From Giesbergeria anulus (lineage in GTDB: Bacteria > Pseudomonadota > Gammaproteobacteria > Burkholderiales > Burkholderiaceae_C), in assembly GCF_900111115.1 (NCBI RefSeq), contig NZ_FOGD01000001.1:490910-554909 (forward strand): DNA of 64,000 nucleotides, given 5' to 3'. Positions 1 to 64,000 of the stretch are shown piece after piece. The number at the start of each line of letters is the position of its first letter. Positions within the stretch are counted from its first letter, which is position 1. The notes below the pieces were generated by a model. That model did not search any database, was not told the origin of the DNA, and was given only the letters and a program-made list of their open reading frames with translations. Made by a program: the position numbers and the translations under genes.

Positions 1-744
1 GCAGCGCTGGCTGTGCCCATTGCTTCGGGCGTAGGCTTTGCAGGCGTCACAGCTCCAATGGTGGGCTTGATATGTCTTGTCTACCTCATTCCACGGCTGG
101 GCAACATGGAACTTGGGCAAGGGCTTGGCCGGGTCAGTCTTGGCAGCAATGAAGCGCTCACGGCTTGCGGCCTCGATATAGGCGTCACTCAGGCGCTGGC
201 CTTTGGGGCACTTGGCACCCGTGCGGCATTGCTTGCAGGCCCAATAGTGAGATTGATCGGCGTGGTCGGCATCGCGCCATGTGGGTGCAGGTGCTGGTGG
301 GCTTGGGGCTGCCACCACGGCGGGCGGCATGGCCTTGGGCATCAAACCTTGCAGCAGTGCCAGCAAGTGGCCCCGATTTTCTGGCGCGGCCTGCTCAATA
401 TCGGCGCGCCAGTCTTGCCGGGTCTTTTCACTGGCCCCCGTTCGATCACACAAAGCCATCGCCAGTGCCAGCAATCGAGCCATGCCGGGGTCAGGCAATG
501 GTGCGGGCGGCGTCCAATCTGGGGCGGTTGCCGGTTTTGACAGCAGTTGCACCAATTGAGGTTTACACGCCCTGATGTCTTGCGCCAATTGAGCAATGCC
601 AGCACGGCACCCAACGGCGTGCAATTCGCCACCAGACAAGGCCAGTTTCACGCCCAAGGCTTGCGCCTTTGCCAGCACTTGGGACGCGGTCAGGGCATCA
701 CCTTTTTTTATCTTATGGCCCAGATGGTAGGCAAGGGCGGCCAT
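1..744 (-). CDS. Partial unknown element protein: TubC_N-like N-terminus plus two CxxC modules (3' end outside window)
   Basis: An open frame of 248 codons without a stop runs off the left edge. The ATG at 744-742 overlaps the primase stop by one base (TGATG), so translation is probably coupled. Residues 1-70 have the look of a TubC N-terminal docking domain, with a helical start and then a segment reading LALSGGELHAVG and DIRACKPQLVQLL; such domains are common beside primases of integrative elements. A Pro/Ala-rich linker follows. The last part holds two related aromatic-CxxC modules, HYWACKQC and HHWSCDAC, which suggest zinc binding. No function is assigned. The frame was read by hand from the reverse complement and checked over the left 300 bases. 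Confidence 0.75.
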   Translation of the reverse strand, partial: MAALAYHLGHKIKKGDALTASQVLAKAQALGVKLALSGGELHAVGCRAGIAQLAQDIRACKPQLVQLLSKPATAPDWTPPAPLPDPGMARLLALAMALCDRTGASEKTRQDWRADIEQAAPENRGHLLALLQGLMPKAMPPAVVAAPSPPAPAPTWRDADHADQSHYWACKQCRTGAKCPKGQRLSDAYIEAASRERFIAAKTDPAKPLPKFHVAQPWNEVDKTYQAHHWSCDACKAYARSNGHSQRC

Positions 745-3509
745 CAAAATGCCACCTCGATAACTTCATCGTCACCGCCTTGGGCATTGGGGGATAGTTG
801 ATCTACCAATGTCCTGAATGTCCTAATGTCCTGCTCATGTCCTGCCGTGGTGGCATTTTTGCCTAAATTTTCAGCAAAAACCGGGGTTTTGGGGCTGGTT
901 GCAGGACTTGCAGGACTTGCAGGACATTCAGGACTTGGGGTCGTCAACTTTCCCCCGCTGTCGCAATCCTTCACGCTCCATTTCACGGTGCCGCCTACCT
1001 TGCCCAAGGACTTCACTTCCACGCCGATATAGCGCAGTGATGGTGCGGCGCGGCGCAGTGCATCGCCAAAGCCTTTGGCACTTTTAGGCCATGCGTCGGC
1101 GCCTAGGGGCTTGAACTTTTCCACTTCAGTCAGTAGCACCTTGGCAGACATTTCCGCGCTGGCGTTAAACCGGCTCTCGAACCATTCCAGCAATGCGGTC
1201 GCCACCGGGCTGGAATCAATGGTGCGGGCAATGCTTTCCTGCCGTGATGCGTGGAACTGGCGCAGAAACTCGCCAGCCGGGGCACCTAGGGCGCGCTCCA
1301 TTGCTACACCAAGCCGGGCAAAACCCGCCATACGAATGTTTTCGCCATCGGGTAGCCGGGTGCTGGGAAGCTCCTTGAGGGTCTGGGCCATAAGTAAAAA
1401 AAGCCCTGCCACCAAGGACGGATAAGTGGCCTCAAATTCGCGCTGAATGTCGCCATCCTCACGGCGCTGGTGTAAGCGTTGCGGCTCGATGCAGATACTG
1501 CGGTCGATCAGGTCATGGGCAGTAATGCTGGCCGAGATGCCGTTAATCACCACGGGCCGGGTGACGTTGATAACGCTTTCATCCGCGTCGGTGTAGTGCT
1601 TGCGTTTGGCGTAGCCCCCGCCTGTAGCCAGCACGCACAGTGCATCCTGCATGGGTGCAGCGAGGTGGCTCACGTTTTCGAATGAGACTACCCAGTTCAT
1701 GCCAGCACTGACAAATACATCCTCTACCGACTTGGGCGGGCTTCGTAGGTTGCTGGCGTTGGGGTCAATCAGCATCCGCAGATAGCGCTGTGTAGTGCTT
1801 TTGGCGCTACCGGCCTCCCCTACCAATTCCAGCACCGGAAAAACGCTGTCGGGGCGCAAGCATTCCAACAACCACGCCAGCACCAACAGACGCGCATCCT
1901 CTGGCACGTTCACAAAGTTCCAAAGCTGGCTTACCTCCCCCACGGTAGGCGTGGGCAATGGGCGCATGGTGTCCGGGCGCAAAAAACGCACCGGCGGCGC
2001 TTGCACCAGCTCCCAGCGTCCCGCCTCGATTTTGGCAGCCATGCTGCTACCGGGCTGGGCTAAATCCACATAGATAGCGCCCTCATGGGAAGCCGCACGG
2101 ATATGCACCGCCTTTTGTTCGCCGTCGTGCTGCGCCAGCCCATCCAACACTTGCAGGGCCTCACGCACGGATTGATCCCGTGCGGCCTTGCCAGAGGCTT
2201 TGTAGAACTCGGCCATCAGCCAGCTTTTGAACTTGCCACCGGTCAGACGGTAGGTTTCTTGGGCGCTATGCACCAGCGCAAAGCTATCCCTGTTTTCATC
2301 GTGGAACAGTTCGGTGCGCTCCAATACAAAGGCCACCAACTGGGAAGACAAGCTATCTTTGCTATCAGTATCTTGGCTGTCGCTATTTTCCAATGGCGCG
2401 AAGTCGGTCGCATAGGCTGGCAGTTCTGGTGACGCCGATTCCACGGGCGCAGCGGCATCTATCAGGCGGGCCACTGCATCCGGGCCTTCCTGTTGGTGCA
2501 GGTCGTTGAAATCCATCTTGCGGCTTGGGTCTTGGCTACTGACAGCCAGCGCCAGCACGCCAGCCACGGCTTGGGCGGCTTCGGTAGCCTTGGTCAAGCC
2601 GGTATTAGGTTCATCGGGCTTGATGTCGTTGTCTGCGGCCAAGATCAGCTTGGTATCTAGGTGCTTGGTGCGCAGTGCTTGGGCCACGGGCAATAGGTTG
2701 CCAGCGTCAAAGGCCACCACCACGGGCAAGCCGGTAGCCTCATGGATAGATGCCCCCGTGGCGAAGCCCTCACAGATCACCAGCACCGGGCCGGGCTGGC
2801 CTAGGGTGTAGAAGCATCCCTTCTTTTTGCCATCGGTCAGGAAGCGTTTGTTGCTCTTGCTGTCGAGGTCAGTCCCAATTGTTTGCAAGCTGTGCAGCGT
2901 CCCTGCTGTATCGCGCATGGGCACCAGCAACAGATTACCTTCTACGCGCAAGCCGTGGGGTTGCACGCCTTTGGCTACTAGGTAGGGGTGATCGGTCGAG
3001 GCGGGTTTTGCAACATCCCAGCGGGCCTGTGCTGTGGCTTGGGCCTGTTGCCGGGCTTGTGCCTGTGCGGCATCGCGTGCGGCTTGGGCGGCCTTCACAC
3101 GCTGGCGCATCGCCTGCTTTTCGGCTTCGGTCAGGGCGTTGTCTGGCTTGCTGCTCCACGTCTGGGACAGGCCCTCACGCCAGCATCCAAAGACGCCAGC
3201 GGGCACGCCATCCAAGTGCAAGACATACCAGCCCGATTTATCGCCGCGCTTGCCGTTGGAGCTGAAACGGTGCATGGTGCCATCGGGTTCTATGGACTCA
3301 GGCGGGGTTAGGCCAGCGGCCATGATGGCACTCAGGAATGCAGACTCAGGGCGTTCTGTAATGGTGGGCACCACTGCCACCGGGGCGGCCTCTATGGCTG
3401 GTGCTGTCAGTGTGGGCACTTCGGGCAATGCTTCTACCGAAGGTGCCAGCACTGGCATATCGCCAAAAATGTCAGCCTGTAGATCGAACGATTGTTGCTG
3501 TTCACGCAT
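744..3509 (-). CDS. TOPRIM primase-helicase of the integrated element
   Basis: A 921-aa replication protein expected to prime and unwind the element's origin. Residues 70-115 form a primase-associated segment. A TOPRIM-like domain spans about 190-330, with the acidic residue in ICEG (E247) and an AADND motif (D293/D295). The C-terminal half is a DUF927-like helicase with Walker A GEAGSAKST at 564-572. Fused primase-helicases of this build are typical of P4 alpha-type proteins and of ICE/phage primases. Its start overlaps the end of the upstream Ash-like gene by 8 nt, and its stop overlaps the next gene by 1 nt, giving a tightly coupled operon. Full length; no damage seen. Confidence 0.88.
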   Translation of the reverse strand: MREQQQSFDLQADIFGDMPVLAPSVEALPEVPTLTAPAIEAAPVAVVPTITERPESAFLSAIMAAGLTPPESIEPDGTMHRFSSNGKRGDKSGWYVLHLDGVPAGVFGCWREGLSQTWSSKPDNALTEAEKQAMRQRVKAAQAARDAAQAQARQQAQATAQARWDVAKPASTDHPYLVAKGVQPHGLRVEGNLLLVPMRDTAGTLHSLQTIGTDLDSKSNKRFLTDGKKKGCFYTLGQPGPVLVICEGFATGASIHEATGLPVVVAFDAGNLLPVAQALRTKHLDTKLILAADNDIKPDEPNTGLTKATEAAQAVAGVLALAVSSQDPSRKMDFNDLHQQEGPDAVARLIDAAAPVESASPELPAYATDFAPLENSDSQDTDSKDSLSSQLVAFVLERTELFHDENRDSFALVHSAQETYRLTGGKFKSWLMAEFYKASGKAARDQSVREALQVLDGLAQHDGEQKAVHIRAASHEGAIYVDLAQPGSSMAAKIEAGRWELVQAPPVRFLRPDTMRPLPTPTVGEVSQLWNFVNVPEDARLLVLAWLLECLRPDSVFPVLELVGEAGSAKSTTQRYLRMLIDPNASNLRSPPKSVEDVFVSAGMNWVVSFENVSHLAAPMQDALCVLATGGGYAKRKHYTDADESVINVTRPVVINGISASITAHDLIDRSICIEPQRLHQRREDGDIQREFEATYPSLVAGLFLLMAQTLKELPSTRLPDGENIRMAGFARLGVAMERALGAPAGEFLRQFHASRQESIARTIDSSPVATALLEWFESRFNASAEMSAKVLLTEVEKFKPLGADAWPKSAKGFGDALRRAAPSLRYIGVEVKSLGKVGGTVKWSVKDCDSGGKLTTPSPECPASPASPATSPKTPVFAENLGKNATTAGHEQDIRTFRTLVDQLSPNAQGGDDEVIEVAF

Positions 3510-4110
3510 GGCCGGGCACCTCCAAAACTTGCAGGCTTTTGAGCAGTTGCACAGCTTTGCGGCGGGCGGCGGCCACGTTCCCTTTGCGCAGATAGAACGC
3601 TGCCAAGCTGGCGCTGGTGGTGGCCTCTAGCAGGGCGTGGGCTTGGGCTTCGGTGGTGGTGGGGATGGTCGGGGCGGCCTTGGACGTGGGCGCAGTGCGG
3701 CCCATCAATGCGGTCATGGTTTCAAGTTCCTGTTTGAACTGTTGAAAACCACTCGGTGCAGTGTTCAAGCTGTACCGGGTGGGCTGGGTGGTTGAACAGG
3801 CGCAAACAGTCACCCCCCGTACCTTGCGGACACGGGACACCCAGCCCGAAACCATAGCAATCCGGCAAAAACCGGAGCGCTGGAAATATGGGCATGGCAA
3901 AGCCCCGCTATCGTGGGGGCCTTGGACGCTGTTTGCGATTTGTTCAACTTTGGTGTGTTCAGCACCGAGATTGATTTTGCCACAGCTCACACCAGTGGTG
4001 CAGGCCAGCGCCAGCAACTTGACGTACGGTGCAGTGCTGGCAAAATGCGTCTTGTCGGCGGCGCTCTCTTTTGCCTTTGGGTGATTGAGGGCGTTTTGCT
4101 TTATGGGCAT
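3502..4110 (-). CDS. Ash-like small element protein
   Basis: The ORF starts 2 nt after the AlpA-like stop, with a GGGGGTG ribosome site inside the end of that gene, giving 202 aa. The middle part (a Cys-containing stretch, GFCRIAMVSGW, then a segment ending in FKQELETM) has the pattern of phage Ash family proteins, which sit upstream of P4-type primases. An internal ATG at 3717 with AGGAAC eight bases upstream could give a separate 71-aa product covering the alanine- and arginine-rich helical C-terminus. Which start is used is unclear. A longer reading to 4386 would overlap the whole alpA-like gene and is not preferred. Function unknown; the Ash resemblance is from memory of the motif pattern. 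Confidence 0.6.
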   Translation of the reverse strand: MPIKQNALNHPKAKESAADKTHFASTAPYVKLLALACTTGVSCGKINLGAEHTKVEQIANSVQGPHDSGALPCPYFQRSGFCRIAMVSGWVSRVRKVRGVTVCACSTTQPTRYSLNTAPSGFQQFKQELETMTALMGRTAPTSKAAPTIPTTTEAQAHALLEATTSASLAAFYLRKGNVAAARRKAVQLLKSLQVLEVPGHA

Positions 4111-4112
4111 CT

Positions 4113-4313
4113 TTACACCCCCAGTAAGGCGCGTAGGTCTGCCGTCTTCCACTGCAAACGGCCATGCACGCGGATAGGACGCAGCGGCCCATTCTCTTTG
4201 CAGGCCCAAATGCGTAGGGTCTGGGGTGAACGGTTGAGGTGCTGGGCGGCTTCGGGTGTCGGAAGTGCTGTGCGTGTTTCTTGCGCCAGCGGTTGGATTG
4301 TCTTCATTGCCAT
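4113..4313 (-). CDS. AlpA-like helix-turn-helix regulator
   Basis: A 66-aa protein that is almost entirely a MerR-like winged HTH (HTH_17 type). Residues 19-60 contain the TPEAAQHLNRSPQTLRIW helix-turn-helix, then a small beta wing (RPIRVHGRLQW) and a terminal helix. Proteins of this size and fold regulate excision and early genes in P4-like elements and genomic islands. AAGGG lies about 8 bases before ATG 4313; a second ATG two codons downstream is possible. It heads the run alpA-ash-primase-TubC_N, whose spacing (2 nt gap, then overlaps) indicates one transcript. Confidence 0.82.
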   Translation of the reverse strand: MAMKTIQPLAQETRTALPTPEAAQHLNRSPQTLRIWACKENGPLRPIRVHGRLQWKTADLRALLGV

Positions 4314-4348
4314 CTAAAAACCCTTTGGTTCGTTGTAGATGGTTGTGA

Positions 4349-4379
4349 ATTATTCTGGCGCAAGCTCCCTTGCGGTCAA
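4349..4379 (-). promoter_or_regulatory. Putative promoter and operator of the alpA-primase operon
   Basis: On the minus strand a TTGACC -35-like box (4379-4374) and an AATAAT -10-like box (4354-4349) lie 19 bases apart, 36 bases before the AlpA-like start. The spacer holds a perfect inverted repeat, GCAAG-4-CTTGC (4360-4373), positioned where a repressor would block polymerase. Inference only; spacing is 1-2 bases longer than ideal. Confidence 0.4.
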
Positions 4380-4465
4380 GGCGCAAGCCTTATTGCGTGT
4401 GCAGCCTATTGATTTTTAAGCGTTGATTTGCCCAAAGCGCAAGGGGTTGCGCAAGGGGGTTGCAC

Positions 4466-5143
4466 CTACTTTGTCCGTTGATTAAACGCGCTGTAACCCT
4501 TGGGCCGTGGCTCTTTGCTGGGCAATAGTTGTCGGATACGTTGCTCTGTTACCCCAAAATGCAAGGCGGCTTTCTTGGTGCCATGCTCCTGTCGATAGGC
4601 CGCCAATTCTGCACGGGCTTGAGGTGTCCATCGTTTTTGCGCTGACGCTGGGAGCATGGACTCATCTGCTACGCCAGCAGGGGCCGCCAGCGCCAGCAAT
4701 TGCGCTAATTCGTTGGGCGCTGGTGTCGATAAAGTGGCATTATTGAATGGAAAATCAGGAAAGCAACCACGGGAAATAGCCCATGCAATTACTTCATCTG
4801 GCCTGAATCTAGGTTCAAGATGATGCTTATACCTAGGTGCGGTGTAGTGTGCAATCGGCGTCAGTTTTCCCGCTGTAATTGCATCCTCAATCATTCGAGG
4901 CAAGCCAACATCTTCCGGAACTGAGCGAATCACATGCGCTTCATTTTTATCTTCAACCAAAAACGTGCCATCCCCTAACTCATGGGTGACTTTGGTTTTC
5001 AATTCAAGAAGACATACATTCAATGATGAAGGCGGGTGGTCGCACTCGTCGGGCCATTCGCCATTCAGCAGACATTGAACTTCGCTGAAGCTCCATAAAT
5101 CGCAATTGCGCCAGTATCCGGCGCGGTCGTTCTCGTAGCCCAT
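4466..5143 (-). CDS. Unknown 225-aa protein with C-terminal HTH-like segment (cargo position)
   Basis: I do not recognise the family. The start at 5143 is chosen because GGGAGG sits six bases before this ATG; an ATG two codons earlier and a longer reading to 5173 lack a spaced ribosome site. The N-terminal 130 residues mix acidic and aromatic residues, with segments such as YWRNCDLWSF and EPRFRPDEVIAWA that look like a small globular domain. The C-terminal 50 residues resemble a helix-turn-helix (a helix rich in Ala/Arg, then KKAALHFGVTEQRIRQLL). It lies between the alpA promoter and higA, in the slot where satellites carry accessory genes, and its base composition looks slightly AT-richer than the primase. 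Confidence 0.7.
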   Translation of the reverse strand: MGYENDRAGYWRNCDLWSFSEVQCLLNGEWPDECDHPPSSLNVCLLELKTKVTHELGDGTFLVEDKNEAHVIRSVPEDVGLPRMIEDAITAGKLTPIAHYTAPRYKHHLEPRFRPDEVIAWAISRGCFPDFPFNNATLSTPAPNELAQLLALAAPAGVADESMLPASAQKRWTPQARAELAAYRQEHGTKKAALHFGVTEQRIRQLLPSKEPRPKGYSAFNQRTK

Positions 5144-5251
5144 GTGCATCCTCCCGAATGCTGCAACCCGCAATAGGTGCCACCAGCAAGCCAGCGGGAG
5201 GTCTGGCGGTTCGGTCGGATTGCAGCCCTTCCTAGCTGGTGGCGTAACTGG

Positions 5252-5581
5252 TCAGGCGTGGGCTGGTGTCTTGCGTGCAGGGCGGCGGGTGGGTGCCGCC
5301 TTGGGCTTGGATACCTGAATGGTCGGGGCCATGCCTGCGGTAGCGGCCATATCCATCAGGGCATCCAGCGAGAATAAATTTACCTTGCCGCGCATCAGGT
5401 CAGAAATGCGCGGCTGGGTAACGCCAAACAGGGCGGCGGCTTGGGCTTGTGTCATACCTTGCTGGCGGATGGCCTCGGTCAGACTCATCATCAGGCTGGA
5501 GCGGGCACGCATACTGGCCGCTTGCTGGGGCGTGTCCTCAATGGCATCCCAAATGCTGGTAAATCGCTGTGCTGTGGTCAT
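5252..5581 (-). CDS. higA: HigA-type XRE antitoxin
   Basis: A 109-aa antitoxin with a canonical XRE helix-turn-helix at about residues 35-85 (MTQAQAAALFGVTQPRISDL, then a helix with the LDALMDMA pattern). The basic C-terminal tail (KPKAAPTRRPARK) is unusual and may add DNA affinity. It overlaps the upstream toxin gene by 4 nt, the toxin-first order usual for HigBA. It is expected to neutralise HigB and repress the shared promoter. The XRE family makes the assignment firm; pairing follows from the overlap. Confidence 0.88.
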   Translation of the reverse strand: MTTAQRFTSIWDAIEDTPQQAASMRARSSLMMSLTEAIRQQGMTQAQAAALFGVTQPRISDLMRGKVNLFSLDALMDMAATAGMAPTIQVSKPKAAPTRRPARKTPAHA

Positions 5582-5907
5582 GGTGCAATTTCCTTCATTA
5601 AGTCTTTGAGCCGTTTTTGGGCCAAGTCAATATCGCGTTTGGCGGTCTGCTGAGTCTTTTTCTGGAAGCAGTGCAGCACATAGACGGCATCGGCCAGCTT
5701 GGCTAGGTACACCACACGGAATGTCCCAGCCTCATCCCATATCCGAAGCTCCGTTACGCCCTGCCCAATACTGGGCATGGGCTTGAAGTCATCGGGCGGC
5801 AATCCATGCTGCACGCGGTCTAACTGATACCCGGCCTCTCGCATGGCACTAGGCGGAAAACCGCGCAAGTCGTCCAAGGCAGTGCCCCTAAACTCAATTG
5901 GTTTCAT
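5578..5907 (-). CDS. higB: HigB/RelE-superfamily toxin (Gp49-like)
   Basis: A 109-aa protein of the phage-derived Gp49-like/HigB group of ribosome-dependent mRNA interferases. Diagnostic segments are a GVTELRIWDEAGTFRVVYLAK core and the C-terminal QKKTQQTAKRDIDLAQKR helix with conserved basic residues. It is first in a two-gene operon with higA and lies 46 bp downstream of the integrase stop, inside the element. It may stabilise the element or act in phage exclusion. Full length, no damage seen. Confidence 0.87.
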   Translation of the reverse strand: MKPIEFRGTALDDLRGFPPSAMREAGYQLDRVQHGLPPDDFKPMPSIGQGVTELRIWDEAGTFRVVYLAKLADAVYVLHCFQKKTQQTAKRDIDLAQKRLKDLMKEIAP

Positions 5908-5915
5908 GGGTAAAA

Positions 5916-5935
5916 GTATATTTGTTTTTGTATAT
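5916..5935 (-). promoter_or_regulatory. Direct repeats upstream of higB, possible operator
   Basis: Two identical GTATAT hexamers (5916-5921 and 5930-5935, plus-strand reading) lie 14 bp apart in an AT-rich patch immediately before the toxin start. On the coding strand the repeat nearest the gene forms TATACT, a good -10 box, only seven bases before the ATG, so the transcript would have little or no leader. HigA is the obvious candidate binder. Inference. Confidence 0.35.
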
Positions 5936-5953
5936 CACTAGGGCCACTGGGTA

Positions 5954-7294
5954 CTACACCACAGCACGCAGCTTGCCCGGTTCGATGGTGCTGTCCAACT
6001 GCACCCCAGCCAAGTGCAGGATATGGGCCTCTATCTGTTCTAAGAACGGGCGCAGCGCATCCACACTACGCGGCCTGTAGCCTTCGGCGGTGGCGCTGGG
6101 TTTGTGTCCCATCACTTGGGCAATGGCCCCCGCTGGTGCACCTGCCGCCTCTCCCAGTAGCGAAAAGCTGCGGCGCAACCCATGTAAGGTAAGGTGTTCA
6201 ATGCCAGCACTTTGCAAGGCTTTGGCATGGCTGGCGCGGGTGTCGGTAATGCGTCCGGCCTTGCCCGTGCTGGCAAAGACATACGGCCCCACTCTGGGCA
6301 AACCGTGCAGTAACTGCGCCAGATAGGGCGATAGCGGTATCGTTCTGGTGCTCTCTACTTTGTCGGCAATGGTCAGTTTGCGCCACTGAAAATCCACATC
6401 CTGCCATTTGAGCGCGGCCATTTCTTCACGGCGGGCACCCGTCAATAGCAGGGCACGAAGGTAAGCACTGGCAGTACGGTTGCCAAGCTGCTCAACACCC
6501 AGCCACCAGCCGGGCACCTGTGCCGCCTCTAAGGCATCGGTGCGGCGCTTGGTGCTGGGCAGGTTCTCTACGATGGCGGCGGCTTTGGCAGCTTCACGGT
6601 CGGTGAGGTTGCGGTACTCAGGCCGGGTACAGCACCAGCGAAGGAAGCCTCGGAACATCATCAATGCGCGGGTGGCTTGGTGTCTGCCTGCCACGGCTTC
6701 ACGGTCAAACCAGATTTTGAGCGTGTCCTCGTTGACGTTTGCCAGCGCCAGCGCCATGAGCGGGTGCAGCGGGCCGGGTCTTGTCACCCCTTGACCGCGC
6801 TTTTTTTCTATTCCACCGGGGCTGGCCATCGCCTCTAGGTCGGCACGGTAGCCGGGCTTCCAGTTGTCTTTGCGCTTGGGCCTGCCCTGCTCTAGGTACA
6901 AGGGCCACAGTTCACCCACGGTCAGAACTTGGGCTTGCTTGGCAGCTTTGGCGGCTTCGCGGTCTGCCTGTTGCTGTCGCTCTATCTCTCTGGGGTCTTG
7001 CCCATTGTCCAACACCACGGCTAGGCGACGCGCTTCGGCGCGTGCTTCCTCAATAGACCATGTGCGAACGTCCCCGATGGTGCGGCGGATGGTCTGGCGC
7101 TGGAGCTTGCGTTCAAACACATAGGACTTCGCGCCCGTGTTGGTTACGCGCACACGCAAACCGGGGGCCTTGGTATCTCTGAGGAACGCTTGCGCCTTCA
7201 CGTCCGTGCGACACGTCAATCGGTCGATGGCACCTGCTGTCAGTTCGATGGCTTGGGTAGTGTCTGGCGTGTCGGCTTTTTTGGGGCGGGCCAT
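5954..7294 (-). CDS. int: Tyrosine-recombinase integrase (P4-type)
   Basis: A 446-aa site-specific recombinase. The N-terminal arm-binding/SAM-like region (AFLRDTKAPGLRVRV at about 36-50) is the DUF4102 type found in P4-like integrases. The catalytic set is complete: R288 in LLLTGARREEM, H371-x-x-R374 in LHGLRRSF, H397 in VMGHK and nucleophile Y406. It reads away from the tRNA-Thr remnant, which begins 187 bp beyond its start, and is presumed to cut in that tRNA's anticodon loop. Intact, so the element may still be mobile. Confidence 0.93.
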   Translation of the reverse strand: MARPKKADTPDTTQAIELTAGAIDRLTCRTDVKAQAFLRDTKAPGLRVRVTNTGAKSYVFERKLQRQTIRRTIGDVRTWSIEEARAEARRLAVVLDNGQDPREIERQQQADREAAKAAKQAQVLTVGELWPLYLEQGRPKRKDNWKPGYRADLEAMASPGGIEKKRGQGVTRPGPLHPLMALALANVNEDTLKIWFDREAVAGRHQATRALMMFRGFLRWCCTRPEYRNLTDREAAKAAAIVENLPSTKRRTDALEAAQVPGWWLGVEQLGNRTASAYLRALLLTGARREEMAALKWQDVDFQWRKLTIADKVESTRTIPLSPYLAQLLHGLPRVGPYVFASTGKAGRITDTRASHAKALQSAGIEHLTLHGLRRSFSLLGEAAGAPAGAIAQVMGHKPSATAEGYRPRSVDALRPFLEQIEAHILHLAGVQLDSTIEPGKLRAVV

Positions 7295-7480
7295 GCGGGT
7301 TCCTTCGGTGGTGTTGGCTACACCAGAACCCGTGTAGCCACTGTGTAGCCACTTTTTGGCTATTTTGGCGAATATTCATCAACACTTGGCAGACTTCGCC
7401 AGTGGAGAAAAACATCTAATATATTGATTTTTATGGAACAAACCAACAACAATCAACACTCCGGAATCATTGTATCCCAT

Positions 7481-7527
7481 CATTCGTAATGAGAAGGTCG
7501 GGTGTTCGATTCATCTCTCCGGCACCA
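7481..7527 (+). other. attR: 3' remnant of tRNA-Thr(CGT)
   Basis: The stretch carries the 3' half of a tRNA on the plus strand: anticodon loop TTCGTAA (anticodon CGT), anticodon stem TGAGA, a proper T arm (GGGTG-TTCGATT-CATCT), acceptor strand CTCCGGC, discriminator A and encoded CCA. No matching 5' acceptor strand (GCCGGAG) or D arm exists in the preceding 75 bases, so it is not a complete gene. The break falls at the anticodon stem/loop, a usual tyrosine-recombinase crossover point. The native tRNA terminator follows, so this is the displaced chromosomal half; an intact tRNA-Thr should lie at the element's far left end. Confidence 0.85.
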
Positions 7528-7534
7528 AACAATG

Positions 7535-7566
7535 GCCCCTGATTTGTAAAAATCCGGGGCTTTTTT
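7535..7566 (+). terminator. Rho-independent terminator of the original tRNA-Thr gene
   Basis: An 11-position stem with one T/C mismatch (GCCCC and GATTT pairing with AAATC and GGGGC), loop GTAA, followed by six T. It starts 7 bases after the CCA of the tRNA remnant. It now has no complete gene in front of it. Confidence 0.85.
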
Positions 7567-7593
7567 GTTGCCCGCCGCTCGTAGCTGTACCCA

Positions 7594-8679
7594 TTAATCC
7601 TCCACATGACTATGCCGGTGGTGAATATCAGGGTAATGGTGGTGAAAATGGGTCAGTAACCCATGCCGATGGGTATGTGCATGGGGCTTGTTTACATCCC
7701 AAACAAAATCATGAACATGCTGATGGTGCTCATCATGGCGATGGTGGTGGGTATGCTCCATCGGGGTATGCGTATGGAGGTGAATATGCCGCTCGTGCAA
7801 ATGCAGCCAGACTCCCAACGCCATCAGGGCTGCAGCGGGCCAGAACATCGGCGGCAGTTGTCCAGGCCAGAGGAGCATCGAGAGGATGACGCCAAACAAA
7901 GGCGCAACTGAAAAATAAGCCCCGGTTCTGCTGCTACCCAACAGACGCAAGGAGACGACAAACAAGGTCAAGCTCAAGCCATAGCTGGCAAAGCCCAACA
8001 ACACGGCAGCGCCTAACACCCCGTTGGCAGGCAACGTGTCACCAGACAACAGGCCCAAACTGGTATTGAGTGTGCCAGCCACCAAGCCCTTGAGGCAGGC
8101 CACCAGCATACCGTCGTTGGCAGAAACCTTGCGGGTCAAGTTATTGTCCAGCGCCCAACATAAACAGGCCGCCATAATGAACAAAGCCCCACTGGAGAGG
8201 CTCACCTGAGCGGGCTGCCACGACAGCAGCACGCCTCCGGCCACAATCGCCACCATGCCCCACACAATATGCCGGTCAGCATTTTCTTTGAACACCACCC
8301 AGGCAATCCATGCCGTGAACACGCCCTCCACATTGAGCAGTAAAGAGGCCGAGGCGGCCTCAGTGGAGCGCAACCCAACCAGCAACAGCACCGGCCCCAG
8401 CACCCCGCCAAAACCAATCGCCGCCAGCAACCAAGGCCACTCTGGGGCAGGAATAGTCCACAGAGCAGGGGGGTTTTTAGTAGATGACGGCATCCAGTAC
8501 CGTATGCACAACAACACGGCCAGGCCCAACCCACTGCCCAAATACAACACCCCGGCCAAAAGAAACGGCGGCATATCGGCCCCCAACAGCTTGGCCAAGG
8601 GGGTGCTGGCACCAAACAACAAGGCAGCGAAGAGAGCAGGCAAAGCAGATCGCAAAGACATAGGCATTTTCAAAAGCAT
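7594..8679 (-). CDS. DMT/EamA-family transporter with histidine-rich C-terminal tail
   Basis: A 361-aa inner-membrane protein with about ten hydrophobic helices in two EamA repeats, expected to export or import a small solute. After the last helix comes a roughly 70-residue tail in which close to half the residues are His, ending in FHHHYPDIHHRHSH, suggesting binding of a metal such as Ni, Co or Zn. The substrate is not known. Start ATG 8679 overlaps the yhaN stop by one base (TGATG); a TTG one codon upstream is less likely, and ATGs at 8664 and 8658 are alternatives. Third gene of the yhaO-yhaN operon, so it may be coexpressed with the nuclease pair. Confidence 0.85.
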   Translation of the reverse strand: MLLKMPMSLRSALPALFAALLFGASTPLAKLLGADMPPFLLAGVLYLGSGLGLAVLLCIRYWMPSSTKNPPALWTIPAPEWPWLLAAIGFGGVLGPVLLLVGLRSTEAASASLLLNVEGVFTAWIAWVVFKENADRHIVWGMVAIVAGGVLLSWQPAQVSLSSGALFIMAACLCWALDNNLTRKVSANDGMLVACLKGLVAGTLNTSLGLLSGDTLPANGVLGAAVLLGFASYGLSLTLFVVSLRLLGSSRTGAYFSVAPLFGVILSMLLWPGQLPPMFWPAAALMALGVWLHLHERHIHLHTHTPMEHTHHHRHDEHHQHVHDFVWDVNKPHAHTHRHGLLTHFHHHYPDIHHRHSHVED

Positions 8680-11600
8680 CAAGGCGGCAATGGCAACACA
8701 TTCAACCCGGCCCCTAGGGCCTGTTGTGCCAGTGGCACCAGATGCTCATGGTGGGTTAAAAAAATCACTTGGGTTTTGCGCGCCAATTGCCCCAAAGCTT
8801 GCAGGCCAGCGCTGGTGCGTTGGTCATCAAAGTTGATAAATAGATCGTCGGCCACAAAGGGCATGGCACAACCGGGCTGTACCTGCATCTCCAGTGCTGC
8901 CAAACGCAAGGCCAGATAGAGCTGGTCACGCGCCCCTTCACTCAGGCCCTCTACCCCCACCAAGGCCCCGTGCGCGCGGTGGCCGTACAGGCGTGGTTTA
9001 TCGCCCTCGGCATCCACCACCAGCCGGTCAAACGCCCCCAGCGTTAATTGAGAAAAAATCTGGCTGGCCAGCGCCAGCATCGGGCCTTGCTGGGTCTCCC
9101 GAAAACGCGCCACCGTCCAATGCAGCCAACGCGCTGCCGTGTGCACCTGCACGTAGCGTTGTGCCGCCTCCGTCATGCGGGCGATGGCGTCTTGACGCCG
9201 CGCCTCGGCATCGGCGGCCCGGTGGGTACCATCAAACACGGCCAGTGCCGTGCGCGCTTGCTGGGCGGCGGCGCTGAGTTCTTCGGTGTGGGCCTGCCAT
9301 TGCTGCTCTTGGGCGTCCAGCGCTTGCAGCGCAGCGGGGATGTCGGCCAGCGGCAAGGCTTGTACCTCGGCGCGCAAAGACTCCACGGGCAAGCCATCGC
9401 CTTGCTCATGCAGACGGGCTTGGGCTTGGGCCAACTCTTGCCGGTATTGGCGGGCCTGTGCGGCTTGCGCCACGGCACGGGCCAAGGCATGGTGCCTTGC
9501 TGCTGCGCTGTGACTGTCGGCCTGTGGCCCTAGCAGAGCATAGAGCCCCGCCAAACCGGCTTGGAGTTGCGTCTGGCGCTGCTGCGCCTGTTGCAAGCCA
9601 GTGCGGGCCTGCGCTAGGGCCTGCTGCCCACGCTGGCGCTGGGCCTGCACTTCTTGGGCAGCGCTCAGGCGCTGGCGCAGCGCCCCTACCTGATCTTCGG
9701 CCACCGTGCCCAGCAGTTCAGGTGCAAGACGCTGGCACAGGGGGTGTACTGCCGCCGCTAGCGCATCCAAATCGGCACGCATGGCCTCAATGCGCTCGGT
9801 GCGGATGGTGTCCATACGCTCTAGCCCGCTGCTGATGCGCTCCATAGCCTCTAGGGCGGTGCGCAGGGTGGCTGGTTCGGTATCGCTGCTGTAACCGGCT
9901 TGGCGCAATGCAGGCTGCCATTGTTGTTGCCACTGTTGCCAGTGCCGTTGCGCATCATCCCGTTCGGCTTGTAGGTTTTGTAAGGCCCGGCGGGCGGCGC
10001 TGGCCTGCTGGCGCAGGGTGTCGCGCTGGCCGCGCTGGCGTTCGGCCTCATCTAAGCGCTGGCGGGCCAAAGCCATACACTCGGCCAAGCTAGGGTGGGA
10101 CGGAACAGCCCCTTCTGGCAAAGCACCATCTGCCAGCCCCAGCAAGGCAACTAGGGCGGCATGGGCTTGTTGGCATGTTTGGATGCCATCGTCGTATTGG
10201 CGCTGCAAGCGGCCTAACTGTTGATGTAAGGTTAGTGCTTGGGCGTGCCGCTCCAGCCAGTCTGGTGCCGCTAACAGGGGTAAATCTGCCGGCAAATGGC
10301 ACGCTTGCACCAATGTTTGCCATTGCCGTTGGCGCTCTTGTAGGCGCTGGGCCAATTGCTGGCCGCGCTGGGCTTGTTGCGTTAGCTCTAGGTGCAACAG
10401 TTCAAGGCGCTGGGTTTGGGCCAGATATTGCGCTTCTTGTTCTAGGCGCTCTAGCCGGTCATCGGCCAAGCTATCGGCCTGTGCCACCAGTTGTTGGTAT
10501 TGCAAGGCTTGTGTGGGCCACGCTGCGCTGGCATGGGCTCCACCTCCTGCGCACTGCTGCCAATAGTCATCACGGGCCTGACGGGCTTGCAGCACCTGCT
10601 GGCGCGTCACGGGCTGCAGCACTTCTACTGATTGCTTCAATACCAATTGCAGGCGCGCCAGTTCGGTCTGTTGCTGCTGGTGCTGGTTTTGTGCGGCCTC
10701 TAGCGCCGCCTGATCGGCCCGCTGCGCTTGCAACAGTGCCTGCACCTCGGTGGCATCAGGCACGAGCATGGCCTGCAATAGAGGCAGGTGTAAAGCATCA
10801 ACCCCTAGGGCCTGCAACTCGACCGCCAAGGCACTTTGGCATTCGATGAGTTGTTGCTGCAAGGCTTGCCGCTGGCCCTCATGGTCACCCAGTTGCTGGG
10901 CATGTGCTAGGGCCACGCCCAAGGCCGTATGGTCGATGCTGCTGGCCAAGTGCTGTTGCTCGGCGTCAAGGTGGGCGCATTCTTGTTGCCGGGCGTGTAC
11001 CTGCGTTTGGGCAAATTGCAGGTTTTGCCACAGTACCCCGTGGGCCTGTAGCAGCTCGGCCAAGGCGGCGCGCAACGCTGCATAGGGCAGGCGCTCACGC
11101 ACGGTCTGCACGCTGCTGGCATCCCAGCCTAGGGCTTTAGCGCTGGCTTGTACCGCCTGCCAGTGGGTTTGTACCTCGGCCTCGCGTTTTTCCATATCGG
11201 GGCGATGGGCGCGGTACTGCATCCGGCGCTCATCCAACTCGATGATTTCTGCGGCCAGCGCCAGACAGGGGGCATCGGGCGGCAAAGTCTGTAAAGCCCG
11301 GTGCGCCTCTTCGATGGCCGTTTGGCAGCGCCGTGCTTCGGCCTCGGCCAGCGCCAGCTCGCGGTCGGTGTCTGCAAGTTGTTCTGCCGCCTGCTCTGGA
11401 AACGCTGGTACCGCGCCCAATTCTTGCAGGGCCTGTACAGCAGCATCGTGGCGCTGCAACCACGGCACGACGCGGCGCACCCGCTCCAGCCGGTCACGTT
11501 GGTGGCGGGCTTGGTCGCGCTGCTGGCGCAGATCGGCCAGTTGCTGCTCAATCTGTGCCAGTGCATCACGTTGCGTTTTCCAGCCTTTAGCACTGGTTTG

Positions 11601-12197
11601 GCTGGCTTTAAGCTCCTGCTGGGCCAGTTTGAGATCGTCTTGGGCTTGGGTATACAGGCGGTGGCCTGCCCGGCGTGGCCCCCAGAGACTCTCGGCCTCC
11701 GCTTCTAAGCCTTGCAGCACCCGCCCCAACTGCTCTAAGCCCGAAGCCGACTGAAACAACATGCGCCCCACGTCATCTTTGGCGGACAAAATCCCTGCCG
11801 CACCTGCGCGCAAGGCGGCGTGGTCTAACGAGAACATCTGCTCAAATGAGGGCCGCTGCATATCGCCCAGCCAAGGACGCAAAATGCTATCGGGCAGGGG
11901 GCTGTCGTCGGGGGTGCGCAGGGTATCTTTATGGGCCTTTTTGCGCTGAAAGGCCAGTTGCTGGCTATCCCTCTCCAGCACGCCGCCTAGGCGTAAATCG
12001 GGCATGGGGTGCAAAAAAGCCATGGGGGTACGCACACCAATGCCAAACAGCCAATCGCCCAAGGCAGCACGGGTGGTAGATTTTCCGGCCTCGTTGGGGC
12101 CAACAATCAGGTGGATGTCCTGCTCTGCGCGGGGCAGCTCCAACACATGGTCGGTAAATTTGCCGTAGCGGATTAACTGTAACTGGCGGATTCTCAT
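8679..12197 (-). CDS. yhaN: YhaN-type SMC-like AAA ATPase (SbcC/Rad50-like)
   Basis: A 1172-aa ATPase for DNA end processing with the YhaO nuclease. The N-terminal ATPase half has Walker A GPNEAGKST (33-41), and the C-terminal half has an ABC signature (GLSEGARDQLYLALRL), Walker B (MPFVADDLFINFDD) and an H-loop (VIFLTHHEHL). Between them lies about 900 residues of heptad-like coiled coil very rich in Gln, Ala, Leu and Arg. A CxxC zinc hook of the Rad50 type is not obvious, consistent with the YhaN group. It begins 15 bp after yhaO and overlaps the transporter downstream. Named from the Bacillus YhaO/YhaN group; an SbcC-like label is also fair. Confidence 0.85.
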   Translation of the reverse strand: MRIRQLQLIRYGKFTDHVLELPRAEQDIHLIVGPNEAGKSTTRAALGDWLFGIGVRTPMAFLHPMPDLRLGGVLERDSQQLAFQRKKAHKDTLRTPDDSPLPDSILRPWLGDMQRPSFEQMFSLDHAALRAGAAGILSAKDDVGRMLFQSASGLEQLGRVLQGLEAEAESLWGPRRAGHRLYTQAQDDLKLAQQELKASQTSAKGWKTQRDALAQIEQQLADLRQQRDQARHQRDRLERVRRVVPWLQRHDAAVQALQELGAVPAFPEQAAEQLADTDRELALAEAEARRCQTAIEEAHRALQTLPPDAPCLALAAEIIELDERRMQYRAHRPDMEKREAEVQTHWQAVQASAKALGWDASSVQTVRERLPYAALRAALAELLQAHGVLWQNLQFAQTQVHARQQECAHLDAEQQHLASSIDHTALGVALAHAQQLGDHEGQRQALQQQLIECQSALAVELQALGVDALHLPLLQAMLVPDATEVQALLQAQRADQAALEAAQNQHQQQQTELARLQLVLKQSVEVLQPVTRQQVLQARQARDDYWQQCAGGGAHASAAWPTQALQYQQLVAQADSLADDRLERLEQEAQYLAQTQRLELLHLELTQQAQRGQQLAQRLQERQRQWQTLVQACHLPADLPLLAAPDWLERHAQALTLHQQLGRLQRQYDDGIQTCQQAHAALVALLGLADGALPEGAVPSHPSLAECMALARQRLDEAERQRGQRDTLRQQASAARRALQNLQAERDDAQRHWQQWQQQWQPALRQAGYSSDTEPATLRTALEAMERISSGLERMDTIRTERIEAMRADLDALAAAVHPLCQRLAPELLGTVAEDQVGALRQRLSAAQEVQAQRQRGQQALAQARTGLQQAQQRQTQLQAGLAGLYALLGPQADSHSAAARHHALARAVAQAAQARQYRQELAQAQARLHEQGDGLPVESLRAEVQALPLADIPAALQALDAQEQQWQAHTEELSAAAQQARTALAVFDGTHRAADAEARRQDAIARMTEAAQRYVQVHTAARWLHWTVARFRETQQGPMLALASQIFSQLTLGAFDRLVVDAEGDKPRLYGHRAHGALVGVEGLSEGARDQLYLALRLAALEMQVQPGCAMPFVADDLFINFDDQRTSAGLQALGQLARKTQVIFLTHHEHLVPLAQQALGAGLNVLPLPP

Positions 12198-12212
12198 GGC
12201 CGCTGCTCCTCA

Positions 12213-13481
12213 TTAAGCGCCCGCCTGCTGCACCCGTGCCAACAACAAGGGCAGGGTATCAGTGAGCAGGGTTGGGTAGACTGCATCATCCTGGTGCAGG
12301 GCTTGGAGTTCGGGGTTGGCGGCCAGCACTTCGGCGGGCAATCCAGCTAGCAAGGGCCTTAAATCGCGGCGCAGTTCGGCTAGAAAATCCGCATCGTCCA
12401 AAGCCCCTAAAGCCAAACCTTGTAAAGTGGCTAAGGCAGCCGGGCCGTCAGCATCCAGTGTGGGTGATTCTTGCGGGGCTTGGGTGGCAATCTGCACTTT
12501 TTCAATCCACAGCCGATCTGCATCCACCATGACTGCTTGGGCCAGCACTTCCTGGCGCAGTTGTGCTTGTTGCGCCAGCAAGGCCGTATGCACTGGGCTG
12601 GTACCGTGCAAACGCACCCGCACCGCCAACGGATGCTCGGCCTCTTGCTGGCTCAATAAATCTTGTAAAGATTGGCCCACCGCACGCACAGCCCCCGTCC
12701 AATCACTTTGGCCGCTCACATCCACGGCCAGCTCGGCCCAGCGCAGCACATCCACCCACAGCGGCTCAATATGGTGCAAATGGCCTTCTTCTACAGTGAT
12801 AAGCAAGGCCCCGTGTGGGCCGGTCTCGCGGATATGGCGGCCTTGCAAATTGCCCGGAAAAGCCATCGTCGGCTCGCCCCGGCGAATCCACTGCGTATGC
12901 ACATGGCCCAGCGCCCAATATTGGTAGCCTTTGGCATCCAATTCAGCCACTGAACAGGGGGCGTAGCTGGCGTGGGCGGCAGCGCCCTCTAAAGCCGTGT
13001 GCAACACGCCGATATTGAACCAACCGGGCACCGGCAGCGGGTAGCTGGCCGCTAAATTGTCGGTAGTGGCCGCGTGCTTAAAACTGCGCCCATGCAGCGC
13101 CACGCGCAGTGCGTCAATACGAAAAGTCTGCGCTTTGCCGCTAGAAAAAACCCGCACGTTGTCGGGCAGCTCCAGCCGCTTGGTGATTTCATTCTCGGCA
13201 TCGTGGTTGCCATAGAGCAGATAGACGCCAATACCCGCTTGGCGCAGCCTCCCCATCTGGCGCACGAAAAACAGCCCGGTATTAAAGTCGTGCCAGTCGC
13301 CATCGTACAAATCACCGGCGATGACCATAAAGTCCACCGCCTCATCAATGGCACGGCTGACCAGCCGCACAAACGCATCGCGCGTAGCGTTGCGCAGGCG
13401 CTCGGCGGGGGCCTCAGGATAGGCAGACAAGCCGCGCAACGGGCTGTCCAGATGGATATCAGCGGCATGGATGAATTTCAT
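12213..13481 (-). CDS. yhaO: YhaO-type DNA repair metallophosphoesterase (SbcD/Mre11-like)
   Basis: A 422-aa calcineurin-like nuclease. Metal-binding motifs appear in order: HAADIHLD near the N-terminus, [17 protein letters not shown], and later ALGHVHTQW. The C-terminal 200 residues are the capping/partner-binding part. Start ATG 13481 gives the usual family start [12 protein letters not shown]; the GTG three codons earlier is less likely. It leads the yhaO-yhaN-transporter operon and is presumed to form an Mre11-Rad50-like complex with the next gene's product. Confidence 0.88.
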
Positions 13482-13531
13482 GCCCTGCACTGTACCCAGT
13501 TATGCCAGCCACTGGCGCGCCACAACTTCTG

Positions 13532-13547
13532 GGGTGGCCTACCACCC
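13532..13547. promoter_or_regulatory. Inverted repeat in the yhaO / collagen-lipoprotein divergent region
   Basis: GGGTGG and CCACCC flank a four-base CCTA loop in the 160-bp region between the divergent starts. It could be an operator or a 5' hairpin; no T-run follows. No clear -35/-10 pair was recognised here. Confidence 0.25.
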
Positions 13548-13641
13548 TATGTGCGACAACGAACGGACTACCTTGGGTGTTTGGCACGACATTTCGCGTA
13601 TGCGGCTTTTTTTTGCTGCATGTCATACCCAAGGAAATGCC

Positions 13642-14004
13642 ATGAATTATTTAGTCTCTACCCTGTTCATCACCGCCCTGCTCGGCTTGACTGCCTGCAC
13701 CGGGCCGATGGGGCCACAAGGTGCCCAAGGCAACACCGGCAATACAGGTTACACCGGTTACACCGGTGCCCGGGGCGAAACCGGTAGCCAAGGCAATACG
13801 GGCAATACAGGTTATACCGGGGCCACGGGCAATACAGGCAGCGCTGGTGCCGAAGGCATGCCCGGAGCCACAGGCAGCCAAGGTGCCACCGGCTATCAGG
13901 GTGATACTGGTGCCACCGGTGCCAGAGGCACTACCGGCGCGCGTGGCAACACGGGTAGTGCCGGCAGCAGTGGCGCGATTATCGTGGTGCCCAGCAAGCC
14001 ATAA
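13642..14004 (+). CDS. Collagen-like lipoprotein
   Basis: A 120-aa lipoprotein precursor. Residues 1-19 form a signal peptide with lipobox LTAC, so Cys19 would be lipidated and the protein anchored in a membrane. From there almost to the end runs a row of about 30 uninterrupted Gly-X-Y triplets rich in Thr, Asn, Ala and Gln ([20 protein letters not shown]), the pattern of bacterial collagen-like proteins. A short hydrophobic end (AIIVVPSKP) follows. AAGGA lies six bases before the ATG. The gene is flanked downstream by a strong bidirectional terminator. Triplets low in Pro should form a triple helix stabilised by Thr/charged residues; trimer formation and surface exposure are inference. Confidence 0.85.
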
Positions 14005-14026
14005 TCGTCGCGGATCGGCTAGCGAT

Positions 14027-14056
14027 AAAAAACCCGGCACGCAGGCCGGGTTTTTT
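14027..14056. terminator. Bidirectional terminator, copy 1
   Basis: A 12-bp perfect stem, AAAAAACCCGGC with GCCGGGTTTTTT, loop ACGCAG. It serves the collagen-like gene from the left and the kinase gene from the right. It differs from the copy at 16793-16822 only in the loop, and the CTGGCACCTTG after it is also shared, which marks a duplication. Confidence 0.9.
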
Positions 14057-14078
14057 ATACGTGCTGGCACCTTGCGAT

Positions 14079-14119
14079 GATTTCTTTGGCTATCCAGTTG
14101 CGTGGCTCGTTGGTCAGCC
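14079..14119 (-). pseudogene. Degenerate fragment of the acs 3' region
   Basis: About 41 bases match acs at roughly 17030-17070 with about 34 identities, all visible differences being transitions. Together with the shared terminator and CTGGCACCTTG motif at 14064-14074 it looks like a remnant of an earlier acs 3' end, with the intervening acs bases deleted. It lies 20 bases beyond the kinase stop codon. No coding capacity remains. Confidence 0.6.
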
Positions 14120-14140
14120 AAATATTCAACCCCTGCCCCT

Positions 14141-16540
14141 TTATTTCCGATTCAAATAAGCTTTTGCCTCCTCGTATAGTCGTGCCTCTTCAGGAAAAAC
14201 TTTATCGCCCTTGATCTTGGCTTGTTTTTCGAGATTTGCATCTCCTGCCTGTCCAGCAACGAAAGCCAAGCAGTCGTAACTTTCGGCTCGCCAAGGAGCA
14301 ATTTCTACTAACAACTGCCCATACTTCATCCCTTCGGTAAAGTTTCCGCTACTGGCATGAAGCATAGCCATCAACCTGATACCGTTGAAATCATCTGGCA
14401 CATCAGCGAGATAGGTTGCAAGAATCTCTAAAGCCTCTTTTGTTTCTCCAAGCCAGTATTTTAACTGTGCTGCCAATATTGGATCAGGAAATGATCCAGA
14501 AGATTTTTTGTTGAGGAAATAATCTCCAATTTCAGGAGATATAACTCTTTCTCCAGCCTTGCCTTTTCCTCTCATCATTTGGTATCGAGCAATCGTCCGC
14601 AGCTCTATTTCTTTCAGCTTGGGAGTAACGGAAAGCCATCCGGGATGGGTTTTGATAAATTGCAGAACAGCATCGGCTTTTGCATCTGACCCCCAACCGT
14701 TGTCAGCCCAATGTTCCAGCATTTGTATAAGAGCATACTTGCGAATGTCAAGAGGAACCAATTCAGACCCCCACAAGGCGGGTGCAATCGTATTGACCGC
14801 TTCTGCATCTTGAATGAGGCTTCGTAGAAGAACCTCTTTCATACGAAGAATGTGATAGTTCGGGTTGAGATGAAGACCTTCCTTGATCAAGTCACCCATC
14901 GTTTTGGCAAGTTCAATGGCACGCGGTAGATCGGTGCATCGAATGGCCGTAGCATATTCGAACAAAACATCAGCCGCCTCATCAAGCGAATGAACATCGC
15001 GCCGAATTTTCAACCGCTTGAGCGCAGAGTCGAAGGCGTGCTCATACTCGCCTACTTGTAGCAGTGCAATTGTTAGATTTCCTTGAATATCTATGTCATT
15101 GGGGAAATATTTAAGGCCTTCTCGGCATAAGTCCGTTGCTTGTCGGCTTTTTTTAAGAATATTCAATGTAAGCGAATAATTGACATAGAACACAGCAGGT
15201 TTTAATCCGTTCTTTGCCAGCACCAGAAAAATCTTTTCTGCTTCAAGTGCGCGCCCTAGACGGTCAAGGCAGAGGCCATAGTTCGCAGCTGCATCGTGAG
15301 GCAATCCCCACCACCCTGTCCATTTTTCGAGCATTTCAGGGAGCACATGGGGACGGTAAATTTTCTCTGCTTCAGCGTAGCGCTCCAAGGCTATCAGACT
15401 ATCTGCTTCTATCAAAAATGGCAGCAAGTCACTCATGTCCGCGACCATGTATCCATTCTTACCTCGAATTATCTTCGGGTCATTCATGAGCATGTCCATT
15501 TGCTGCTTCTCGCCTTGACCAAGAACCGTCCGTTTGTATCGTGTTCCCTGTTCACAACGCTGTAGCGCAACACCTTGCTTTTTGGCAATGGGCAGCAAAT
15601 CTGATTCAAGTTGTTCATAACTTTGATACCTATCTTTCGGATTTTTCTCCAAGCAACGGGCAATGATGTGTTCTAAACCCAAGTCGGTGGAGCTAAACCA
15701 GCCGCCCAGTTTTTTTGGCTTTTCCCGCAGATGTTGGTTAGCAATATCAAAGACAGTTTTTCCTAGAAACGGAGGGGCACCGGTCTCGAATTCAAACATC
15801 ATGCAGCCGATGGCATAAATATCGGTACGATGGTCAATCGCAGCTAATCCCATGATCTGTTCAGGTGCGGCATAAGTTACAGTTCCAATAAAACTTCCCT
15901 GCTGGGTGCGATCTGGCCGATTAACAATATTAGCCATTGTTTTACCAACACTGTGCAAGGCGTGCCCAATAGGGCGGGCCAACCCCCAGTCGGCAACATA
16001 TGCCAAGCCATCCTTATCAAGAAAAATATTCGATGGTTTCAAGTCACGGTGAATAACACCCAAATTATTTTTCACCCAAGACAGGCCACGAATAATTCGC
16101 AATAACGCTTCTATCTTTTTTGTCTTTGTTAAATGTGGAAGCGAGTGCGACAAATCGCCATTGGGCATCCATGTCGCCAAAACATAAGGCGATCCATTGA
16201 GGCGAACTACAGCCAACGCTTCAGCGATAAGATTGCAGGACGATGCAGCAACCCACACTTTCAATTCATCAAGAAATCGATCTACGGTTACTTGTTCACT
16301 AATAAATTCGGGTCGAATGCCTTTGAGAGCAAACTCTTTATTTGTTTCTGGATGGAATAGGCGAATACAAACACCCATACCTCCTGCAAAGATACCCTTC
16401 ACGATAAATCTGGAAGATTTGTTAGATAAATGGGTTGCAATTTCAGGTAGTTCTATAGAACTTCCAATGTGCATATGGTCAAGATTCAGCATGGTATGCA
16501 ACCCGGTGATGATTTCAAGCCTTCTTTGGTTGAAGGACAA
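14141..16540 (-). CDS. Hanks-type Ser/Thr protein kinase with C-terminal TPR-like repeats
   Basis: A 799-aa soluble kinase. The glycine loop is FAGGMGVC (51-58), ATP-binding lysine K73, catalytic loop HRDLKPSN (164-171), a DWG in place of DFG (184-186) and an APE motif (225-227); all catalytic residues are kept. After about residue 330 there is a long helical region with tetratricopeptide-like pairs, probably for partner binding. No membrane segment is visible. The start is uncertain: TTG 16540 has AGGTG seven bases upstream, while ATG 16492 lacks a ribosome site but still includes the kinase fold. The gene is clearly AT-richer than acs or yhaN and sits between duplicated terminator/acs sequences, suggesting acquisition. 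No phosphatase gene is adjacent. Target unknown. Confidence 0.85.
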   Translation of the reverse strand: MSFNQRRLEIITGLHTMLNLDHMHIGSSIELPEIATHLSNKSSRFIVKGIFAGGMGVCIRLFHPETNKEFALKGIRPEFISEQVTVDRFLDELKVWVAASSCNLIAEALAVVRLNGSPYVLATWMPNGDLSHSLPHLTKTKKIEALLRIIRGLSWVKNNLGVIHRDLKPSNIFLDKDGLAYVADWGLARPIGHALHSVGKTMANIVNRPDRTQQGSFIGTVTYAAPEQIMGLAAIDHRTDIYAIGCMMFEFETGAPPFLGKTVFDIANQHLREKPKKLGGWFSSTDLGLEHIIARCLEKNPKDRYQSYEQLESDLLPIAKKQGVALQRCEQGTRYKRTVLGQGEKQQMDMLMNDPKIIRGKNGYMVADMSDLLPFLIEADSLIALERYAEAEKIYRPHVLPEMLEKWTGWWGLPHDAAANYGLCLDRLGRALEAEKIFLVLAKNGLKPAVFYVNYSLTLNILKKSRQATDLCREGLKYFPNDIDIQGNLTIALLQVGEYEHAFDSALKRLKIRRDVHSLDEAADVLFEYATAIRCTDLPRAIELAKTMGDLIKEGLHLNPNYHILRMKEVLLRSLIQDAEAVNTIAPALWGSELVPLDIRKYALIQMLEHWADNGWGSDAKADAVLQFIKTHPGWLSVTPKLKEIELRTIARYQMMRGKGKAGERVISPEIGDYFLNKKSSGSFPDPILAAQLKYWLGETKEALEILATYLADVPDDFNGIRLMAMLHASSGNFTEGMKYGQLLVEIAPWRAESYDCLAFVAGQAGDANLEKQAKIKGDKVFPEEARLYEEAKAYLNRK

Positions 16541-16792
16541 CTAGATACACCTGAACGAAGCGACATCTAACTACTTGTTTTAAAAAGAGAAAAAAGCTTG
16601 TTCGCAATCGGATAAACTTGGCCTGTCTTGGGTGCAAAACCTGTCTTTGAAGAGAAAATTTTAGCAAGACGTCTTGATATTACCAATTATTTCGGCAACC
16701 AAGTAAGCATGTGTAACTGTCGTGGAAGTCGTTACACTGGAGAGATACCCAAAAAATCCCACAGCGGTTGCGTTTTCTTACTTGCGGACATA
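16541..16792. promoter_or_regulatory. AT-rich leader region of the kinase gene
   Basis: About 250 bases without a credible gene. Reading toward the kinase, TTGCGA and TTTAAA boxes 17 bases apart occur near 16580-16610 and could be its promoter. An AAGACGTCTT palindrome near 16666-16675 is the only other structure seen. A 66-codon plus-strand ORF here runs through the terminator and is rejected. Confidence 0.3.
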
Positions 16793-16822
16793 AAAAAACC
16801 CGGCACACAGGCCGGGTTTTTT
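16793..16822. terminator. Bidirectional terminator, copy 2 (acs)
   Basis: The same 12-bp stem as at 14027-14056 (AAAAAACCCGGC / GCCGGGTTTTTT) with loop ACACAG. It lies 32 bases beyond the acs stop codon and is presumably the ancestral copy. Confidence 0.9.
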
Positions 16823-16854
16823 ATATAAACTGGCACCTTGTGGTGCCTTCAGCA

Positions 16855-18849
<1,995 letters not shown>

Positions 18850-18978
18850 GCGGTTTGTCTCCTGAAGTTGACTGTCGGAAATTTGAATCTACTTTGGACG
18901 CTTGCACTTACAGGCCACTGACTGACCAAAGTCTGACGCGAAATTGAGGGGCATTGGGTCTCGCTATGATGCCCCGCA

Positions 18979-19395
18979 ATGCAAGCTCCTCATTTTGATT
19001 CTTCACCCGCTCCCCAGCCGCCCGCCGTGGCTGCCGGGGTTCACCACAGCCGCCGCGTGGCGGTGGTCAGCCTATTGCTGTTGATCCTTTTATGCTTGGC
19101 TTGGGAGCTGTTTTTGGCCCCGGTGCGCCCCGGTGGCTCTTGGCTGGCACTCAAGGCACTGCCGCTGTGCATCCCGCTGGCCGGGCTGCTCAAAAACCGC
19201 ATGTACACCTACCGCTGGCTCAGTTTGATGGTCTGGCTGTATGTGACCGAGGGTTGCGTGCGCGCTTGGAGCGACCGCCCCCCCAGCAATCTACTGGCAC
19301 TGCTAGAAGTCGTCTTGTGCTTCGTGCTGTTTACCGCTTGCACAGCACATATCCGCCTGCGCTTGCGGGGGGCCAAAGCCGCCAGCACGGTGTAA
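18979..19395 (+). CDS. DUF2069 inner-membrane protein
   Basis: A 138-aa protein with three to four hydrophobic segments (about 30-50, 60-72, 80-95 and 105-122), preceded by a Pro/Ala-rich cytoplasmic tail. The WELFLAP segment, KNRMYTYRW and the Y-VTEG-VRAWSD motif match DUF2069, a conserved proteobacterial family of unknown function. It is divergent from acs and lies 28 bp upstream of the FAD oxidase. Confidence 0.8.
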   Translation: MQAPHFDSSPAPQPPAVAAGVHHSRRVAVVSLLLLILLCLAWELFLAPVRPGGSWLALKALPLCIPLAGLLKNRMYTYRWLSLMVWLYVTEGCVRAWSDRPPSNLLALLEVVLCFVLFTACTAHIRLRLRGAKAASTV

Positions 19396-19423
19396 AAAAC
19401 AACCTTCTCAATTGCCCACAGCT

Positions 19424-20851
19424 ATGCCTGAAGAACCACTGCTCGATGTTTTGCGCCACACGGTAGGCCCCGCCCATGTGCTGACCGGCGACAGCTTAGG
19501 CGCTTGGGAACAAGACCGCCGCCAGCGCCGCCCCCAAGGCAAGGCGCTGGCTGTGGTGCGCCCGGCTGATACGGTGCAAGTGGCTGCTGTGGTGCGCGCT
19601 TGTGCTGCTACCGGCACCCCCATCGTGCCCCAAGGCGGCAACACCAGCTTGTCGTTAGGTGCTACCCCTGATGCGTCGGGGCGGGAGCTGGTGCTCAGTT
19701 TGTCCCGGCTCCATGCCGTGCGCGCTATCGACCCACACAACCTGAGCATGACAGTGGAGGCCGGTTGCATCCTGCACAACGCACAGCAGGCCGCACAGCA
19801 GGCTGGGCTGCTGTTTCCGCTGTCATTGGCCTCGGAGGGCAGTTGCACCGTGGGCGGCAATCTAGCCAGCAATGCGGGCGGCACCCAAGTGCTGCGCTAC
19901 GGTAATACCCGCGATCTGTGCTTGGGGTTAGAAGTGGTCACTGCGCAGGGCGAGGTCTGGAACGGCCTGCGCGGCCTGCGCAAAGACAACACCGGCTACG
20001 ACCTGCGCCACCTGCTGATCGGCAGTGAAGGCACGCTGGGCATCATCACTGCCGCGACGCTCAAGCTCTTTCCCCAACCTGCGGCACAGCTGACGGCGTG
20101 GGTCGCCGTAGCCTCGATAGAGCAGGCGGTGGTGCTGTTGGGCTTGGCACAGCAGTATCTGAGCGCGGGCCTGACCGGCTTTGAGGTCATGGGCCGCCCG
20201 GCACTAGAGTTGGTGGCTCGGCACTGCCCGCAATGGCGCGTGCCGCTGCTGGCAGAGATGGCTTGCCCTTGGTTTGTGCTGCTAGAAAACAGCGATTGCG
20301 AATCCGAAAACCATGCCCGCAACCGTTTTGAGGCCCTGATGGAGGCAGCTTTGGCCGCAGACTGCATTCAAGATGCGGTGATCGCACAAAACCAGTCGCA
20401 AGCGCAAACATTCTGGCAGGTGCGCGAGAGCATCTCGCAAGCACAGGCCCGCGAGGGCCTGAACATCAAGCACGACATTGCCTTGCCCATTGCACGCATC
20501 CCCGCCTTTGTCGCCCACACAGATGCCCTGCTGGCGCAAGCCATTGCCGGGGTGCGGGTGGTCAATTTTGGCCACTTGGGCGATGGCAATTTGCATTACA
20601 ACGTGCAAGCCCCGGTGGGCTGCGATGCCGCTGTTTTCCTGCGTGAACAAGAAGCGCTGGTGAATCAGATTGTTTACGACACCGTGGCACAGTTTGGCGG
20701 CTCTTTTTCTGCCGAGCACGGCGTGGGCGCACTCAAGGTGGCGCAATTGGAACAATACCAATCCCCCGTAGCCTTAGGATGGATGCGTGCCATCAAACAG
20801 GCATTAGACCCCCAAAACTTGCTCAATCCCGGTCGGGTGCTACGGCGCTGA
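19424..20851 (+). CDS. GlcD-like FAD-binding 2-hydroxyacid dehydrogenase
   Basis: A 475-aa flavoprotein of the vanillyl-alcohol-oxidase superfamily. FAD-binding signatures are [29 protein letters not shown] and [17 protein letters not shown]. The C-terminal half has the [14 protein letters not shown] and [10 protein letters not shown] motifs that bind metal and substrate in D-lactate and D-2-hydroxyglutarate dehydrogenases. ATG 19424 is preferred to the TTG at 19412. The exact substrate (glycolate, D-lactate or D-2-hydroxyglutarate) cannot be decided from sequence, and glcE/glcF partners are not adjacent, which favours a single-subunit D-2-hydroxyglutarate-type enzyme. Confidence 0.88.
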
Positions 20852-20897
20852 TCCCGCCCTAAAATCCTGTCTTTTTGCCCATCCAAACTGCCCGCCC

Positions 20898-21710
20898 ATG
20901 TCCAGCCGCCCCGTTCGCTCCCCCTACGAAGATTTCATGCGCCATGTCTATGCACAGGGGGTTAACAAAGGCGACCGCACCGGCACCGGCACGCGCAGCG
21001 TGTTCGGCCACCAGATGCGCTTTGACCTGAGCGAAGGCTTTCCGCTGGTCACGACCAAGAAAGTGCATTTCAAAAGCATCGTTTTGGAGCTATTGTGGTT
21101 TCTGCGCGGCGATAGCAACGTCAAATGGCTTCAAGAGCGCGGCTGCACCATCTGGAACGAATGGGCACGCGCCGATGGCGACCTTGGCCCCGTATATGGC
21201 GTGCAGTGGCGCAACTGGCCCACCCGCGATGGCGGCCATATCGACCAAATCGCCGAAGTGGTGCGCCAGCTCCAAACCAATCCCGATAGCCGCCGCATCA
21301 TCGTCAGTGCATGGAACGTGGCCGACCTCGATCAAATGGCACTGATGCCCTGCCATGCCCTGTTCCAGTTTTATGTGGCGCAAGGCAAGCTGTCTTGCCA
21401 GCTGTACCAGCGCAGCGCTGATCTCTTTTTGGGCGTGCCGTTCAATATCGCCAGTTACGCCTTACTCACGCACATGATGGCGCAGCAATGTAATTTGCAA
21501 GTGGGTGACTTTATCTGGACAGGCGGCGACTGCCACATTTACGACAACCACCTAGAGCAAGTGCAAACCCAATTGGCACGCCAGCCCTATCCGTTTCCGA
21601 CCTTGCATATTCGGCGCAAGCCCGAATCGTTGTTTGATTACACCTTGGATGATTTTGAAGTGCAAAACTACGAACACCATCCGGCCATCAAAGCACCGGT
21701 AGCGGTGTAA
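20898..21710 (+). CDS. thyA: Thymidylate synthase
   Basis: A 270-aa enzyme that methylates dUMP to dTMP using methylene-tetrahydrofolate. The active-site loop [13 protein letters not shown] (catalytic Cys), the dUMP-binding [17 protein letters not shown] and the GDCHIYDNH segment are all present. Twelve bases separate its stop from folA, which recycles the dihydrofolate it makes; the two form an operon. Confidence 0.97.
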
Positions 21711-21722
21711 GGGGACACGTAT

Positions 21723-22220
21723 ATGCGCCTGCACCTGATTTATGCCCGCGCCGAGAATGGCGTGATTGGCCTCAACGGCCAAATGCCTTGGCACCTGCCA
21801 GAAGATTTGGCACATTTTCGCCAGCTCACGCAAGGCTGCCCGGTCATCATGGGGCGCAAAACGTGGGATTCACTGCCGGCCCGTTTTCGGCCCCTGCCAG
21901 GGCGCAGCAATGTTGTGATTACCCGCCAACCCGATTGGGCCGCTGACGGCGCACTGCGCGCCGCCAATCTGCCACAGGCGATGGCCCTGTGCGCTGCGGC
22001 CCCGGTAGCTTGGGTGATGGGGGGAGCAGAAATTTATGCCCAAGCTGCACCTTATGCCCACACCGCCATCGTCACAGAGATTCATGAAGAATTTGCGGGC
22101 GACGCCTTTGCCCCCACACTGGGCGAGGGTTGGCAAGAAGTAGAACGCAGCCGCCACCGGGCGGCCAGCGGGCTGGAATACAGCTTTGTGCGGCTAGAGC
22201 AACAGTGGCCACTGCCCTAG
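21723..22220 (+). CDS. folA: Dihydrofolate reductase
   Basis: A 165-aa enzyme reducing dihydrofolate to tetrahydrofolate with NADPH. Typical landmarks are GVIGLNGQMPWHLPEDLAHF near the N-terminus, VIMGRKTWDSLP, NVVITRQ and VMGGAEIYAQ. AGGGGA lies 7 bases before the ATG. Second gene of thyA-folA, ending in a convergent arrangement with hicB. Confidence 0.96.
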   Translation: MRLHLIYARAENGVIGLNGQMPWHLPEDLAHFRQLTQGCPVIMGRKTWDSLPARFRPLPGRSNVVITRQPDWAADGALRAANLPQAMALCAAAPVAWVMGGAEIYAQAAPYAHTAIVTEIHEEFAGDAFAPTLGEGWQEVERSRHRAASGLEYSFVRLEQQWPLP

Positions 22221-22244
22221 CCACAGCCTAGAAAGCCCTGTGCC

Positions 22245-22595
22245 TCAGGGGTGCGTGCCAATGCTTTGCGCCAGCACCGATACCAGATAAGTATTCATAC
22301 TCACCCCCTCTACTGCCGCACGGGCCACCAGCCGGGTGTGCAAACTCTTGGGCACTCGGGCCACAAACCGGCCAGATTCGCCGCCCATGCTGGGCTTGGG
22401 GATAGGGTCACCACACTCAGCTGCCACGTTTAACCACGCTTGCGCCGCCTGATAACCATCGGCTACTGCCGTTTCCGGTGTATCGCCGTCACCCATGCAG
22501 CCAGGTAAATCAGGAAACGTCGCCAACCAGCCACCGCCATCATCCACGGCCAGCGGGCGAATCTCTACCGGATAATCTTTGCGGTTTGGGTTCAT
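22245..22595 (-). CDS. hicB: HicB antitoxin
   Basis: A 116-aa antitoxin. The N-terminal half is the degenerate RNase H-like HicB fold (GGWLATFPDLPGCMGDGDTP and the following AVADGYQAAQAWL helix). The C-terminal half is a ribbon-helix-helix-like DNA-binding part (GRFVARVPKSLHTRLVARA, then the VSMNTYLVSVLAQSI helix), used for autorepression. It overlaps hicA by 4 nt. Confidence 0.92.
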   Translation of the reverse strand: MNPNRKDYPVEIRPLAVDDGGGWLATFPDLPGCMGDGDTPETAVADGYQAAQAWLNVAAECGDPIPKPSMGGESGRFVARVPKSLHTRLVARAAVEGVSMNTYLVSVLAQSIGTHP

Positions 22596-22804
22596 GCTTG
22601 ATCTCCTTTGCCGGTTTTGATGAGCTGAATCAGTTTTTTGATGTAAATCGCTTTGATCGGGCGGTGTGCTGGAATGCTAATTTTGGTACCAGCAGCGTTG
22701 CGCACGACATGATGGCTGCCACCAGGGCAGTGCATCGTCAATCCAAACGCTTTTGCCACCGTCTTCACTTGGTCGATGTGCCAATCCAGCGGATGGTTGC
22801 TCAT
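22592..22804 (-). CDS. hicA: HicA mRNA interferase toxin
   Basis: A 70-aa toxin of the dsRBD-like HicA family, which cleaves mRNA. The PGGSHHVVRNAAGTKISIPAHR segment carries the catalytic histidine, and IKAIYIKKLIQLI is the usual C-terminal helix. First gene of hicAB. The 190 bp upstream, to the MarR stop, contain an AT-rich patch around 22840-22865 with an ACT-ACATAC-AGT imperfect palindrome that may be the operator; nothing else is seen there. Confidence 0.92.
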   Translation of the reverse strand: MSNHPLDWHIDQVKTVAKAFGLTMHCPGGSHHVVRNAAGTKISIPAHRPIKAIYIKKLIQLIKTGKGDQA

Positions 22805-22993
22805 AGCATCTATCAGTTTTTGCGCTTTAACTCATAGGCACTATGACACTACATACAGTATCATGAAGAGGGTTTGGATGGTAAATGCTGTCGTATTGAC
22901 TTCTTACTCTTGAAGTCAGCGCACGACGCTCTTGGAAAGTACGCATAACCAGCAACTGCTTGCTGTGGTTTGCACGACGAAGTACCTATTTCA

Positions 22994-23467
22994 TCATTCC
23001 GCTGAATTTCCTTCGCCCTCATCCAGTCGCTTGCGCAAAAACTTCAGCACTCGGTGCATGGTTTGAATATCCTCGACTAGCAACCCCTCGGTGAGGTAGT
23101 CCATCCAAGGCGCCTCTAGAACCATCACACGGTCAAAAGCATTTCGACCCGCTTCAGTCAGTTGGATCAACGAGGCCCGCTTGTGATGGGGGTTGTCCGT
23201 CAGCTCAACGAATCCCTCTTTTACCAAGTCATTGACGATGCGCTGCACGTTTTGACGATTTGCTCCCATGTCACGAGCCAACCAAGCCACAGGTTGAGGG
23301 CGCTCTGCCGCAATGACGGTGCCCAGCACTTGCCATCTGGCACTCGTCAGCCCCAGCGGAGCAACCAAGCGATCTCCAGTAGCTAGCATGCTGCTTGAGA
23401 CCTTGAACAGATCAAGTGATGAGGCGCTCAACGCGGCGCCTGATGAAGTTCGTATTAGGTTTGTCAT
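22994..23467 (-). CDS. MarR-family transcriptional regulator
   Basis: A 157-aa winged-helix regulator. Recognisable parts are SARWQVLGTVIAAERPQPVAWLARDMG (helices 3-4), the recognition helix NRQNVQRIVNDLVKEGFVE, the wing TDNPHHKRASLIQLT and a C-terminal dimer helix. It is divergently transcribed from the three-gene cytochrome module, with a perfect palindrome between them that is its likely operator. The signal is unknown; there is no obvious redox Cys pair. Confidence 0.9.
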   Translation of the reverse strand: MTNLIRTSSGAALSASSLDLFKVSSSMLATGDRLVAPLGLTSARWQVLGTVIAAERPQPVAWLARDMGANRQNVQRIVNDLVKEGFVELTDNPHHKRASLIQLTEAGRNAFDRVMVLEAPWMDYLTEGLLVEDIQTMHRVLKFLRKRLDEGEGNSAE

Positions 23468-23488
23468 ATTTTCAAGGTATTTTTCGAT

Positions 23489-23516
23489 TCATATTGACAT
23501 CATGATGTCAATATGA
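23489..23516. promoter_or_regulatory. Perfect 28-bp palindrome, likely MarR operator
   Basis: Every base of TCATATTGACATCA (23489-23502) is mirrored in the following 14 bases. It lies 21 bp from the marR start and 77 bp from the membrane-protein start. A TTGACA -35 box is embedded on each strand, so a bound dimer (or two) would block both promoters. Confidence 0.8.
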
Positions 23517-23593
23517 CAATATACGTTCACTTCGCAAATCAGCCAAGTCGATAGGCAAACAGCCTTCGTACCAACCTTACTCCAAGAGGAATC

Positions 23594-24049
23594 ATGAAAA
23601 AAACAGTCATTCATGCCACAGCTGGCACTCTCGCCATGCTGTTGGTCACGTGCTTTTGGACATCAACCTTGGTGTCTGAGCTATTTTTTGATGATCTAAC
23701 CGTTACCTACGTAAAACAGGTCATCGCGAAATACGGTCTGGTGTGCCTAGTGCTTGCGATGGCAGCAACCGGAGGCTCAGGCTTTGCATTGAGCAAAGGA
23801 CGCACCGGGCGCTTGATCGAGGAAAAGCAAAAGCGCATGCCCTTTTTGGGCGCCAATGGCGTACTCATCATGATTCCCGCAGCGATCTATCTCTCAGTCA
23901 AAGCCACGGCAGGCCAATTTGACTCCCTCTTTTATGTAGTCCAAGCCGTTGAATTAATTGTTGGTTTGGTTCAGTTGACCCTGCTTGGCAAGAACTTCAA
24001 GGCAGGACTGCGACTGTCTGGCCGACTATGCCCAAACTGCACTCAATAA
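23594..24049 (+). CDS. Unknown integral membrane protein of the cytochrome module
   Basis: A 151-aa protein with four hydrophobic segments (about 8-27, 45-65, 85-103 and 115-135) and a short tail ending CPNCTQ. I do not recognise a named family. AGAGGA sits before the ATG. It is first in an operon with a cytochrome c' and a cytochrome b561, each gene within 25 bp of the next or overlapping, so it probably belongs to the same electron-transfer unit, perhaps as assembly or quinone-site subunit. Confidence 0.75.
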   Translation: MKKTVIHATAGTLAMLLVTCFWTSTLVSELFFDDLTVTYVKQVIAKYGLVCLVLAMAATGGSGFALSKGRTGRLIEEKQKRMPFLGANGVLIMIPAAIYLSVKATAGQFDSLFYVVQAVELIVGLVQLTLLGKNFKAGLRLSGRLCPNCTQ

Positions 24050-24070
24050 TTTATTCAATTTGGAAAAACC

Positions 24071-24520
24071 ATGAAATATTTTCGTCTGTTTACTGCCGCT
24101 TCAGCCTTGATCGTCATGGTCGGCACTGCTTTGAATGTTGTCGCTGCCGACCCCATATCCGAGCGGGAGGCTGGTTTCAAATCCTCGAAGAAAACGTCAG
24201 TTCAAATCAAAGAAGCGATTGAACGCGGTGATCACGCATCGGTTGCAACGTCTGCTCGGTCTCTTGCGGTATTCGCAGCCAAAGTTCCAGATTTGTTCCC
24301 CGCAGGCAGCAAGGGGAGCTTCTTTTCCGGTGCAAAAGACAGCATCTGGGCAAACTTCCCTGACTTTGTACAAAAGTCCAAAGCTTTCGAACTGGAGGCA
24401 CTTGAGTTGGAGCGTCTGGCCACGTCAGAACCTGTAAACAAAGGTGCGCTTCTCAGTTCCTATCAGCGACTTTCCAACACCTGTAGCGGTTGCCATCAAC
24501 CGTACAAGCGGGGGCGATGA
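24071..24520 (+). CDS. Cytochrome c'-like periplasmic protein
   Basis: A 149-aa precursor with a signal peptide (about residues 1-25, ending NVVAA). The mature part is helical, with one heme-binding CSGCH (138-142) close to the C-terminus, the layout of class II cytochromes c/c'. Such proteins carry electrons or bind NO. The stop overlaps the next gene's ATG (ATGATG), indicating coupled expression with the membrane cytochrome b. Confidence 0.85.
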   Translation: MKYFRLFTAASALIVMVGTALNVVAADPISEREAGFKSSKKTSVQIKEAIERGDHASVATSARSLAVFAAKVPDLFPAGSKGSFFSGAKDSIWANFPDFVQKSKAFELEALELERLATSEPVNKGALLSSYQRLSNTCSGCHQPYKRGR

Positions 24521-25173
24521 TGAGCACCGTGCCAAGCAATGAGCGCGTATTAGTTTGGGATTTGTCTGTCCGATTATTTCACTGGGCACTGGTGACCTGT
24601 ATCACAGTGCTGCTCATATCAGGTTTCACCGGTGCTATGAAGCTCCACATGATACTTGGCAACTTGACTACAGACCTGGTTGTTTTTCGTTGGATTTGGG
24701 GCTGGGTAGGCAGTCAAACCGCTCGCTTTGACGACTTTGTAGCCGGACCGATGACAGTGATCAACTACTTGCACAAAGGGCGTCCATCCCATCTCGGTCA
24801 CAACCCACTTGGGGGATGGATGGTTGTGCTCCTGCTCATAGTATTGACTCTACAGACATTGACAGGGCTGATTGGAACAGGTGATGGTTTGACTGAAGGC
24901 CCCCTTTCGCGATGGGTTATGGCCGAAGTTTCGTCTGCTGCATACGAAATCCATGCGTTGTTGGTACCTATCATTATTATTTTGGTGGTACTCCACATCA
25001 TGGCTGTATGCATTCACCAGATAGCATTTAGAGAAGAAATGATCAAACCCATGATCAGTGGGTACAAGCGTTCTGCGGTGGTTATTTATCCACCAAAAAT
25101 TGCCAATCCTTGGATTGCATTGATGTGCTGGGTGCTTGCGACAACTGTTGCTTCTTTTCTTTTTTTGATTTGA
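24517..25173 (+). CDS. Cytochrome b561-family membrane protein
   Basis: A 218-aa di-heme membrane protein. It has four to five hydrophobic helices with histidines in heme-ligand positions: LFHWALV in helix 1, LHMILGN after it, IHALLVPII and LHIMAV in the later helices. The family start VWDLSVRLFHW is clear. Start is one of two consecutive ATGs (24517/24520); the longer reading to 24490 lies inside the cytochrome c' gene. It would pass electrons between quinol and the periplasmic cytochrome c'. Confidence 0.88.
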   Translation: MMSTVPSNERVLVWDLSVRLFHWALVTCITVLLISGFTGAMKLHMILGNLTTDLVVFRWIWGWVGSQTARFDDFVAGPMTVINYLHKGRPSHLGHNPLGGWMVVLLLIVLTLQTLTGLIGTGDGLTEGPLSRWVMAEVSSAAYEIHALLVPIIIILVVLHIMAVCIHQIAFREEMIKPMISGYKRSAVVIYPPKIANPWIALMCWVLATTVASFLFLI

Positions 25174-25282
25174 AAGACACCGAGCGCCAAATGGCTCCAG
25201 TGGGTCGAAAGCAGTTGCGCGCCTTAGCGTGCAACAAAGCCTTTTAGCGATGAAGTGGTGGTTTTATAACCCTACAATGCAG

Positions 25283-25318
25283 CGGTAGCCTTCTTCTATC
25301 GTTGGAAAAAGGCTACCG
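25283..25318. terminator. Hairpin between convergent cytochrome and aminotransferase genes
   Basis: CGGTAGCCTT pairs perfectly with AAGGCTACCG over a 16-base loop. It has no T-run on either side, but it lies in the 165-bp convergent gap and is the only strong structure there. Confidence 0.5.
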
Positions 25319-25338
25319 TACCGCTTACCGCCCCACTA

Positions 25339-26541
25339 TCAGCCAGCGATCACCTTGGCAATGGCTTGGCAAACGTAGTCAATGTTTTTGCTGTTGAGCG
25401 CTGCCACACAGATACGGCCTGTATCGGTGCCATACACACCAAACTCGCTGCGCAGGCGCACCATTTGGTCTTTGCTCAGGCCAGAGTAGCTGAACATACC
25501 GATCTGCTGCGTCATGAAGCTCATGTCTTGCTGCACGCCAGCTGCTTTCAGGCCATCGACCAGTGTTTGGCGCATGGCCTTGATGCGCACGCGCATTTCG
25601 CCCAGTTCTTTTTCCCACAGGGCGCGCAGTTCGGGGTTGCCCAGCACTGCTGCCACCACCGCACCGCCGTGGGTGGGAGGGTTAGAGTAGTTGGTGCGGA
25701 TGACGATCTTGAGCTGGCTCAGGACGCGGCCCGCTTCTTCTTTGCTGTCGCACAGCACGCTCAGGCCACCCACGCGCTCGCCGTACAGGCTAAAGCTCTT
25801 GGAGAACGAGGTGGAGACAAAGAAGGACAGGCCAGCAGCAACAAACTTTTGGATCACTGCGCCATCTTCGGCAATGCCATAGCCGAAGCCTTGGTAAGCC
25901 ATGTCCAAGAAAGCCGTCAGGCCCTTGGCCTTGACCACTTCCACCACCTGATCCCACTGCGCTGACGTGATGTCGTAGCCGGTGGGGTTATGGCAGCAAG
26001 CGTGCAGCACAATGATGGTGCCGGGGGCAGCAGCATTCAGGCTAGCCAACATACCGTCAAAGTTCACGCCACGGTTGTCAGCATCGTAGTAAGCGTAGGT
26101 ATCAACCACAAAACCGGCGTTGGTAAACAGCGCGCGGTGATTTTCCCAGCTGGGGTCAGAGATCAGCACCTTGGCATCGGGGCTGATCTTTTTCAGGAAG
26201 TCGGCACCAATTTTCAGGCCGCCAGTGCCGCCAATAGCTTGCACGGTAGCCACACGACCAGAGGTGACGGGTTCGCTGTCAGCACCAAACACCAAACCCT
26301 TGACAGCGTTGTCATAAGCCACGATGCCGTCAATGGGCAGATAGCCACGGGCGGTGGGCTTGTCCATCAGGGCTTTTTCAGCCGCTTGTACGCATTGCAG
26401 CAGCGGCAGTTTGCCGTTGTCGTCGAAATACACGCCCACGCCCAAATTGACCTTGTTGGGGTTGGTGTCGGCGTTGAATTGCTCATTCAGACCCAGGATA
26501 GGGTCGCGGGGGGCCATTTCGACGGCGGAGAACAGAGACAT
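25339..26541 (-). CDS. tyrB: Aromatic/aspartate aminotransferase (class I)
   Basis: A 400-aa PLP enzyme with the class Ib layout. The PLP lysine is in FVSTSFSKSFSLYGERVG; the substrate-contact motif HACCHNPTGYD and the C-terminal TDTGRICVAALN arginine are present. It swaps amino groups between aromatic amino acids or aspartate and 2-oxoglutarate. TyrB and AspC cannot be separated confidently by eye; TyrB is favoured for this lineage. Transcribed alone. Confidence 0.9.
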   Translation of the reverse strand: MSLFSAVEMAPRDPILGLNEQFNADTNPNKVNLGVGVYFDDNGKLPLLQCVQAAEKALMDKPTARGYLPIDGIVAYDNAVKGLVFGADSEPVTSGRVATVQAIGGTGGLKIGADFLKKISPDAKVLISDPSWENHRALFTNAGFVVDTYAYYDADNRGVNFDGMLASLNAAAPGTIIVLHACCHNPTGYDITSAQWDQVVEVVKAKGLTAFLDMAYQGFGYGIAEDGAVIQKFVAAGLSFFVSTSFSKSFSLYGERVGGLSVLCDSKEEAGRVLSQLKIVIRTNYSNPPTHGGAVVAAVLGNPELRALWEKELGEMRVRIKAMRQTLVDGLKAAGVQQDMSFMTQQIGMFSYSGLSKDQMVRLRSEFGVYGTDTGRICVAALNSKNIDYVCQAIAKVIAG

Positions 26542-26612
26542 GGAAAGTCCTTGAAGGAGGGGGGAAAAGCGAATCTTCGATTTTAGCTAGGCCAAGCAAT
26601 TCATCGGCACGG

Positions 26613-28442
26613 TTATGGTTTCTGACCCTTTGGCATGCTCTCTTGGGCGGCCTTGAGCAGTTCGGCTTGGGCGTCGGCCTCACTGGTGGCGGGCAGATCA
26701 GGGGCTGGTTCGGGCGCTGAGGGGCTGGCCGGGTCAGCACCCTCACTACTCTTGTCCTCATTGGCAAAGGGGTCGGCACCAAAGGGGGTAGCGTCGGGCA
26801 TATCGGCTTCCATTTGCTGCTGGATTTTGTCCATGTCATAGACCTCGGCCTTGTCCAGATTGCCCGACACGATACCGGGGAAGGCAATAATCAACCCCAC
26901 CATCATCAGCTGGATCAACACAAAGGGCACCGCGCCCCAGTAAATTTGCATCGTCGTTACAGGCTGCACCAGCTTTTTCGTGACCTTGTCGGTGTAGGCA
27001 CTGTGGGGCGCTACGCTACGCAAGAAGAACAGCGCAAAGCCAAACGGCGGGTGCATGAACGAGGTTTGCATGTTCACCGCCAACAGCACGCCAAACCAGA
27101 CCAAATCAATGCCTAGCTTGTCAGCCACCGGTGCCAGCAATGGCACAACGATAAACGACAGCTCAAAAAAGTCTAAGAAGAACGCCAAGAAGAAGATCAT
27201 GACGTTGACCAGAATCAGAAAGCCGGTTTGACCACCGGGCAGGCTACCCAGCAAGTGCTCGACCCAGCGCGGGCCATCCAAGCCCTGAAACACCAGCCCG
27301 AACACCGTCGAGCCAATCAAGATAAAGACCACAAAGCACGATAGCTTGGTGGTGGTATTGAGTGCCTGCTTGAGCAACGACATATTCAGGCGGCCACGGG
27401 CCATGGCCATAGCAAAAGCACCCAGCGCCCCCATCGCACCGCCTTCAGTAGGTGTAGCTACGCCCAGAAAGATGGTGCCCAGCACCAAAAAGATCAGCAG
27501 CAGCGGCGGAATCAGTACGAAAGTGACACGCTCGGCCATGCGCGAGAGCAGGCCCAAGCGCAGCACCTTATTCACCACAGCCACAACAAAGGCCAGCGTC
27601 ACACCGGCACACATCGAGACCACAATGGTCTCGTCTAGCGCCACACGCTCTACCGCCTCACCTTGCCACCAAGAATGCACGGCCACCATGTTTTTGGCCA
27701 GATAGATGCTGATGGCGGTACACAGGGCCGTGAGAACAGCCAGCGAAGGCAGACCGGTTTTACCGCTGTCTTCGCGGATGGTGCGCGCCTCGGCGGGCAG
27801 GGCTGGCACCCAAGTGGGCTTAAAAATAGCCAGCACAATGATGTACACCGCATAAAAGCCGGTCAGTATGAAACCGGGGACGAAAGCGCCCTTGTACATA
27901 TCACCGACACTGCGGCCCAATTGGTCGGCCAAAATAATCAGCACCAGCGAAGGCGGAATAATTTGTGCCAGCGTGCCCGACGCGGCAATCACGCCCGTGG
28001 CAATGCGCCGGTCGTAACCGTAGCGCAGCATGATGGGCAGCGAGATCAACCCCATCGAGATCACCGAGGCGGCCACCACGCCGGTGGTCGCAGCCAACAG
28101 CGCCCCCACAAAAATGACGGCAAAAGCCAAACCACCACGAATCGGGCCAAAAAGCTGGCCGATGGTGTCGAGCAGGTCTTCGGCCATGCCGCTGCGCTCC
28201 AAAATCAGGCCCATCAGCGTAAAGAAGGGAATAGCCAGCAGCGTTTCGTTCTGCATGATGCCAAAGATGCGCAGCGGCAACGCTTGCAACAGGGCCTCAG
28301 GCAGCAGCCCCAATTCAACGCCAATCAGACCAAAAAACAGCCCGCAAGCTCCAAGGCTAAAGGCTACTGGAAAGCCCAGCAGCAAAAAAATGATGAGTCC
28401 GCCGAACATGATCGGCGCAATGTTTTGGGTAATGAATTCCAT
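26613..28442 (-). CDS. dctM: TRAP transporter large permease (DctM-type) with acidic tail
   Basis: A 609-aa inner-membrane protein with 12 or more hydrophobic helices, beginning with FGGLIIFLLLGFPVAFSLG. Landmarks such as GLISLPIMLRYGYDRRIATG and the PTEGGAMGALGAFA segment fit DctM permeases. Unlike the usual 430-aa DctM it has a longer middle and a soluble C-terminal extension of about 85 residues rich in Asp, Glu, Pro and Ala. It pairs with the small permease 11 bp upstream. No substrate-binding DctP gene is adjacent, so the cargo (a carboxylate, by family) is unknown. Confidence 0.9.
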   Translation of the reverse strand: MEFITQNIAPIMFGGLIIFLLLGFPVAFSLGACGLFFGLIGVELGLLPEALLQALPLRIFGIMQNETLLAIPFFTLMGLILERSGMAEDLLDTIGQLFGPIRGGLAFAVIFVGALLAATTGVVAASVISMGLISLPIMLRYGYDRRIATGVIAASGTLAQIIPPSLVLIILADQLGRSVGDMYKGAFVPGFILTGFYAVYIIVLAIFKPTWVPALPAEARTIREDSGKTGLPSLAVLTALCTAISIYLAKNMVAVHSWWQGEAVERVALDETIVVSMCAGVTLAFVVAVVNKVLRLGLLSRMAERVTFVLIPPLLLIFLVLGTIFLGVATPTEGGAMGALGAFAMAMARGRLNMSLLKQALNTTTKLSCFVVFILIGSTVFGLVFQGLDGPRWVEHLLGSLPGGQTGFLILVNVMIFFLAFFLDFFELSFIVVPLLAPVADKLGIDLVWFGVLLAVNMQTSFMHPPFGFALFFLRSVAPHSAYTDKVTKKLVQPVTTMQIYWGAVPFVLIQLMMVGLIIAFPGIVSGNLDKAEVYDMDKIQQQMEADMPDATPFGADPFANEDKSSEGADPASPSAPEPAPDLPATSEADAQAELLKAAQESMPKGQKP

Positions 28443-28453
28443 GATGGGGGCGC

Positions 28454-29056
28454 TCAGTGTGGCTGGCTGGAGAGGGCTTCAGCTTGGCGGCGAATAGCCT
28501 CGGCCAGTTCTTCTTCTGGCGTCTTTTCTATTTTTTTGATGGTCGGGTCGTCGATCAAGCCCTGCAAAAAAGCCAAGCGCTTGATGAGTTCCGAGCCACC
28601 TTGCAGCAGCAGCAGCGCAAAGCCCAGCGGAATCATGGCGTACACCGGCCAGCGTATCAGCCCACCAGCATTGCCCGACGTTTCATTGGAGTGGTAGCCT
28701 TGCAAAAAGAAGGGCACGCCATACCACAGCACCGTCAAACACACTGGAGTCAAGAAAAAGGCAAAGCCAAAAATATCAATCCAAATTTGCGCCCGTTTAG
28801 ACAGTCGGCTAGAGATGACATCGACCTTCACATGCTCGCCCTGCAACAGGGTGTAGCCTGCCGCCAGCATAAAGGCAGCGGCAAACAAGTACCACTGCAC
28901 TTCCAAAAAAGCATTAGAACTGTAGTTGAACACCTTGCGCACCACGGCGTTTGCGCCGCTGATGACGGTAGAGGCCAAAATAAGCCACAGAACATATTTC
29001 CCGATCTGGTGGTTGAGCCAGTCGATGCCCTTGGACAATCTGAGTAAAGCGTGCAT
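28454..29056 (-). CDS. dctQ: TRAP transporter small permease (DctQ-type)
   Basis: A 200-aa inner-membrane protein with four hydrophobic helices (about 20-40, 60-80, 100-122 and 145-165 from ATG 29056). LEVQWYLFAAAFMLAAGYT is the typical DctQ core. ATG 29056 has GGAAC upstream; the TTG 24 bases earlier is less likely. It forms the transport channel assembly with DctM. Confidence 0.88.
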   Translation of the reverse strand: MHALLRLSKGIDWLNHQIGKYVLWLILASTVISGANAVVRKVFNYSSNAFLEVQWYLFAAAFMLAAGYTLLQGEHVKVDVISSRLSKRAQIWIDIFGFAFFLTPVCLTVLWYGVPFFLQGYHSNETSGNAGGLIRWPVYAMIPLGFALLLLQGGSELIKRLAFLQGLIDDPTIKKIEKTPEEELAEAIRRQAEALSSQPH

Positions 29057-29273
29057 GTTCTGTTCCAAAGAAAACGCCAAAGCCCGCAGAACGACTGCGG
29101 GCCTGTAGGGAGAGGGCGCTGGGAGCGCAAGGGCGCGATTTTAAGACGCTGAAAAAATTAGCGTGCGCCCGTGGTCATAGCAACGACACAAGGGCGGCCC
29201 ATAATCAGCCCCATACCGTAAGACCGGGTGGCAGCCGCAGGATTTTCTGGCGGCCCATCGGCAGAGGATTTTT

Positions 29274-30092
29274 ATGCCCCACACATCACTTCACCGCACG
29301 CCCATGCAAGGCCCAGCACAAATTCTGACCGATATCAGCGATGGCATCGGCACCATCACCCTGCACCACGAAGCCAAGCGCAACGCCTTGTCCGAGCACA
29401 TGGTGCAAGAAATGATCCAAGCCTTTGACCAGTTCAAACAGGCAGATGTGCGCGTGGCTATTTTGCGGGCCTTGCCTGGTATCAAAGTGTGGTCAGCGGG
29501 CCACGATGTGACCGAGCTGCCCGCTGGCGGCCACGATCCGTTAAGCTGGCAAGACTCGTTGCGCACCCTGATCCGCGAGGTGGAGGTGTTTCCCGGCCCA
29601 GTCATTGCGCTGATTGAGGGCGGCGTCTGGGGCGGAGCCTGCGAATTGGTGTTTGCTTGCGATATGGTGGTGGCAACCCCCGAAGCCACTTTTGCCGCCA
29701 CGCCGGCCAAACTGGGCGTGCCCTACAACGTGACGGGGCTACTTACCTTCCTGAACGTGGCCCCACCCCATATTGCCAAAGAGCTACTGTTCACGGGCCG
29801 CCCCATGACCGCAGCACGCTTAGAGCGCCAAGGCGTCATCAATGGCGTGGTGCCCGCCGAGCATATTGGTGCCCATGTGTTTGAAATGGCCCGCACCATC
29901 GCCCAAAACGCCCCGCTGGCCGTGAGCGTGATGAAGGAGCAATTGCGCATTTTGGCCGGGGCCAATGCAGTGTCGCCGGGCGATTTTGAGCGCATCCAGA
30001 GCCTGCGCCGCGTGGTGTACAACAGCCAAGACTATGCCGAAGGCATACAGGCTTTCAAAGAGAAGCGCCTACCGCACTACCACGGCGAGTAA
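29274..30092 (+). CDS. scpB: Methylmalonyl-CoA decarboxylase (crotonase family)
   Basis: A 272-aa crotonase-fold enzyme. GIKVWSAGHDVTELP closely matches E. coli ScpB, which decarboxylates methylmalonyl-CoA to propionyl-CoA, and the oxyanion-hole segment GGVWGGACELVFACDM is also present. No mutase or CoA transferase genes of the Scp cycle are next to it. Divergent from the TRAP operon; GAGGA precedes the ATG. Confidence 0.85.
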   Translation: MPHTSLHRTPMQGPAQILTDISDGIGTITLHHEAKRNALSEHMVQEMIQAFDQFKQADVRVAILRALPGIKVWSAGHDVTELPAGGHDPLSWQDSLRTLIREVEVFPGPVIALIEGGVWGGACELVFACDMVVATPEATFAATPAKLGVPYNVTGLLTFLNVAPPHIAKELLFTGRPMTAARLERQGVINGVVPAEHIGAHVFEMARTIAQNAPLAVSVMKEQLRILAGANAVSPGDFERIQSLRRVVYNSQDYAEGIQAFKEKRLPHYHGE

Positions 30093-30146
30093 GCGCCCCA
30101 CGCCAACCACGCCCCTGCCTACGGGTTGCCCCGGAGGCGCTTTTTT
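30091..30146 (+). terminator. Possible terminator after scpB
   Basis: AAGCGCC at the scpB stop codon can pair with GGCGCTT, followed by six T in total. The 38-base loop is long, so efficiency is doubtful. Confidence 0.35.
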
Positions 30147-30205
30147 CATCAGGGTGTAAAAAAAGGCCTCCATGATGAACCCCTATTTGTCACAGGGGAC
30201 TCATC

Positions 30206-30343
30206 ATGCAGCGCTCTTTCATAGAAAAAATTCTGCGGTTTGCCTACAGCGCCAAGCCCAAAATTATTATCTGTTTGGGCTTTTTGCTGGTGGCCCTCCT
30301 TGTTTATCAGGGAGAGTTAGGGGGAAGCGGTTATGAGCGATGA
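30206..30343 (+). CDS. 45-aa single-pass membrane peptide overlapping the hemerythrin gene
   Basis: A short ORF with AGGGG seven bases before the ATG. The product has an amphipathic basic N-terminus (QRSFIEKILRFAYSAKPK), one hydrophobic segment at about residues 19-34 and a Gly-rich end. Its last eleven bases overlap the hemerythrin start (30333), so translation of the two is probably coupled. A real gene is suggested by ribosome site, hydrophobic helix and overlap; function unknown, possibly a membrane anchor or partner for the hemerythrin. Confidence 0.6.
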   Translation: MQRSFIEKILRFAYSAKPKIIICLGFLLVALLVYQGELGGSGYER

Positions 30344-30770
30344 ACACGTCCTGTACTGGAGTCCAGCACTGAGCGTAGGCAATGCTGATCTGGATGCACA
30401 GCACATCATCTTGCTAGAAATTGGCCGTGACATGATCGAACTGTTGGATCATGGCGGCGCAGCCCAGCCGCGTCTGTGGTCGTTATTGAACGATTTTTTT
30501 GTCATTGCCAACCACCACGATGCCCTAGAAGAAAAGGTGCTGGCTGCAAATGGCTACCCCAGTTTGCCTGAGCACCGTGCAGAGCATGTTCGGGCCAGAG
30601 AGCATATTCATACCGCCCTGTGTGAGGCGGCAGAACAACGCCTCAACCAAGGCCGCTTGCGCCAAGCGCTCATGAATTGGATGCACCATCACCTTAGTGA
30701 GATGGATCTCAATGCCAAGCCGTTTTTGCGCCACCACGAACACCAGCCGGAGGCGGCGCTGGCCTGCTAA
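30333..30770 (+). CDS. Bacteriohemerythrin
   Basis: A 145-aa four-helix protein that should bind O2 at a di-iron centre. Ligands appear in the expected order: H24 (DAQH), H62 and E66 (NHHDALEEK), H81 and H85 (EHRAEH), H120 and D125 (WMHHHLSEMD). The opening YWSPALSVGNADLDAQH is family-typical. It follows and overlaps a 45-aa membrane peptide and ends convergent with the unknown 430-aa gene, 11 bp away. Possible roles are O2 storage, sensing or delivery. Confidence 0.9.
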   Translation: MSDEHVLYWSPALSVGNADLDAQHIILLEIGRDMIELLDHGGAAQPRLWSLLNDFFVIANHHDALEEKVLAANGYPSLPEHRAEHVRAREHIHTALCEAAEQRLNQGRLRQALMNWMHHHLSEMDLNAKPFLRHHEHQPEAALAC

Positions 30771-30781
30771 AAGCAACTGAT

Positions 30782-32074
30782 TCAACCAACGATATGGCAC
30801 TCGCGGCGTAGCAGCGCCAGCGCTTCTTGGCGCTGACCGTGGTGGTCACCGCACAAAGTGCGGCGGGACTCTTCAACAAAGCTCTGCCACAAGGCGCAGT
30901 AGGTACCTTGGTGCAACACCGGGGCGTGGCTGCGGATAAAGTCCAGCGCCTGCTCAGGGTGTAGGCCGCGTTGGTGGATAGAACGCAGCAGGGCCACGGC
31001 GGCCTTTTCGGTCAGCAGGGTTTTGTCTGCGGGCACATAACGTTTGGGCGCACCCACCGACAGGTACAAAAACAGCGTCAGCAGGGCATGTTCGTCTTGC
31101 TGGCCTTGGGTGACGCGCTGCCACGTCTTGCTGCCACTGCTGGGAGGCACTTCTTGGTGGTGGCCGTGGGCCTCATCGTCTAAGCTGTGGTGGTAATGCT
31201 CGATCTCGGCCAGCGGGTCTTCTAGCCAGAAATAATGGCCGTTAAACGCCGGGCTGCGCAGCAAAATGCGCAGGTTTTGGCTGGGGTCGCGCAAGCGTGG
31301 CAAATCGGCCAGCACGCTGGCACGCACGCGCTCCACCACCTCGCGCAGTTCTGCCGGGAACTGTGCAGGCAGTGGCAGGGTGATGGGGCCAGTCTTTTTG
31401 CGCAGCGTAGCGATCAAGGCTTCAAAAGCTACGGTATCAGGCCATTGTTGCGCCTTGGGAGCTAGGGTGTGCAGCAGCAAGCCGGTGCGAATCACCGCTT
31501 CGGCATCGGTGCCCGCTTCTTCCAAATCGTCGGCCTGCAAATCAAAACGGGCTGCTAACCACAACGCGGCGTCGATCAGTTGGCCGATGGGCTGGCGCAC
31601 GGCCAGTTCGGCTTGGTACTGGGCATGGCTTTGCAGGCTCCATTTGGCCAGTTGCGGAATTTGGGCCTCGGTAAAGCCTTCGCGGTCGTGCATCGCAAAG
31701 TGGGTATTTTGCGGCATGGCGATGAGATTTTTCAGCATCTCGGAGCCGCCTTTGGAGCGCGACAACAGGCTGTGGTCGCGCAGAGATTGCGCCGCCAGAT
31801 GCAGCTCGCCGCCGCAACTTTCCAGCAGGTACAAACTCACCAGATTGACAATGCGCAGCCGCGCCTGTTCCAAATCGGGGCGCAAGTTCTCGTTGCCAAA
31901 GTAGCGGGCAATTTGCACCATGCCCTTGGGGGCTTCGGTGCAGATGGCGTCTAGTTTGGCGGCACTCAGCAAGCCGTGCTGCACACCGTAGGCCAGCGCC
32001 TTTTCAAAGAACGGGCGAGCATCGTGCAGCGACAGCGCAGAGGCGGTAGGGGTCGTAGGGGCCGAAGCGGACAT
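30782..32074 (-). CDS. Unknown 430-aa protein, last gene of the J-domain operon
   Basis: No family recognised. The protein is soluble and mainly helical. The N-terminal 200 residues contain FFEKALAYGVQHGLLS and a Leu-rich region (RIVNLVSLYLLESCGGELHLA). A His-rich patch, HYHHSLDDEAHGHH, lies near residue 300. The C-terminus ends in a cluster of Arg and His. ATG 32074 is preferred over the TTG two codons earlier. Only 14 bp separate it from the upstream acidic protein, placing it in one transcript with the J-domain gene. Confidence 0.7.
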   Translation of the reverse strand: MSASAPTTPTASALSLHDARPFFEKALAYGVQHGLLSAAKLDAICTEAPKGMVQIARYFGNENLRPDLEQARLRIVNLVSLYLLESCGGELHLAAQSLRDHSLLSRSKGGSEMLKNLIAMPQNTHFAMHDREGFTEAQIPQLAKWSLQSHAQYQAELAVRQPIGQLIDAALWLAARFDLQADDLEEAGTDAEAVIRTGLLLHTLAPKAQQWPDTVAFEALIATLRKKTGPITLPLPAQFPAELREVVERVRASVLADLPRLRDPSQNLRILLRSPAFNGHYFWLEDPLAEIEHYHHSLDDEAHGHHQEVPPSSGSKTWQRVTQGQQDEHALLTLFLYLSVGAPKRYVPADKTLLTEKAAVALLRSIHQRGLHPEQALDFIRSHAPVLHQGTYCALWQSFVEESRRTLCGDHHGQRQEALALLRRECHIVG

Positions 32075-32088
32075 AGGCAATGCGGCTT

Positions 32089-32838
32089 TCAGATGGCCGA
32101 TTCTTCGTCCGGGTCACGGGCCACGGGGGTGGCTTTGCCTCGGTCGGTGTCGCGGGTTTCAAACTTGCCGTCGTCTTCTTCGGCTTCTTCCTCTTCACCT
32201 AGGCCCAAATCGTGGGCGCGGGCCTTGGCGCGCAGCACCAGTAGCATTTCAATGAACAGGTCGCGGCATTCGTAGCGCAGCAGCCAAGCCAACTCCATCC
32301 AGTCGCTATCGGCCACTTCTTCTTGGGTGATGTGCGCGCGCACGTAGGCTGAAGCGCGCAGTTCGTCGTCACTGAGCAGGTCGCCGTCGTCTTCGATGGT
32401 GTCAAAGTGGCCGGTACGGGCAAAGGCTTCAATGCGGCTCCACTTTTCGGCAAAGTAGTTCGCCAAGGCTTCGCTGCCGCCTTCCAAATCACCAATCGCT
32501 TCCAAAAACTCCAGCGGGTCAGCCCCATCACGGAAGATGATGCCATTGACCATGCCGCGCAGGTGGGTGTGCGAGAGGTCTTTGTACTGCTTTTCTAGCA
32601 CCAAAGCGCGGGCAAACTGCTCCGGGGTAATGAGCAAGTTGACCACGGAGTCGCGTGAGGAGTCGTATTCACGGATCACGGCCAGCACGTCTTTGGCCGG
32701 CAGTTGGGCGATGACTTCCATCAGGGCGTGGTCGCCTTCGGTGTCGGCCAGTTCGGCCAGTGCGTATTCGGCACCAACGATGTCGCCGGAGGCGATCAGG
32801 CTTTGGGTTTGGGTAATGAGGGCCAAATGGTTGCTCAT
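32089..32838 (-). CDS. Unknown 249-aa acidic helical protein of the J-domain operon
   Basis: No family recognised. It has a helical N-terminus with an ALAELADTEGDHALMEVIAQ repeat-like helix pair, a middle part with the HLRGMVNGIIF segment, and a C-terminal Glu/Asp run (GEEEEAEEDDGK) followed by a charged tail. AGGAG lies before the ATG. It is 20 bp downstream of the 190-aa gene. The overall acidity resembles that of client-holding or assembly factors, but this is speculation. Confidence 0.7.
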   Translation of the reverse strand: MSNHLALITQTQSLIASGDIVGAEYALAELADTEGDHALMEVIAQLPAKDVLAVIREYDSSRDSVVNLLITPEQFARALVLEKQYKDLSHTHLRGMVNGIIFRDGADPLEFLEAIGDLEGGSEALANYFAEKWSRIEAFARTGHFDTIEDDGDLLSDDELRASAYVRAHITQEEVADSDWMELAWLLRYECRDLFIEMLLVLRAKARAHDLGLGEEEEAEEDDGKFETRDTDRGKATPVARDPDEESAI

Positions 32839-32858
32839 GGGTGGCTCCTTGGTGCTGC

Positions 32859-33431
32859 TCAGTCTTTACGGTCAAAGCCTTGGCCGGACAACCAGTCATC
32901 ACTGGCTTCGTCGCGGCTGCGCTCGTCTTGCGGGTCGGTGGCGTCGTCGGCGCTCAGGGGTTGGGCGTTGTCGTCATCGCTGTCTTCGCGGTCTTCAGCG
33001 TTGTCGTCGTCTTCCTCCACGGCGGCAGGGGCCAAACCTAGGCGGGGGTGCTGTTGCAGGTACTCTAGGCAAGCGGCCACGGCCAGAAACCAAGCGCCTT
33101 GCGGTTCTTGCAGCACGCGCTGTGCCAGCGGCTGCGCCCAAGTTTCTAAGGTCACAGCGGAGGCCAGCTCCGTCCAGTCGGGTTGCGTGCCCTCCTCGGT
33201 CAAAAAGCGCTCTAGAGTGCTTGCAGCGCTGCCAAAGCGGAAGGCACGGTGAAAGACTACCGCCACCATTTCGGGGCTGAGTTCGATCATCTGCACCAGA
33301 AAATCGAGTTCTTTGCGTTTGTCAGCCAAGCGTTTGCGCAGTACGTCTTTGCCTTCGGAGTCGGAGGTCAGGTCGTCCAATTCAGCTTGGTAAGCAGAGC
33401 GCAGGGGATGGAAAAAAGAGGTCAGTCGCAT
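32859..33431 (-). CDS. Unknown 190-aa acidic protein of the J-domain operon
   Basis: No family recognised. Residues 1-130 are helical (RKRLADKRKELDFLVQMIEL; later a Trp-containing helix before PRLGLAP). Residues 135-175 are an acidic, probably disordered run (EEDDDNAEDREDSDDDN). The end, DDWLSGQGFDRKD, is less acidic. It lies 45 bp after the J-domain gene. The shared acidic tails of this and the next gene suggest a common interaction surface. Confidence 0.7.
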   Translation of the reverse strand: MRLTSFFHPLRSAYQAELDDLTSDSEGKDVLRKRLADKRKELDFLVQMIELSPEMVAVVFHRAFRFGSAASTLERFLTEEGTQPDWTELASAVTLETWAQPLAQRVLQEPQGAWFLAVAACLEYLQQHPRLGLAPAAVEEDDDNAEDREDSDDDNAQPLSADDATDPQDERSRDEASDDWLSGQGFDRKD

Positions 33432-33476
33432 GGATTTTTACAAAAAAATGGGGGGGAAGAACGTAGGCCAGTGGCC

Positions 33477-33773
33477 TTAGCGCGGCGGCTGAATATCGGC
33501 CAGCACCTGCTGAAAATACCCTTTCCAGATGGCTTGGGCGGTTTCTAGCGGGTCATCGAGCAGGTTGCGGCGGCGGTTGTCATCGTAGGCTTGGCGCTGC
33601 TCAGGGTCGGACAGCACTTCGTAGGCTTGTTGCACGGCACGAAAGCGGGCCGCAGCGTCGGGCGCGGGGTTTTTGTCCGGGTGATAGAACGATGCTTTTT
33701 GCCGAAAGGCTTTTTTGATGTCGGCCAGCGAGGCATCGCTGCCCAGCCCTAGGGCGGCGTAGTGGTCTGTCAT
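33477..33773 (-). CDS. Minimal J-domain (DnaJ-like) protein
   Basis: A 98-aa protein made almost entirely of a J domain: helix I (HYAALGLGSDASLADIKKAF), the HPD motif at H31-P32-D33, and helices III-IV (ARFRAVQQAYEVLSDPEQRQAY). About 30 residues follow (ETAQAIWKGYFQQVLADI). There is no Gly/Phe region, zinc finger or substrate domain, so it would stimulate a DnaK/Hsp70 ATPase only for clients brought by partners. Its neighbours are four unknown proteins, likely those partners. Confidence 0.9.
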   Translation of the reverse strand: MTDHYAALGLGSDASLADIKKAFRQKASFYHPDKNPAPDAAARFRAVQQAYEVLSDPEQRQAYDDNRRRNLLDDPLETAQAIWKGYFQQVLADIQPPR

Positions 33774-33803
33774 GCGGGGGGAGTTTTATCCAAAAGAGAG
33801 AAA

Positions 33804-34181
33804 TTATTCTGCATCCAGCCCAAAACGCGCCCGCAGGGCTTGGGCAAAGGCGGCACTGCCACTGAGGGTGAGCGTCAGGGTGTAGCGGGCTTGGGGGTCG
33901 GGGGGCTGGGCCAAAGTGATCTGCCCGGCCTCTTCATCGTAGTGCAGACGCAAGGCGGGGGCACCGCCCTCTGGCTGGCTTTGTAGGTCGTAATCCCACA
34001 GGCCATCCTCATCCAGCGGGCCCCGCTGGCCGCAAAATTGCTGCTGCGCCCAGTTGAGCACCACGGTGATCTCGGTCAGCAGGGCAGGCAGACGCTGCGT
34101 TGTGACCGAGGCCATCGCATCCCAAGTGCTGATGCCCTGATCGTCTTCACTGTAGTCAAAATCGAGGTAAGACAAGGTCAT
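33804..34181 (-). CDS. Unknown 125-aa protein, first gene of the J-domain operon
   Basis: No named family. It begins with an acidic segment, SYLDFDYSEDDQGISTWDAM, followed by a helix (LPALLTEITVVLNWAQQQF) and then beta-like repeats (LRLHYDEEAGQITLAQPP, RYTLTLTLSGSAAFAQALRA). A small globular alpha/beta fold is likely. It lies 30 bp before the J-domain gene and appears to lead the five-gene operon; the 99 bp upstream, shared with the divergent ABC gene, should hold both promoters. Confidence 0.75.
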   Translation of the reverse strand: MTLSYLDFDYSEDDQGISTWDAMASVTTQRLPALLTEITVVLNWAQQQFCGQRGPLDEDGLWDYDLQSQPEGGAPALRLHYDEEAGQITLAQPPDPQARYTLTLTLSGSAAFAQALRARFGLDAE

Positions 34182-34280
34182 GGGTGCGCAAGCAGCAGGT
34201 GGCGGGGCAAGGATTGTGCGGCAAATGCAAAATAGGCAGCGTGCGACGGGTTTTCAAGCCGTAGCAAATAAGGAGTGTAG

Positions 34281-34916
34281 ATGGACGATAAAGCCGCAGT
34301 GCTGCAAGTGCATGAGATGTGTTTTAGCTACCCAGAGCGCCCGCTGTGGGCGCATTGGTCGGGCACCGTGGGGCAGGGTGCAACACTGGTGCTAGGTGGC
34401 GATGGCAGTGGCAAAACCACCTTACTGCAATTGCTAGCCGGTGATGTACTAGTTGATTCTGGCACGCTCACGCTGGCGGGTGTGGCGCTGCACGAAGATA
34501 CCCCAGCGTACCGCCAGCAGGTGTTCTGGCAAGACCCGCGCTCATCCGCCCTAGATGCCTTGAGCGTGCAACAGTGGTGGGACACTCTACCCGCTCGCTA
34601 CAGCCGCTGGGATGCAACCGCATTAGCGGCCCATATTGCAGGCTTTGCGCTGCAACCCCACTTGGACAAAGCCCTGTACCAGCTCTCGGCAGGCACTCGG
34701 CGCAAGGTGTTGATGGCAGCGGCGCTGGCGTCCGGGGCCACGCTCACTTTGATCGATGAGCCTGTGGCTGGACTGGATCGTGCCTCGGTGCGGTACCTGC
34801 AACAGGCGCTGGCCGATGCGGCAGCGCAGCCCGGTCGTGCCTTGGTCGTGGCCCACTACGAGGCGCTAGATGGCGTGCCGTGGGCACAAGTAATCGAACT
34901 GCCTGACGAGGCTTGA
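34281..34916 (+). CDS. Orphan ABC transporter ATPase subunit
   Basis: A 211-aa ATPase. Walker A is GGDGSGKTT, the Q-loop region reads QQVFWQDPR, the signature is degenerate (QLSAGTRRK instead of LSGGQ), Walker B is LTLIDEP and the H-loop is VVAHYE. GGAG precedes the ATG. No permease or binding protein is adjacent; the gene stands between the J-domain operon and a convergent two-component operon. It may serve a membrane partner elsewhere or a non-transport role. Confidence 0.85.
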   Translation: MDDKAAVLQVHEMCFSYPERPLWAHWSGTVGQGATLVLGGDGSGKTTLLQLLAGDVLVDSGTLTLAGVALHEDTPAYRQQVFWQDPRSSALDALSVQQWWDTLPARYSRWDATALAAHIAGFALQPHLDKALYQLSAGTRRKVLMAAALASGATLTLIDEPVAGLDRASVRYLQQALADAAAQPGRALVVAHYEALDGVPWAQVIELPDEA

Positions 34917-34930
34917 ATTGGCAGTGGGCC

Positions 34931-35746
34931 TCACATGGCCTTAAAACGGTGCACATACAGCCTGCTCACGGTCAGTTTTTCTGGACGCTGGCGCAGTTGC
35001 AGGTGCAATCGACCGGCCTCATCGCGCATCACAGTGGCAATGGCGCTGGCACGCACCAGTACCGCCCGATGTACTTGCCAGAATATTTCCGAATCCAGTT
35101 GTGCTGCCAACTCTTTGAGAGGGGTGCGAATCAAAAATTCACGCTCGGCGGTCAGTACGCGCACATACTTGTCAGCCGCTTCAAAATACAGCACGTCCGA
35201 GACCGGAACCAAGTGTAGATGTGGCCCGCTACTGGCTTGAATCACCGTGAGCAGTGGGCGTGGTGGTGGCACCGCGATAGCGCTTGCCAAGCCCGGCACC
35301 GCCAGCAGTTGGCGCAGTTGTTCTACAGTGGCGTCGAGCGCTGGTGTGGCGGGTAATGGCTGCTGACGCAACTGCTGGAGTCTGTGTACTGTTTTTTGCA
35401 ATCGCGCCGTCTGTATCGGTTTGAGCAGATAGTCCACAGCCTGCGCTTCAAAAGCCTGCACAGCATATTGTTCGTAAGCGGTAACCAGCACCAAGGCCGG
35501 AAAAGGCAGGTCAGCAGGCCAAGCATCCGCCAGTTGGGCTGCAGCTTCCAAACCCGTCTGGCCCGGCATCCGAATATCGAAGAACAACACATCGGGGCGC
35601 AATGCCAATGCCTGTTCCACGGCGCTGATGCCATCGCCCACCGTGGCCACAATGTGCAAATCAGGCCACACCTGACGCAGCGCGTGCTCTAGGGCGGCGG
35701 CCAACAGCGGTTCGTCTTCGGCAATCAAGGCGCGGGGTGCAGTCAT
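34931..35746 (-). CDS. LytTR-family response regulator (AlgR-like)
   Basis: A 271-aa regulator. The N-terminal receiver has the acidic pocket AEDEP, phospho-acceptor D57 in DVLFFDIRMPG, and the AVDYLLKPI lysine loop. A Gln/Leu-rich linker follows, then a LytTR DNA-binding domain at about 165-270 (VLYFEAADKYVRVLTAEREFLIRTPL). It overlaps the kinase gene by 4 nt, and the pair is cotranscribed from DUF2306. AlgR of pseudomonads is the closest build; targets here are unknown. Confidence 0.92.
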   Translation of the reverse strand: MTAPRALIAEDEPLLAAALEHALRQVWPDLHIVATVGDGISAVEQALALRPDVLFFDIRMPGQTGLEAAAQLADAWPADLPFPALVLVTAYEQYAVQAFEAQAVDYLLKPIQTARLQKTVHRLQQLRQQPLPATPALDATVEQLRQLLAVPGLASAIAVPPPRPLLTVIQASSGPHLHLVPVSDVLYFEAADKYVRVLTAEREFLIRTPLKELAAQLDSEIFWQVHRAVLVRASAIATVMRDEAGRLHLQLRQRPEKLTVSRLYVHRFKAM

Positions 35747-36825
35747 GTGGGGCAGGTCTCAGGCAGTAAGGGCAAGGTGATGCTGGCGCTGGTACCCCCT
35801 GCACTCACGGCAGCAAGCTCCAGCGTTGCAGCAGGGCCGTGCAGGGTACTTAGCCGTTCACGCACTTGGGCCAAACCAAAGTGGCAGCCCTCTTGCGGCG
35901 GGAAAGGTGCCGCAGCCGTGGCCGCCAGACCGACACCATTGTCCAGCACCTGCAATTGCAGCAGGCGCGTGGGGGCTGCCTCTATGACACGGGCCTGCAC
36001 CAGCAGGTGTCCACCTTGCACCTGTGGCTCCAAGCCGTGGCGGATAGCGTTCTCCACCAAGGGCTGAAGCAGCAGCGGGGGCACAGGAAGATCGCGCAGG
36101 GCATCGGGCAAGTCCAGCTTGTAAGTTAACCGTGCTCCCATGCGTACAGCCATGATTTCCAGATAGTCGCGCACCCGTTCAAATTCTTCGGCCAAGGGGT
36201 GTTGTGTGCTGCGCGAGCCACCCAGGGTAGCTCGCAAATAGGCGATCAGGTGCTCCAACAGAGTTTGGGCGCGTGCCGGATCGGTGGCTATCAAGATATG
36301 CAAATTGGCCAAGGTGTTAAACACCATGTGCGGCTCCAATTGAACCTCCAGTAATTTCAGGCGCGCCTGTGCGGCATCGCGTTGAGCCAAGGCCATTTGC
36401 GTTTCCAGAAACCGGGCCTTGCCCCGGCTGTAGAAAAAGAACGACATGACCGCACTAGCCACTACGGTGATCGCCAAGGTCAAGGCAGCACCATGCGGTG
36501 GCCACAGAGGCAGTGCCTGCGGGCGGCCACCGCCGCTATAGGCATCCCCCAGCGCGTTCCCAAGTACAAAGCCACTGCTTATCCCCAGCGCCAGCAGTAC
36601 CCCTGCACGCCAGCCTTGAGGCCACGCGATGGCTTGGGCACGGCACCACCAGCACCGGCCCAGATCAATCACCAGCCAACTGATCAGTCCAATAGACAGA
36701 GAATAGACGAGCGCAACGTCCCAAGTGCTGTGTTGGGCGAACACCAGCGCCAAGGCGATCAAGCCACAGCACAGGGCAGTAGCCAGCCCGTGGCCCAAAA
36801 AAGCGCGTAAATCAAAATGATGCAT
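35743..36825 (-). CDS. LytS/AlgZ-type sensor histidine kinase
   Basis: A 360-aa membrane kinase. Four hydrophobic segments lie in the first 160 residues, then a short coiled coil, then the His_kinase (PF06580-type) H-box VQLEPHMVFNTLANL and an ATPase domain with LLLQPLVENAIRHGL and LQVLDNGVGL. ATG 36825 is used; the TTG 27 bases upstream is less likely. No extracellular sensory domain is visible, so the signal is probably sensed in or near the membrane. Confidence 0.9.
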   Translation of the reverse strand: MHHFDLRAFLGHGLATALCCGLIALALVFAQHSTWDVALVYSLSIGLISWLVIDLGRCWWCRAQAIAWPQGWRAGVLLALGISSGFVLGNALGDAYSGGGRPQALPLWPPHGAALTLAITVVASAVMSFFFYSRGKARFLETQMALAQRDAAQARLKLLEVQLEPHMVFNTLANLHILIATDPARAQTLLEHLIAYLRATLGGSRSTQHPLAEEFERVRDYLEIMAVRMGARLTYKLDLPDALRDLPVPPLLLQPLVENAIRHGLEPQVQGGHLLVQARVIEAAPTRLLQLQVLDNGVGLAATAAAPFPPQEGCHFGLAQVRERLSTLHGPAATLELAAVSAGGTSASITLPLLPETCPT

Positions 36826-36856
36826 GATTTGGGAGGGTAAACGATGGCACAAGAAC

Positions 36857-37270
36857 TCAAAGCAAACCCAGATGGCCCCACAGCCATTGCCCCAGATACC
36901 GGCTCGGTAACAGGGTAAAGGCCCCCGCCACCACGCAAGCGCCGATATAAGTCCATTGCATTGTGAGCCGGTGGCCGGTAATGTTGTGCTGTGCCAAGTA
37001 CCAAAATCCCCGCCCCAAACCCAATAGGGTGACGGGAATCAGCAAGTGAATGGGGGTGTAACCCGCCCAATCAGTCCCTGGCAGACCCCGAATGAACAGT
37101 GCAGACAGTGCGGTGATGAGCATCAGGATTACCCAAGCATAGCCCGCAGCGCGGTGCAAGCGCGGATAAGTGGATCGGCCCAGCCGCGCCCACAAGGCCA
37201 AGGGGCCAATGGCAGTGGCAGCCAATGCGGCGGTGAGATGGATAGCGATGGTGGGTGTCAGTGGCTGCAT
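36857..37270 (-). CDS. DUF2306 membrane protein
   Basis: A 137-aa protein with four hydrophobic helices (about 8-27, 42-60, 72-90 and 105-122). LHRAAGYAWVILMLITAL and the QHNITGHRLTMQWTYIGA segment fit DUF2306. It is immediately upstream of the LytS-type kinase and very likely cotranscribed; it might supply the kinase's membrane signal, which is inference. Confidence 0.8.
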   Translation of the reverse strand: MQPLTPTIAIHLTAALAATAIGPLALWARLGRSTYPRLHRAAGYAWVILMLITALSALFIRGLPGTDWAGYTPIHLLIPVTLLGLGRGFWYLAQHNITGHRLTMQWTYIGACVVAGAFTLLPSRYLGQWLWGHLGLL

Positions 37271-37479
37271 GATGAAGGCATCGGTTAGTCAATGCCGCCA
37301 CTGTGCTATGCCACTGTGGATACTGCCACCAGCAAGCGACGAAATGCCGTCTGGCGGCGTGTAATGCACCCACATGGGTACAGACGGCGACACTTTTCTG
37401 ATTGCAGGAGCGGTCTGAGCTGCGGCGCAGGCGGATAATCCGCGCTTTTTTGGCCCCCGTGTGGGCCTGAAGGACAACC

Positions 37480-38307
37480 GTGGATATCGTTTTATTGGTC
37501 AAGGCCGCCATCATGGGGGTGGTAGAAGGTCTAACCGAGTTTTTACCCATTTCTTCTACCGGACACCTGATTTTGGCTGGTGCCTTGCTGGGCATGGATG
37601 ACGCCAAAGCCAAGGTGTTTGACATCGCCATCCAGACCGGGGCTATTTTTGCCGTCATTTTGGTCTATTGGCAAAAAATCCGCACCACGCTGGTGGCCTT
37701 GCCCACACAGCCGCAAGCGCAGCGTTTTGCCCTGAATGTGCTGATTGGCTTTTTGCCTGCGGTGGTGATGGGCCTGTTGCTGGGCAAAGCCATCAAGGCA
37801 CATCTGTTTACGCCAGTGGTGGTGGCTAGCACCTTCATCATTGGCGGTTTTATCATCTTGTGGGCCGAACGTCGTCCAGCCTCTACGGTTCGTGTGCATT
37901 CTGTCGATGACATGAGTGCGCTCGATGCCCTCAAGGTAGGGCTGGTACAGTGCTTGGCAATGATTCCGGGCACCAGCCGCAGCGGCGCGACCATCATTGG
38001 TGGCATGTTGCTGGGTTTATCGCGCAAGGCCGCCACGGATTTTTCTTTCTTTTTAGCCATTCCGACACTGATTGGTGCCGGGGTCTATAGCCTGTACAAA
38101 GAACGTGCGCTGCTGGCTTGGGCCGATGCACCGATGTTTGCCGTCGGGTTGGTGTTCTCATTTGTGAGTGCTTGGCTGTGCGTGCGCTGGCTGTTGCGCT
38201 ATATCAGTACGCACAACTTTGTTATTTTTGCCTACTACCGCATTGCATTTGGCGCACTGGTACTGCTCACCGCTTGGACGGGTTGGGTGCAATGGGCTGA
38301 CTCATAA
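37480..38307 (+). CDS. uppP: Undecaprenyl-diphosphatase (bacitracin resistance family)
   Basis: A 275-aa inner-membrane enzyme that dephosphorylates undecaprenyl pyrophosphate for reuse in cell-wall synthesis. Both catalytic motifs are intact: [15 protein letters not shown] near the N-terminus and PGTSRSGAT in the middle, with about eight membrane helices. The start is GTG 37480, with AAGGA upstream. mipA follows 8 bp later, so they may share a transcript. Confidence 0.96.
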
Positions 38308-38315
38308 TTAACCCC

Positions 38316-39182
38316 ATGAACACCTTCTCTACCACCATTGCTTGGCAAGCCTGTTTCTGTGCCGTGGGCTTGGCACTCTCGGCCAGTGCCACAGCGCAGG
38401 ATGCAGCCACCCCAGCACCAGCTGCTGCTGTAGAGGGCACTTCCGGCCATGCCGGGTTTATCTGGGCCTTGGGCGTCACCGCAAACAACGGTGCTAACTA
38501 TGCTGGTAGCAACCGGCGTGGTACGGGTATTGGGCATGTAGTGGGCGTCGCACTGGGGCGCTATACCCTGAGCACAGGCGGAGGCGGTACCTTGCTAGAC
38601 CGCGACTTGGATCGAACCGAGTCGGGCGTCAGTGCCCGTTTGGTAGATCATGGCCGCCTGCGCCTGACAGGCTCTTTGCGTTTTGGCGGTGGGCGTACAG
38701 CGGGCGATGAGCCCCAGTTACAAGGCTTGCCAGAAATCCGGCGCACCTTGCGCGGGCGCATCGGCGTGGTTTACGACGCCAGTGACAATTGGTCTTTCCG
38801 CAGCGCCATCACCCAAGATTTGCTTGGCCGTGCTGGTGGCGCAGTGCTCAACAACACCGCCCGCTACGAATTCGACCTACCACCCGGCACCGAGCTGGCA
38901 CTGGTGGCAGGCTTACAGTTGGCAGATAAAACCTATATGCGCAGCTTCTTTGGTGTGTCAGAGGCCTTGGCTGGAGTCACCACGCCCTTGCCAGCCTTTG
39001 CGCCCCGTGCTGGCTGGCACAGCGCTGAAGTCGGCCTTGACTGGCGTCAAAATGTGTCCCACCATTGGGTATTGCTGGGCGGGCTGCGCTACACACAGTT
39101 GCATGGCGATGCCCGGCGCAGCCCGCTCACGCTCAAACCCGACAACTACAGCGTGTCTCTCGGTCTGGTTTACCGTTACTAA
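38316..39182 (+). CDS. MipA/OmpV-family outer-membrane protein
   Basis: A 288-aa precursor with a signal peptide ending SASATAQ. The remainder is made of alternating strands: GVTANNGANYAGSNRR near the start, AGWHSAEVGLDWRQ and a final YSVSLGLVYRY with the C-terminal aromatic outer-membrane signature. Known members act as scaffolds for murein hydrolases or as porins; which applies is not clear. Placement just after uppP hints at envelope biogenesis. Confidence 0.85.
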   Translation: MNTFSTTIAWQACFCAVGLALSASATAQDAATPAPAAAVEGTSGHAGFIWALGVTANNGANYAGSNRRGTGIGHVVGVALGRYTLSTGGGGTLLDRDLDRTESGVSARLVDHGRLRLTGSLRFGGGRTAGDEPQLQGLPEIRRTLRGRIGVVYDASDNWSFRSAITQDLLGRAGGAVLNNTARYEFDLPPGTELALVAGLQLADKTYMRSFFGVSEALAGVTTPLPAFAPRAGWHSAEVGLDWRQNVSHHWVLLGGLRYTQLHGDARRSPLTLKPDNYSVSLGLVYRY

Positions 39183-39230
39183 CCACCCCCTCTGGCCCCG
39201 CTGGGCTGTTTCTTTAGCGTAGAGTTTTTC

Positions 39231-40442
39231 ATGAGACAAGCTTTTTTGCATTGGCCGCGTCTGGCCACCACTTGGGCCTTGGTGGCGGCATTAGCGGCCT
39301 GTGGTGGTGGCAATGATGGTGATACCGATGCCAGCACCAGCCCGGAGGTGCCAGTGGTACCTGTTACCCCGGTGGGTACAGGCGAGTTCAAAACGGCTAC
39401 GGCCTTGGGCACCATTACCAGAGCCGACATCGTGCAGGCCCTGCAAGCCAAAGAATCGCGCGTACCCGCCGCCTTGGTGCCACGCTACGACGTGATGGCC
39501 TACCGGCTCGAATACATGACCACCGACATCAATGGCCAGCTGATTCGGGCCTCCGGGCTGGTGGGGGTGCCCGCCAAGGCACCGGGGGCGTCCAGCCCTA
39601 TATTGGGCTACCAGCATGGCTCAATCTTCCGTGACATCGAAGCGCCCAGCAACAACGCCGTGCCGTCAGAAATCGCGCTGGTCATGGCCTCGCTGGGCTA
39701 CATTGTGCTGGCACCCGATTATGTGGGCTATGGTGCCTCCAAAGGGGCACCACACCCCTACCTGCTGTCGGCCCCCACAGCAGCAGCCGTAGTGGATTTT
39801 TTGGCAGCAGCGCAAACTTGGCGTCGCCAACAAGGCATGGTTGATAACGGTCAGCTGTTTCTGGCGGGCTATTCAGAAGGCGGCTACGTCACGCTGGCAA
39901 CGCACCGGGCTTTACAACAGAGCAACTCGCCCCATTTGCAAAACCTGCGCCAAGTGGTGGTGGGTGCAGGCCCTTACAACGTGCAGGCCACGATGGATGG
40001 TCTGATTGATCTCGTGCGCAAAGAAAACCGGCTCATTGGTGCCTTGATTAACCCCGGATTTTTGCGCTACCTGGGTGGTAGCGCCCAGCGCGAAGTGCGT
40101 CGGCTCTTAATTAAAAATTTGCTGCCCGACGATGCTGATGTGGTCATTGACACCACCTTTATCGACAACTTTTTGTCAGATGATGTGCAAAATCTGGATC
40201 GTTTGAGCAACATCCACAACTGGAAGCCCCATCTGCCGGTGCGCTTTTATCATGGCAAAGATGACCGCACCGTGCCCTATGCCAGCTCAGTGAGCACGGT
40301 ACAAACCATGCAAGCCCAAGGCGCGGGAGATTTGGTCAGCCTGGCCGATTGCCCCGCCAGCCCCGCCGGACATTTGCAGTGCGTGCCACCCTTCTTAAGC
40401 TTTATGCTCGACCAACTGACAACACAAGCCCAAGATTTGTGA
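39231..40442 (+). CDS. Secretory lipase-like alpha/beta-hydrolase lipoprotein
   Basis: A 403-aa precursor. The signal peptide ends in lipobox LAAC (Cys24), followed by Gly/Asn/Asp and a Thr/Pro/Val spacer. The hydrolase domain has the nucleophile elbow GYSEGG, an acid in HGKDDRTVPY and a C-terminal His in AGHLQC. LAPDYVGYGASKG is typical of secretory lipases (LIP family). Substrate not determined. It ends convergent with rraA. Confidence 0.87.
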   Translation: MRQAFLHWPRLATTWALVAALAACGGGNDGDTDASTSPEVPVVPVTPVGTGEFKTATALGTITRADIVQALQAKESRVPAALVPRYDVMAYRLEYMTTDINGQLIRASGLVGVPAKAPGASSPILGYQHGSIFRDIEAPSNNAVPSEIALVMASLGYIVLAPDYVGYGASKGAPHPYLLSAPTAAAVVDFLAAAQTWRRQQGMVDNGQLFLAGYSEGGYVTLATHRALQQSNSPHLQNLRQVVVGAGPYNVQATMDGLIDLVRKENRLIGALINPGFLRYLGGSAQREVRRLLIKNLLPDDADVVIDTTFIDNFLSDDVQNLDRLSNIHNWKPHLPVRFYHGKDDRTVPYASSVSTVQTMQAQGAGDLVSLADCPASPAGHLQCVPPFLSFMLDQLTTQAQDL

Positions 40443-40459
40443 TGGCCCAGCGCTAGTGC

Positions 40460-40969
40460 TTAGTGCAATGGCGCGGCACTAAGCACCGTGCCATCAGCAT
40501 CGGCATAGAGCCAGTCACCGGGGCGCACCCACACGCCCTGAATGCGCACAGCCACATCACGTTGGCCTTGGCCGCGTTTTTCGGTGGGCAGGGGCATATT
40601 GGCTAGCGCCCGAATACCCACTGCGCTGGCGGCCAACTCGGCCACATCACGCACACAGCCGTCCACCAGCACACCCGCCCAGCCATTGCGCGCTGCCGCT
40701 GCTGCCAGATTGCCCCCCACCAATGCCCGGCGCAAAGAGCCACCGCCATCGACCACCAGCACCCGGCCCTCGCCGGGGCTATCTAGCGCTGCTTTGACCA
40801 AGGTGTTGTCTTCGTGGCATTGCACAGTGCTGACTGGGCCGCTAAATGCCACGAGGCCACCAAAGTCCCGAAAAACCGGCGGCAATACCCGAAAGGTACC
40901 ACTGTCATCGTTTTTATGCACATCACAAAAATCACAGGTGCTGAAGCTGGGGATGGTGCTGTTGCTCAT
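40460..40969 (-). CDS. RraA-family protein (ribonuclease regulator or HMG/CHA aldolase)
   Basis: A 169-aa protein with the RraA fold: VVDGGGSLRRALVGGNLA and the GWAGVLVDGCVRDVAEL segment, with R and D residues used for metal and substrate binding in 4-hydroxy-4-methyl-2-oxoglutarate aldolases. RraA proper inhibits RNase E; sequence alone does not separate the two roles, and keeping the aldolase residues favours the enzyme. It begins 36 bp after the chemoreceptor stop. Confidence 0.88.
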   Translation of the reverse strand: MSNSTIPSFSTCDFCDVHKNDDSGTFRVLPPVFRDFGGLVAFSGPVSTVQCHEDNTLVKAALDSPGEGRVLVVDGGGSLRRALVGGNLAAAAARNGWAGVLVDGCVRDVAELAASAVGIRALANMPLPTEKRGQGQRDVAVRIQGVWVRPGDWLYADADGTVLSAAPLH

Positions 40970-41005
40970 GTCTGAGAAGACTCCAGAAAAAAGAAAAAGG
41001 CTTCT

Positions 41006-43042
41006 TTATAAGCCACGCTTGGCGGTACTCAGCAGGGTGGTCACTTCCAATGAAATATCCGAGAAGTGCGATCCCGCGCCAATCAGCTTTTCTGCATCGC
41101 TGTACTGCCCAGCATTAATTTTGCGCGCCACAGCCCCCGCACTCTGGTGGAAGTCGGCATGCTTGGTCAGCAATTGTGAGAACAACGGACGGCTGCCCCA
41201 CTGCGAACCACCTGGGCCATGAATCCAGCGGCCCAAGGGGCATTGGTCATCGCGGCAGATAGCGTCTGCGTCGAGCTTATCGTGCTTAGCAATCGCCGAG
41301 CGCAGCTTGACCTTCCACTGGCGGTGTGCTTCGATAGCGCTATCAAAGTCAAAATCAGTGACCGATGTGGTGCCGTACTGACTATCTTCTTCGAGCTGAA
41401 GGTTGGCAGGCAACACAAAGCGCGCAACTTCACTGACCAGTGTTTGGGCTTGGTTTTGCATGGCGGTAGCTGCAGCGGCGGTTTCTTCCACCAGTGCGGC
41501 ATTTTGCTGTGTCATGCGGTCAAGCTCTTGCACGGCCTGACCAATCTGACCAATACCTTGGTTTTGTTCGTGCGCGCCAGTAGCCACTTCATTGAGCAAC
41601 TTATTGACCTGCTGCGACGATTGCACGATGTCTTCAATCGTACTACCGGCCTTGCGCACGATGTCGGTACCGATACTCACTTGGGTGACGCTGCTGTCAA
41701 TCAACGCTTTGATTTCTTTGGCGGCAGCGGCACTGCGGCCCGCCAGATTGCGCACTTCGGAGGCCACCACGGCAAAACCCCGACCCTGCTCACCCGCACG
41801 GGCAGCCTCTACGGCGGCATTGAGCGCCAAGATGTTGGTTTGGAACGCAATACCATCAATGGTACTAATGATGTCTGAGATCTGCGCTGACGACTGACGA
41901 ATGCCTTCCATTGTCTGCACCACTTCGCGCATAACTTGGCCGCCATTGCCAGCCACTTGCGCATTGTGCTGGGCCATTTTTGCCGCTTCTTGTGTGTGTT
42001 GTGTGGTGTAGCTCACGGTAGAAGTAATTTCTTCCATCGAGGCCGCTGATTCTTCGAGGTTGCTGGCCGTGTGTTCTGTGCGCCGCGACAGGTCTTGGGC
42101 ACCACTGGCAATTTCGCTGGCAGAGTGCACGATGTCATCGCTGGAGCGGCGCACACGCAGCACCATGGTGCGCAAAGCATCTTGCATGGCGTGCAGCTCG
42201 ATCATGAGTTGGGCGGCTTCATCCTTGCCCCAAGGCAAGGGAGAGGTAGTCAGGTCGCCACTGGTCATAGCGTGCAAATGGCGACGCGTCTCCTTGAGAC
42301 CACCGTCGATGACATAATAAAAACTCAGAAACAGATAACCTGCCAGCACGGTGCTGACCAGCCCACCTAATCCAGCGATCAGGAGCTTGTGCAGAAAAAT
42401 ACTATACAAATCATCGATATACACGCCTGAACCCAACACCCAGCCCCAAGGTGCAAAGCCCTGCAGGTAAGATACCTTATCTACGGGCTGCTGACTGCCG
42501 GGCCGAGGCCATTGGTAAGACACAAAACCCTTACCACCGTTGCGCCCAGTATCTGCAAAGGCTTGGAACAGGGCAAAACCGTTCGGGTCTTTGCTCGTAC
42601 TCATGTCTTTGCCATTGAACTGGGGCGAGGTCGGGTGCATCACCATACGTTGCTGCACATCATTGATCCAGAAGTATTCTTGGTGGTCGTAGCGCAGATT
42701 GCCAATGACTTGCTTGGCCAACTCTTGCGCCTGTGTCTGCGATAGTTGACCAGAGGTTTCTTGGCTGTGCGCCCACACCAAAAAACCATGAGCAATCTCT
42801 ACATGCTGGCGCGTAGCGTTCATGCGCGATTGGATAGAGCTGTCAAATTCTGTTTTCAGCATCCAACCCACCAGCGTGAGCATAGGCAGCATAAAGGCCA
42901 CTGAAATAATCAAGGCTTTGGTGGCAAAGCGCAGGTTGCGAAAGGCGCGTACACCTGGGGCCCAGATGCCATGGTACCGAAAAAAGCCGGAGGAATCGGA
43001 ACGCTGTGTGGATGGAGTGGACTGAAGAATCGGCGTGCTCAT
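41006..43042 (-). CDS. Methyl-accepting chemotaxis protein with Cache and zinc-binding CZB domains
   Basis: A 678-aa transducer from ATG 43042; a reading to 43096 adds residues without support. Order: cytoplasmic tail, TM1 ([20 protein letters not shown]), periplasmic single Cache domain with [17 protein letters not shown]2 near residue 240, a HAMP-like stretch, the signalling hairpin tip [21 protein letters not shown], and a C-terminal CZB domain (about 575-670) with CPLGRWIHG and the [10 protein letters not shown] histidines for zinc. CZB receptors sense zinc or hypochlorous acid. No che genes are adjacent. Confidence 0.92.
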
Positions 43043-43121
43043 TGGGTAGATTGTCTGGATAGTTCTTTTAGGACAGACGGAATCATAGGCGAGCACAGCG
43101 TTTGCTAGAAGATTTTGCTTT

Positions 43122-43151
43122 TTTAAGCGCCCACAATCTTCGTGCTATAAT
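43122..43151 (+). promoter_or_regulatory. Putative promoter of tRNA-Lys
   Basis: A consensus TATAAT (43146-43151) lies 20 bases before the tRNA, with a weak TTTAAG -35 18 bases upstream. Confidence 0.55.
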
Positions 43152-43170
43152 TCGATTCGAAACGTCAGTT

Positions 43171-43246
43171 GGGACGTTAGCTCAGTTGGTAGAGCAGCGG
43201 ACTTTTAATCCGTTTGTCGTGGGTTCGACCCCCGCACGTCCCACCA
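43171..43246 (+). tRNA. tRNA-Lys(TTT)
   Basis: A complete 76-nt tRNA with encoded CCA. The acceptor GGGACGT pairs with ACGTCCC; the D arm is GCTC...GAGC; the anticodon loop CTTTTAA has anticodon TTT at 43204-43206; the T arm is GTGGG-TTCGACC-CCCGC. It reads lysine AAA/AAG codons. Confidence 0.97.
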
Positions 43247-43271
43247 AAATTTTTATGCCTTACGGCACAAC

Positions 43272-43305
43272 AAAACCCTGCTATCTTAAACGGTAGCAGG
43301 GTTTT
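43272..43305 (+). terminator. Rho-independent terminator after tRNA-Lys
   Basis: AAAACCCTGCTA pairs with TAGCAGGGTTTT over a 10-base loop, and the T-run continues. It lies 17 bp before the dusA start. Confidence 0.9.
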
Positions 43306-43321
43306 TTGTTGGTGCTGAACG

Positions 43322-44347
43322 ATGCCACATCGAATGCTACACAGCCCCCCCTCCCTCAAAACCCCTAAAGCCCACTCGCTGTGGCGCATGAGCGTCGCGC
43401 CCATGCTCGATTGGACAGACCGCCATTGTCGTTTCTTTCATCGGCTGCTGTCTCAACGGGCATTGCTCTACACCGAGATGGTCAATGCTGGTGCCATTGT
43501 GCACGGTGGCACTGAACGCCATTTGCGCTTTAACGCCGAAGAGCATCCTGTGGCCCTGCAATTGGGTGGCAGTGAGCGCGAGGTGCTGGTACGCAGCGCC
43601 CGCCTTGGGCAAGCATGGGGCTATGACGAGATCAACCTCAATTGTGGCTGCCCCAGTGAGCGCGTACAACGCGGTGCTTTTGGGGCCTGCCTGATGCAAG
43701 AACCCAGCTTAGTGGCCGATTGCATCAAAGCGATGGTCGATGTGGTGGAGGTGCCGGTCACCGTCAAACACCGCATTGGCATCGACAAAAACGAAGACTA
43801 TGGCTTTGTGCGCGACTTTGTGGGCACTGTAGCCGAGGCGGGCTGCAAGGTGTTTATCGTCCATGCGCGCAATGCTTGGCTCAAAGGGCTGTCACCCAAA
43901 GAAAACCGCCAAGTGCCGCCATTGCGCTATGGCGTAGTGGCGCAGCTCAAACAAGATTTTCCGCACCTGACCATCGCTATCAACGGCGGCTTTACCGACG
44001 ATGCCAGCGTGCAAGCCCAATTGCAGCAGGTCGATGGCGTGATGGTGGGCCGTGAGGTTTACCACAACCCTTGGTGGTTAAGCCGTTGGGACGAGGTGTT
44101 TTATGGCGATGCTCCCCAAACCCTGACGCGTGAAGCGGTAGAAGCCACCATGGTGGAATACATGGCCCGCGAGGCCGCACAGCATGGCACGCATTGGTAC
44201 GCCATTGCACGCCACATGCTGGGCTTGCGCCACGGCCTGCGCGGCGCACGGCACTGGCGGCAAGTCTGGAGCAACCACCGCCTTAAAGATTTGCCTGCCC
44301 ATGCTGTGATGGCACTGGCCCACCAGCCTCCCAGCGGCCCAGACTAA
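43322..44347 (+). CDS. dusA: tRNA-dihydrouridine(20/20a) synthase
   Basis: A 341-aa FMN enzyme that reduces uridine in the tRNA D-loop. MSVAPMLDWTDRHCR, YTEMVNAGA, INLNCGCPSERVQRGAFGACLM (catalytic Cys) and FIVHARNAWLKGLSPKENR are DusA-specific. The first 22 residues before the core are not conserved, and no ribosome site is clear, so ATG 43388 (MSVAPM) is an alternative start. It immediately follows the tRNA-Lys terminator. Confidence 0.94.
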   Translation: MPHRMLHSPPSLKTPKAHSLWRMSVAPMLDWTDRHCRFFHRLLSQRALLYTEMVNAGAIVHGGTERHLRFNAEEHPVALQLGGSEREVLVRSARLGQAWGYDEINLNCGCPSERVQRGAFGACLMQEPSLVADCIKAMVDVVEVPVTVKHRIGIDKNEDYGFVRDFVGTVAEAGCKVFIVHARNAWLKGLSPKENRQVPPLRYGVVAQLKQDFPHLTIAINGGFTDDASVQAQLQQVDGVMVGREVYHNPWWLSRWDEVFYGDAPQTLTREAVEATMVEYMAREAAQHGTHWYAIARHMLGLRHGLRGARHWRQVWSNHRLKDLPAHAVMALAHQPPSGPD

Positions 44348-44441
44348 GTTGATAATGGCAGGCTCTCACGGGTAATGCAGTTGTACACAAACAAACTGCA
44401 ATCGCACTGCTAGCATCAATAGAGAATTACTATCGACTTGC

Positions 44442-44477
44442 TATATTGCAGTGCAACATTTATATTGCAGTGCAACA
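44442..44477 (+). promoter_or_regulatory. Duplicated operator upstream of phaZ (candidate PhaR site)
   Basis: Two exact copies of TATATTGCAGTGCAACA (44442-44458 and 44461-44477) are spaced 19 bp, two helical turns. Each contains the palindrome TTGCA-G-TGCAA. The second copy ends 15 bp before the phaZ ATG, overlapping the probable promoter. PhaR, the PHA-responsive repressor, binds TGCA-rich sites upstream of PHA genes in related bacteria; the assignment is inference. Confidence 0.65.
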
Positions 44478-44492
44478 AAATAGGATGCCACC

Positions 44493-45974
44493 ATGCTCTA
44501 CAAGATCTATGAAACCCAACGCTCTTTGATGGAGCCGTTTTCGGACTTTGCGCAAGCGTCGTCCAAGCTGTTTAGCAATCCCGGCTCGGTGCTCAGTCAG
44601 GCCCCAGCCGCGCAGCGCATTGCAGCGGCCTACGATCTTTTCTACCGCTTGGGCAAAGACTACGAAAAGCCATCGTTTGACATCAAGACCGTGATGGTCG
44701 ATGACGTTGAGGTGGCTGTCTATGAGCGCATCACGCTCGACAAACCATTTTGCGAGCTGCGCCGCTTTAAGCGGTTTTCTGATGACACGGCCACACTGAC
44801 CAAGCTCAAGCAGCAGCCGGTGGTGTTGATCGTGGCCCCACTGTCGGGTCACTATGCAACGCTGCTGCGCGACACCGTGCGCACCATGCTCAAAGACCAC
44901 AAGGTCTTTATTACCGACTGGAAAAATGCCCGCTTGGTGCCGCTGTCGGAAGGTGAATTCCACTTAGATGACTATGTCAACTATGTGCAAGAATTCATCC
45001 AACAACTGCAAGCTTCTTACGGCAACTGCCACGTCATCAGCGTCTGCCAGCCTACGGTGCCGGTGCTGGCTGCCGTCTCACTAATGGCAAGCCGGGGCGA
45101 AAAAACACCCCTGTCCATGACCATGATGGGTGGCCCAATCGATGCCCGCCACTCGCCCACCGCCGTCAACGACTTGGCCGCCAAGCGCAGTTACGAATGG
45201 TTTGAAAACAACGTGATCTACCGTGTGCCCGACAACTTTCCGGGGGTAGGCCGCCGCGTGTATCCGGGCTTCTTGCAATACAGCGGCTTTGTCGCCATGA
45301 ATCCCGACCGCCACATGGTCAGCCATTACGACTACTTCAAAGACCTGATTAAGGGTGATGGGGCCAGCGCCGAAGCACACCGCAAGTTCTATGACGAGTA
45401 CAACGCGGTGCTCGACATGGATGCGTGTTACTACCTTGAAACCATCCGCACCGTGTTCCAAGAATACAAGCTGGTCAATGGCACTTGGGATGTGCGCTCC
45501 AGCGACGGCACCCCAGAGCGCGTGCGCCCACAAGACATCACCAGCACCCACTTGCTGACGGTAGAGGGCGAGCTGGACGATATTTCTGGCGCTGGCCAAA
45601 CCAAGGCAGCGCAAGACCTGTGCAGCGGCATTGCCCCAGAACACAAGCAGCATTTTGAAGCCCAAGGTGCAGGCCATTACGGGATTTTCAGTGGTCGGCG
45701 CTGGCGCGATGTGGTCTATCCACAGGTGCGTGCCTTCATTCTGGCCAGCCAGCAGGCGGGTTCCAGCGTTGCTGCGCCGGTGGTAGCCCCTACGGCCCCC
45801 ACCACGGTAGCTGCCGCCGATACCGCCACCGCCGTCAGCACCAGCACGGGCTTTAGCGGTGCTGCCGAGGCCATGCCTCAGCAAGCAGAAACCGAGCACA
45901 ACCTGCAAATGGCCGTCACTGCCAGCCCCAGCAAGGCACCGGTCAAACACAACCGGCGCACGCGCAAAGGCTAA
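44493..45974 (+). CDS. phaZ: Intracellular polyhydroxyalkanoate depolymerase
   Basis: A 493-aa enzyme that degrades PHA granules to hydroxyacids. It follows the PhaZa1 type: N-terminal MLYKIYETQRSLMEP, an alpha/beta-hydrolase core with the lipase-box-like SVCQP (nucleophile Cys185 in place of Ser), an acid near EGELDD and His in GAGHYGIFSG. The last 75 residues are Ala/Thr/Val-rich and low complexity, ending in a basic tail. AGGA precedes the ATG, and a duplicated operator lies just upstream. Confidence 0.94.
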   Translation: MLYKIYETQRSLMEPFSDFAQASSKLFSNPGSVLSQAPAAQRIAAAYDLFYRLGKDYEKPSFDIKTVMVDDVEVAVYERITLDKPFCELRRFKRFSDDTATLTKLKQQPVVLIVAPLSGHYATLLRDTVRTMLKDHKVFITDWKNARLVPLSEGEFHLDDYVNYVQEFIQQLQASYGNCHVISVCQPTVPVLAAVSLMASRGEKTPLSMTMMGGPIDARHSPTAVNDLAAKRSYEWFENNVIYRVPDNFPGVGRRVYPGFLQYSGFVAMNPDRHMVSHYDYFKDLIKGDGASAEAHRKFYDEYNAVLDMDACYYLETIRTVFQEYKLVNGTWDVRSSDGTPERVRPQDITSTHLLTVEGELDDISGAGQTKAAQDLCSGIAPEHKQHFEAQGAGHYGIFSGRRWRDVVYPQVRAFILASQQAGSSVAAPVVAPTAPTTVAAADTATAVSTSTGFSGAAEAMPQQAETEHNLQMAVTASPSKAPVKHNRRTRKG

Positions 45975-45989
45975 AGGCAGCACGGTACA

Positions 45990-46631
45990 GTGACGGTGCA
46001 GAAAGCAAACTGGCAGCTGCTGGCTGCGCGCATTGATGCTGTGCTACCACAGACGCAATGCACGCGCTGCGGCTACCCAGACTGTGCCGCTTATGCACAG
46101 GCGATTGCCCAAGAACAGGCGGCCATCAACCAATGCCCTCCGGGTGGTGCCGAGGGCATTGCCCGTTTGGCTTCCCTGACAGGGCAGCCTATGCAGGCAC
46201 TCAATCCGGTACATGGCACAGAAGGCCCGCGCAGCGTGGCCGTGATCGATGAGGCCTGGTGCATTGGCTGCACCCTGTGTTTGGCCCCCTGCCCCACCGA
46301 CGCCATCGTTGGGGCCAACAAGCAGTTGCACACCATCCTCAGCGACCATTGCACTGGCTGCGGCTTGTGTGTTCCGGTTTGCCCGGTAGATTGCATCGAT
46401 ATGCACCCCACCAGCGGTGCGGCCACAGGTTGGCAAGCATGGTCAGCAGCGCAATCCCAGCAAGCCCACACACGCTACCGGCAGCACCAACAACGCCTCA
46501 ACCCGCAGCCCAGTGCGAGCCAAGCTGCTCACGCACCAAGCACCACCGCAACTGTTCAACACAGCGCACCAGATAAAAAAGCCGCTATTGCCGCCGCTTT
46601 AGCCAAAGCACGGGCGCGCCGCACGGCATAA
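45990..46631 (+). CDS. rsxB: RsxB/RnfB-like electron-transfer ferredoxin
   Basis: A 213-aa iron-sulfur protein. The N-terminal Fe-S domain CTRCGYPDCAAYA...CPPGG is followed by two ferredoxin clusters, CIGCTLCLAPCP and CTGCGLCVPVCP. The Ala/Gln-rich tail ends with a basic helix. It lacks the N-terminal membrane helix of true RnfB and has no rnf partners nearby, so it probably serves as a soluble electron carrier, as is common in Burkholderiales. The start is GTG 45990, 15 bp after phaZ. Confidence 0.88.
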   Translation: MTVQKANWQLLAARIDAVLPQTQCTRCGYPDCAAYAQAIAQEQAAINQCPPGGAEGIARLASLTGQPMQALNPVHGTEGPRSVAVIDEAWCIGCTLCLAPCPTDAIVGANKQLHTILSDHCTGCGLCVPVCPVDCIDMHPTSGAATGWQAWSAAQSQQAHTRYRQHQQRLNPQPSASQAAHAPSTTATVQHSAPDKKAAIAAALAKARARRTA

Positions 46632-46640
46632 CTTGGGCAC

Positions 46641-48428
46641 TCAAGGGTGGCGGTGGTTGATATAGAGGCTATTGCCGGGTATGGATTTGGCTTTTTTCTT
46701 TACCTCGGCGGCCACCTTGGCCACCTCCAGATGGTTGGTAAACATGCCCGCTTTGATTTCCACGGCCCCCAAAGACAGTGAAATCAGGGGATGAAACTCA
46801 GGTAGGCCTTTGCGGTTTTCGGTCACGTAACCACCGCGCTCCAAATCGTCGTTGCTAAAAAACGACATGATTTCCGTCGCAAAGCTATCCAGCGCCGCTT
46901 GGCAGCGCTGACGCCAATCGGGGCTACAACAAATCAGAATGAAATCATCGCCGCCAATATGGCCCACATAGTCGATGTCGGCAGCACAGGCTTGGGTGAG
47001 CACACGGGCCGTCAACTTAATCACCTCATCGCCCTTGGCGTAGCCATAGACATCGTTAAAGGGCTTAAAGTTGTCTAAATCGCAATAGACGACGCAATGC
47101 TCTCGCCCCGAACCTAGCAGGTGGTCAATGTGCTGGTTGATGGGCACATTGCCAGGCAGTTGCGTCAGGGGGTTGGCATAGCGGGCTGATTCCATCTGCA
47201 TGGAGGTGACCTCGCGCAGCAAATCCTGCACCCAGCCTATGCCCAAATAATGGCCAGAATCCGTGACTACAAAACCACTGATTAAATGGCGGGGATCGGC
47301 CCCCACCACCAGATGGGCCACCTCTTCGAGCGCGGTACCCACATCAACCATCAGCGGCTCATCGTCCATAAAACGCTGGCAGGGCTTGTGACCAAAAATT
47401 TCTTTGCGGAAAGAGCGCGCCATCACATCAATCATCTCGTAGCGCGAGATCAGCCCCAAGGGTTTGCCGTGCTCGACCACGGCCACGGCGCGCAGGTCTG
47501 GGTTGCCCTCGAACCTATCAAAAACGTCCCCGGCAAAAGTCATGGGGGTGACTGGCGGCGATTTAATCAGCAAGCGCTCTAGCACCCGGCTGGGCTTGGC
47601 ACCCAAGTTACCGGTTTCGGGGTGACCGACCGTGATGGCTTTGTGTGCTGCCGCCGACAAGGCCCGTGTGGGCACTTGGTTAGGGCGGCCAATAAAGTGG
47701 CTGGCACCATAACGCACACCCATCTGCATCAAGGCGTGCAGTTCGTTTTTGTTGGCAATACCACTGGCGAGCAATTGGCGACCCCGTTGTATCTCTACAG
47801 GCAAGAGGTGCTGCAAGGGGTTGGCACCCACTAGATCCATGCTGTCGAGGGTTTCTTCGTCGAGCAAGGTGAAATCGACCTCGGCCTGAGACCAGAGCTG
47901 CTGCTCGGCACTGTGGCATAGCAAGGTTCGGGCTGCAACACGCAGACCTTGGGCGCGCACATAGCGTAGCCACTGGGCCACCTCAGGGTAAGCATCAGCC
48001 CGGACATCGGGCACCATCAGCACCACCCTATCGGGCACGATAGCTGAGGCTTGGGCAATGCGCACCAACTCTTTGGCCAAGGGCAAACCAAAGGTTTCGA
48101 TGGCCCCTTTGGGCACTGGGGCAAAAACCAAGCCCCGGCATTCATAATCCAAAAACTGCGCCAATACTGTGGCAAAGGCGTCGCAGGTGAAATGGTGCAA
48201 GCGCCCAATGGTGCCGGAAATTTGTGTCAACCTTTCATAGGCACCGCGCAACATGCCTGCTGGGCCGCGCACCGAGGCGATGTATCCGGCAATATCACAG
48301 TGACTGAAATCAGCCACCGGACGAAACCGGGCCATAAGGCTATGGTCATCAAGCACGGCATGGACTTCCTGCGCGCACGCATGGCAAGCGTTATCGTGGG
48401 CAGCCGCCTTGACAAGGTTGGCAAACAT
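46641..48428 (-). CDS. EAL-like/CBS/GGDEF signalling protein
   Basis: A 595-aa cytosolic protein. Residues 20-240 resemble an EAL fold, but the catalytic EAL motif is replaced (ARFRPVADF), so this part is probably inactive and may bind c-di-GMP or another ligand. Two CBS repeats follow at about 285-400 (LRAVAVVEHGKPLGLISRYEM and the VVTDSGHYLGIGWVQDLL segment). The C-terminal GGDEF domain has a GGDDF active site, usually still functional. The N-terminal CHACAQ segment contains a CxxC. It is convergent with rsxB. Confidence 0.85.
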   Translation of the reverse strand: MFANLVKAAAHDNACHACAQEVHAVLDDHSLMARFRPVADFSHCDIAGYIASVRGPAGMLRGAYERLTQISGTIGRLHHFTCDAFATVLAQFLDYECRGLVFAPVPKGAIETFGLPLAKELVRIAQASAIVPDRVVLMVPDVRADAYPEVAQWLRYVRAQGLRVAARTLLCHSAEQQLWSQAEVDFTLLDEETLDSMDLVGANPLQHLLPVEIQRGRQLLASGIANKNELHALMQMGVRYGASHFIGRPNQVPTRALSAAAHKAITVGHPETGNLGAKPSRVLERLLIKSPPVTPMTFAGDVFDRFEGNPDLRAVAVVEHGKPLGLISRYEMIDVMARSFRKEIFGHKPCQRFMDDEPLMVDVGTALEEVAHLVVGADPRHLISGFVVTDSGHYLGIGWVQDLLREVTSMQMESARYANPLTQLPGNVPINQHIDHLLGSGREHCVVYCDLDNFKPFNDVYGYAKGDEVIKLTARVLTQACAADIDYVGHIGGDDFILICCSPDWRQRCQAALDSFATEIMSFFSNDDLERGGYVTENRKGLPEFHPLISLSLGAVEIKAGMFTNHLEVAKVAAEVKKKAKSIPGNSLYINHRHP

Positions 48429-48663
48429 GGGGGTGCCTTAGCGCCTCATCAGGGGGGCAGTAAGGGATTTTGCATTCAGCATGGCAGAGATCCTCAGACG
48501 CAGTACATAAGCTGTACCTTAGGCCCCAGTTATGACAAACCGATTGCAGCGGTGTAACAGTAGCCCGTTGGCAGCCAGCGCTCACAGCGTTTTCGTATTT
48601 GTTTCACACAACCGACCTACATTGCGGGTAGCCCCTTTTTCTTTATATATTTTTCTTTCCGCC

Positions 48664-49086
48664 ATGATGACACCGGAACAATTTTCCCAATTCCAGCAAC
48701 AACAGCTCCATGCACTGCACGAGTTAACGCTGAAGTATGTGTCTAGCATTCAATCACTGACTGAACTGCATTTGCAGCACACCAAAAATTCTCTGCAAGC
48801 CCATAGCCAGCACCACCAAGAGTTGCTACAGGTCAAGAGCTTGCAAGAGTTGGTGCAACTGCAAAGCAAAAGCCTCCAGCCAATGACTGAAAAAATCACC
48901 GACTACACCCACCATCTGTACAATATCTTCTTTGGTCTAGGCCAAGAGGTCAATCGCTTGTTTGATGTGCAGCAGGCACAGACCAAACCACAAGAACAAG
49001 CACAGGTTGCACCCACCACACTGCCTGCCCCCAAAGCAAAAACTGCAGCCAAGTCTAGTGTGGGCCAACGCGGTTCGTCGGCCTAA
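48664..49086 (+). CDS. Phasin-family PHA granule protein
   Basis: A 140-aa protein. The N-terminal 100 residues form amphipathic helices rich in Gln and His (LHALHELTLKYVSSIQSLTE, QVKSLQELVQLQSKSLQP), matching the phasin family; a Pro/Ala/Lys-rich tail follows, as in many phasins. It would coat PHA granules in the cytosol. It lies 2.7 kb from phaZ. Two ATGs in a row (48664/48667) make the exact start ambiguous by one codon. Confidence 0.82.
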   Translation: MMTPEQFSQFQQQQLHALHELTLKYVSSIQSLTELHLQHTKNSLQAHSQHHQELLQVKSLQELVQLQSKSLQPMTEKITDYTHHLYNIFFGLGQEVNRLFDVQQAQTKPQEQAQVAPTTLPAPKAKTAAKSSVGQRGSSA

Positions 49087-49101
49087 CCCGCCACCACAGC
49101 C

Positions 49102-49116
49102 CTGCCCGTAGGGCAG
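49102..49116. terminator. Weak hairpin after the phasin gene
   Basis: CTGCCC-GTA-GGGCAG follows the phasin stop by 15 bases. There is no T-run, so its role is uncertain. Confidence 0.3.
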
Positions 49117-49217
49117 TGCGCCGTGCCAATACCCACATTTGTGGCACAGTCTAAAATGCTGGTATCTATGGCGTAGCCTTACTTGGCTCACCTATTGAGA
49201 TTGCAGATTTTTTTCTA

Positions 49218-49757
49218 ATGCCCCGTGGCTACACTGAAAGCCACTTTGACTCCACCATGTCGCAAGGAAAATCCATCCCCACCGTTGCCCTGAGCAATTT
49301 TGCCTCCCGCGTTGCGCTGATCGAAAAATTTATCGCCCGCGAAGGCCATGCAGATATTCCGCTAGAACAACAAGAAGATGGGCAACCCATCGGCTACTGG
49401 TGTAGCAACTGGCGCTTTCGTCTCGAAACCGCCATTGACACCATTCCAGCCGAGCAACTGGCCGTGCTGCGCAACATTGGCTTCTTGCCCAGTATGGTGC
49501 CCAGCGCCAAAGCAGCAACGCCCACGCCAAGCCCGTTCCCGTTTTTTCATCCAGCACCAGTGGCAGTGCAGCAAAAGCAGATCAATCAGGCCACAGAAGA
49601 CATCCCAGAATGGATGACTCCACCACAGAAAGCACCAGAAGAGACACTATGGTTCTTGCCTGTGGGCAATCTGCGTTGCGCCAATCTACCCCCAGCGCAA
49701 ACCAAAGTAGCGCTGAAGAAGCGGCGCACCATTCCAGGGGAAGGCTTGAGCCGGTAA
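49218..49757 (+). CDS. Unknown 179-aa protein with helicase-associated-like repeat
   Basis: No firm family. The segment GYWCSNWRFRLETAIDTIPAEQLAVLRNIGF (written here only as its key pattern W-x7-L...L-x2-IGF) at about residues 59-90 resembles one helicase-associated (HA) repeat. The rest is Pro/Ala-rich and ends in a basic tail. ATG 49257 (MSQGKS) is an equally good start; neither has a ribosome site. It is convergent with the DUF4124 gene. Confidence 0.65.
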   Translation: MPRGYTESHFDSTMSQGKSIPTVALSNFASRVALIEKFIAREGHADIPLEQQEDGQPIGYWCSNWRFRLETAIDTIPAEQLAVLRNIGFLPSMVPSAKAATPTPSPFPFFHPAPVAVQQKQINQATEDIPEWMTPPQKAPEETLWFLPVGNLRCANLPPAQTKVALKKRRTIPGEGLSR

Positions 49758-49773
49758 CAGCAACAGCACCGGG

Positions 49774-50436
49774 TTAAAACCGGATGCCTGCGGGGTTGCT
49801 CGGTGCTGGCCCTGCGGGCCCGCTGGGTGGCAGGTCATTGCTGGGCTGCACCGGGGCGCTGGCCCTCGATGGCGGCTGGACTTGCTGGACAGTCACCAAT
49901 GGCGTAGCCGGTGGGCGACGGTAAGACGCTGGCAATTGCGACTGTTTGGGGTAGCCTGCGGCATCCAAAAACTGCGTCCACTCGACATCCGAAAAACCCT
50001 GCAATTGCTGGCTACCAATGGTGCCAAACGGCAAACTGGCACTGCCACTGAGGCGTTGCAAGGCAGTGATGTCTTCGTTGCTGGACACTGTACGCTCAGT
50101 AAAGGGCACACCACGCTGCACCAGAAAATTGCGAGCGCTAGTGCAAGGCGCACAATCGCTGCCGGTATACAACGTGACCGGAAAACGGCTGGCAATTTGC
50201 TGCAAACCGAACGGCAAGCTGCTAGCAGCGCCAGCACCGGCTGTGGCATTGCCGCCGCCCACAGCGGGGGTATCCAAACTGGGGGCGCGGTCCGAGAAGG
50301 TCACTTTGCCGTCTGGCCCAACGACGCGGTACACCGGCTGCGCCAGTGCAGCACCGGCACACAGGCCCAAGCACAGGGCCATGCTCCAAGGACGAAGGTT
50401 GTGTGAAAGTGGCATGGTAAAAGTCTTTCTAGCCAT
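49774..50436 (-). CDS. Periplasmic DUF4124-glutaredoxin-like protein
   Basis: A 220-aa precursor (213 aa from the alternative ATG 50415, which starts directly at the signal peptide). After a signal peptide ending GAALA comes a short DUF4124 segment (VYRVVGPDGKVTFSDRAP), a linker, then a glutaredoxin-like domain with redox motif CAPC and the SLPFGTIGSQQLQGF cis-Pro region. A Pro-rich tail follows. It is probably a periplasmic thiol oxidoreductase. The start lies within a few bases of the prlC stop, indicating a shared transcript. Confidence 0.83.
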   Translation of the reverse strand: MARKTFTMPLSHNLRPWSMALCLGLCAGAALAQPVYRVVGPDGKVTFSDRAPSLDTPAVGGGNATAGAGAASSLPFGLQQIASRFPVTLYTGSDCAPCTSARNFLVQRGVPFTERTVSSNEDITALQRLSGSASLPFGTIGSQQLQGFSDVEWTQFLDAAGYPKQSQLPASYRRPPATPLVTVQQVQPPSRASAPVQPSNDLPPSGPAGPAPSNPAGIRF

Positions 50437-50439
50437 CCA

Positions 50440-52470
50440 TCAGGCCATGCCTTGGTGGCGCAGCAGCGCATCCAAGCTCGGCTCGCGGCCCCGGAAGGCC
50501 TTGAAAGATTCCATCGCCGAGCGGCTGCCCCCGGCTTCCAAAATCGCCTCGCGGTAACGGCGGCCCGTGTCGGGGCTGTGTGCGCCATCGGGGCTGGCGG
50601 TTTCTTCAAAAGCAGCGTAAGCATCGGCACTGAGTACCTCGGCCCATTTGTAGCTGTAGTAGCCCGCTGCATAACCACCAGCAAAGATATGGCTGAAAGT
50701 GTGCGCAGTACGGCTAAAAGCGGGTGGTTGCAGCACGGCCACTTCAGCGCGCACCAAGCCCAGCAGCGGCATAAAGTCTTGGCTGGGGTCGTGCTCGGTG
50801 TGCAAGAGCATATCGAACAACGAGAACTCGATCTGGCGCAGAGTCTGCATACCGCTTTGGAAGTTTTTAGCGGCAATCATTTTGTCGTAAAGCGCGCGCG
50901 GCAGTGGCGCGCCGGTCTCGACATGGGCGGTCATGTGCTGAAGCACATTCCACTCCCAGCAAAAGTTTTCCATGAACTGACTGGGCAGTTCTACCGCGTC
51001 CCACTCAACCCCAGCAATGCCCGCAACATCGCGTTCATTGACCTGCGTGAGCATGTGGTGCAGACCGTGGCCAAACTCGTGGAACAGGGTGATGACATCG
51101 TCGTGCGTGAGCAGGGCAGGTTTGCCATCGACGCCTTCGGCAAAGTTGCACACCAGATGGGCCACCGGGGTTTGCAGTTGCCCGGTATCGGGGCGCAGCC
51201 AGCGGGTGCGTACATCGTCCATCCAAGCGCCACCGCGCTTGCCCGTGCGGGCCGGCATATCGAGGTAAAACTGGCCGACCAATTGGCCCGCCCGCTCAAT
51301 GCGGTAAAACTCCACTGCCGGGTGCCACACCGGGGCCTTGTCGGGCCGGATGCTGACTTCAAACAGGTTCTCGATGATTTTGAACAGCCCCGACAACACC
51401 TTGGGGGCCAGAAAATACTGGCGCACCTCTTGCTCGCTGAAGGCATAGCGCGCCTCTTTGAGGCGTTCGGCAATGTAGGGCCAATCCCACGCTTGGGGGT
51501 CGGTCAGGCCCAAATGGTCGGCGGCAAAGGCGCGCAGATCGGCCACGTCTTTTTCAGCATAGGGCCGGGCGCGCTGGGCCAAATCGCGCAGGAAGGTGAT
51601 GACTTCCGTGGCCGATTGGGCCATCTTGGGCACCACCGAGACCTCGCCAAAGTTGGGGTAGCCCAGCAATTGCGCTTCTTCTTGGCGCAGCGCCAAAATT
51701 TCGCGGATAAAGGCTGTGTTGTCGAATTTCAGCGCTTCAGCCGGGGCTTGGTCAGAGGCGCGGGTGACGTAGGCGCGGTAGAGCTTTTCGCGCAGGGTGC
51801 TGCTGCGGGCAAACTGCATCACTGGCAAATAGCAAGGCATGCGCAGCGTGAGCTTGTAGCCATCTTTGCCTTCGGCTTGGGCGGCAGCACGGGCAGCGTG
51901 TTGCACATCTTCGGGCACGCCCTCCAAGTCTTCGGCGCTGGCGTAGTAGGCGTAGGCATCGGTGGCGTCGAGGGCGTTTTCGCTGAATTTTTGTTGCAGC
52001 TCGGCTTGGCGCTCTTGGATTTGGGCAAAACGCTCTTTGGCTGGGCCGGTCAGTTCAGCCCCAGACAAAACAAAATTGCGCACCGCATTTTTTACCGCTT
52101 GGCGCTGCTCGGTGTTGAGCGTTTGCACGTCGATGGCCTTGTATTTGGCGTACATGCGCTCATCAGCACCTAGGCGCGTCCAAAACTCGGTCACGCGGGG
52201 CAACACGGCGTTGTAGGCAGCACGCAGCTCAGGGGTATCTACCACGCTGTTGAGGTGGTTGACAGCGCCCCAAGCCCGCCCCAGCTTCTCAGTAGCCACA
52301 TCCAGCACTTGGGCCATCGCCTGCCACTGGGCCGGAAAATCGGGGGCGGTGATGGTTTCCAGCGCCGCGTTAGCCTGCTCTAGCAGCGTGTCTATCGCCG
52401 GGGCGACATCAGCGGGGGTGATGCGATCAAACGCGGGCAGGTCGGAGAAGTCAAGGAGGGGATTGCTCAT
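50440..52470 (-). CDS. prlC: Oligopeptidase A (M3 metallopeptidase)
   Basis: A 676-aa cytosolic zinc peptidase that degrades signal peptides and other short peptides. The HEFGH zinc motif is in LFHEFGHGLHHML, the third ligand is in the downstream VEWDAVELPSQFMENF helix, and TGKRGGAWMDDV is the M3 core. The length is standard. It begins 56 bp after folD, on the same strand. Confidence 0.95.
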   Translation of the reverse strand: MSNPLLDFSDLPAFDRITPADVAPAIDTLLEQANAALETITAPDFPAQWQAMAQVLDVATEKLGRAWGAVNHLNSVVDTPELRAAYNAVLPRVTEFWTRLGADERMYAKYKAIDVQTLNTEQRQAVKNAVRNFVLSGAELTGPAKERFAQIQERQAELQQKFSENALDATDAYAYYASAEDLEGVPEDVQHAARAAAQAEGKDGYKLTLRMPCYLPVMQFARSSTLREKLYRAYVTRASDQAPAEALKFDNTAFIREILALRQEEAQLLGYPNFGEVSVVPKMAQSATEVITFLRDLAQRARPYAEKDVADLRAFAADHLGLTDPQAWDWPYIAERLKEARYAFSEQEVRQYFLAPKVLSGLFKIIENLFEVSIRPDKAPVWHPAVEFYRIERAGQLVGQFYLDMPARTGKRGGAWMDDVRTRWLRPDTGQLQTPVAHLVCNFAEGVDGKPALLTHDDVITLFHEFGHGLHHMLTQVNERDVAGIAGVEWDAVELPSQFMENFCWEWNVLQHMTAHVETGAPLPRALYDKMIAAKNFQSGMQTLRQIEFSLFDMLLHTEHDPSQDFMPLLGLVRAEVAVLQPPAFSRTAHTFSHIFAGGYAAGYYSYKWAEVLSADAYAAFEETASPDGAHSPDTGRRYREAILEAGGSRSAMESFKAFRGREPSLDALLRHQGMA

Positions 52471-52526
52471 GCGGGCTCAGATGGCGTTGTGGGCTACAGG
52501 TTCAAGGGAACGCGTGTAAAAAAGAG

Positions 52527-53384
52527 TTAAACCCCAGCGGCCCGTTCAGCCGCTTCCATCGTGTTGACCAGCAGCATGGTGATGGTCATGGGGCCGACGC
52601 CACCGGGCACCGGGGTGATGTAGCCCGCCACTTCTTTGCAGCCGTCAAAATCGACATCGCCGCAGAGTTTGCCTTCGTCGTTGCGGTTCATGCCCACGTC
52701 AATGACCACAGCACCGGGCTTGAGCATGTCTGCGGTGAGCACATTGCGCTTGCCCACGGCAGCCACCACGATGTCGGCTTGGCGGGTGTGGTGGGCCAGA
52801 TCAGCGGTGCCGCTGTGGGTAACGGTGACGGTGGCGTTGGCCGCCAACAGCATCATCGCCATCGGTTTGCCCACGATGTTGGAGCGGCCAATAACCACGG
52901 CATGCTTGCCGCGCAAATCTTTCATGCCGATGGATTCGAGCATTTTCATGCAGCCGTAGGGGGTGCAGGCTTTAAATCCGACTTCACCCACCATCAAGGC
53001 ACCGGCGCTGGCGACGTGAAAACCGTCCACATCTTTGAGCGGCGAGATGGCCTCAATCACCTTATGGTCGTCAATGTGCTTGGGCAGGGGCAGTTGTACC
53101 AAAATGCCGTGGATGGATGGGTCGTTGTTGAGCGCCTCGACGCGGGCCAACAGTTCGGCCTCGGTCAGGCTGGCGTCGTACTTTTCGAGTACCGAGTGCA
53201 AACCGGCGTCGTTGCACGCCTTAACCTTGTTGCGCACGTACACTTGGCTGGCTGGGTTGTCACCCACCAAAATCACAGCCAAACCGGCGGTAGTGCCTTG
53301 GGCTTTCAGGGCGGCAGCACGGGCAGCGACTTCGGTGCGCAATTGTTGGGAGAGGGCGTTGCCGTCAATGAGTTGGGCAGTCAT
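52527..53384 (-). CDS. folD: Methylene-tetrahydrofolate dehydrogenase/cyclohydrolase
   Basis: A 285-aa bifunctional one-carbon enzyme. [28 protein letters not shown], the NAD(P) region [17 protein letters not shown] and the end segment [16 protein letters not shown] are diagnostic. Start ATG 53384 (MTAQLIDG) is chosen; the longer reading to 53492 has no family support and enters the neighbouring gene's end. Confidence 0.96.
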
Positions 53385-53430
53385 AGTGCAATGTTGAATC
53401 AAAAATAAAAAGGGGACGCAGGGCTTACTG

Positions 53431-54057
53431 TCAGGCTTTGGGCGCGTTTTGGCCCAAAACCACCTTGAGCAGATCGGCCACGGTGTTGGCACCCAACTTC
53501 TCCATGATGTTGGCGCGGTGGGCTTCTACGGTTTTGATGCTGATGCCCAGATCGTCGGCAATTTGCTTGTTCAGGCGGCCCGCCACGATGCGCTCTAGCA
53601 CTTGGCTTTCGCGGCTGGTGAGCTTGGACATCAAGGCTTCGCGGGTGGCAGCTTGCTGCTGATCGGTAAAGGCTTCGCGGGCGTGCTCTAGCATGCGCTC
53701 GACCAGATATACCAGCTCGTCTTCTTTGAACGGCTTTTGGATAAAGTCCAGCGCGCCCTTTTTCATGGTGTTGACGGCCATTGGCACATCGCCGTGGCCG
53801 GTGATGAAAACAATGGGCAGGGGCGACTTGCGCTCTAGTAGCCGGTCTTGCAGTTCTAGGCCGGTCATGCCACCCATACGGACATCGACAATCAAGCAGG
53901 CGATTTCGCGCTGGTCGTAGCGCGCCAAAAACGATTCGGCCGAATCAAAGCAACGCACCCGGTAATCTTTGCCTTCAAGCAGCCATTGCAGCGAATCGCG
54001 CACAGCCTCATCGTCATCGACCACGTAAACAGTGCCTTTTTTCGGAATCAAACTCAT
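53431..54057 (-). CDS. FixJ-type response regulator
   Basis: A 208-aa regulator. The receiver has VVDDDEAVR, phospho-acceptor D58 in [10 protein letters not shown], and [11 protein letters not shown] with the conserved Lys. The C-terminal LuxR-type HTH is [20 protein letters not shown] followed by [19 protein letters not shown]. It overlaps the sensor kinase gene by 4 nt. It resembles DctR/FixJ regulators; targets could include adjacent carbon-metabolism genes, but that is only positional. Confidence 0.92.
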
Positions 54058-56606
54058 GCAATTGTCCTTGGGGGGTGTGTGTTTGCTACAGTGTTTGTAG
54101 TGTCACTAGGAGGTGCAGCCAGTGGCAACCAGAACGAAAACAGGCAGCCCGTGACCTCTGAACCATTGTAGAGGTTCTGCGCCTGCATACGGCCTTGGTG
54201 GGACTCGACAATGCTGCGGCACAGGTTCAGCCCCATGCCCATACCTTCTTGCTTGGTAGAGAAAAAAGCTTCAAACAGCCGCTCGCGCGTTTCTTCGGCC
54301 AAGCCTTGGCCCGTATCTTGCACAGCAAACTCCACCACCGCTTGGCCCTCAATGGTTTTAGGTACCACACGCAACTCCACACTTCGCCCCGAAGGGGGCC
54401 GGTCGGCTTGGGCGATGGATTCGGCGCTATTTTTCATCAAGTTGATGAGCACCTGCTCGATCAAAATGGCATCGGCCATCACCGGCGGCAGGCGCGCTGC
54501 CACATGGTGCGTCAGGCGCACGTTGTGGCGGCGCAGTTCGATGTCGGCCAGCTCCACAGCTTCGGCCACCATTTTTGCCACATCGGCCAGTTGGCGGTTG
54601 GGCTCACTTTTTTTCACAAAAGCACGGATGCGCTGGATGATCTGGCCCGCACGCTGGGCTTGGTGCGCGGTTTTTTCTAGCGCCGTGAGCAATGCTTCCT
54701 CACTAAGCTGACCGTTGCGCAAGCGCGAGATACAGCCGTTGCAGTAGTTGTTGATGGCGGTCAGGGGTTGGTTGAGCTCATGGGCCACACTAGAGGCCAT
54801 CTCGCCCATCGTAATCAGGCGGCTGACCGATTGCGCTCGCTCGGTTTGGCGGGCGGCTTGCTCTTCGGCCAAGCGCCGGGGGGTGATGTCGGTGGCAATC
54901 ACCATCTGCGCCAATCGCCCATCCACCCAACTCAAGTAGCGCGAGCGCACCTCCAGCCATTTACCCAAATCGGGCAAGTAGATTTCGGCATTTTCAGTGT
55001 GGGCGCTGGTGACGGAATCGGTGGGCAAGCCCATCAGGCCGTCTTCATCCTCAGCGCTGCTGGCGCTGGAGACAGGCAAGACCCCCGCTTGGGCCACCAA
55101 TTGCAGGTGCCCAGCAGTTTGCGAGCCAAACCATTGCCGATACAGTTTGTTGGCAAAGAGCAACTCGTGGCTGCCCAGCGGTGCCACCGATACCGAGGCA
55201 TCCAGTGCTTCAAGCACAATGGTAAAGCGCTCATGCGATGCCGTCAGTTGCTCACGGATACGGTTAGGCTCGGTGATGTCGGTCATCGAGGTCATCCAGC
55301 CCGTTTGCTTGCCCACGGCATCAATCAGCGGCGAGACATAGAGCCGGGCATCAAACAACGCACCATTCTTGCGCCGCACTCGCACCTGAATACCCCCTGG
55401 CATAGTTTTTCCTGAGAGTTCATCCTGCAAATGACCTTGCAAGTGTTCGTAGTCAGACTCGGGCCAGTAAGCGTAAGGCGGGAACTGCCCCACCAGCTCC
55501 TCCTCGCTCCAGCCAGTCATCTGGCAAAACGCTGCATTCACATAGGTGATGCGACCGTGTAAATCCAGTGCGCGCATCCCGGTCAGCACCGAGTTTTCCA
55601 TGGCCCGACGAAAATTGGTTTCGGCCACCAGCGCCAGCTGTGTCTGCATCCGCCGACGGGTGTGCCGCCAAGTAGCCAGCAACATCCACACAGTAATAGC
55701 GCTGAGCGTGACCACGAGCCAGAATAGGCCGCTGCCCACCACACCCAACGAGGTGCGGTAAGCCTGCGCCCGCAGCACCAGCCTATCGCCCACCGGAGAG
55801 ATCGACACTTCGTAAGCGTTGGCATCGTGCACGCCCATACTTCCCCAAGGCAGGGCCCGTGTGCGTGGGGCCAACGGGGTACCTGCCAGCACCTGCGCAT
55901 TGGCATCCAAAAAAGTGATGGCATAGCGGGCCAGCACCTCGGTCGGGGTGCCGTAGCGCATCAAGCTATCAACCGAATACTCGGCCAGCAACACGCCATT
56001 AAAACGCCCCTGCACATTGAGGGGCACTTGCAATTGCAGCAAGGGCACGGGCTGGCTGGCCTTGACGGTTTGCTGGGCATACACCGGTTGCTGCTGCTCA
56101 CGTACCAAATCGAAGGTCTGTGCGGTTTCATCGCCTTGCAGCACCTCGCCGCGCAAACGGGTCAGCTCGGCTGGTAGCGAAGGCGCTGCCTGACTGGCTT
56201 TGGTACGGCCATATTCATCCACCCAGGTGATGGCTTGCAACTCTGGATATTGGTTCACCAGCGCCTCAGCGCGCTGGCCGAAGGCATCTTCGGCCAAGTC
56301 TTGGTTGGACAAATCGCGGGCCATGCGCATCACCTGCTCTTGGCGCTCTAGCAAGCGCAGGCGCACGCGCTGCTGGGCGTATTCGACATCGCGGCGCAGC
56401 GCCTCGTGCTCGCGCTCGGCCTCTTCAGTGCGCAAATACCAAAACGCCGCCACGATGGCCGCCATAAACAGCAGCACTGCCGCCAGTGGAGCCAGCGCAG
56501 CAAACCGATCTTGGCGGCTGGGAGACAGGCCACGCCACCAATCATCACACTGGCGCAGCAAAGTGGCCCCGCGCTGGCGGGCCGTGGTCAGAAAGCGTCG
56601 AAACAT
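54054..56606 (-). CDS. PAS-domain sensor histidine kinase
   Basis: An 850-aa membrane kinase from ATG 56606; a TTG three codons upstream is less likely. TM1 lies near residues 35-60, a periplasmic domain of about 220 residues follows, then TM2 (LFWLVVTLSAITVWMLLATW). Two PAS domains follow (MTGWSEEELVGQFPP in the first; the second ends before ITPRRLAEEQ). The H-box is MGEMASSVAHELNQPLTAIN; the ATPase has a NLMKNSAESI N-box and DTGQGL. It pairs with the FixJ-type regulator and is built like DctS/FixL kinases. It is divergent from aceE. Confidence 0.91.
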   Translation of the reverse strand: MFRRFLTTARQRGATLLRQCDDWWRGLSPSRQDRFAALAPLAAVLLFMAAIVAAFWYLRTEEAEREHEALRRDVEYAQQRVRLRLLERQEQVMRMARDLSNQDLAEDAFGQRAEALVNQYPELQAITWVDEYGRTKASQAAPSLPAELTRLRGEVLQGDETAQTFDLVREQQQPVYAQQTVKASQPVPLLQLQVPLNVQGRFNGVLLAEYSVDSLMRYGTPTEVLARYAITFLDANAQVLAGTPLAPRTRALPWGSMGVHDANAYEVSISPVGDRLVLRAQAYRTSLGVVGSGLFWLVVTLSAITVWMLLATWRHTRRRMQTQLALVAETNFRRAMENSVLTGMRALDLHGRITYVNAAFCQMTGWSEEELVGQFPPYAYWPESDYEHLQGHLQDELSGKTMPGGIQVRVRRKNGALFDARLYVSPLIDAVGKQTGWMTSMTDITEPNRIREQLTASHERFTIVLEALDASVSVAPLGSHELLFANKLYRQWFGSQTAGHLQLVAQAGVLPVSSASSAEDEDGLMGLPTDSVTSAHTENAEIYLPDLGKWLEVRSRYLSWVDGRLAQMVIATDITPRRLAEEQAARQTERAQSVSRLITMGEMASSVAHELNQPLTAINNYCNGCISRLRNGQLSEEALLTALEKTAHQAQRAGQIIQRIRAFVKKSEPNRQLADVAKMVAEAVELADIELRRHNVRLTHHVAARLPPVMADAILIEQVLINLMKNSAESIAQADRPPSGRSVELRVVPKTIEGQAVVEFAVQDTGQGLAEETRERLFEAFFSTKQEGMGMGLNLCRSIVESHQGRMQAQNLYNGSEVTGCLFSFWLPLAAPPSDTTNTVANTHPPRTIA

Positions 56607-56792
56607 AGGCAGCAAGTGTAGGCCGGAACACAGGGGCCGCAGCAGCCCCCAAAAATGTGCAGTTGCAGCAATTTTTCACAATACGATATTGATAGCCATT
56701 ATTTGAAATTACACAGAAAATATGAGAAACTGCGTAAGCGGCACCCCCTTGCGCGCATACTTTCTTTACGGTTTACCGATAGGAGACAAACC

Positions 56793-59504
56793 ATGTCAGC
56801 ACCGACCGATCCCCAGTCCCAAAGCACCGGCCCCGACATCGACAACCAAGAAACCCGCGAGTGGCTCGATGCCCTGAGCGCGGTCATTGCCAAGGAAGGC
56901 CCCGATCGCGCGCACTTTCTGATTGAGCAATTGCTTGAAGAAGCCCGCCAGCACAGCATCGACCTGCCGTTTTCGGCCAACACGGCCTACGTCAACACCA
57001 TCGAGGCGCACCAAGAAACGCACTGCCCCGGCAACATCGAGATTGAAGAGCGCCTGCGCGCCTACATGCGCTGGAACGCGATGGCGATGGTGGTCAAGGC
57101 CAACCGCCACAACCCTGCCGATGGCGGTGACTTGGGCGGCCATATTGGCTCGTTTGCCTCGCTGGCTACCATGTTTGGCACCGGCTTTAACCACTTTTGG
57201 CAAGCCGAGAGCGAAAACCACGGCGGCGACTGCATTTATTTCCAAGGCCATGTCTCGCCCGGTATTTATGCCCGCGCCTTTTTGGAAGGCCGCCTGAGCG
57301 AAGAGCAACTGCTCAATTTCCGCCAAGAAGTCGATGGTCAGGGCCTCTCCAGCTACCCACACCCCAAGCTGATGCCCGGCTTCTGGCAGTTCCCTACGGT
57401 GTCGATGGGGCTGGGGCCGCTGATGGCGATTTACCAAGCCCGTTTCCTCAAATACCTGCACGCCCGTGGCATTGCCAACACCGAAAACCGCAAAGTCTGG
57501 GTGTTCTGCGGCGACGGCGAAATGGACGAGCCAGAAAGCCTGGGAGCCATCGGTTTGGCCGCCCGCGAAGGCTTGGACAACCTGATCTTCGTCATTAACT
57601 GCAACCTGCAACGCCTCGATGGCCCAGTGCGCGGCAACGGCAAAATCGTGCAAGAGCTCGAAGGCGAATTCCGGGGTGCGGGCTGGAACGTGATTAAGCT
57701 GCTGTGGGGCAGCGAGTGGGATTCTTTGCTGGCCCGCGACAAAGACGGCGCACTGCGCAAGCTGATGATGGACACCGTCGATGGTGACTACCAAAGCTTT
57801 AAGGCATTTGACGGGGCCTATGTGCGCAAAAACTTCTTTGGCCGCGATCCGCGCACGCTAGAGATGGTGGCGCACATGAGCGACGACGACATCTGGAACC
57901 TGCGCCGGGGCGGCCACGATCCGCAAAAGGTGTTTGCAGCCTTTGACCGTGCCGTCAAGCACGAAGGCCAACCCACCGTGCTGCTGATTAAAACCGTCAA
58001 GGGCTATGGCATGGGCAAGGCCGGTGAAGCGCGCAACACCGTCCACCAAACCAAAAAGCTCACCGACGAAGACATCAAGTACATCCGCGATCGCTTTAAC
58101 ATTCCGGTGCCCGACAGCGAACTGGCGAACATTCCGTTCTACAAACCAGCGGACGACACCCCAGAAATGCAGTACCTGCATGAGCGGCGCAAAGCCTTGG
58201 GCGGCTACCTGCCCCAGCGCCGCACCCAAGCCGAAGAGCATTTCACCGTGCCCTCGCTCGAAACCTTCAAGGCCGTGCTCGAACCCACCGCCGAAGGCCG
58301 TGAAATCTCTACCACCCAAGCCTATGTGCGCTTTTTGACGCAACTGCTGCGCGACCAAGCCCTTGGCCCACGCGTGGTGCCCATTTTGGTCGATGAGGCC
58401 CGCACCTTTGGTATGGAAGGCTTGTTCCGCCAAATTGGTATTTACAACCCCAAGGGCCAACAGTACACCCCGGTCGATCGTGACCAAGTGATGTACTACA
58501 AGGAAGACAAAGCCGGTCAAATCCTGCAAGAAGGCATCAACGAAGCCGGTGGCATGAGCAGTTGGATTGCAGCGGCTACCAGCTACAGCACCAGCAACCG
58601 CATCATGGTGCCGTTCTATGTCTACTACTCGATGTTTGGCTTCCAGCGCATTGGCGACTTGGCTTGGGCCGCAGGCGATATGCAGGCACGCGGCTTCTTG
58701 CTCGGCGGCACTTCGGGACGCACCACGCTCAACGGTGAAGGCTTGCAGCACGAAGATGGCCACAGCCACATTTTGGCAGGCACCATCCCCAACTGCATCA
58801 GCTACGACCCGACCTTTGCGCACGAAGTGGGCGTGATCTTGCACCACGGCTTGAAACGCATGGTAGAAAAGCAAGACAACGTCTTCTACTACCTGACGCT
58901 GCTGAACGAAAACTACGCCATGCCCGGCCTACAGCCCGGCACCGAAGAGCAAATCATCAAGGGCATGTACCTGAGCAAGCCCGGCGCTCAAGGCGTGTCT
59001 GGCCCGCGTGTGCAGTTGCTCGGTTCGGGCACCATCCTGCGCGAATCCTTTGCTGCGCAAGAACTGCTGGCCGTCGATTGGGGCGTGCAGGCCGATGTCT
59101 GGAGCTGCCCATCGTTCAATGAACTGGCCCGCGACGGCCAAGACGCCGAACGCTTCAACCTGCTGCACCCGCTAGAAACTCCCCGCCTGCCCTTTGTGGC
59201 GCAGCAACTGAACACCAGCACCGGCCCTGTTGTCGCCTCCACCGACTACATCAAAGCCTATGCCGAGCAAATCCGTGCCTTTATCCCGCAAGGGCGCAGC
59301 TACAAGGTGCTGGGCACCGATGGTTTTGGCCGTTCCGACTTCCGCAGCAAACTGCGCGAACACTTCGAGATCAACCGCCACTACATCGTTGTCGCTGCCC
59401 TGACGGCACTGGCCGAGCAAGGCGAGGTGCCGCGCGAGCGCGTGGCCCAAGCTATTGCCAAGTACGGCATCAATGCCGACAAGGTCAATCCGCTGTACGC
59501 ATAA
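56793..59504 (+). CDS. aceE: Pyruvate dehydrogenase E1 component (homodimeric)
   Basis: A 903-aa thiamine-diphosphate enzyme that decarboxylates pyruvate and acetylates the E2 lipoyl groups. GGDLGGHIGSFASLATMFG, the ThDP fold region WVFCGDGEMDEPESLGAI (GDG...N), and HEDGHSHI/TSGRTTLNGEGLQ are diagnostic. AGGAGA seven bases before ATG 56793 fixes the start; an in-frame extension to 56655 is not supported. First gene of aceE-aceF-lpdA. The AT-rich 177 bp upstream should hold the promoter; no operator was recognised. Confidence 0.97.
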   Translation: MSAPTDPQSQSTGPDIDNQETREWLDALSAVIAKEGPDRAHFLIEQLLEEARQHSIDLPFSANTAYVNTIEAHQETHCPGNIEIEERLRAYMRWNAMAMVVKANRHNPADGGDLGGHIGSFASLATMFGTGFNHFWQAESENHGGDCIYFQGHVSPGIYARAFLEGRLSEEQLLNFRQEVDGQGLSSYPHPKLMPGFWQFPTVSMGLGPLMAIYQARFLKYLHARGIANTENRKVWVFCGDGEMDEPESLGAIGLAAREGLDNLIFVINCNLQRLDGPVRGNGKIVQELEGEFRGAGWNVIKLLWGSEWDSLLARDKDGALRKLMMDTVDGDYQSFKAFDGAYVRKNFFGRDPRTLEMVAHMSDDDIWNLRRGGHDPQKVFAAFDRAVKHEGQPTVLLIKTVKGYGMGKAGEARNTVHQTKKLTDEDIKYIRDRFNIPVPDSELANIPFYKPADDTPEMQYLHERRKALGGYLPQRRTQAEEHFTVPSLETFKAVLEPTAEGREISTTQAYVRFLTQLLRDQALGPRVVPILVDEARTFGMEGLFRQIGIYNPKGQQYTPVDRDQVMYYKEDKAGQILQEGINEAGGMSSWIAAATSYSTSNRIMVPFYVYYSMFGFQRIGDLAWAAGDMQARGFLLGGTSGRTTLNGEGLQHEDGHSHILAGTIPNCISYDPTFAHEVGVILHHGLKRMVEKQDNVFYYLTLLNENYAMPGLQPGTEEQIIKGMYLSKPGAQGVSGPRVQLLGSGTILRESFAAQELLAVDWGVQADVWSCPSFNELARDGQDAERFNLLHPLETPRLPFVAQQLNTSTGPVVASTDYIKAYAEQIRAFIPQGRSYKVLGTDGFGRSDFRSKLREHFEINRHYIVVAALTALAEQGEVPRERVAQAIAKYGINADKVNPLYA

Positions 59505-59522
59505 ACCCCACCGGAGACAAAC

Positions 59523-61166
59523 ATGGCATTGGTAGAAATCAAGGTCCCCGATATTGGGGATTTCAGTGAAGTGGCAGTGATTGAACTGCTGGTCAAACCC
59601 GGCGATACGATTGCCGCCGAGCAGTCGTTGATTACCGTCGAGTCCGACAAAGCGTCGATGGAGATTCCCTCCAGCCACGCTGGCGTGGTCAAAGAACTCA
59701 AAGTAGCTTTGGGCGACAAGGTCGCTGAAGGCAGCATCGTGCTGGTACTCGAAACCACCGGCGAGGCGGCTGTGCCTGCGGCGGCAGCCCCGGCCCCGGC
59801 AGCAGCACCTGTGGCCGCCCCGGTAGCGGTGGCGGCCCCTGCGGTGACCGTAGCGGCTGGCCCAGTCGAAGTGCGCGTGCCCGACATTGGCGACTTTAAA
59901 GACGTAGCGGTGATTGAAGTTTTTGTGAAGCCCGGCGATAGCGTCAAGGTCGAGCAAAGCCTGATTACCGTGGAGTCAGACAAAGCCTCGATGGAAATTC
60001 CATCTTCCCACGCTGGCGTGCTCAAAGAGCTAAAGGTCAAGGTCGGTGACAAGGTCAATATTGGCGATCTGCTGGCGATTTTGGAAGGTGCTGCGGGTGC
60101 TACGGCCCCGGCAGCGGCTACCCCTGTTGTAGCAGCGCCGGCTCCAGTGGCTGCGGCAGCCCCGGTGGCCGCCACAGTGACGGCCAACGCAGTGGCACAC
60201 AACCCCACCGCCACCCCAGCGCTGGGTCTGCCCCACGCTTCGCCCTCGGTGCGCAAGTTTGCCCGTGAACTGGGCGTGCCGCTGGCCGAAGTCAAAGGCT
60301 CTGGCCCCAAGGGCCGCATCACCCAGTCTGACATCCAAGGCTTTACCAAGTCGGTGATGGCGGGTGCTATCCAAACCTTGGCGCAAGCTGCCAAGGCTCC
60401 AGCAGCAGCGGCCAACAACGGTGGTGGTTCTGAACTGGGCCTGATTCCGTGGCCCAAGGTGGACTTTGCCAAATTTGGCCCGATTGAGCGCAAAGAACTC
60501 AGCCGCATCAAAAAGATCAGCGGTGCCAATTTGCTGCGCAACGCCATCATGATTCCGGCGGTCACTAACCATGACGATGCCGACATCACCGATCTGGAAG
60601 CCTTCCGCGTCTCGACCAACAAAGAGAACGAAAAGTCCGGCGTCAAAGTGACGATGCTGGCCTTCCTCATCAAGGCTTGCGTGGCCGCGCTGAAGAAGTT
60701 TCCGGAGTTCAATAGCAGCTTGGATGGCGATGCACTCATCTACAAGCAGTATTACCACATCGGTTTTGCCGCTGACACGCCCAACGGCCTGATGGTGCCC
60801 GTGATTAAAGATGCCGACAAAAAAGGTATTTTCCAGATCAGCCAAGAAATGGGCGAGCTGGCTAAAAAAGCCCGCGATGGCAAACTCAGCCCAGCAGAGA
60901 TGACGGGTGCCACCTTCACCATCTCCAGCTTGGGCGGCATTGGTGGACGTTACTTCACCCCCATCATCAACGCCCCTGAAGTGGCAATTTTGGGCGTGTG
61001 CAAGAGCACTATGGAACCGGTCTGGGATGGCAAACAGTTTGTGCCGCGCCTGATGCTGCCGCTCTCTTTGACTTGGGATCATCGCGTGATTGACGGTGCC
61101 GCAGCGGCGCGCTTTAACGTCTATCTGGGCCAAATCCTCAGCGACTTCCGTCGCGTGCTGCTGTAA
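59523..61166 (+). CDS. aceF: Pyruvate dehydrogenase E2, dihydrolipoyl acetyltransferase
   Basis: A 547-aa core subunit. Lipoyl domain 1 (residues 1-78, lipoyl-Lys43 in ESDKASME) and lipoyl domain 2 (115-190, Lys154) are joined by Ala/Pro linkers. A peripheral subunit-binding domain (about 238-280, [12 protein letters not shown]) follows, then the catalytic domain with [14 protein letters not shown]. It transfers acetyl groups to CoA and binds E1 and E3. It is 18 bp after aceE and 12 bp before lpdA. Two lipoyl domains rather than E. coli's three is usual for this group. Confidence 0.97.
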
Positions 61167-61178
61167 GGAGGCCACGCT

Positions 61179-63014
61179 ATGGCACTGATTGATATCAAAG
61201 TCCCTGACATTGGCGATTTTGCCGATGTGGCCGTGATTGAGTTGCTGGTCAAACCCGGCGACACCATCAAGGTGGAGCAAAGCCTGATTACCGTCGAATC
61301 GGACAAAGCCTCGATGGAAATTCCCTCCAGCCATGCGGGGGTAGTCAAAGAGTTGAAAGTCGCTTTGGGCGATAAAGTCAAAGAAGGTAGCGTAGTGCTC
61401 TCGCTGGAAGTGAGCGGCGAAGCTACTGCGGCGGCCCCGGCTGCGACACCCGCGCCACAAGCAGCGGCAGCGGCTCCGGCTCCCGTAGCGGCTGCTGCAC
61501 CAGCGGCCCCCGTTCCGGGCGCGGCCAGCTACACAGGCGCTGTCGATCTGGATTGCGACGTGCTGGTGCTCGGTGGTGGCCCCGGTGGCTACTCGGCGGC
61601 GTTCCGCGCCGCCGATCTGGGCCTCAAGGTGGTGGTGGTTGAGCGCTATGCCACACTGGGTGGCGTCTGCCTGAACGTGGGCTGCATCCCCTCCAAGGCA
61701 CTGCTGCACGTCGCTGCGGTGATGGACGAAGTAGCGCACTTGGGCGACTTGGGTGTGGACTTTGGCGCACCCAGCGTTAACATCGATAAGCTGCGCGGCC
61801 ACAAAGAGAAGGTGATTGCCAAGCTGACCGGCGGTTTGGCCGCGATGGCCAAGATGCGCAAAGTGACCATCGTGCGCGGCTTGGGCCAGTTTGTCGGGGC
61901 CAACCACCTCGAAGTGGCAGAGACCAGCGGCAGCGCCCAAGAGCAAACGGGCAGCAAAAAAGTAGTGGCTTTCAAGAAAGCCATCATCGCTGCGGGTTCG
62001 CAAGCCGTGCGCTTGCCCTTCATGCCCAACGATCCGCGCGTGGTGGACTCCACTGGCGCGCTGGCGCTGGCGGGCGTGCCCAAAAAGATGCTCATCGTCG
62101 GCGGTGGCATCATTGGTTTGGAAATGGGCACCGTCTATTCCACACTGGGCGCACGCTTGGATGTGGTCGAGATGATGGATGGCCTGATGCAAGGTGCCGA
62201 CCGCGATTTGGTCAAAATCTGGCAAAAGATGAACGCCAAGCGCTTTGACAACATCCTGCTCAAAACCAAAACCGTCGGTGCCGAAGCCACCCCCGAAGGC
62301 ATCAAGGTGCAGTTTGAAGGCTTGGATGGCACCAAATCCGAAGGCGTGTACGACCTCGTGTTGCAAGCCGTGGGCCGTACGCCCAACGGTAAAAAGCTGG
62401 CTGCCGACAAGGCCGGAGTAGCGGTGACGGATCGCGGCTTTATTGACGTCGATATCCAGATGCGCACCAATGTGCCGCACATTTTTGCCATTGGCGATAT
62501 CGTCGGCCAGCCCATGTTGGCGCACAAGGCCGTGCATGAAGCCCATGTGGCGGCGGAAGTCATCGCCGGAGAATTGCAAGGCAACAAGGAACTGGCCGCC
62601 AGCGCCTTCAATGCCCGCGTGATCCCTAGCGTGGCCTACACCGACCCCGAAGTGGCTTGGGTCGGACTGACCGAAGACCAAGCCAAAGCGCAAGGCATCA
62701 AGGTGAAAAAGGGCTTGTTCCCTTGGACAGCCTCGGGCCGCGCTATTGCCAATGGTCGCGACGAAGGCGTGACCAAGCTGCTGTTTGATGATTCTCCCGA
62801 GGCCCACGGCCACGGTAAAATCTTGGGCGGCGGCATGGTCGGCACCCATGCGGGTGACATGATCGGCGAGATTGCCTTGGCGATTGAAATGGGCGCGGAT
62901 GCCGTCGATATCGGCAAGACCATCCACCCACACCCCACGCTGGGCGAAAGCATTGGCATGGCGGCAGAAGTGGCGCACGGGTCTTGCACGGATTTGCCGC
63001 CGAGCAAGAAGTAA
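61179..63014 (+). CDS. lpdA: Dihydrolipoyl dehydrogenase (E3) with fused N-terminal lipoyl domain
   Basis: A 611-aa flavoprotein. Residues 1-78 form a lipoyl domain closely similar in protein sequence to the first lipoyl domain of aceF (Lys43 in ESDKASME), then an Ala/Pro linker to about 115. The E3 part has the FAD site [13 protein letters not shown], redox disulfide [18 protein letters not shown] site [11 protein letters not shown] and the C-terminal HPHPTLGE histidine-glutamate pair. It reoxidises dihydrolipoyl groups. AAGGAGG precedes the ATG. The lipoyl fusion is known in some beta-proteobacterial PDH-specific E3s. Confidence 0.96.
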
Positions 63015-63035
63015 ACTCTTTCACGCACACCTTTA

Positions 63036-63067
63036 AAAAGCCCGAACTGGCAACGATTCGGGCTTTT
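63036..63067. terminator. Bidirectional terminator between lpdA and the right-edge gene
   Basis: AAAAGCCCGAA pairs with TTCGGGCTTTT over a 10-base loop, 21 bases after the lpdA stop. The A/T ends let it act on both convergent genes. Confidence 0.9.
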
Positions 63068-63082
63068 CTGCTGGTGAACCAG

Positions 63083-64000
63083 TCACTGCCTTTTCGCTGC
63101 TTCGTCGAGCCATTCGTCCATACCATTAACGCCAAGGGCAAGAAGTTTGTCTTGAACTGAAATAACACGCTGAATCATTGCCCCATCGTCTGACTCTTCT
63201 AGCTCTTCTGCGTGGGCAAAAAGATGGGTTAGGAGTTGGGTTAGGTTGTTTTCATAGTCGTAAAGATAAGGTCTCGTCCGCTCTACGAAGTTCAGATAAA
63301 TCTCTGTAGCTGCCAGCGCTTCTTGTGGCGCATATTGTGAAGTGGCATTAAGCCAAGCATCGAAGCCATAAATATCGCAACGATTAGATTTAGCATCTAT
63401 CTCTAGCAGCTCAAAGCATCGTTTTAGAGTATCTTCGGGAATGACTGTCAATGGCTCTATATGGCGTAATAGCTTTTTGAATTGGCATGAAACAGTCACG
63501 GCATGAGGGTTATCGGTGGACATGGCTGCTACGAATGCTGCAAGACAATAATTTCGGTGATGTAGGTAATTATCTGAATGACTCCAAACAATTGCAGCCC
63601 CCCGCCAAGCTTCAGCATTATTAATATCCCTGAGCTGATGAAGCAGCTCGTTAATATCTAATTTTCCGCTTAGCGTCGCAAGCGCAGCAATACGACCCCA
63701 TACTTCCAAGTCTTTGCCGCTACCAGTAGTGGCCAACTGCGCAAGCCATGCTTTGACTATCTCAAAATTTTGATAATATGCAAAATAGAGGCAACGCTCG
63801 GCTATCGCCCAGAGTCCTGGGGCAGTTTTTTGCATGGTAAGGTCAAACAATCGCCAACCTAATTCAGGAGCCATACTCTGTAAATAGGGCAAGCGCCGCA
63901 ACATGACTGCCCGAACAGCGGGGTGTGCATCGTTTGAAAAACTGCATAGAGCGACATCCAGAATTTCAGGAAACGGCGCATTTTTTTCCAAAAAATTAAT
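63083..64000 (-). CDS. Partial HEAT-like alpha-solenoid protein (5' end outside window)
   Basis: The frame stays open to the right edge (the codons beyond the TTG at 63991 read F, N, I), so at least 305 residues are the C-terminal part of a larger protein. The sequence is all helical, with repeat-like pairs: HPAVRAVMLRRLPYLQSM, APGLWAIAERCLYFAYYQNF, the segment EVWGRIAALATLSGKLDINE and later EAWRGAAIVWSH. This is the HEAT/armadillo-like pattern often found as the sensor end of large STAND-type NTPases, but no NTPase domain is in view. It is AT-richer than the pyruvate dehydrogenase operon, suggesting recent acquisition. Function not assigned. Confidence 0.75.
   Translation of the reverse strand: MNFLEKNAPFPEILDVALCSFSNDAHPAVRAVMLRRLPYLQSMAPELGWRLFDLTMQKTAPGLWAIAERCLYFAYYQNFEIVKAWLAQLATTGSGKDLEVWGRIAALATLSGKLDINELLHQLRDINNAEAWRGAAIVWSHSDNYLHHRNYCLAAFVAAMSTDNPHAVTVSCQFKKLLRHIEPLTVIPEDTLKRCFELLEIDAKSNRCDIYGFDAWLNATSQYAPQEALAATEIYLNFVERTRPYLYDYENNLTQLLTHLFAHAEELEESDDGAMIQRVISVQDKLLALGVNGMDEWLDEAAKRQ

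Follow-up and report, generated by a model that had tools for sequence, protein, structure and literature searches.

A very short J protein, encoded among neighbours to which no function could be given, raises the question of which partners it serves and whether together they make up a new system. We addressed this question for a window of 64,000 nucleotides (the whole stretch of DNA analysed here) from Giesbergeria anulus, where the ORF listing shows five adjacent ORFs on the minus strand, running from 34181 to 30782. A sequence-only reading had described them as one five-gene transcript with gaps of 14 to 45 bp, in which a J protein with an intact HPD is accompanied by four partners that could not be assigned, and had suggested a dedicated Hsp70 co-chaperone set that may be undescribed. 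All five ORFs are present, and the gaps, in the order 125-aa gene, J, A, B and C, measure 30, 45, 20 and 14 bp (Table 1). Our analysis indicates that the four genes from 33773 to 30782 (minus strand) very probably constitute a betaproteobacterial atcJABC operon, with an AtcJ-DnaK/AtcC/AtcB mechanism proposed for growth in the cold.

Table 1. Positions of the genes at the locus and the basis on which each was assigned.
Feature	Position	Strand	Basis
Putative atcJ, 98-aa J-domain protein	33477..33773	-	PF00226, HPD, P75-x7-W83 in short C-terminal extension
Putative atcA homologue, 190 aa, C-terminal part acidic	32859..33431	-	NCBIfam AtcA and profile-profile comparison
Putative atcB homologue, 249 aa, predicted helical core followed by a disordered, acidic C-terminal tail (end DEESAI)	32089..32838	-	Profile-profile comparison
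Putative atcC homologue, 430 aa	30782..32074	-	NCBIfam AtcC and profile-profile comparison
125-aa protein, no function assigned; neighbour outside the atc block	33804..34181	-	Distribution across genomes and loci
ABC ATPase gene, opposite the 125-aa gene	34281-34916		

A Pfam search of the five ORFs returned a family above its cut-off for the 98-aa ORF (PF00226, 83.5 bits against a cut-off of 27.8) and none for the other four. The HPD of this J protein is intact, as had been read, and the whole genome holds three J-domain genes. Seven further genomes from the window's family carry J, A, B and C at 44-78% identity and in unchanged order, C being found in six of the seven and the remaining contig stopping before it; the four ORFs are therefore not chance frames.

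An operon of the same order, J-A-B-C, has been described in Shewanella oneidensis. According to that report, atcJABC (SO_1850, SO_1849, SO_1848 and SO_1846) is a DnaK/J-protein operon of cold adaptation, for which contacts of AtcJ with DnaK, AtcJ with AtcC and AtcC with AtcB as well as a cold phenotype were demonstrated (PMC6715715). The AtcJ reported there has 94 residues against 98 in the window, both with an HPD and a short C-terminal extension, and the sizes given for atcA (540 bp) and atcB (759 bp) are similar to those of the window genes. Sequence identity between the window proteins and those of S. oneidensis is low, and at 430 residues the window AtcC is much longer than the Shewanella-type protein (about 297, the model length). 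By profile, the window A, B and C proteins resemble those of gammaproteobacterial relatives of the S. oneidensis operon.

Residues 1-87 of the window J protein align to positions 1-93 of the 93-position NCBIfam AtcJ model with 57.5 bits, against a cut-off of 150, and several general DnaJ models outscore that model (up to 81 bits). Behind the J domain, P75-x7-W83 is invariant in an alignment of eight rows. Among the J proteins of the window and of the best 80 of 324 related loci (the beta set, see below), P-x7-W follows the J domain once in each of the 81 and stands 44 residues past the HPD in 80. It recurs in all eight gammaproteobacterial J proteins and all three of an intermediate set, in four of five of the set designated f205 and in eight of 11 from distant Burkholderiales, being missing from one and three members of the last two groups, respectively; in shuffled tails it arose in 148 of 4,050. 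The name PX7W for this motif reportedly comes from Weber et al. 2023, the abstract of which is said to mention the motif together with beta- and gammaproteobacteria. The betaproteobacterial range of atc was probably already covered in that work. As far as its sequence can tell, the window J protein would be an AtcJ: it is short, has the HPD loop and carries only a brief extension at its C-terminus.

The partners were compared with the corresponding NCBIfam models. The 190-aa protein matched AtcA over residues 43-174 (E 7.8e-6, 25.8 bits, cut-off 200) and the 430-aa protein matched AtcC over residues 18-114 only (E 0.0012, 18.4 bits, cut-off 370); under a permissive threshold (E up to 1), seven of eight relatives of the former and all seven of the latter matched the same models. 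The curated cut-offs of the AtcJ, AtcA and AtcC equivalog models were reached by none of the window proteins, which would make J, A and C remote homologues lying outside these equivalogs. No match to the NCBIfam AtcB model was obtained with the 249-aa protein or its family members. Where proteins of the AtcB set hit other NCBIfam models, among them those of T3SS ATPases and PEP mutase, one or two of eight members were involved, and these hits look like chance.

For a direct test of homology, gammaproteobacterial operons were required. At class level, the AtcC search of the genomes drawn returned only the window's own operon, SeqA was found in 0/114 and no Shewanella-type gammaproteobacterial operon was met. 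A phylum-level SeqA draw supplied the centre for a search at order level, in which 44 of the 345 genomes from a single order matched the NCBIfam AtcC model, 40 of them above the cut-off. Eight of these 40, from four families, formed the gamma set and three or four weaker matches the intermediate set; AtcB in the gamma operons was assigned from position and length. All eight gamma operons have the order J-A-B-C. Beta profiles recognised J in eight of eight (E 3e-16 to 4e-20), A in eight of eight (E 0.004 to 7e-12) and C in seven of eight (E 0.02 to 4e-8), and B in one only (E 0.023). When beta profiles, built from 81 sequences each for A and B and from 74 for C, were compared directly with profiles of the eight gamma sequences, the E values were 6.9e-6 for A, 0.0027 for B and 7.7e-7 for C, against 0.077-0.49 for six mismatched pairs. 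With the f205 set joined to the beta set and the intermediate set to the gamma set, the values became 3.1e-6 for A (112 columns), 6e-8 for B (210) and 5.1e-11 for C (192), the six mismatched pairs then giving 0.025-0.75. Separately, the beta AtcA profile showed no similarity to intermediate or f205 AtcA (E 0.38 and 0.42), and beta AtcC reached only E 0.029 against the intermediate AtcC profile.

These comparisons point to A, B and C as homologues of gammaproteobacterial AtcA, AtcB and AtcC, AtcB appearing as the weakest link by direct comparison. That weak similarity, together with NCBIfam matches under the cut-offs, is what could be said for a J-protein operon that arose by convergence with no homology to atcJABC. 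We regard such an origin as highly improbable, given that A and C match independently and in the corresponding order, that the pooled AtcB comparison extends over 210 columns at a value no mismatched pair approached, and that P-x7-W is common to beta and gamma J proteins. The four-gene set is a distant relative of atcJABC; homology, order, HPD and P-x7-W are shown by the present analysis, as are helical models of B and C. The suggestion of an undescribed system gives way to a match with the Shewanella operon (PMC6715715), in order, in P-x7-W and in the profile similarity of A, B and C. Three of the four partners held to be unassignable, those of 190, 249 and 430 aa, can now be named as probable AtcA, AtcB and AtcC homologues of this mini J protein.

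The extent of the set was surveyed with an AtcB alignment in one genome per species (84,980 species), which yielded 377 pattern matches and 324 confirmed relatives, the best 80 of which were kept. The atc set thus extends far past the members labelled by NCBIfam. These best 80 of 324 loci belong to Acidovorax, Rhodoferax, Simplicispira, Xylophilus, Giesbergeria, Comamonas, Polaromonas and unplaced MAGs; the window shares its AtcB at 100% identity with a Burkholderiaceae MAG (L050) and at 96% with a Giesbergeria MAG (L051). J, A and B occur together in all 80, which bears out the reading of a dedicated DnaK J protein inherited as a block with its partners, and C occurs in 73. In the seven loci without C the contig ends at most 1.1 kb from atcB, and the ORF caller reports closed frames only. 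One further locus (L099) has a short C frame beside a contig end, and in three (L092, L124, L125) the matched stretch of AtcC is short (230-248 residues). The order A-J-B-C printed for three loci stems from an over-long start of the A frame. Across genomes the distribution is patchy: AtcA was found in eight of 60 genomes drawn from the window's family, and of 250 genomes sampled across the order 19 gave an AtcB match, which was weak in five. Partners scattered without the J gene had been named beforehand as evidence against a dedicated set; in the loci examined, A, B and C are found without it only where contigs end (L192, L201), and it is the 125-aa gene that is scattered. The conserved block consists of four genes, J-A-B-C, and not five.

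The 125-aa gene stands apart from this block. It lies on the same strand as atcJ across a 30-bp gap, and the identical arrangement in three loci (L050-L052) could suggest a five-gene unit in which the 125-aa protein is an extra Atc partner in this clade. We think this very improbable. Among the best 80 of 324 loci the gene adjoins atc in those three only, although in 76 of the 80 the J frame is preceded by 600 bp or more of sequence. In the 60 family genomes it was found in 20, against eight for AtcA, with four in common; 16 of the 20 carriers give no AtcA match and three of the other four have AtcA on a different contig (seven of the 21 matches in the search with the 125-aa protein span only about residues 2-75). 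In L050-L052 an ABC gene sits opposite the 125-aa gene each time, and an ABC ATPase resembling that at 34281-34916 is opposite it in four of nine examined loci without atc (L042-L045), which indicates that a small clade has atc beside a separate pair. The five-gene unit is thus not sustained and the 125-aa gene was set aside as an atc member, since it does not travel with atc; in this species it may share a transcript with atcJ.

We infer from the Shewanella system how the four products may work together, and cold growth is most likely their function in this bacterium by that analogy. The HPD loop of the AtcJ J domain would engage DnaK and stimulate ATP hydrolysis, while the P-x7-W segment would dock on AtcC, whose conserved N-terminal part is the probable site, and AtcC would in turn bind AtcB. 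Through its helical core, its acidic tail with the nearly invariant end, or both, AtcB may connect these proteins with a target, perhaps RNA polymerase, where the action of DnaK would permit growth in the cold. AtcA would be an accessory acidic protein. Contact of AtcB with RNA polymerase has been mentioned in a report of a 2020 meeting (PMC7871303). A 2023 workshop report describes the Atc mechanism as still awaiting elucidation, and cites Weber et al. 2023 (Environ Microbiol, doi 10.1111/1462-2920.16478) under a title on a short J protein and partners conserved in environmental proteobacteria (PMC10939069). A parallel in working, not in membership, is offered by HscB-IscU, in which a J protein of class C is paired with a single dedicated partner from its own operon, a comparison drawn in PMC6715715; its partners are different, and no Fe-S role is suggested for the window set.

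Shared ancestry need not mean a shared role, and in Burkholderiales the set might serve another DnaK-dependent process, with cold growth not its main role. The divergence in sequence, the extra part of AtcC and the different AtcB tail would fit such a change, as would the published statements that the Shewanella operon is not induced by cold and that further roles are left room for (PMC6715715). Order, HPD and P-x7-W are nevertheless all conserved, which argues for the same coupling of J to C, and we hold a changed role to be rather unlikely beside the cold-growth operon proposed above.

The two divergent parts were characterised further. The AtcB model (pLDDT 80.9, pTM 0.77) shows helices up to about residue 210 and disorder over 216-249. 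In the window and the best 80 of 324 loci (81 rows, many of them close relatives), the commonest letter has a mean share of 0.99 in the last six positions, against 0.85 in residues 1-210 and 0.79 in 211-243, and the ends are DEESAI in 78, DEELAI in two and DEEQAI in one. Distant Burkholderiales end in EE[S/L]A[I/L] (10 of 11; DEDDVL in one), gamma proteins in DDMFSFL[D/E] (seven of eight; DEMFSFLD in one), as in Shewanella-type AtcB, intermediates in DDMFAPL (4/4) and the f205 set in G[E/D/S]DIF[A/S] (5/5). Conservation of the terminus behind a disordered, acidic stretch makes it a candidate docking peptide. In AtcC, predicted to be helical (pLDDT 89.2, pTM 0.70), the median matched length of the beta set is 416 against gamma frames of 296-306, the window protein exceeding the latter by about 120-130 residues. 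Residues 280-430 showed no similarity to gamma AtcC, to A or B, or to the rest of AtcC in profile comparison; the best of eight comparisons (E 0.022 over 59 columns, to f205 AtcC) gives no support to the idea that this extension was copied from AtcA, from AtcB or from elsewhere in AtcC.

We infer the place where AtcJ docks and roles for the AtcB tail and the AtcC extension, and tentatively suggest that Burkholderiales atc may be a distinct sub-type, with its own helical part in AtcC (about 280-430) and a docking peptide DEESA[I/L] ending the AtcB tail. The tail would be a hook by which DnaK is brought to some large complex, for example RNA polymerase, with the peptide tuned to the target of each lineage. 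On this doubtful reading, the ends in other lineages (DDMFSFL[D/E], DDMFAPL, G-x-DIF[A/S]) might be different but analogous short peptides. In the open literature consulted on AtcJ and atcJABC, neither the AtcB tail nor the AtcC extension came up; the two provide testable handles on the target of DnaK recruitment in the cold.

In searches for a known fold, Foldseek against the PDB returned nothing at E <= 0.001 for the AtcB or AtcC model, and a PDB profile search with AtcC had no match. The best VIA-align scores, Z 7.7 for AtcB and 4.0 for AtcC, may be within the chance range for helical repeats; those of AtcB came from the comparison with the MgtE cytoplasmic N domain (2oux_A, Z 7.7, rmsd 3.8, 140 aligned; 8gpv, Z 7.7, rmsd 3.1, 122 aligned), to which the AtcB profile match has E 0.19. 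Three PDB profile matches of AtcB (best 6dtd_A, E 0.072) and one of AtcA (60S L24, E 0.033) were taken as chance.

Of the smaller features read earlier, the acidic stretches are present in the 190- and 249-aa proteins. The His patch of the 430-aa protein also exists, as HGHH, and is confined to the window's own among 74 AtcC homologues, of which four have three His within a stretch of six residues; it is thus regarded as incidental and was discarded as a metal site. The atcC frame gives 430 aa from its ATG and 432 aa from a TTG at 32080.

The AtcB protein of the window ends in the hexapeptide DEESAI, which is 99% conserved in the alignment of 81 rows and forms the tip of an acidic tail that is disordered in the predicted model. 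In atc lineages other than that of the window, AtcB ends instead in different short peptides, which are likewise conserved. The additional part of the Burkholderiales AtcC is predicted to be helical, and profile comparisons with gamma AtcC, A, B and the rest of AtcC detected no relatives of it. A remote atc-like set is also present in other Burkholderiales families (loci L205-L209; genomes G481, G613, G578, G644 and G496), differing from that of the window in its short AtcC and its AtcB tail; among these five loci, the A gene was not called in L205 and L209.

Features of the atc block and its surroundings
Feature	Position	Strand	Remark
145-aa protein gene	30333-30770	+	convergent with atcC
atcC 3' part	30782-31240	-	extra part of Burkholderiales AtcC
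atcB last six codons	32092-32109	-	encode DEESAI
125-aa gene and divergent ABC ATPase gene	33804-34916		ABC ATPase gene, 34281-34916
LytTR response regulator and His_kinase pair	34931-36852	-	Pfam domain search

The 145-aa protein, which by eye we take to resemble bacteriohemerythrin, matched no Pfam family at E <= 0.001; its gene also adjoins atcC in the atc locus of a Giesbergeria MAG (L051).

Searches of Pfam and NCBIfam gave no match for the 125-aa protein family. The divergent arrangement with the ABC ATPase gene was found in the window and in four of nine examined loci without atc. The LytTR/His_kinase pair lies near both genes in the window, and in L045, a locus without atc, a regulator with a similar sequence start (judged by eye) is located near the 125-aa gene.
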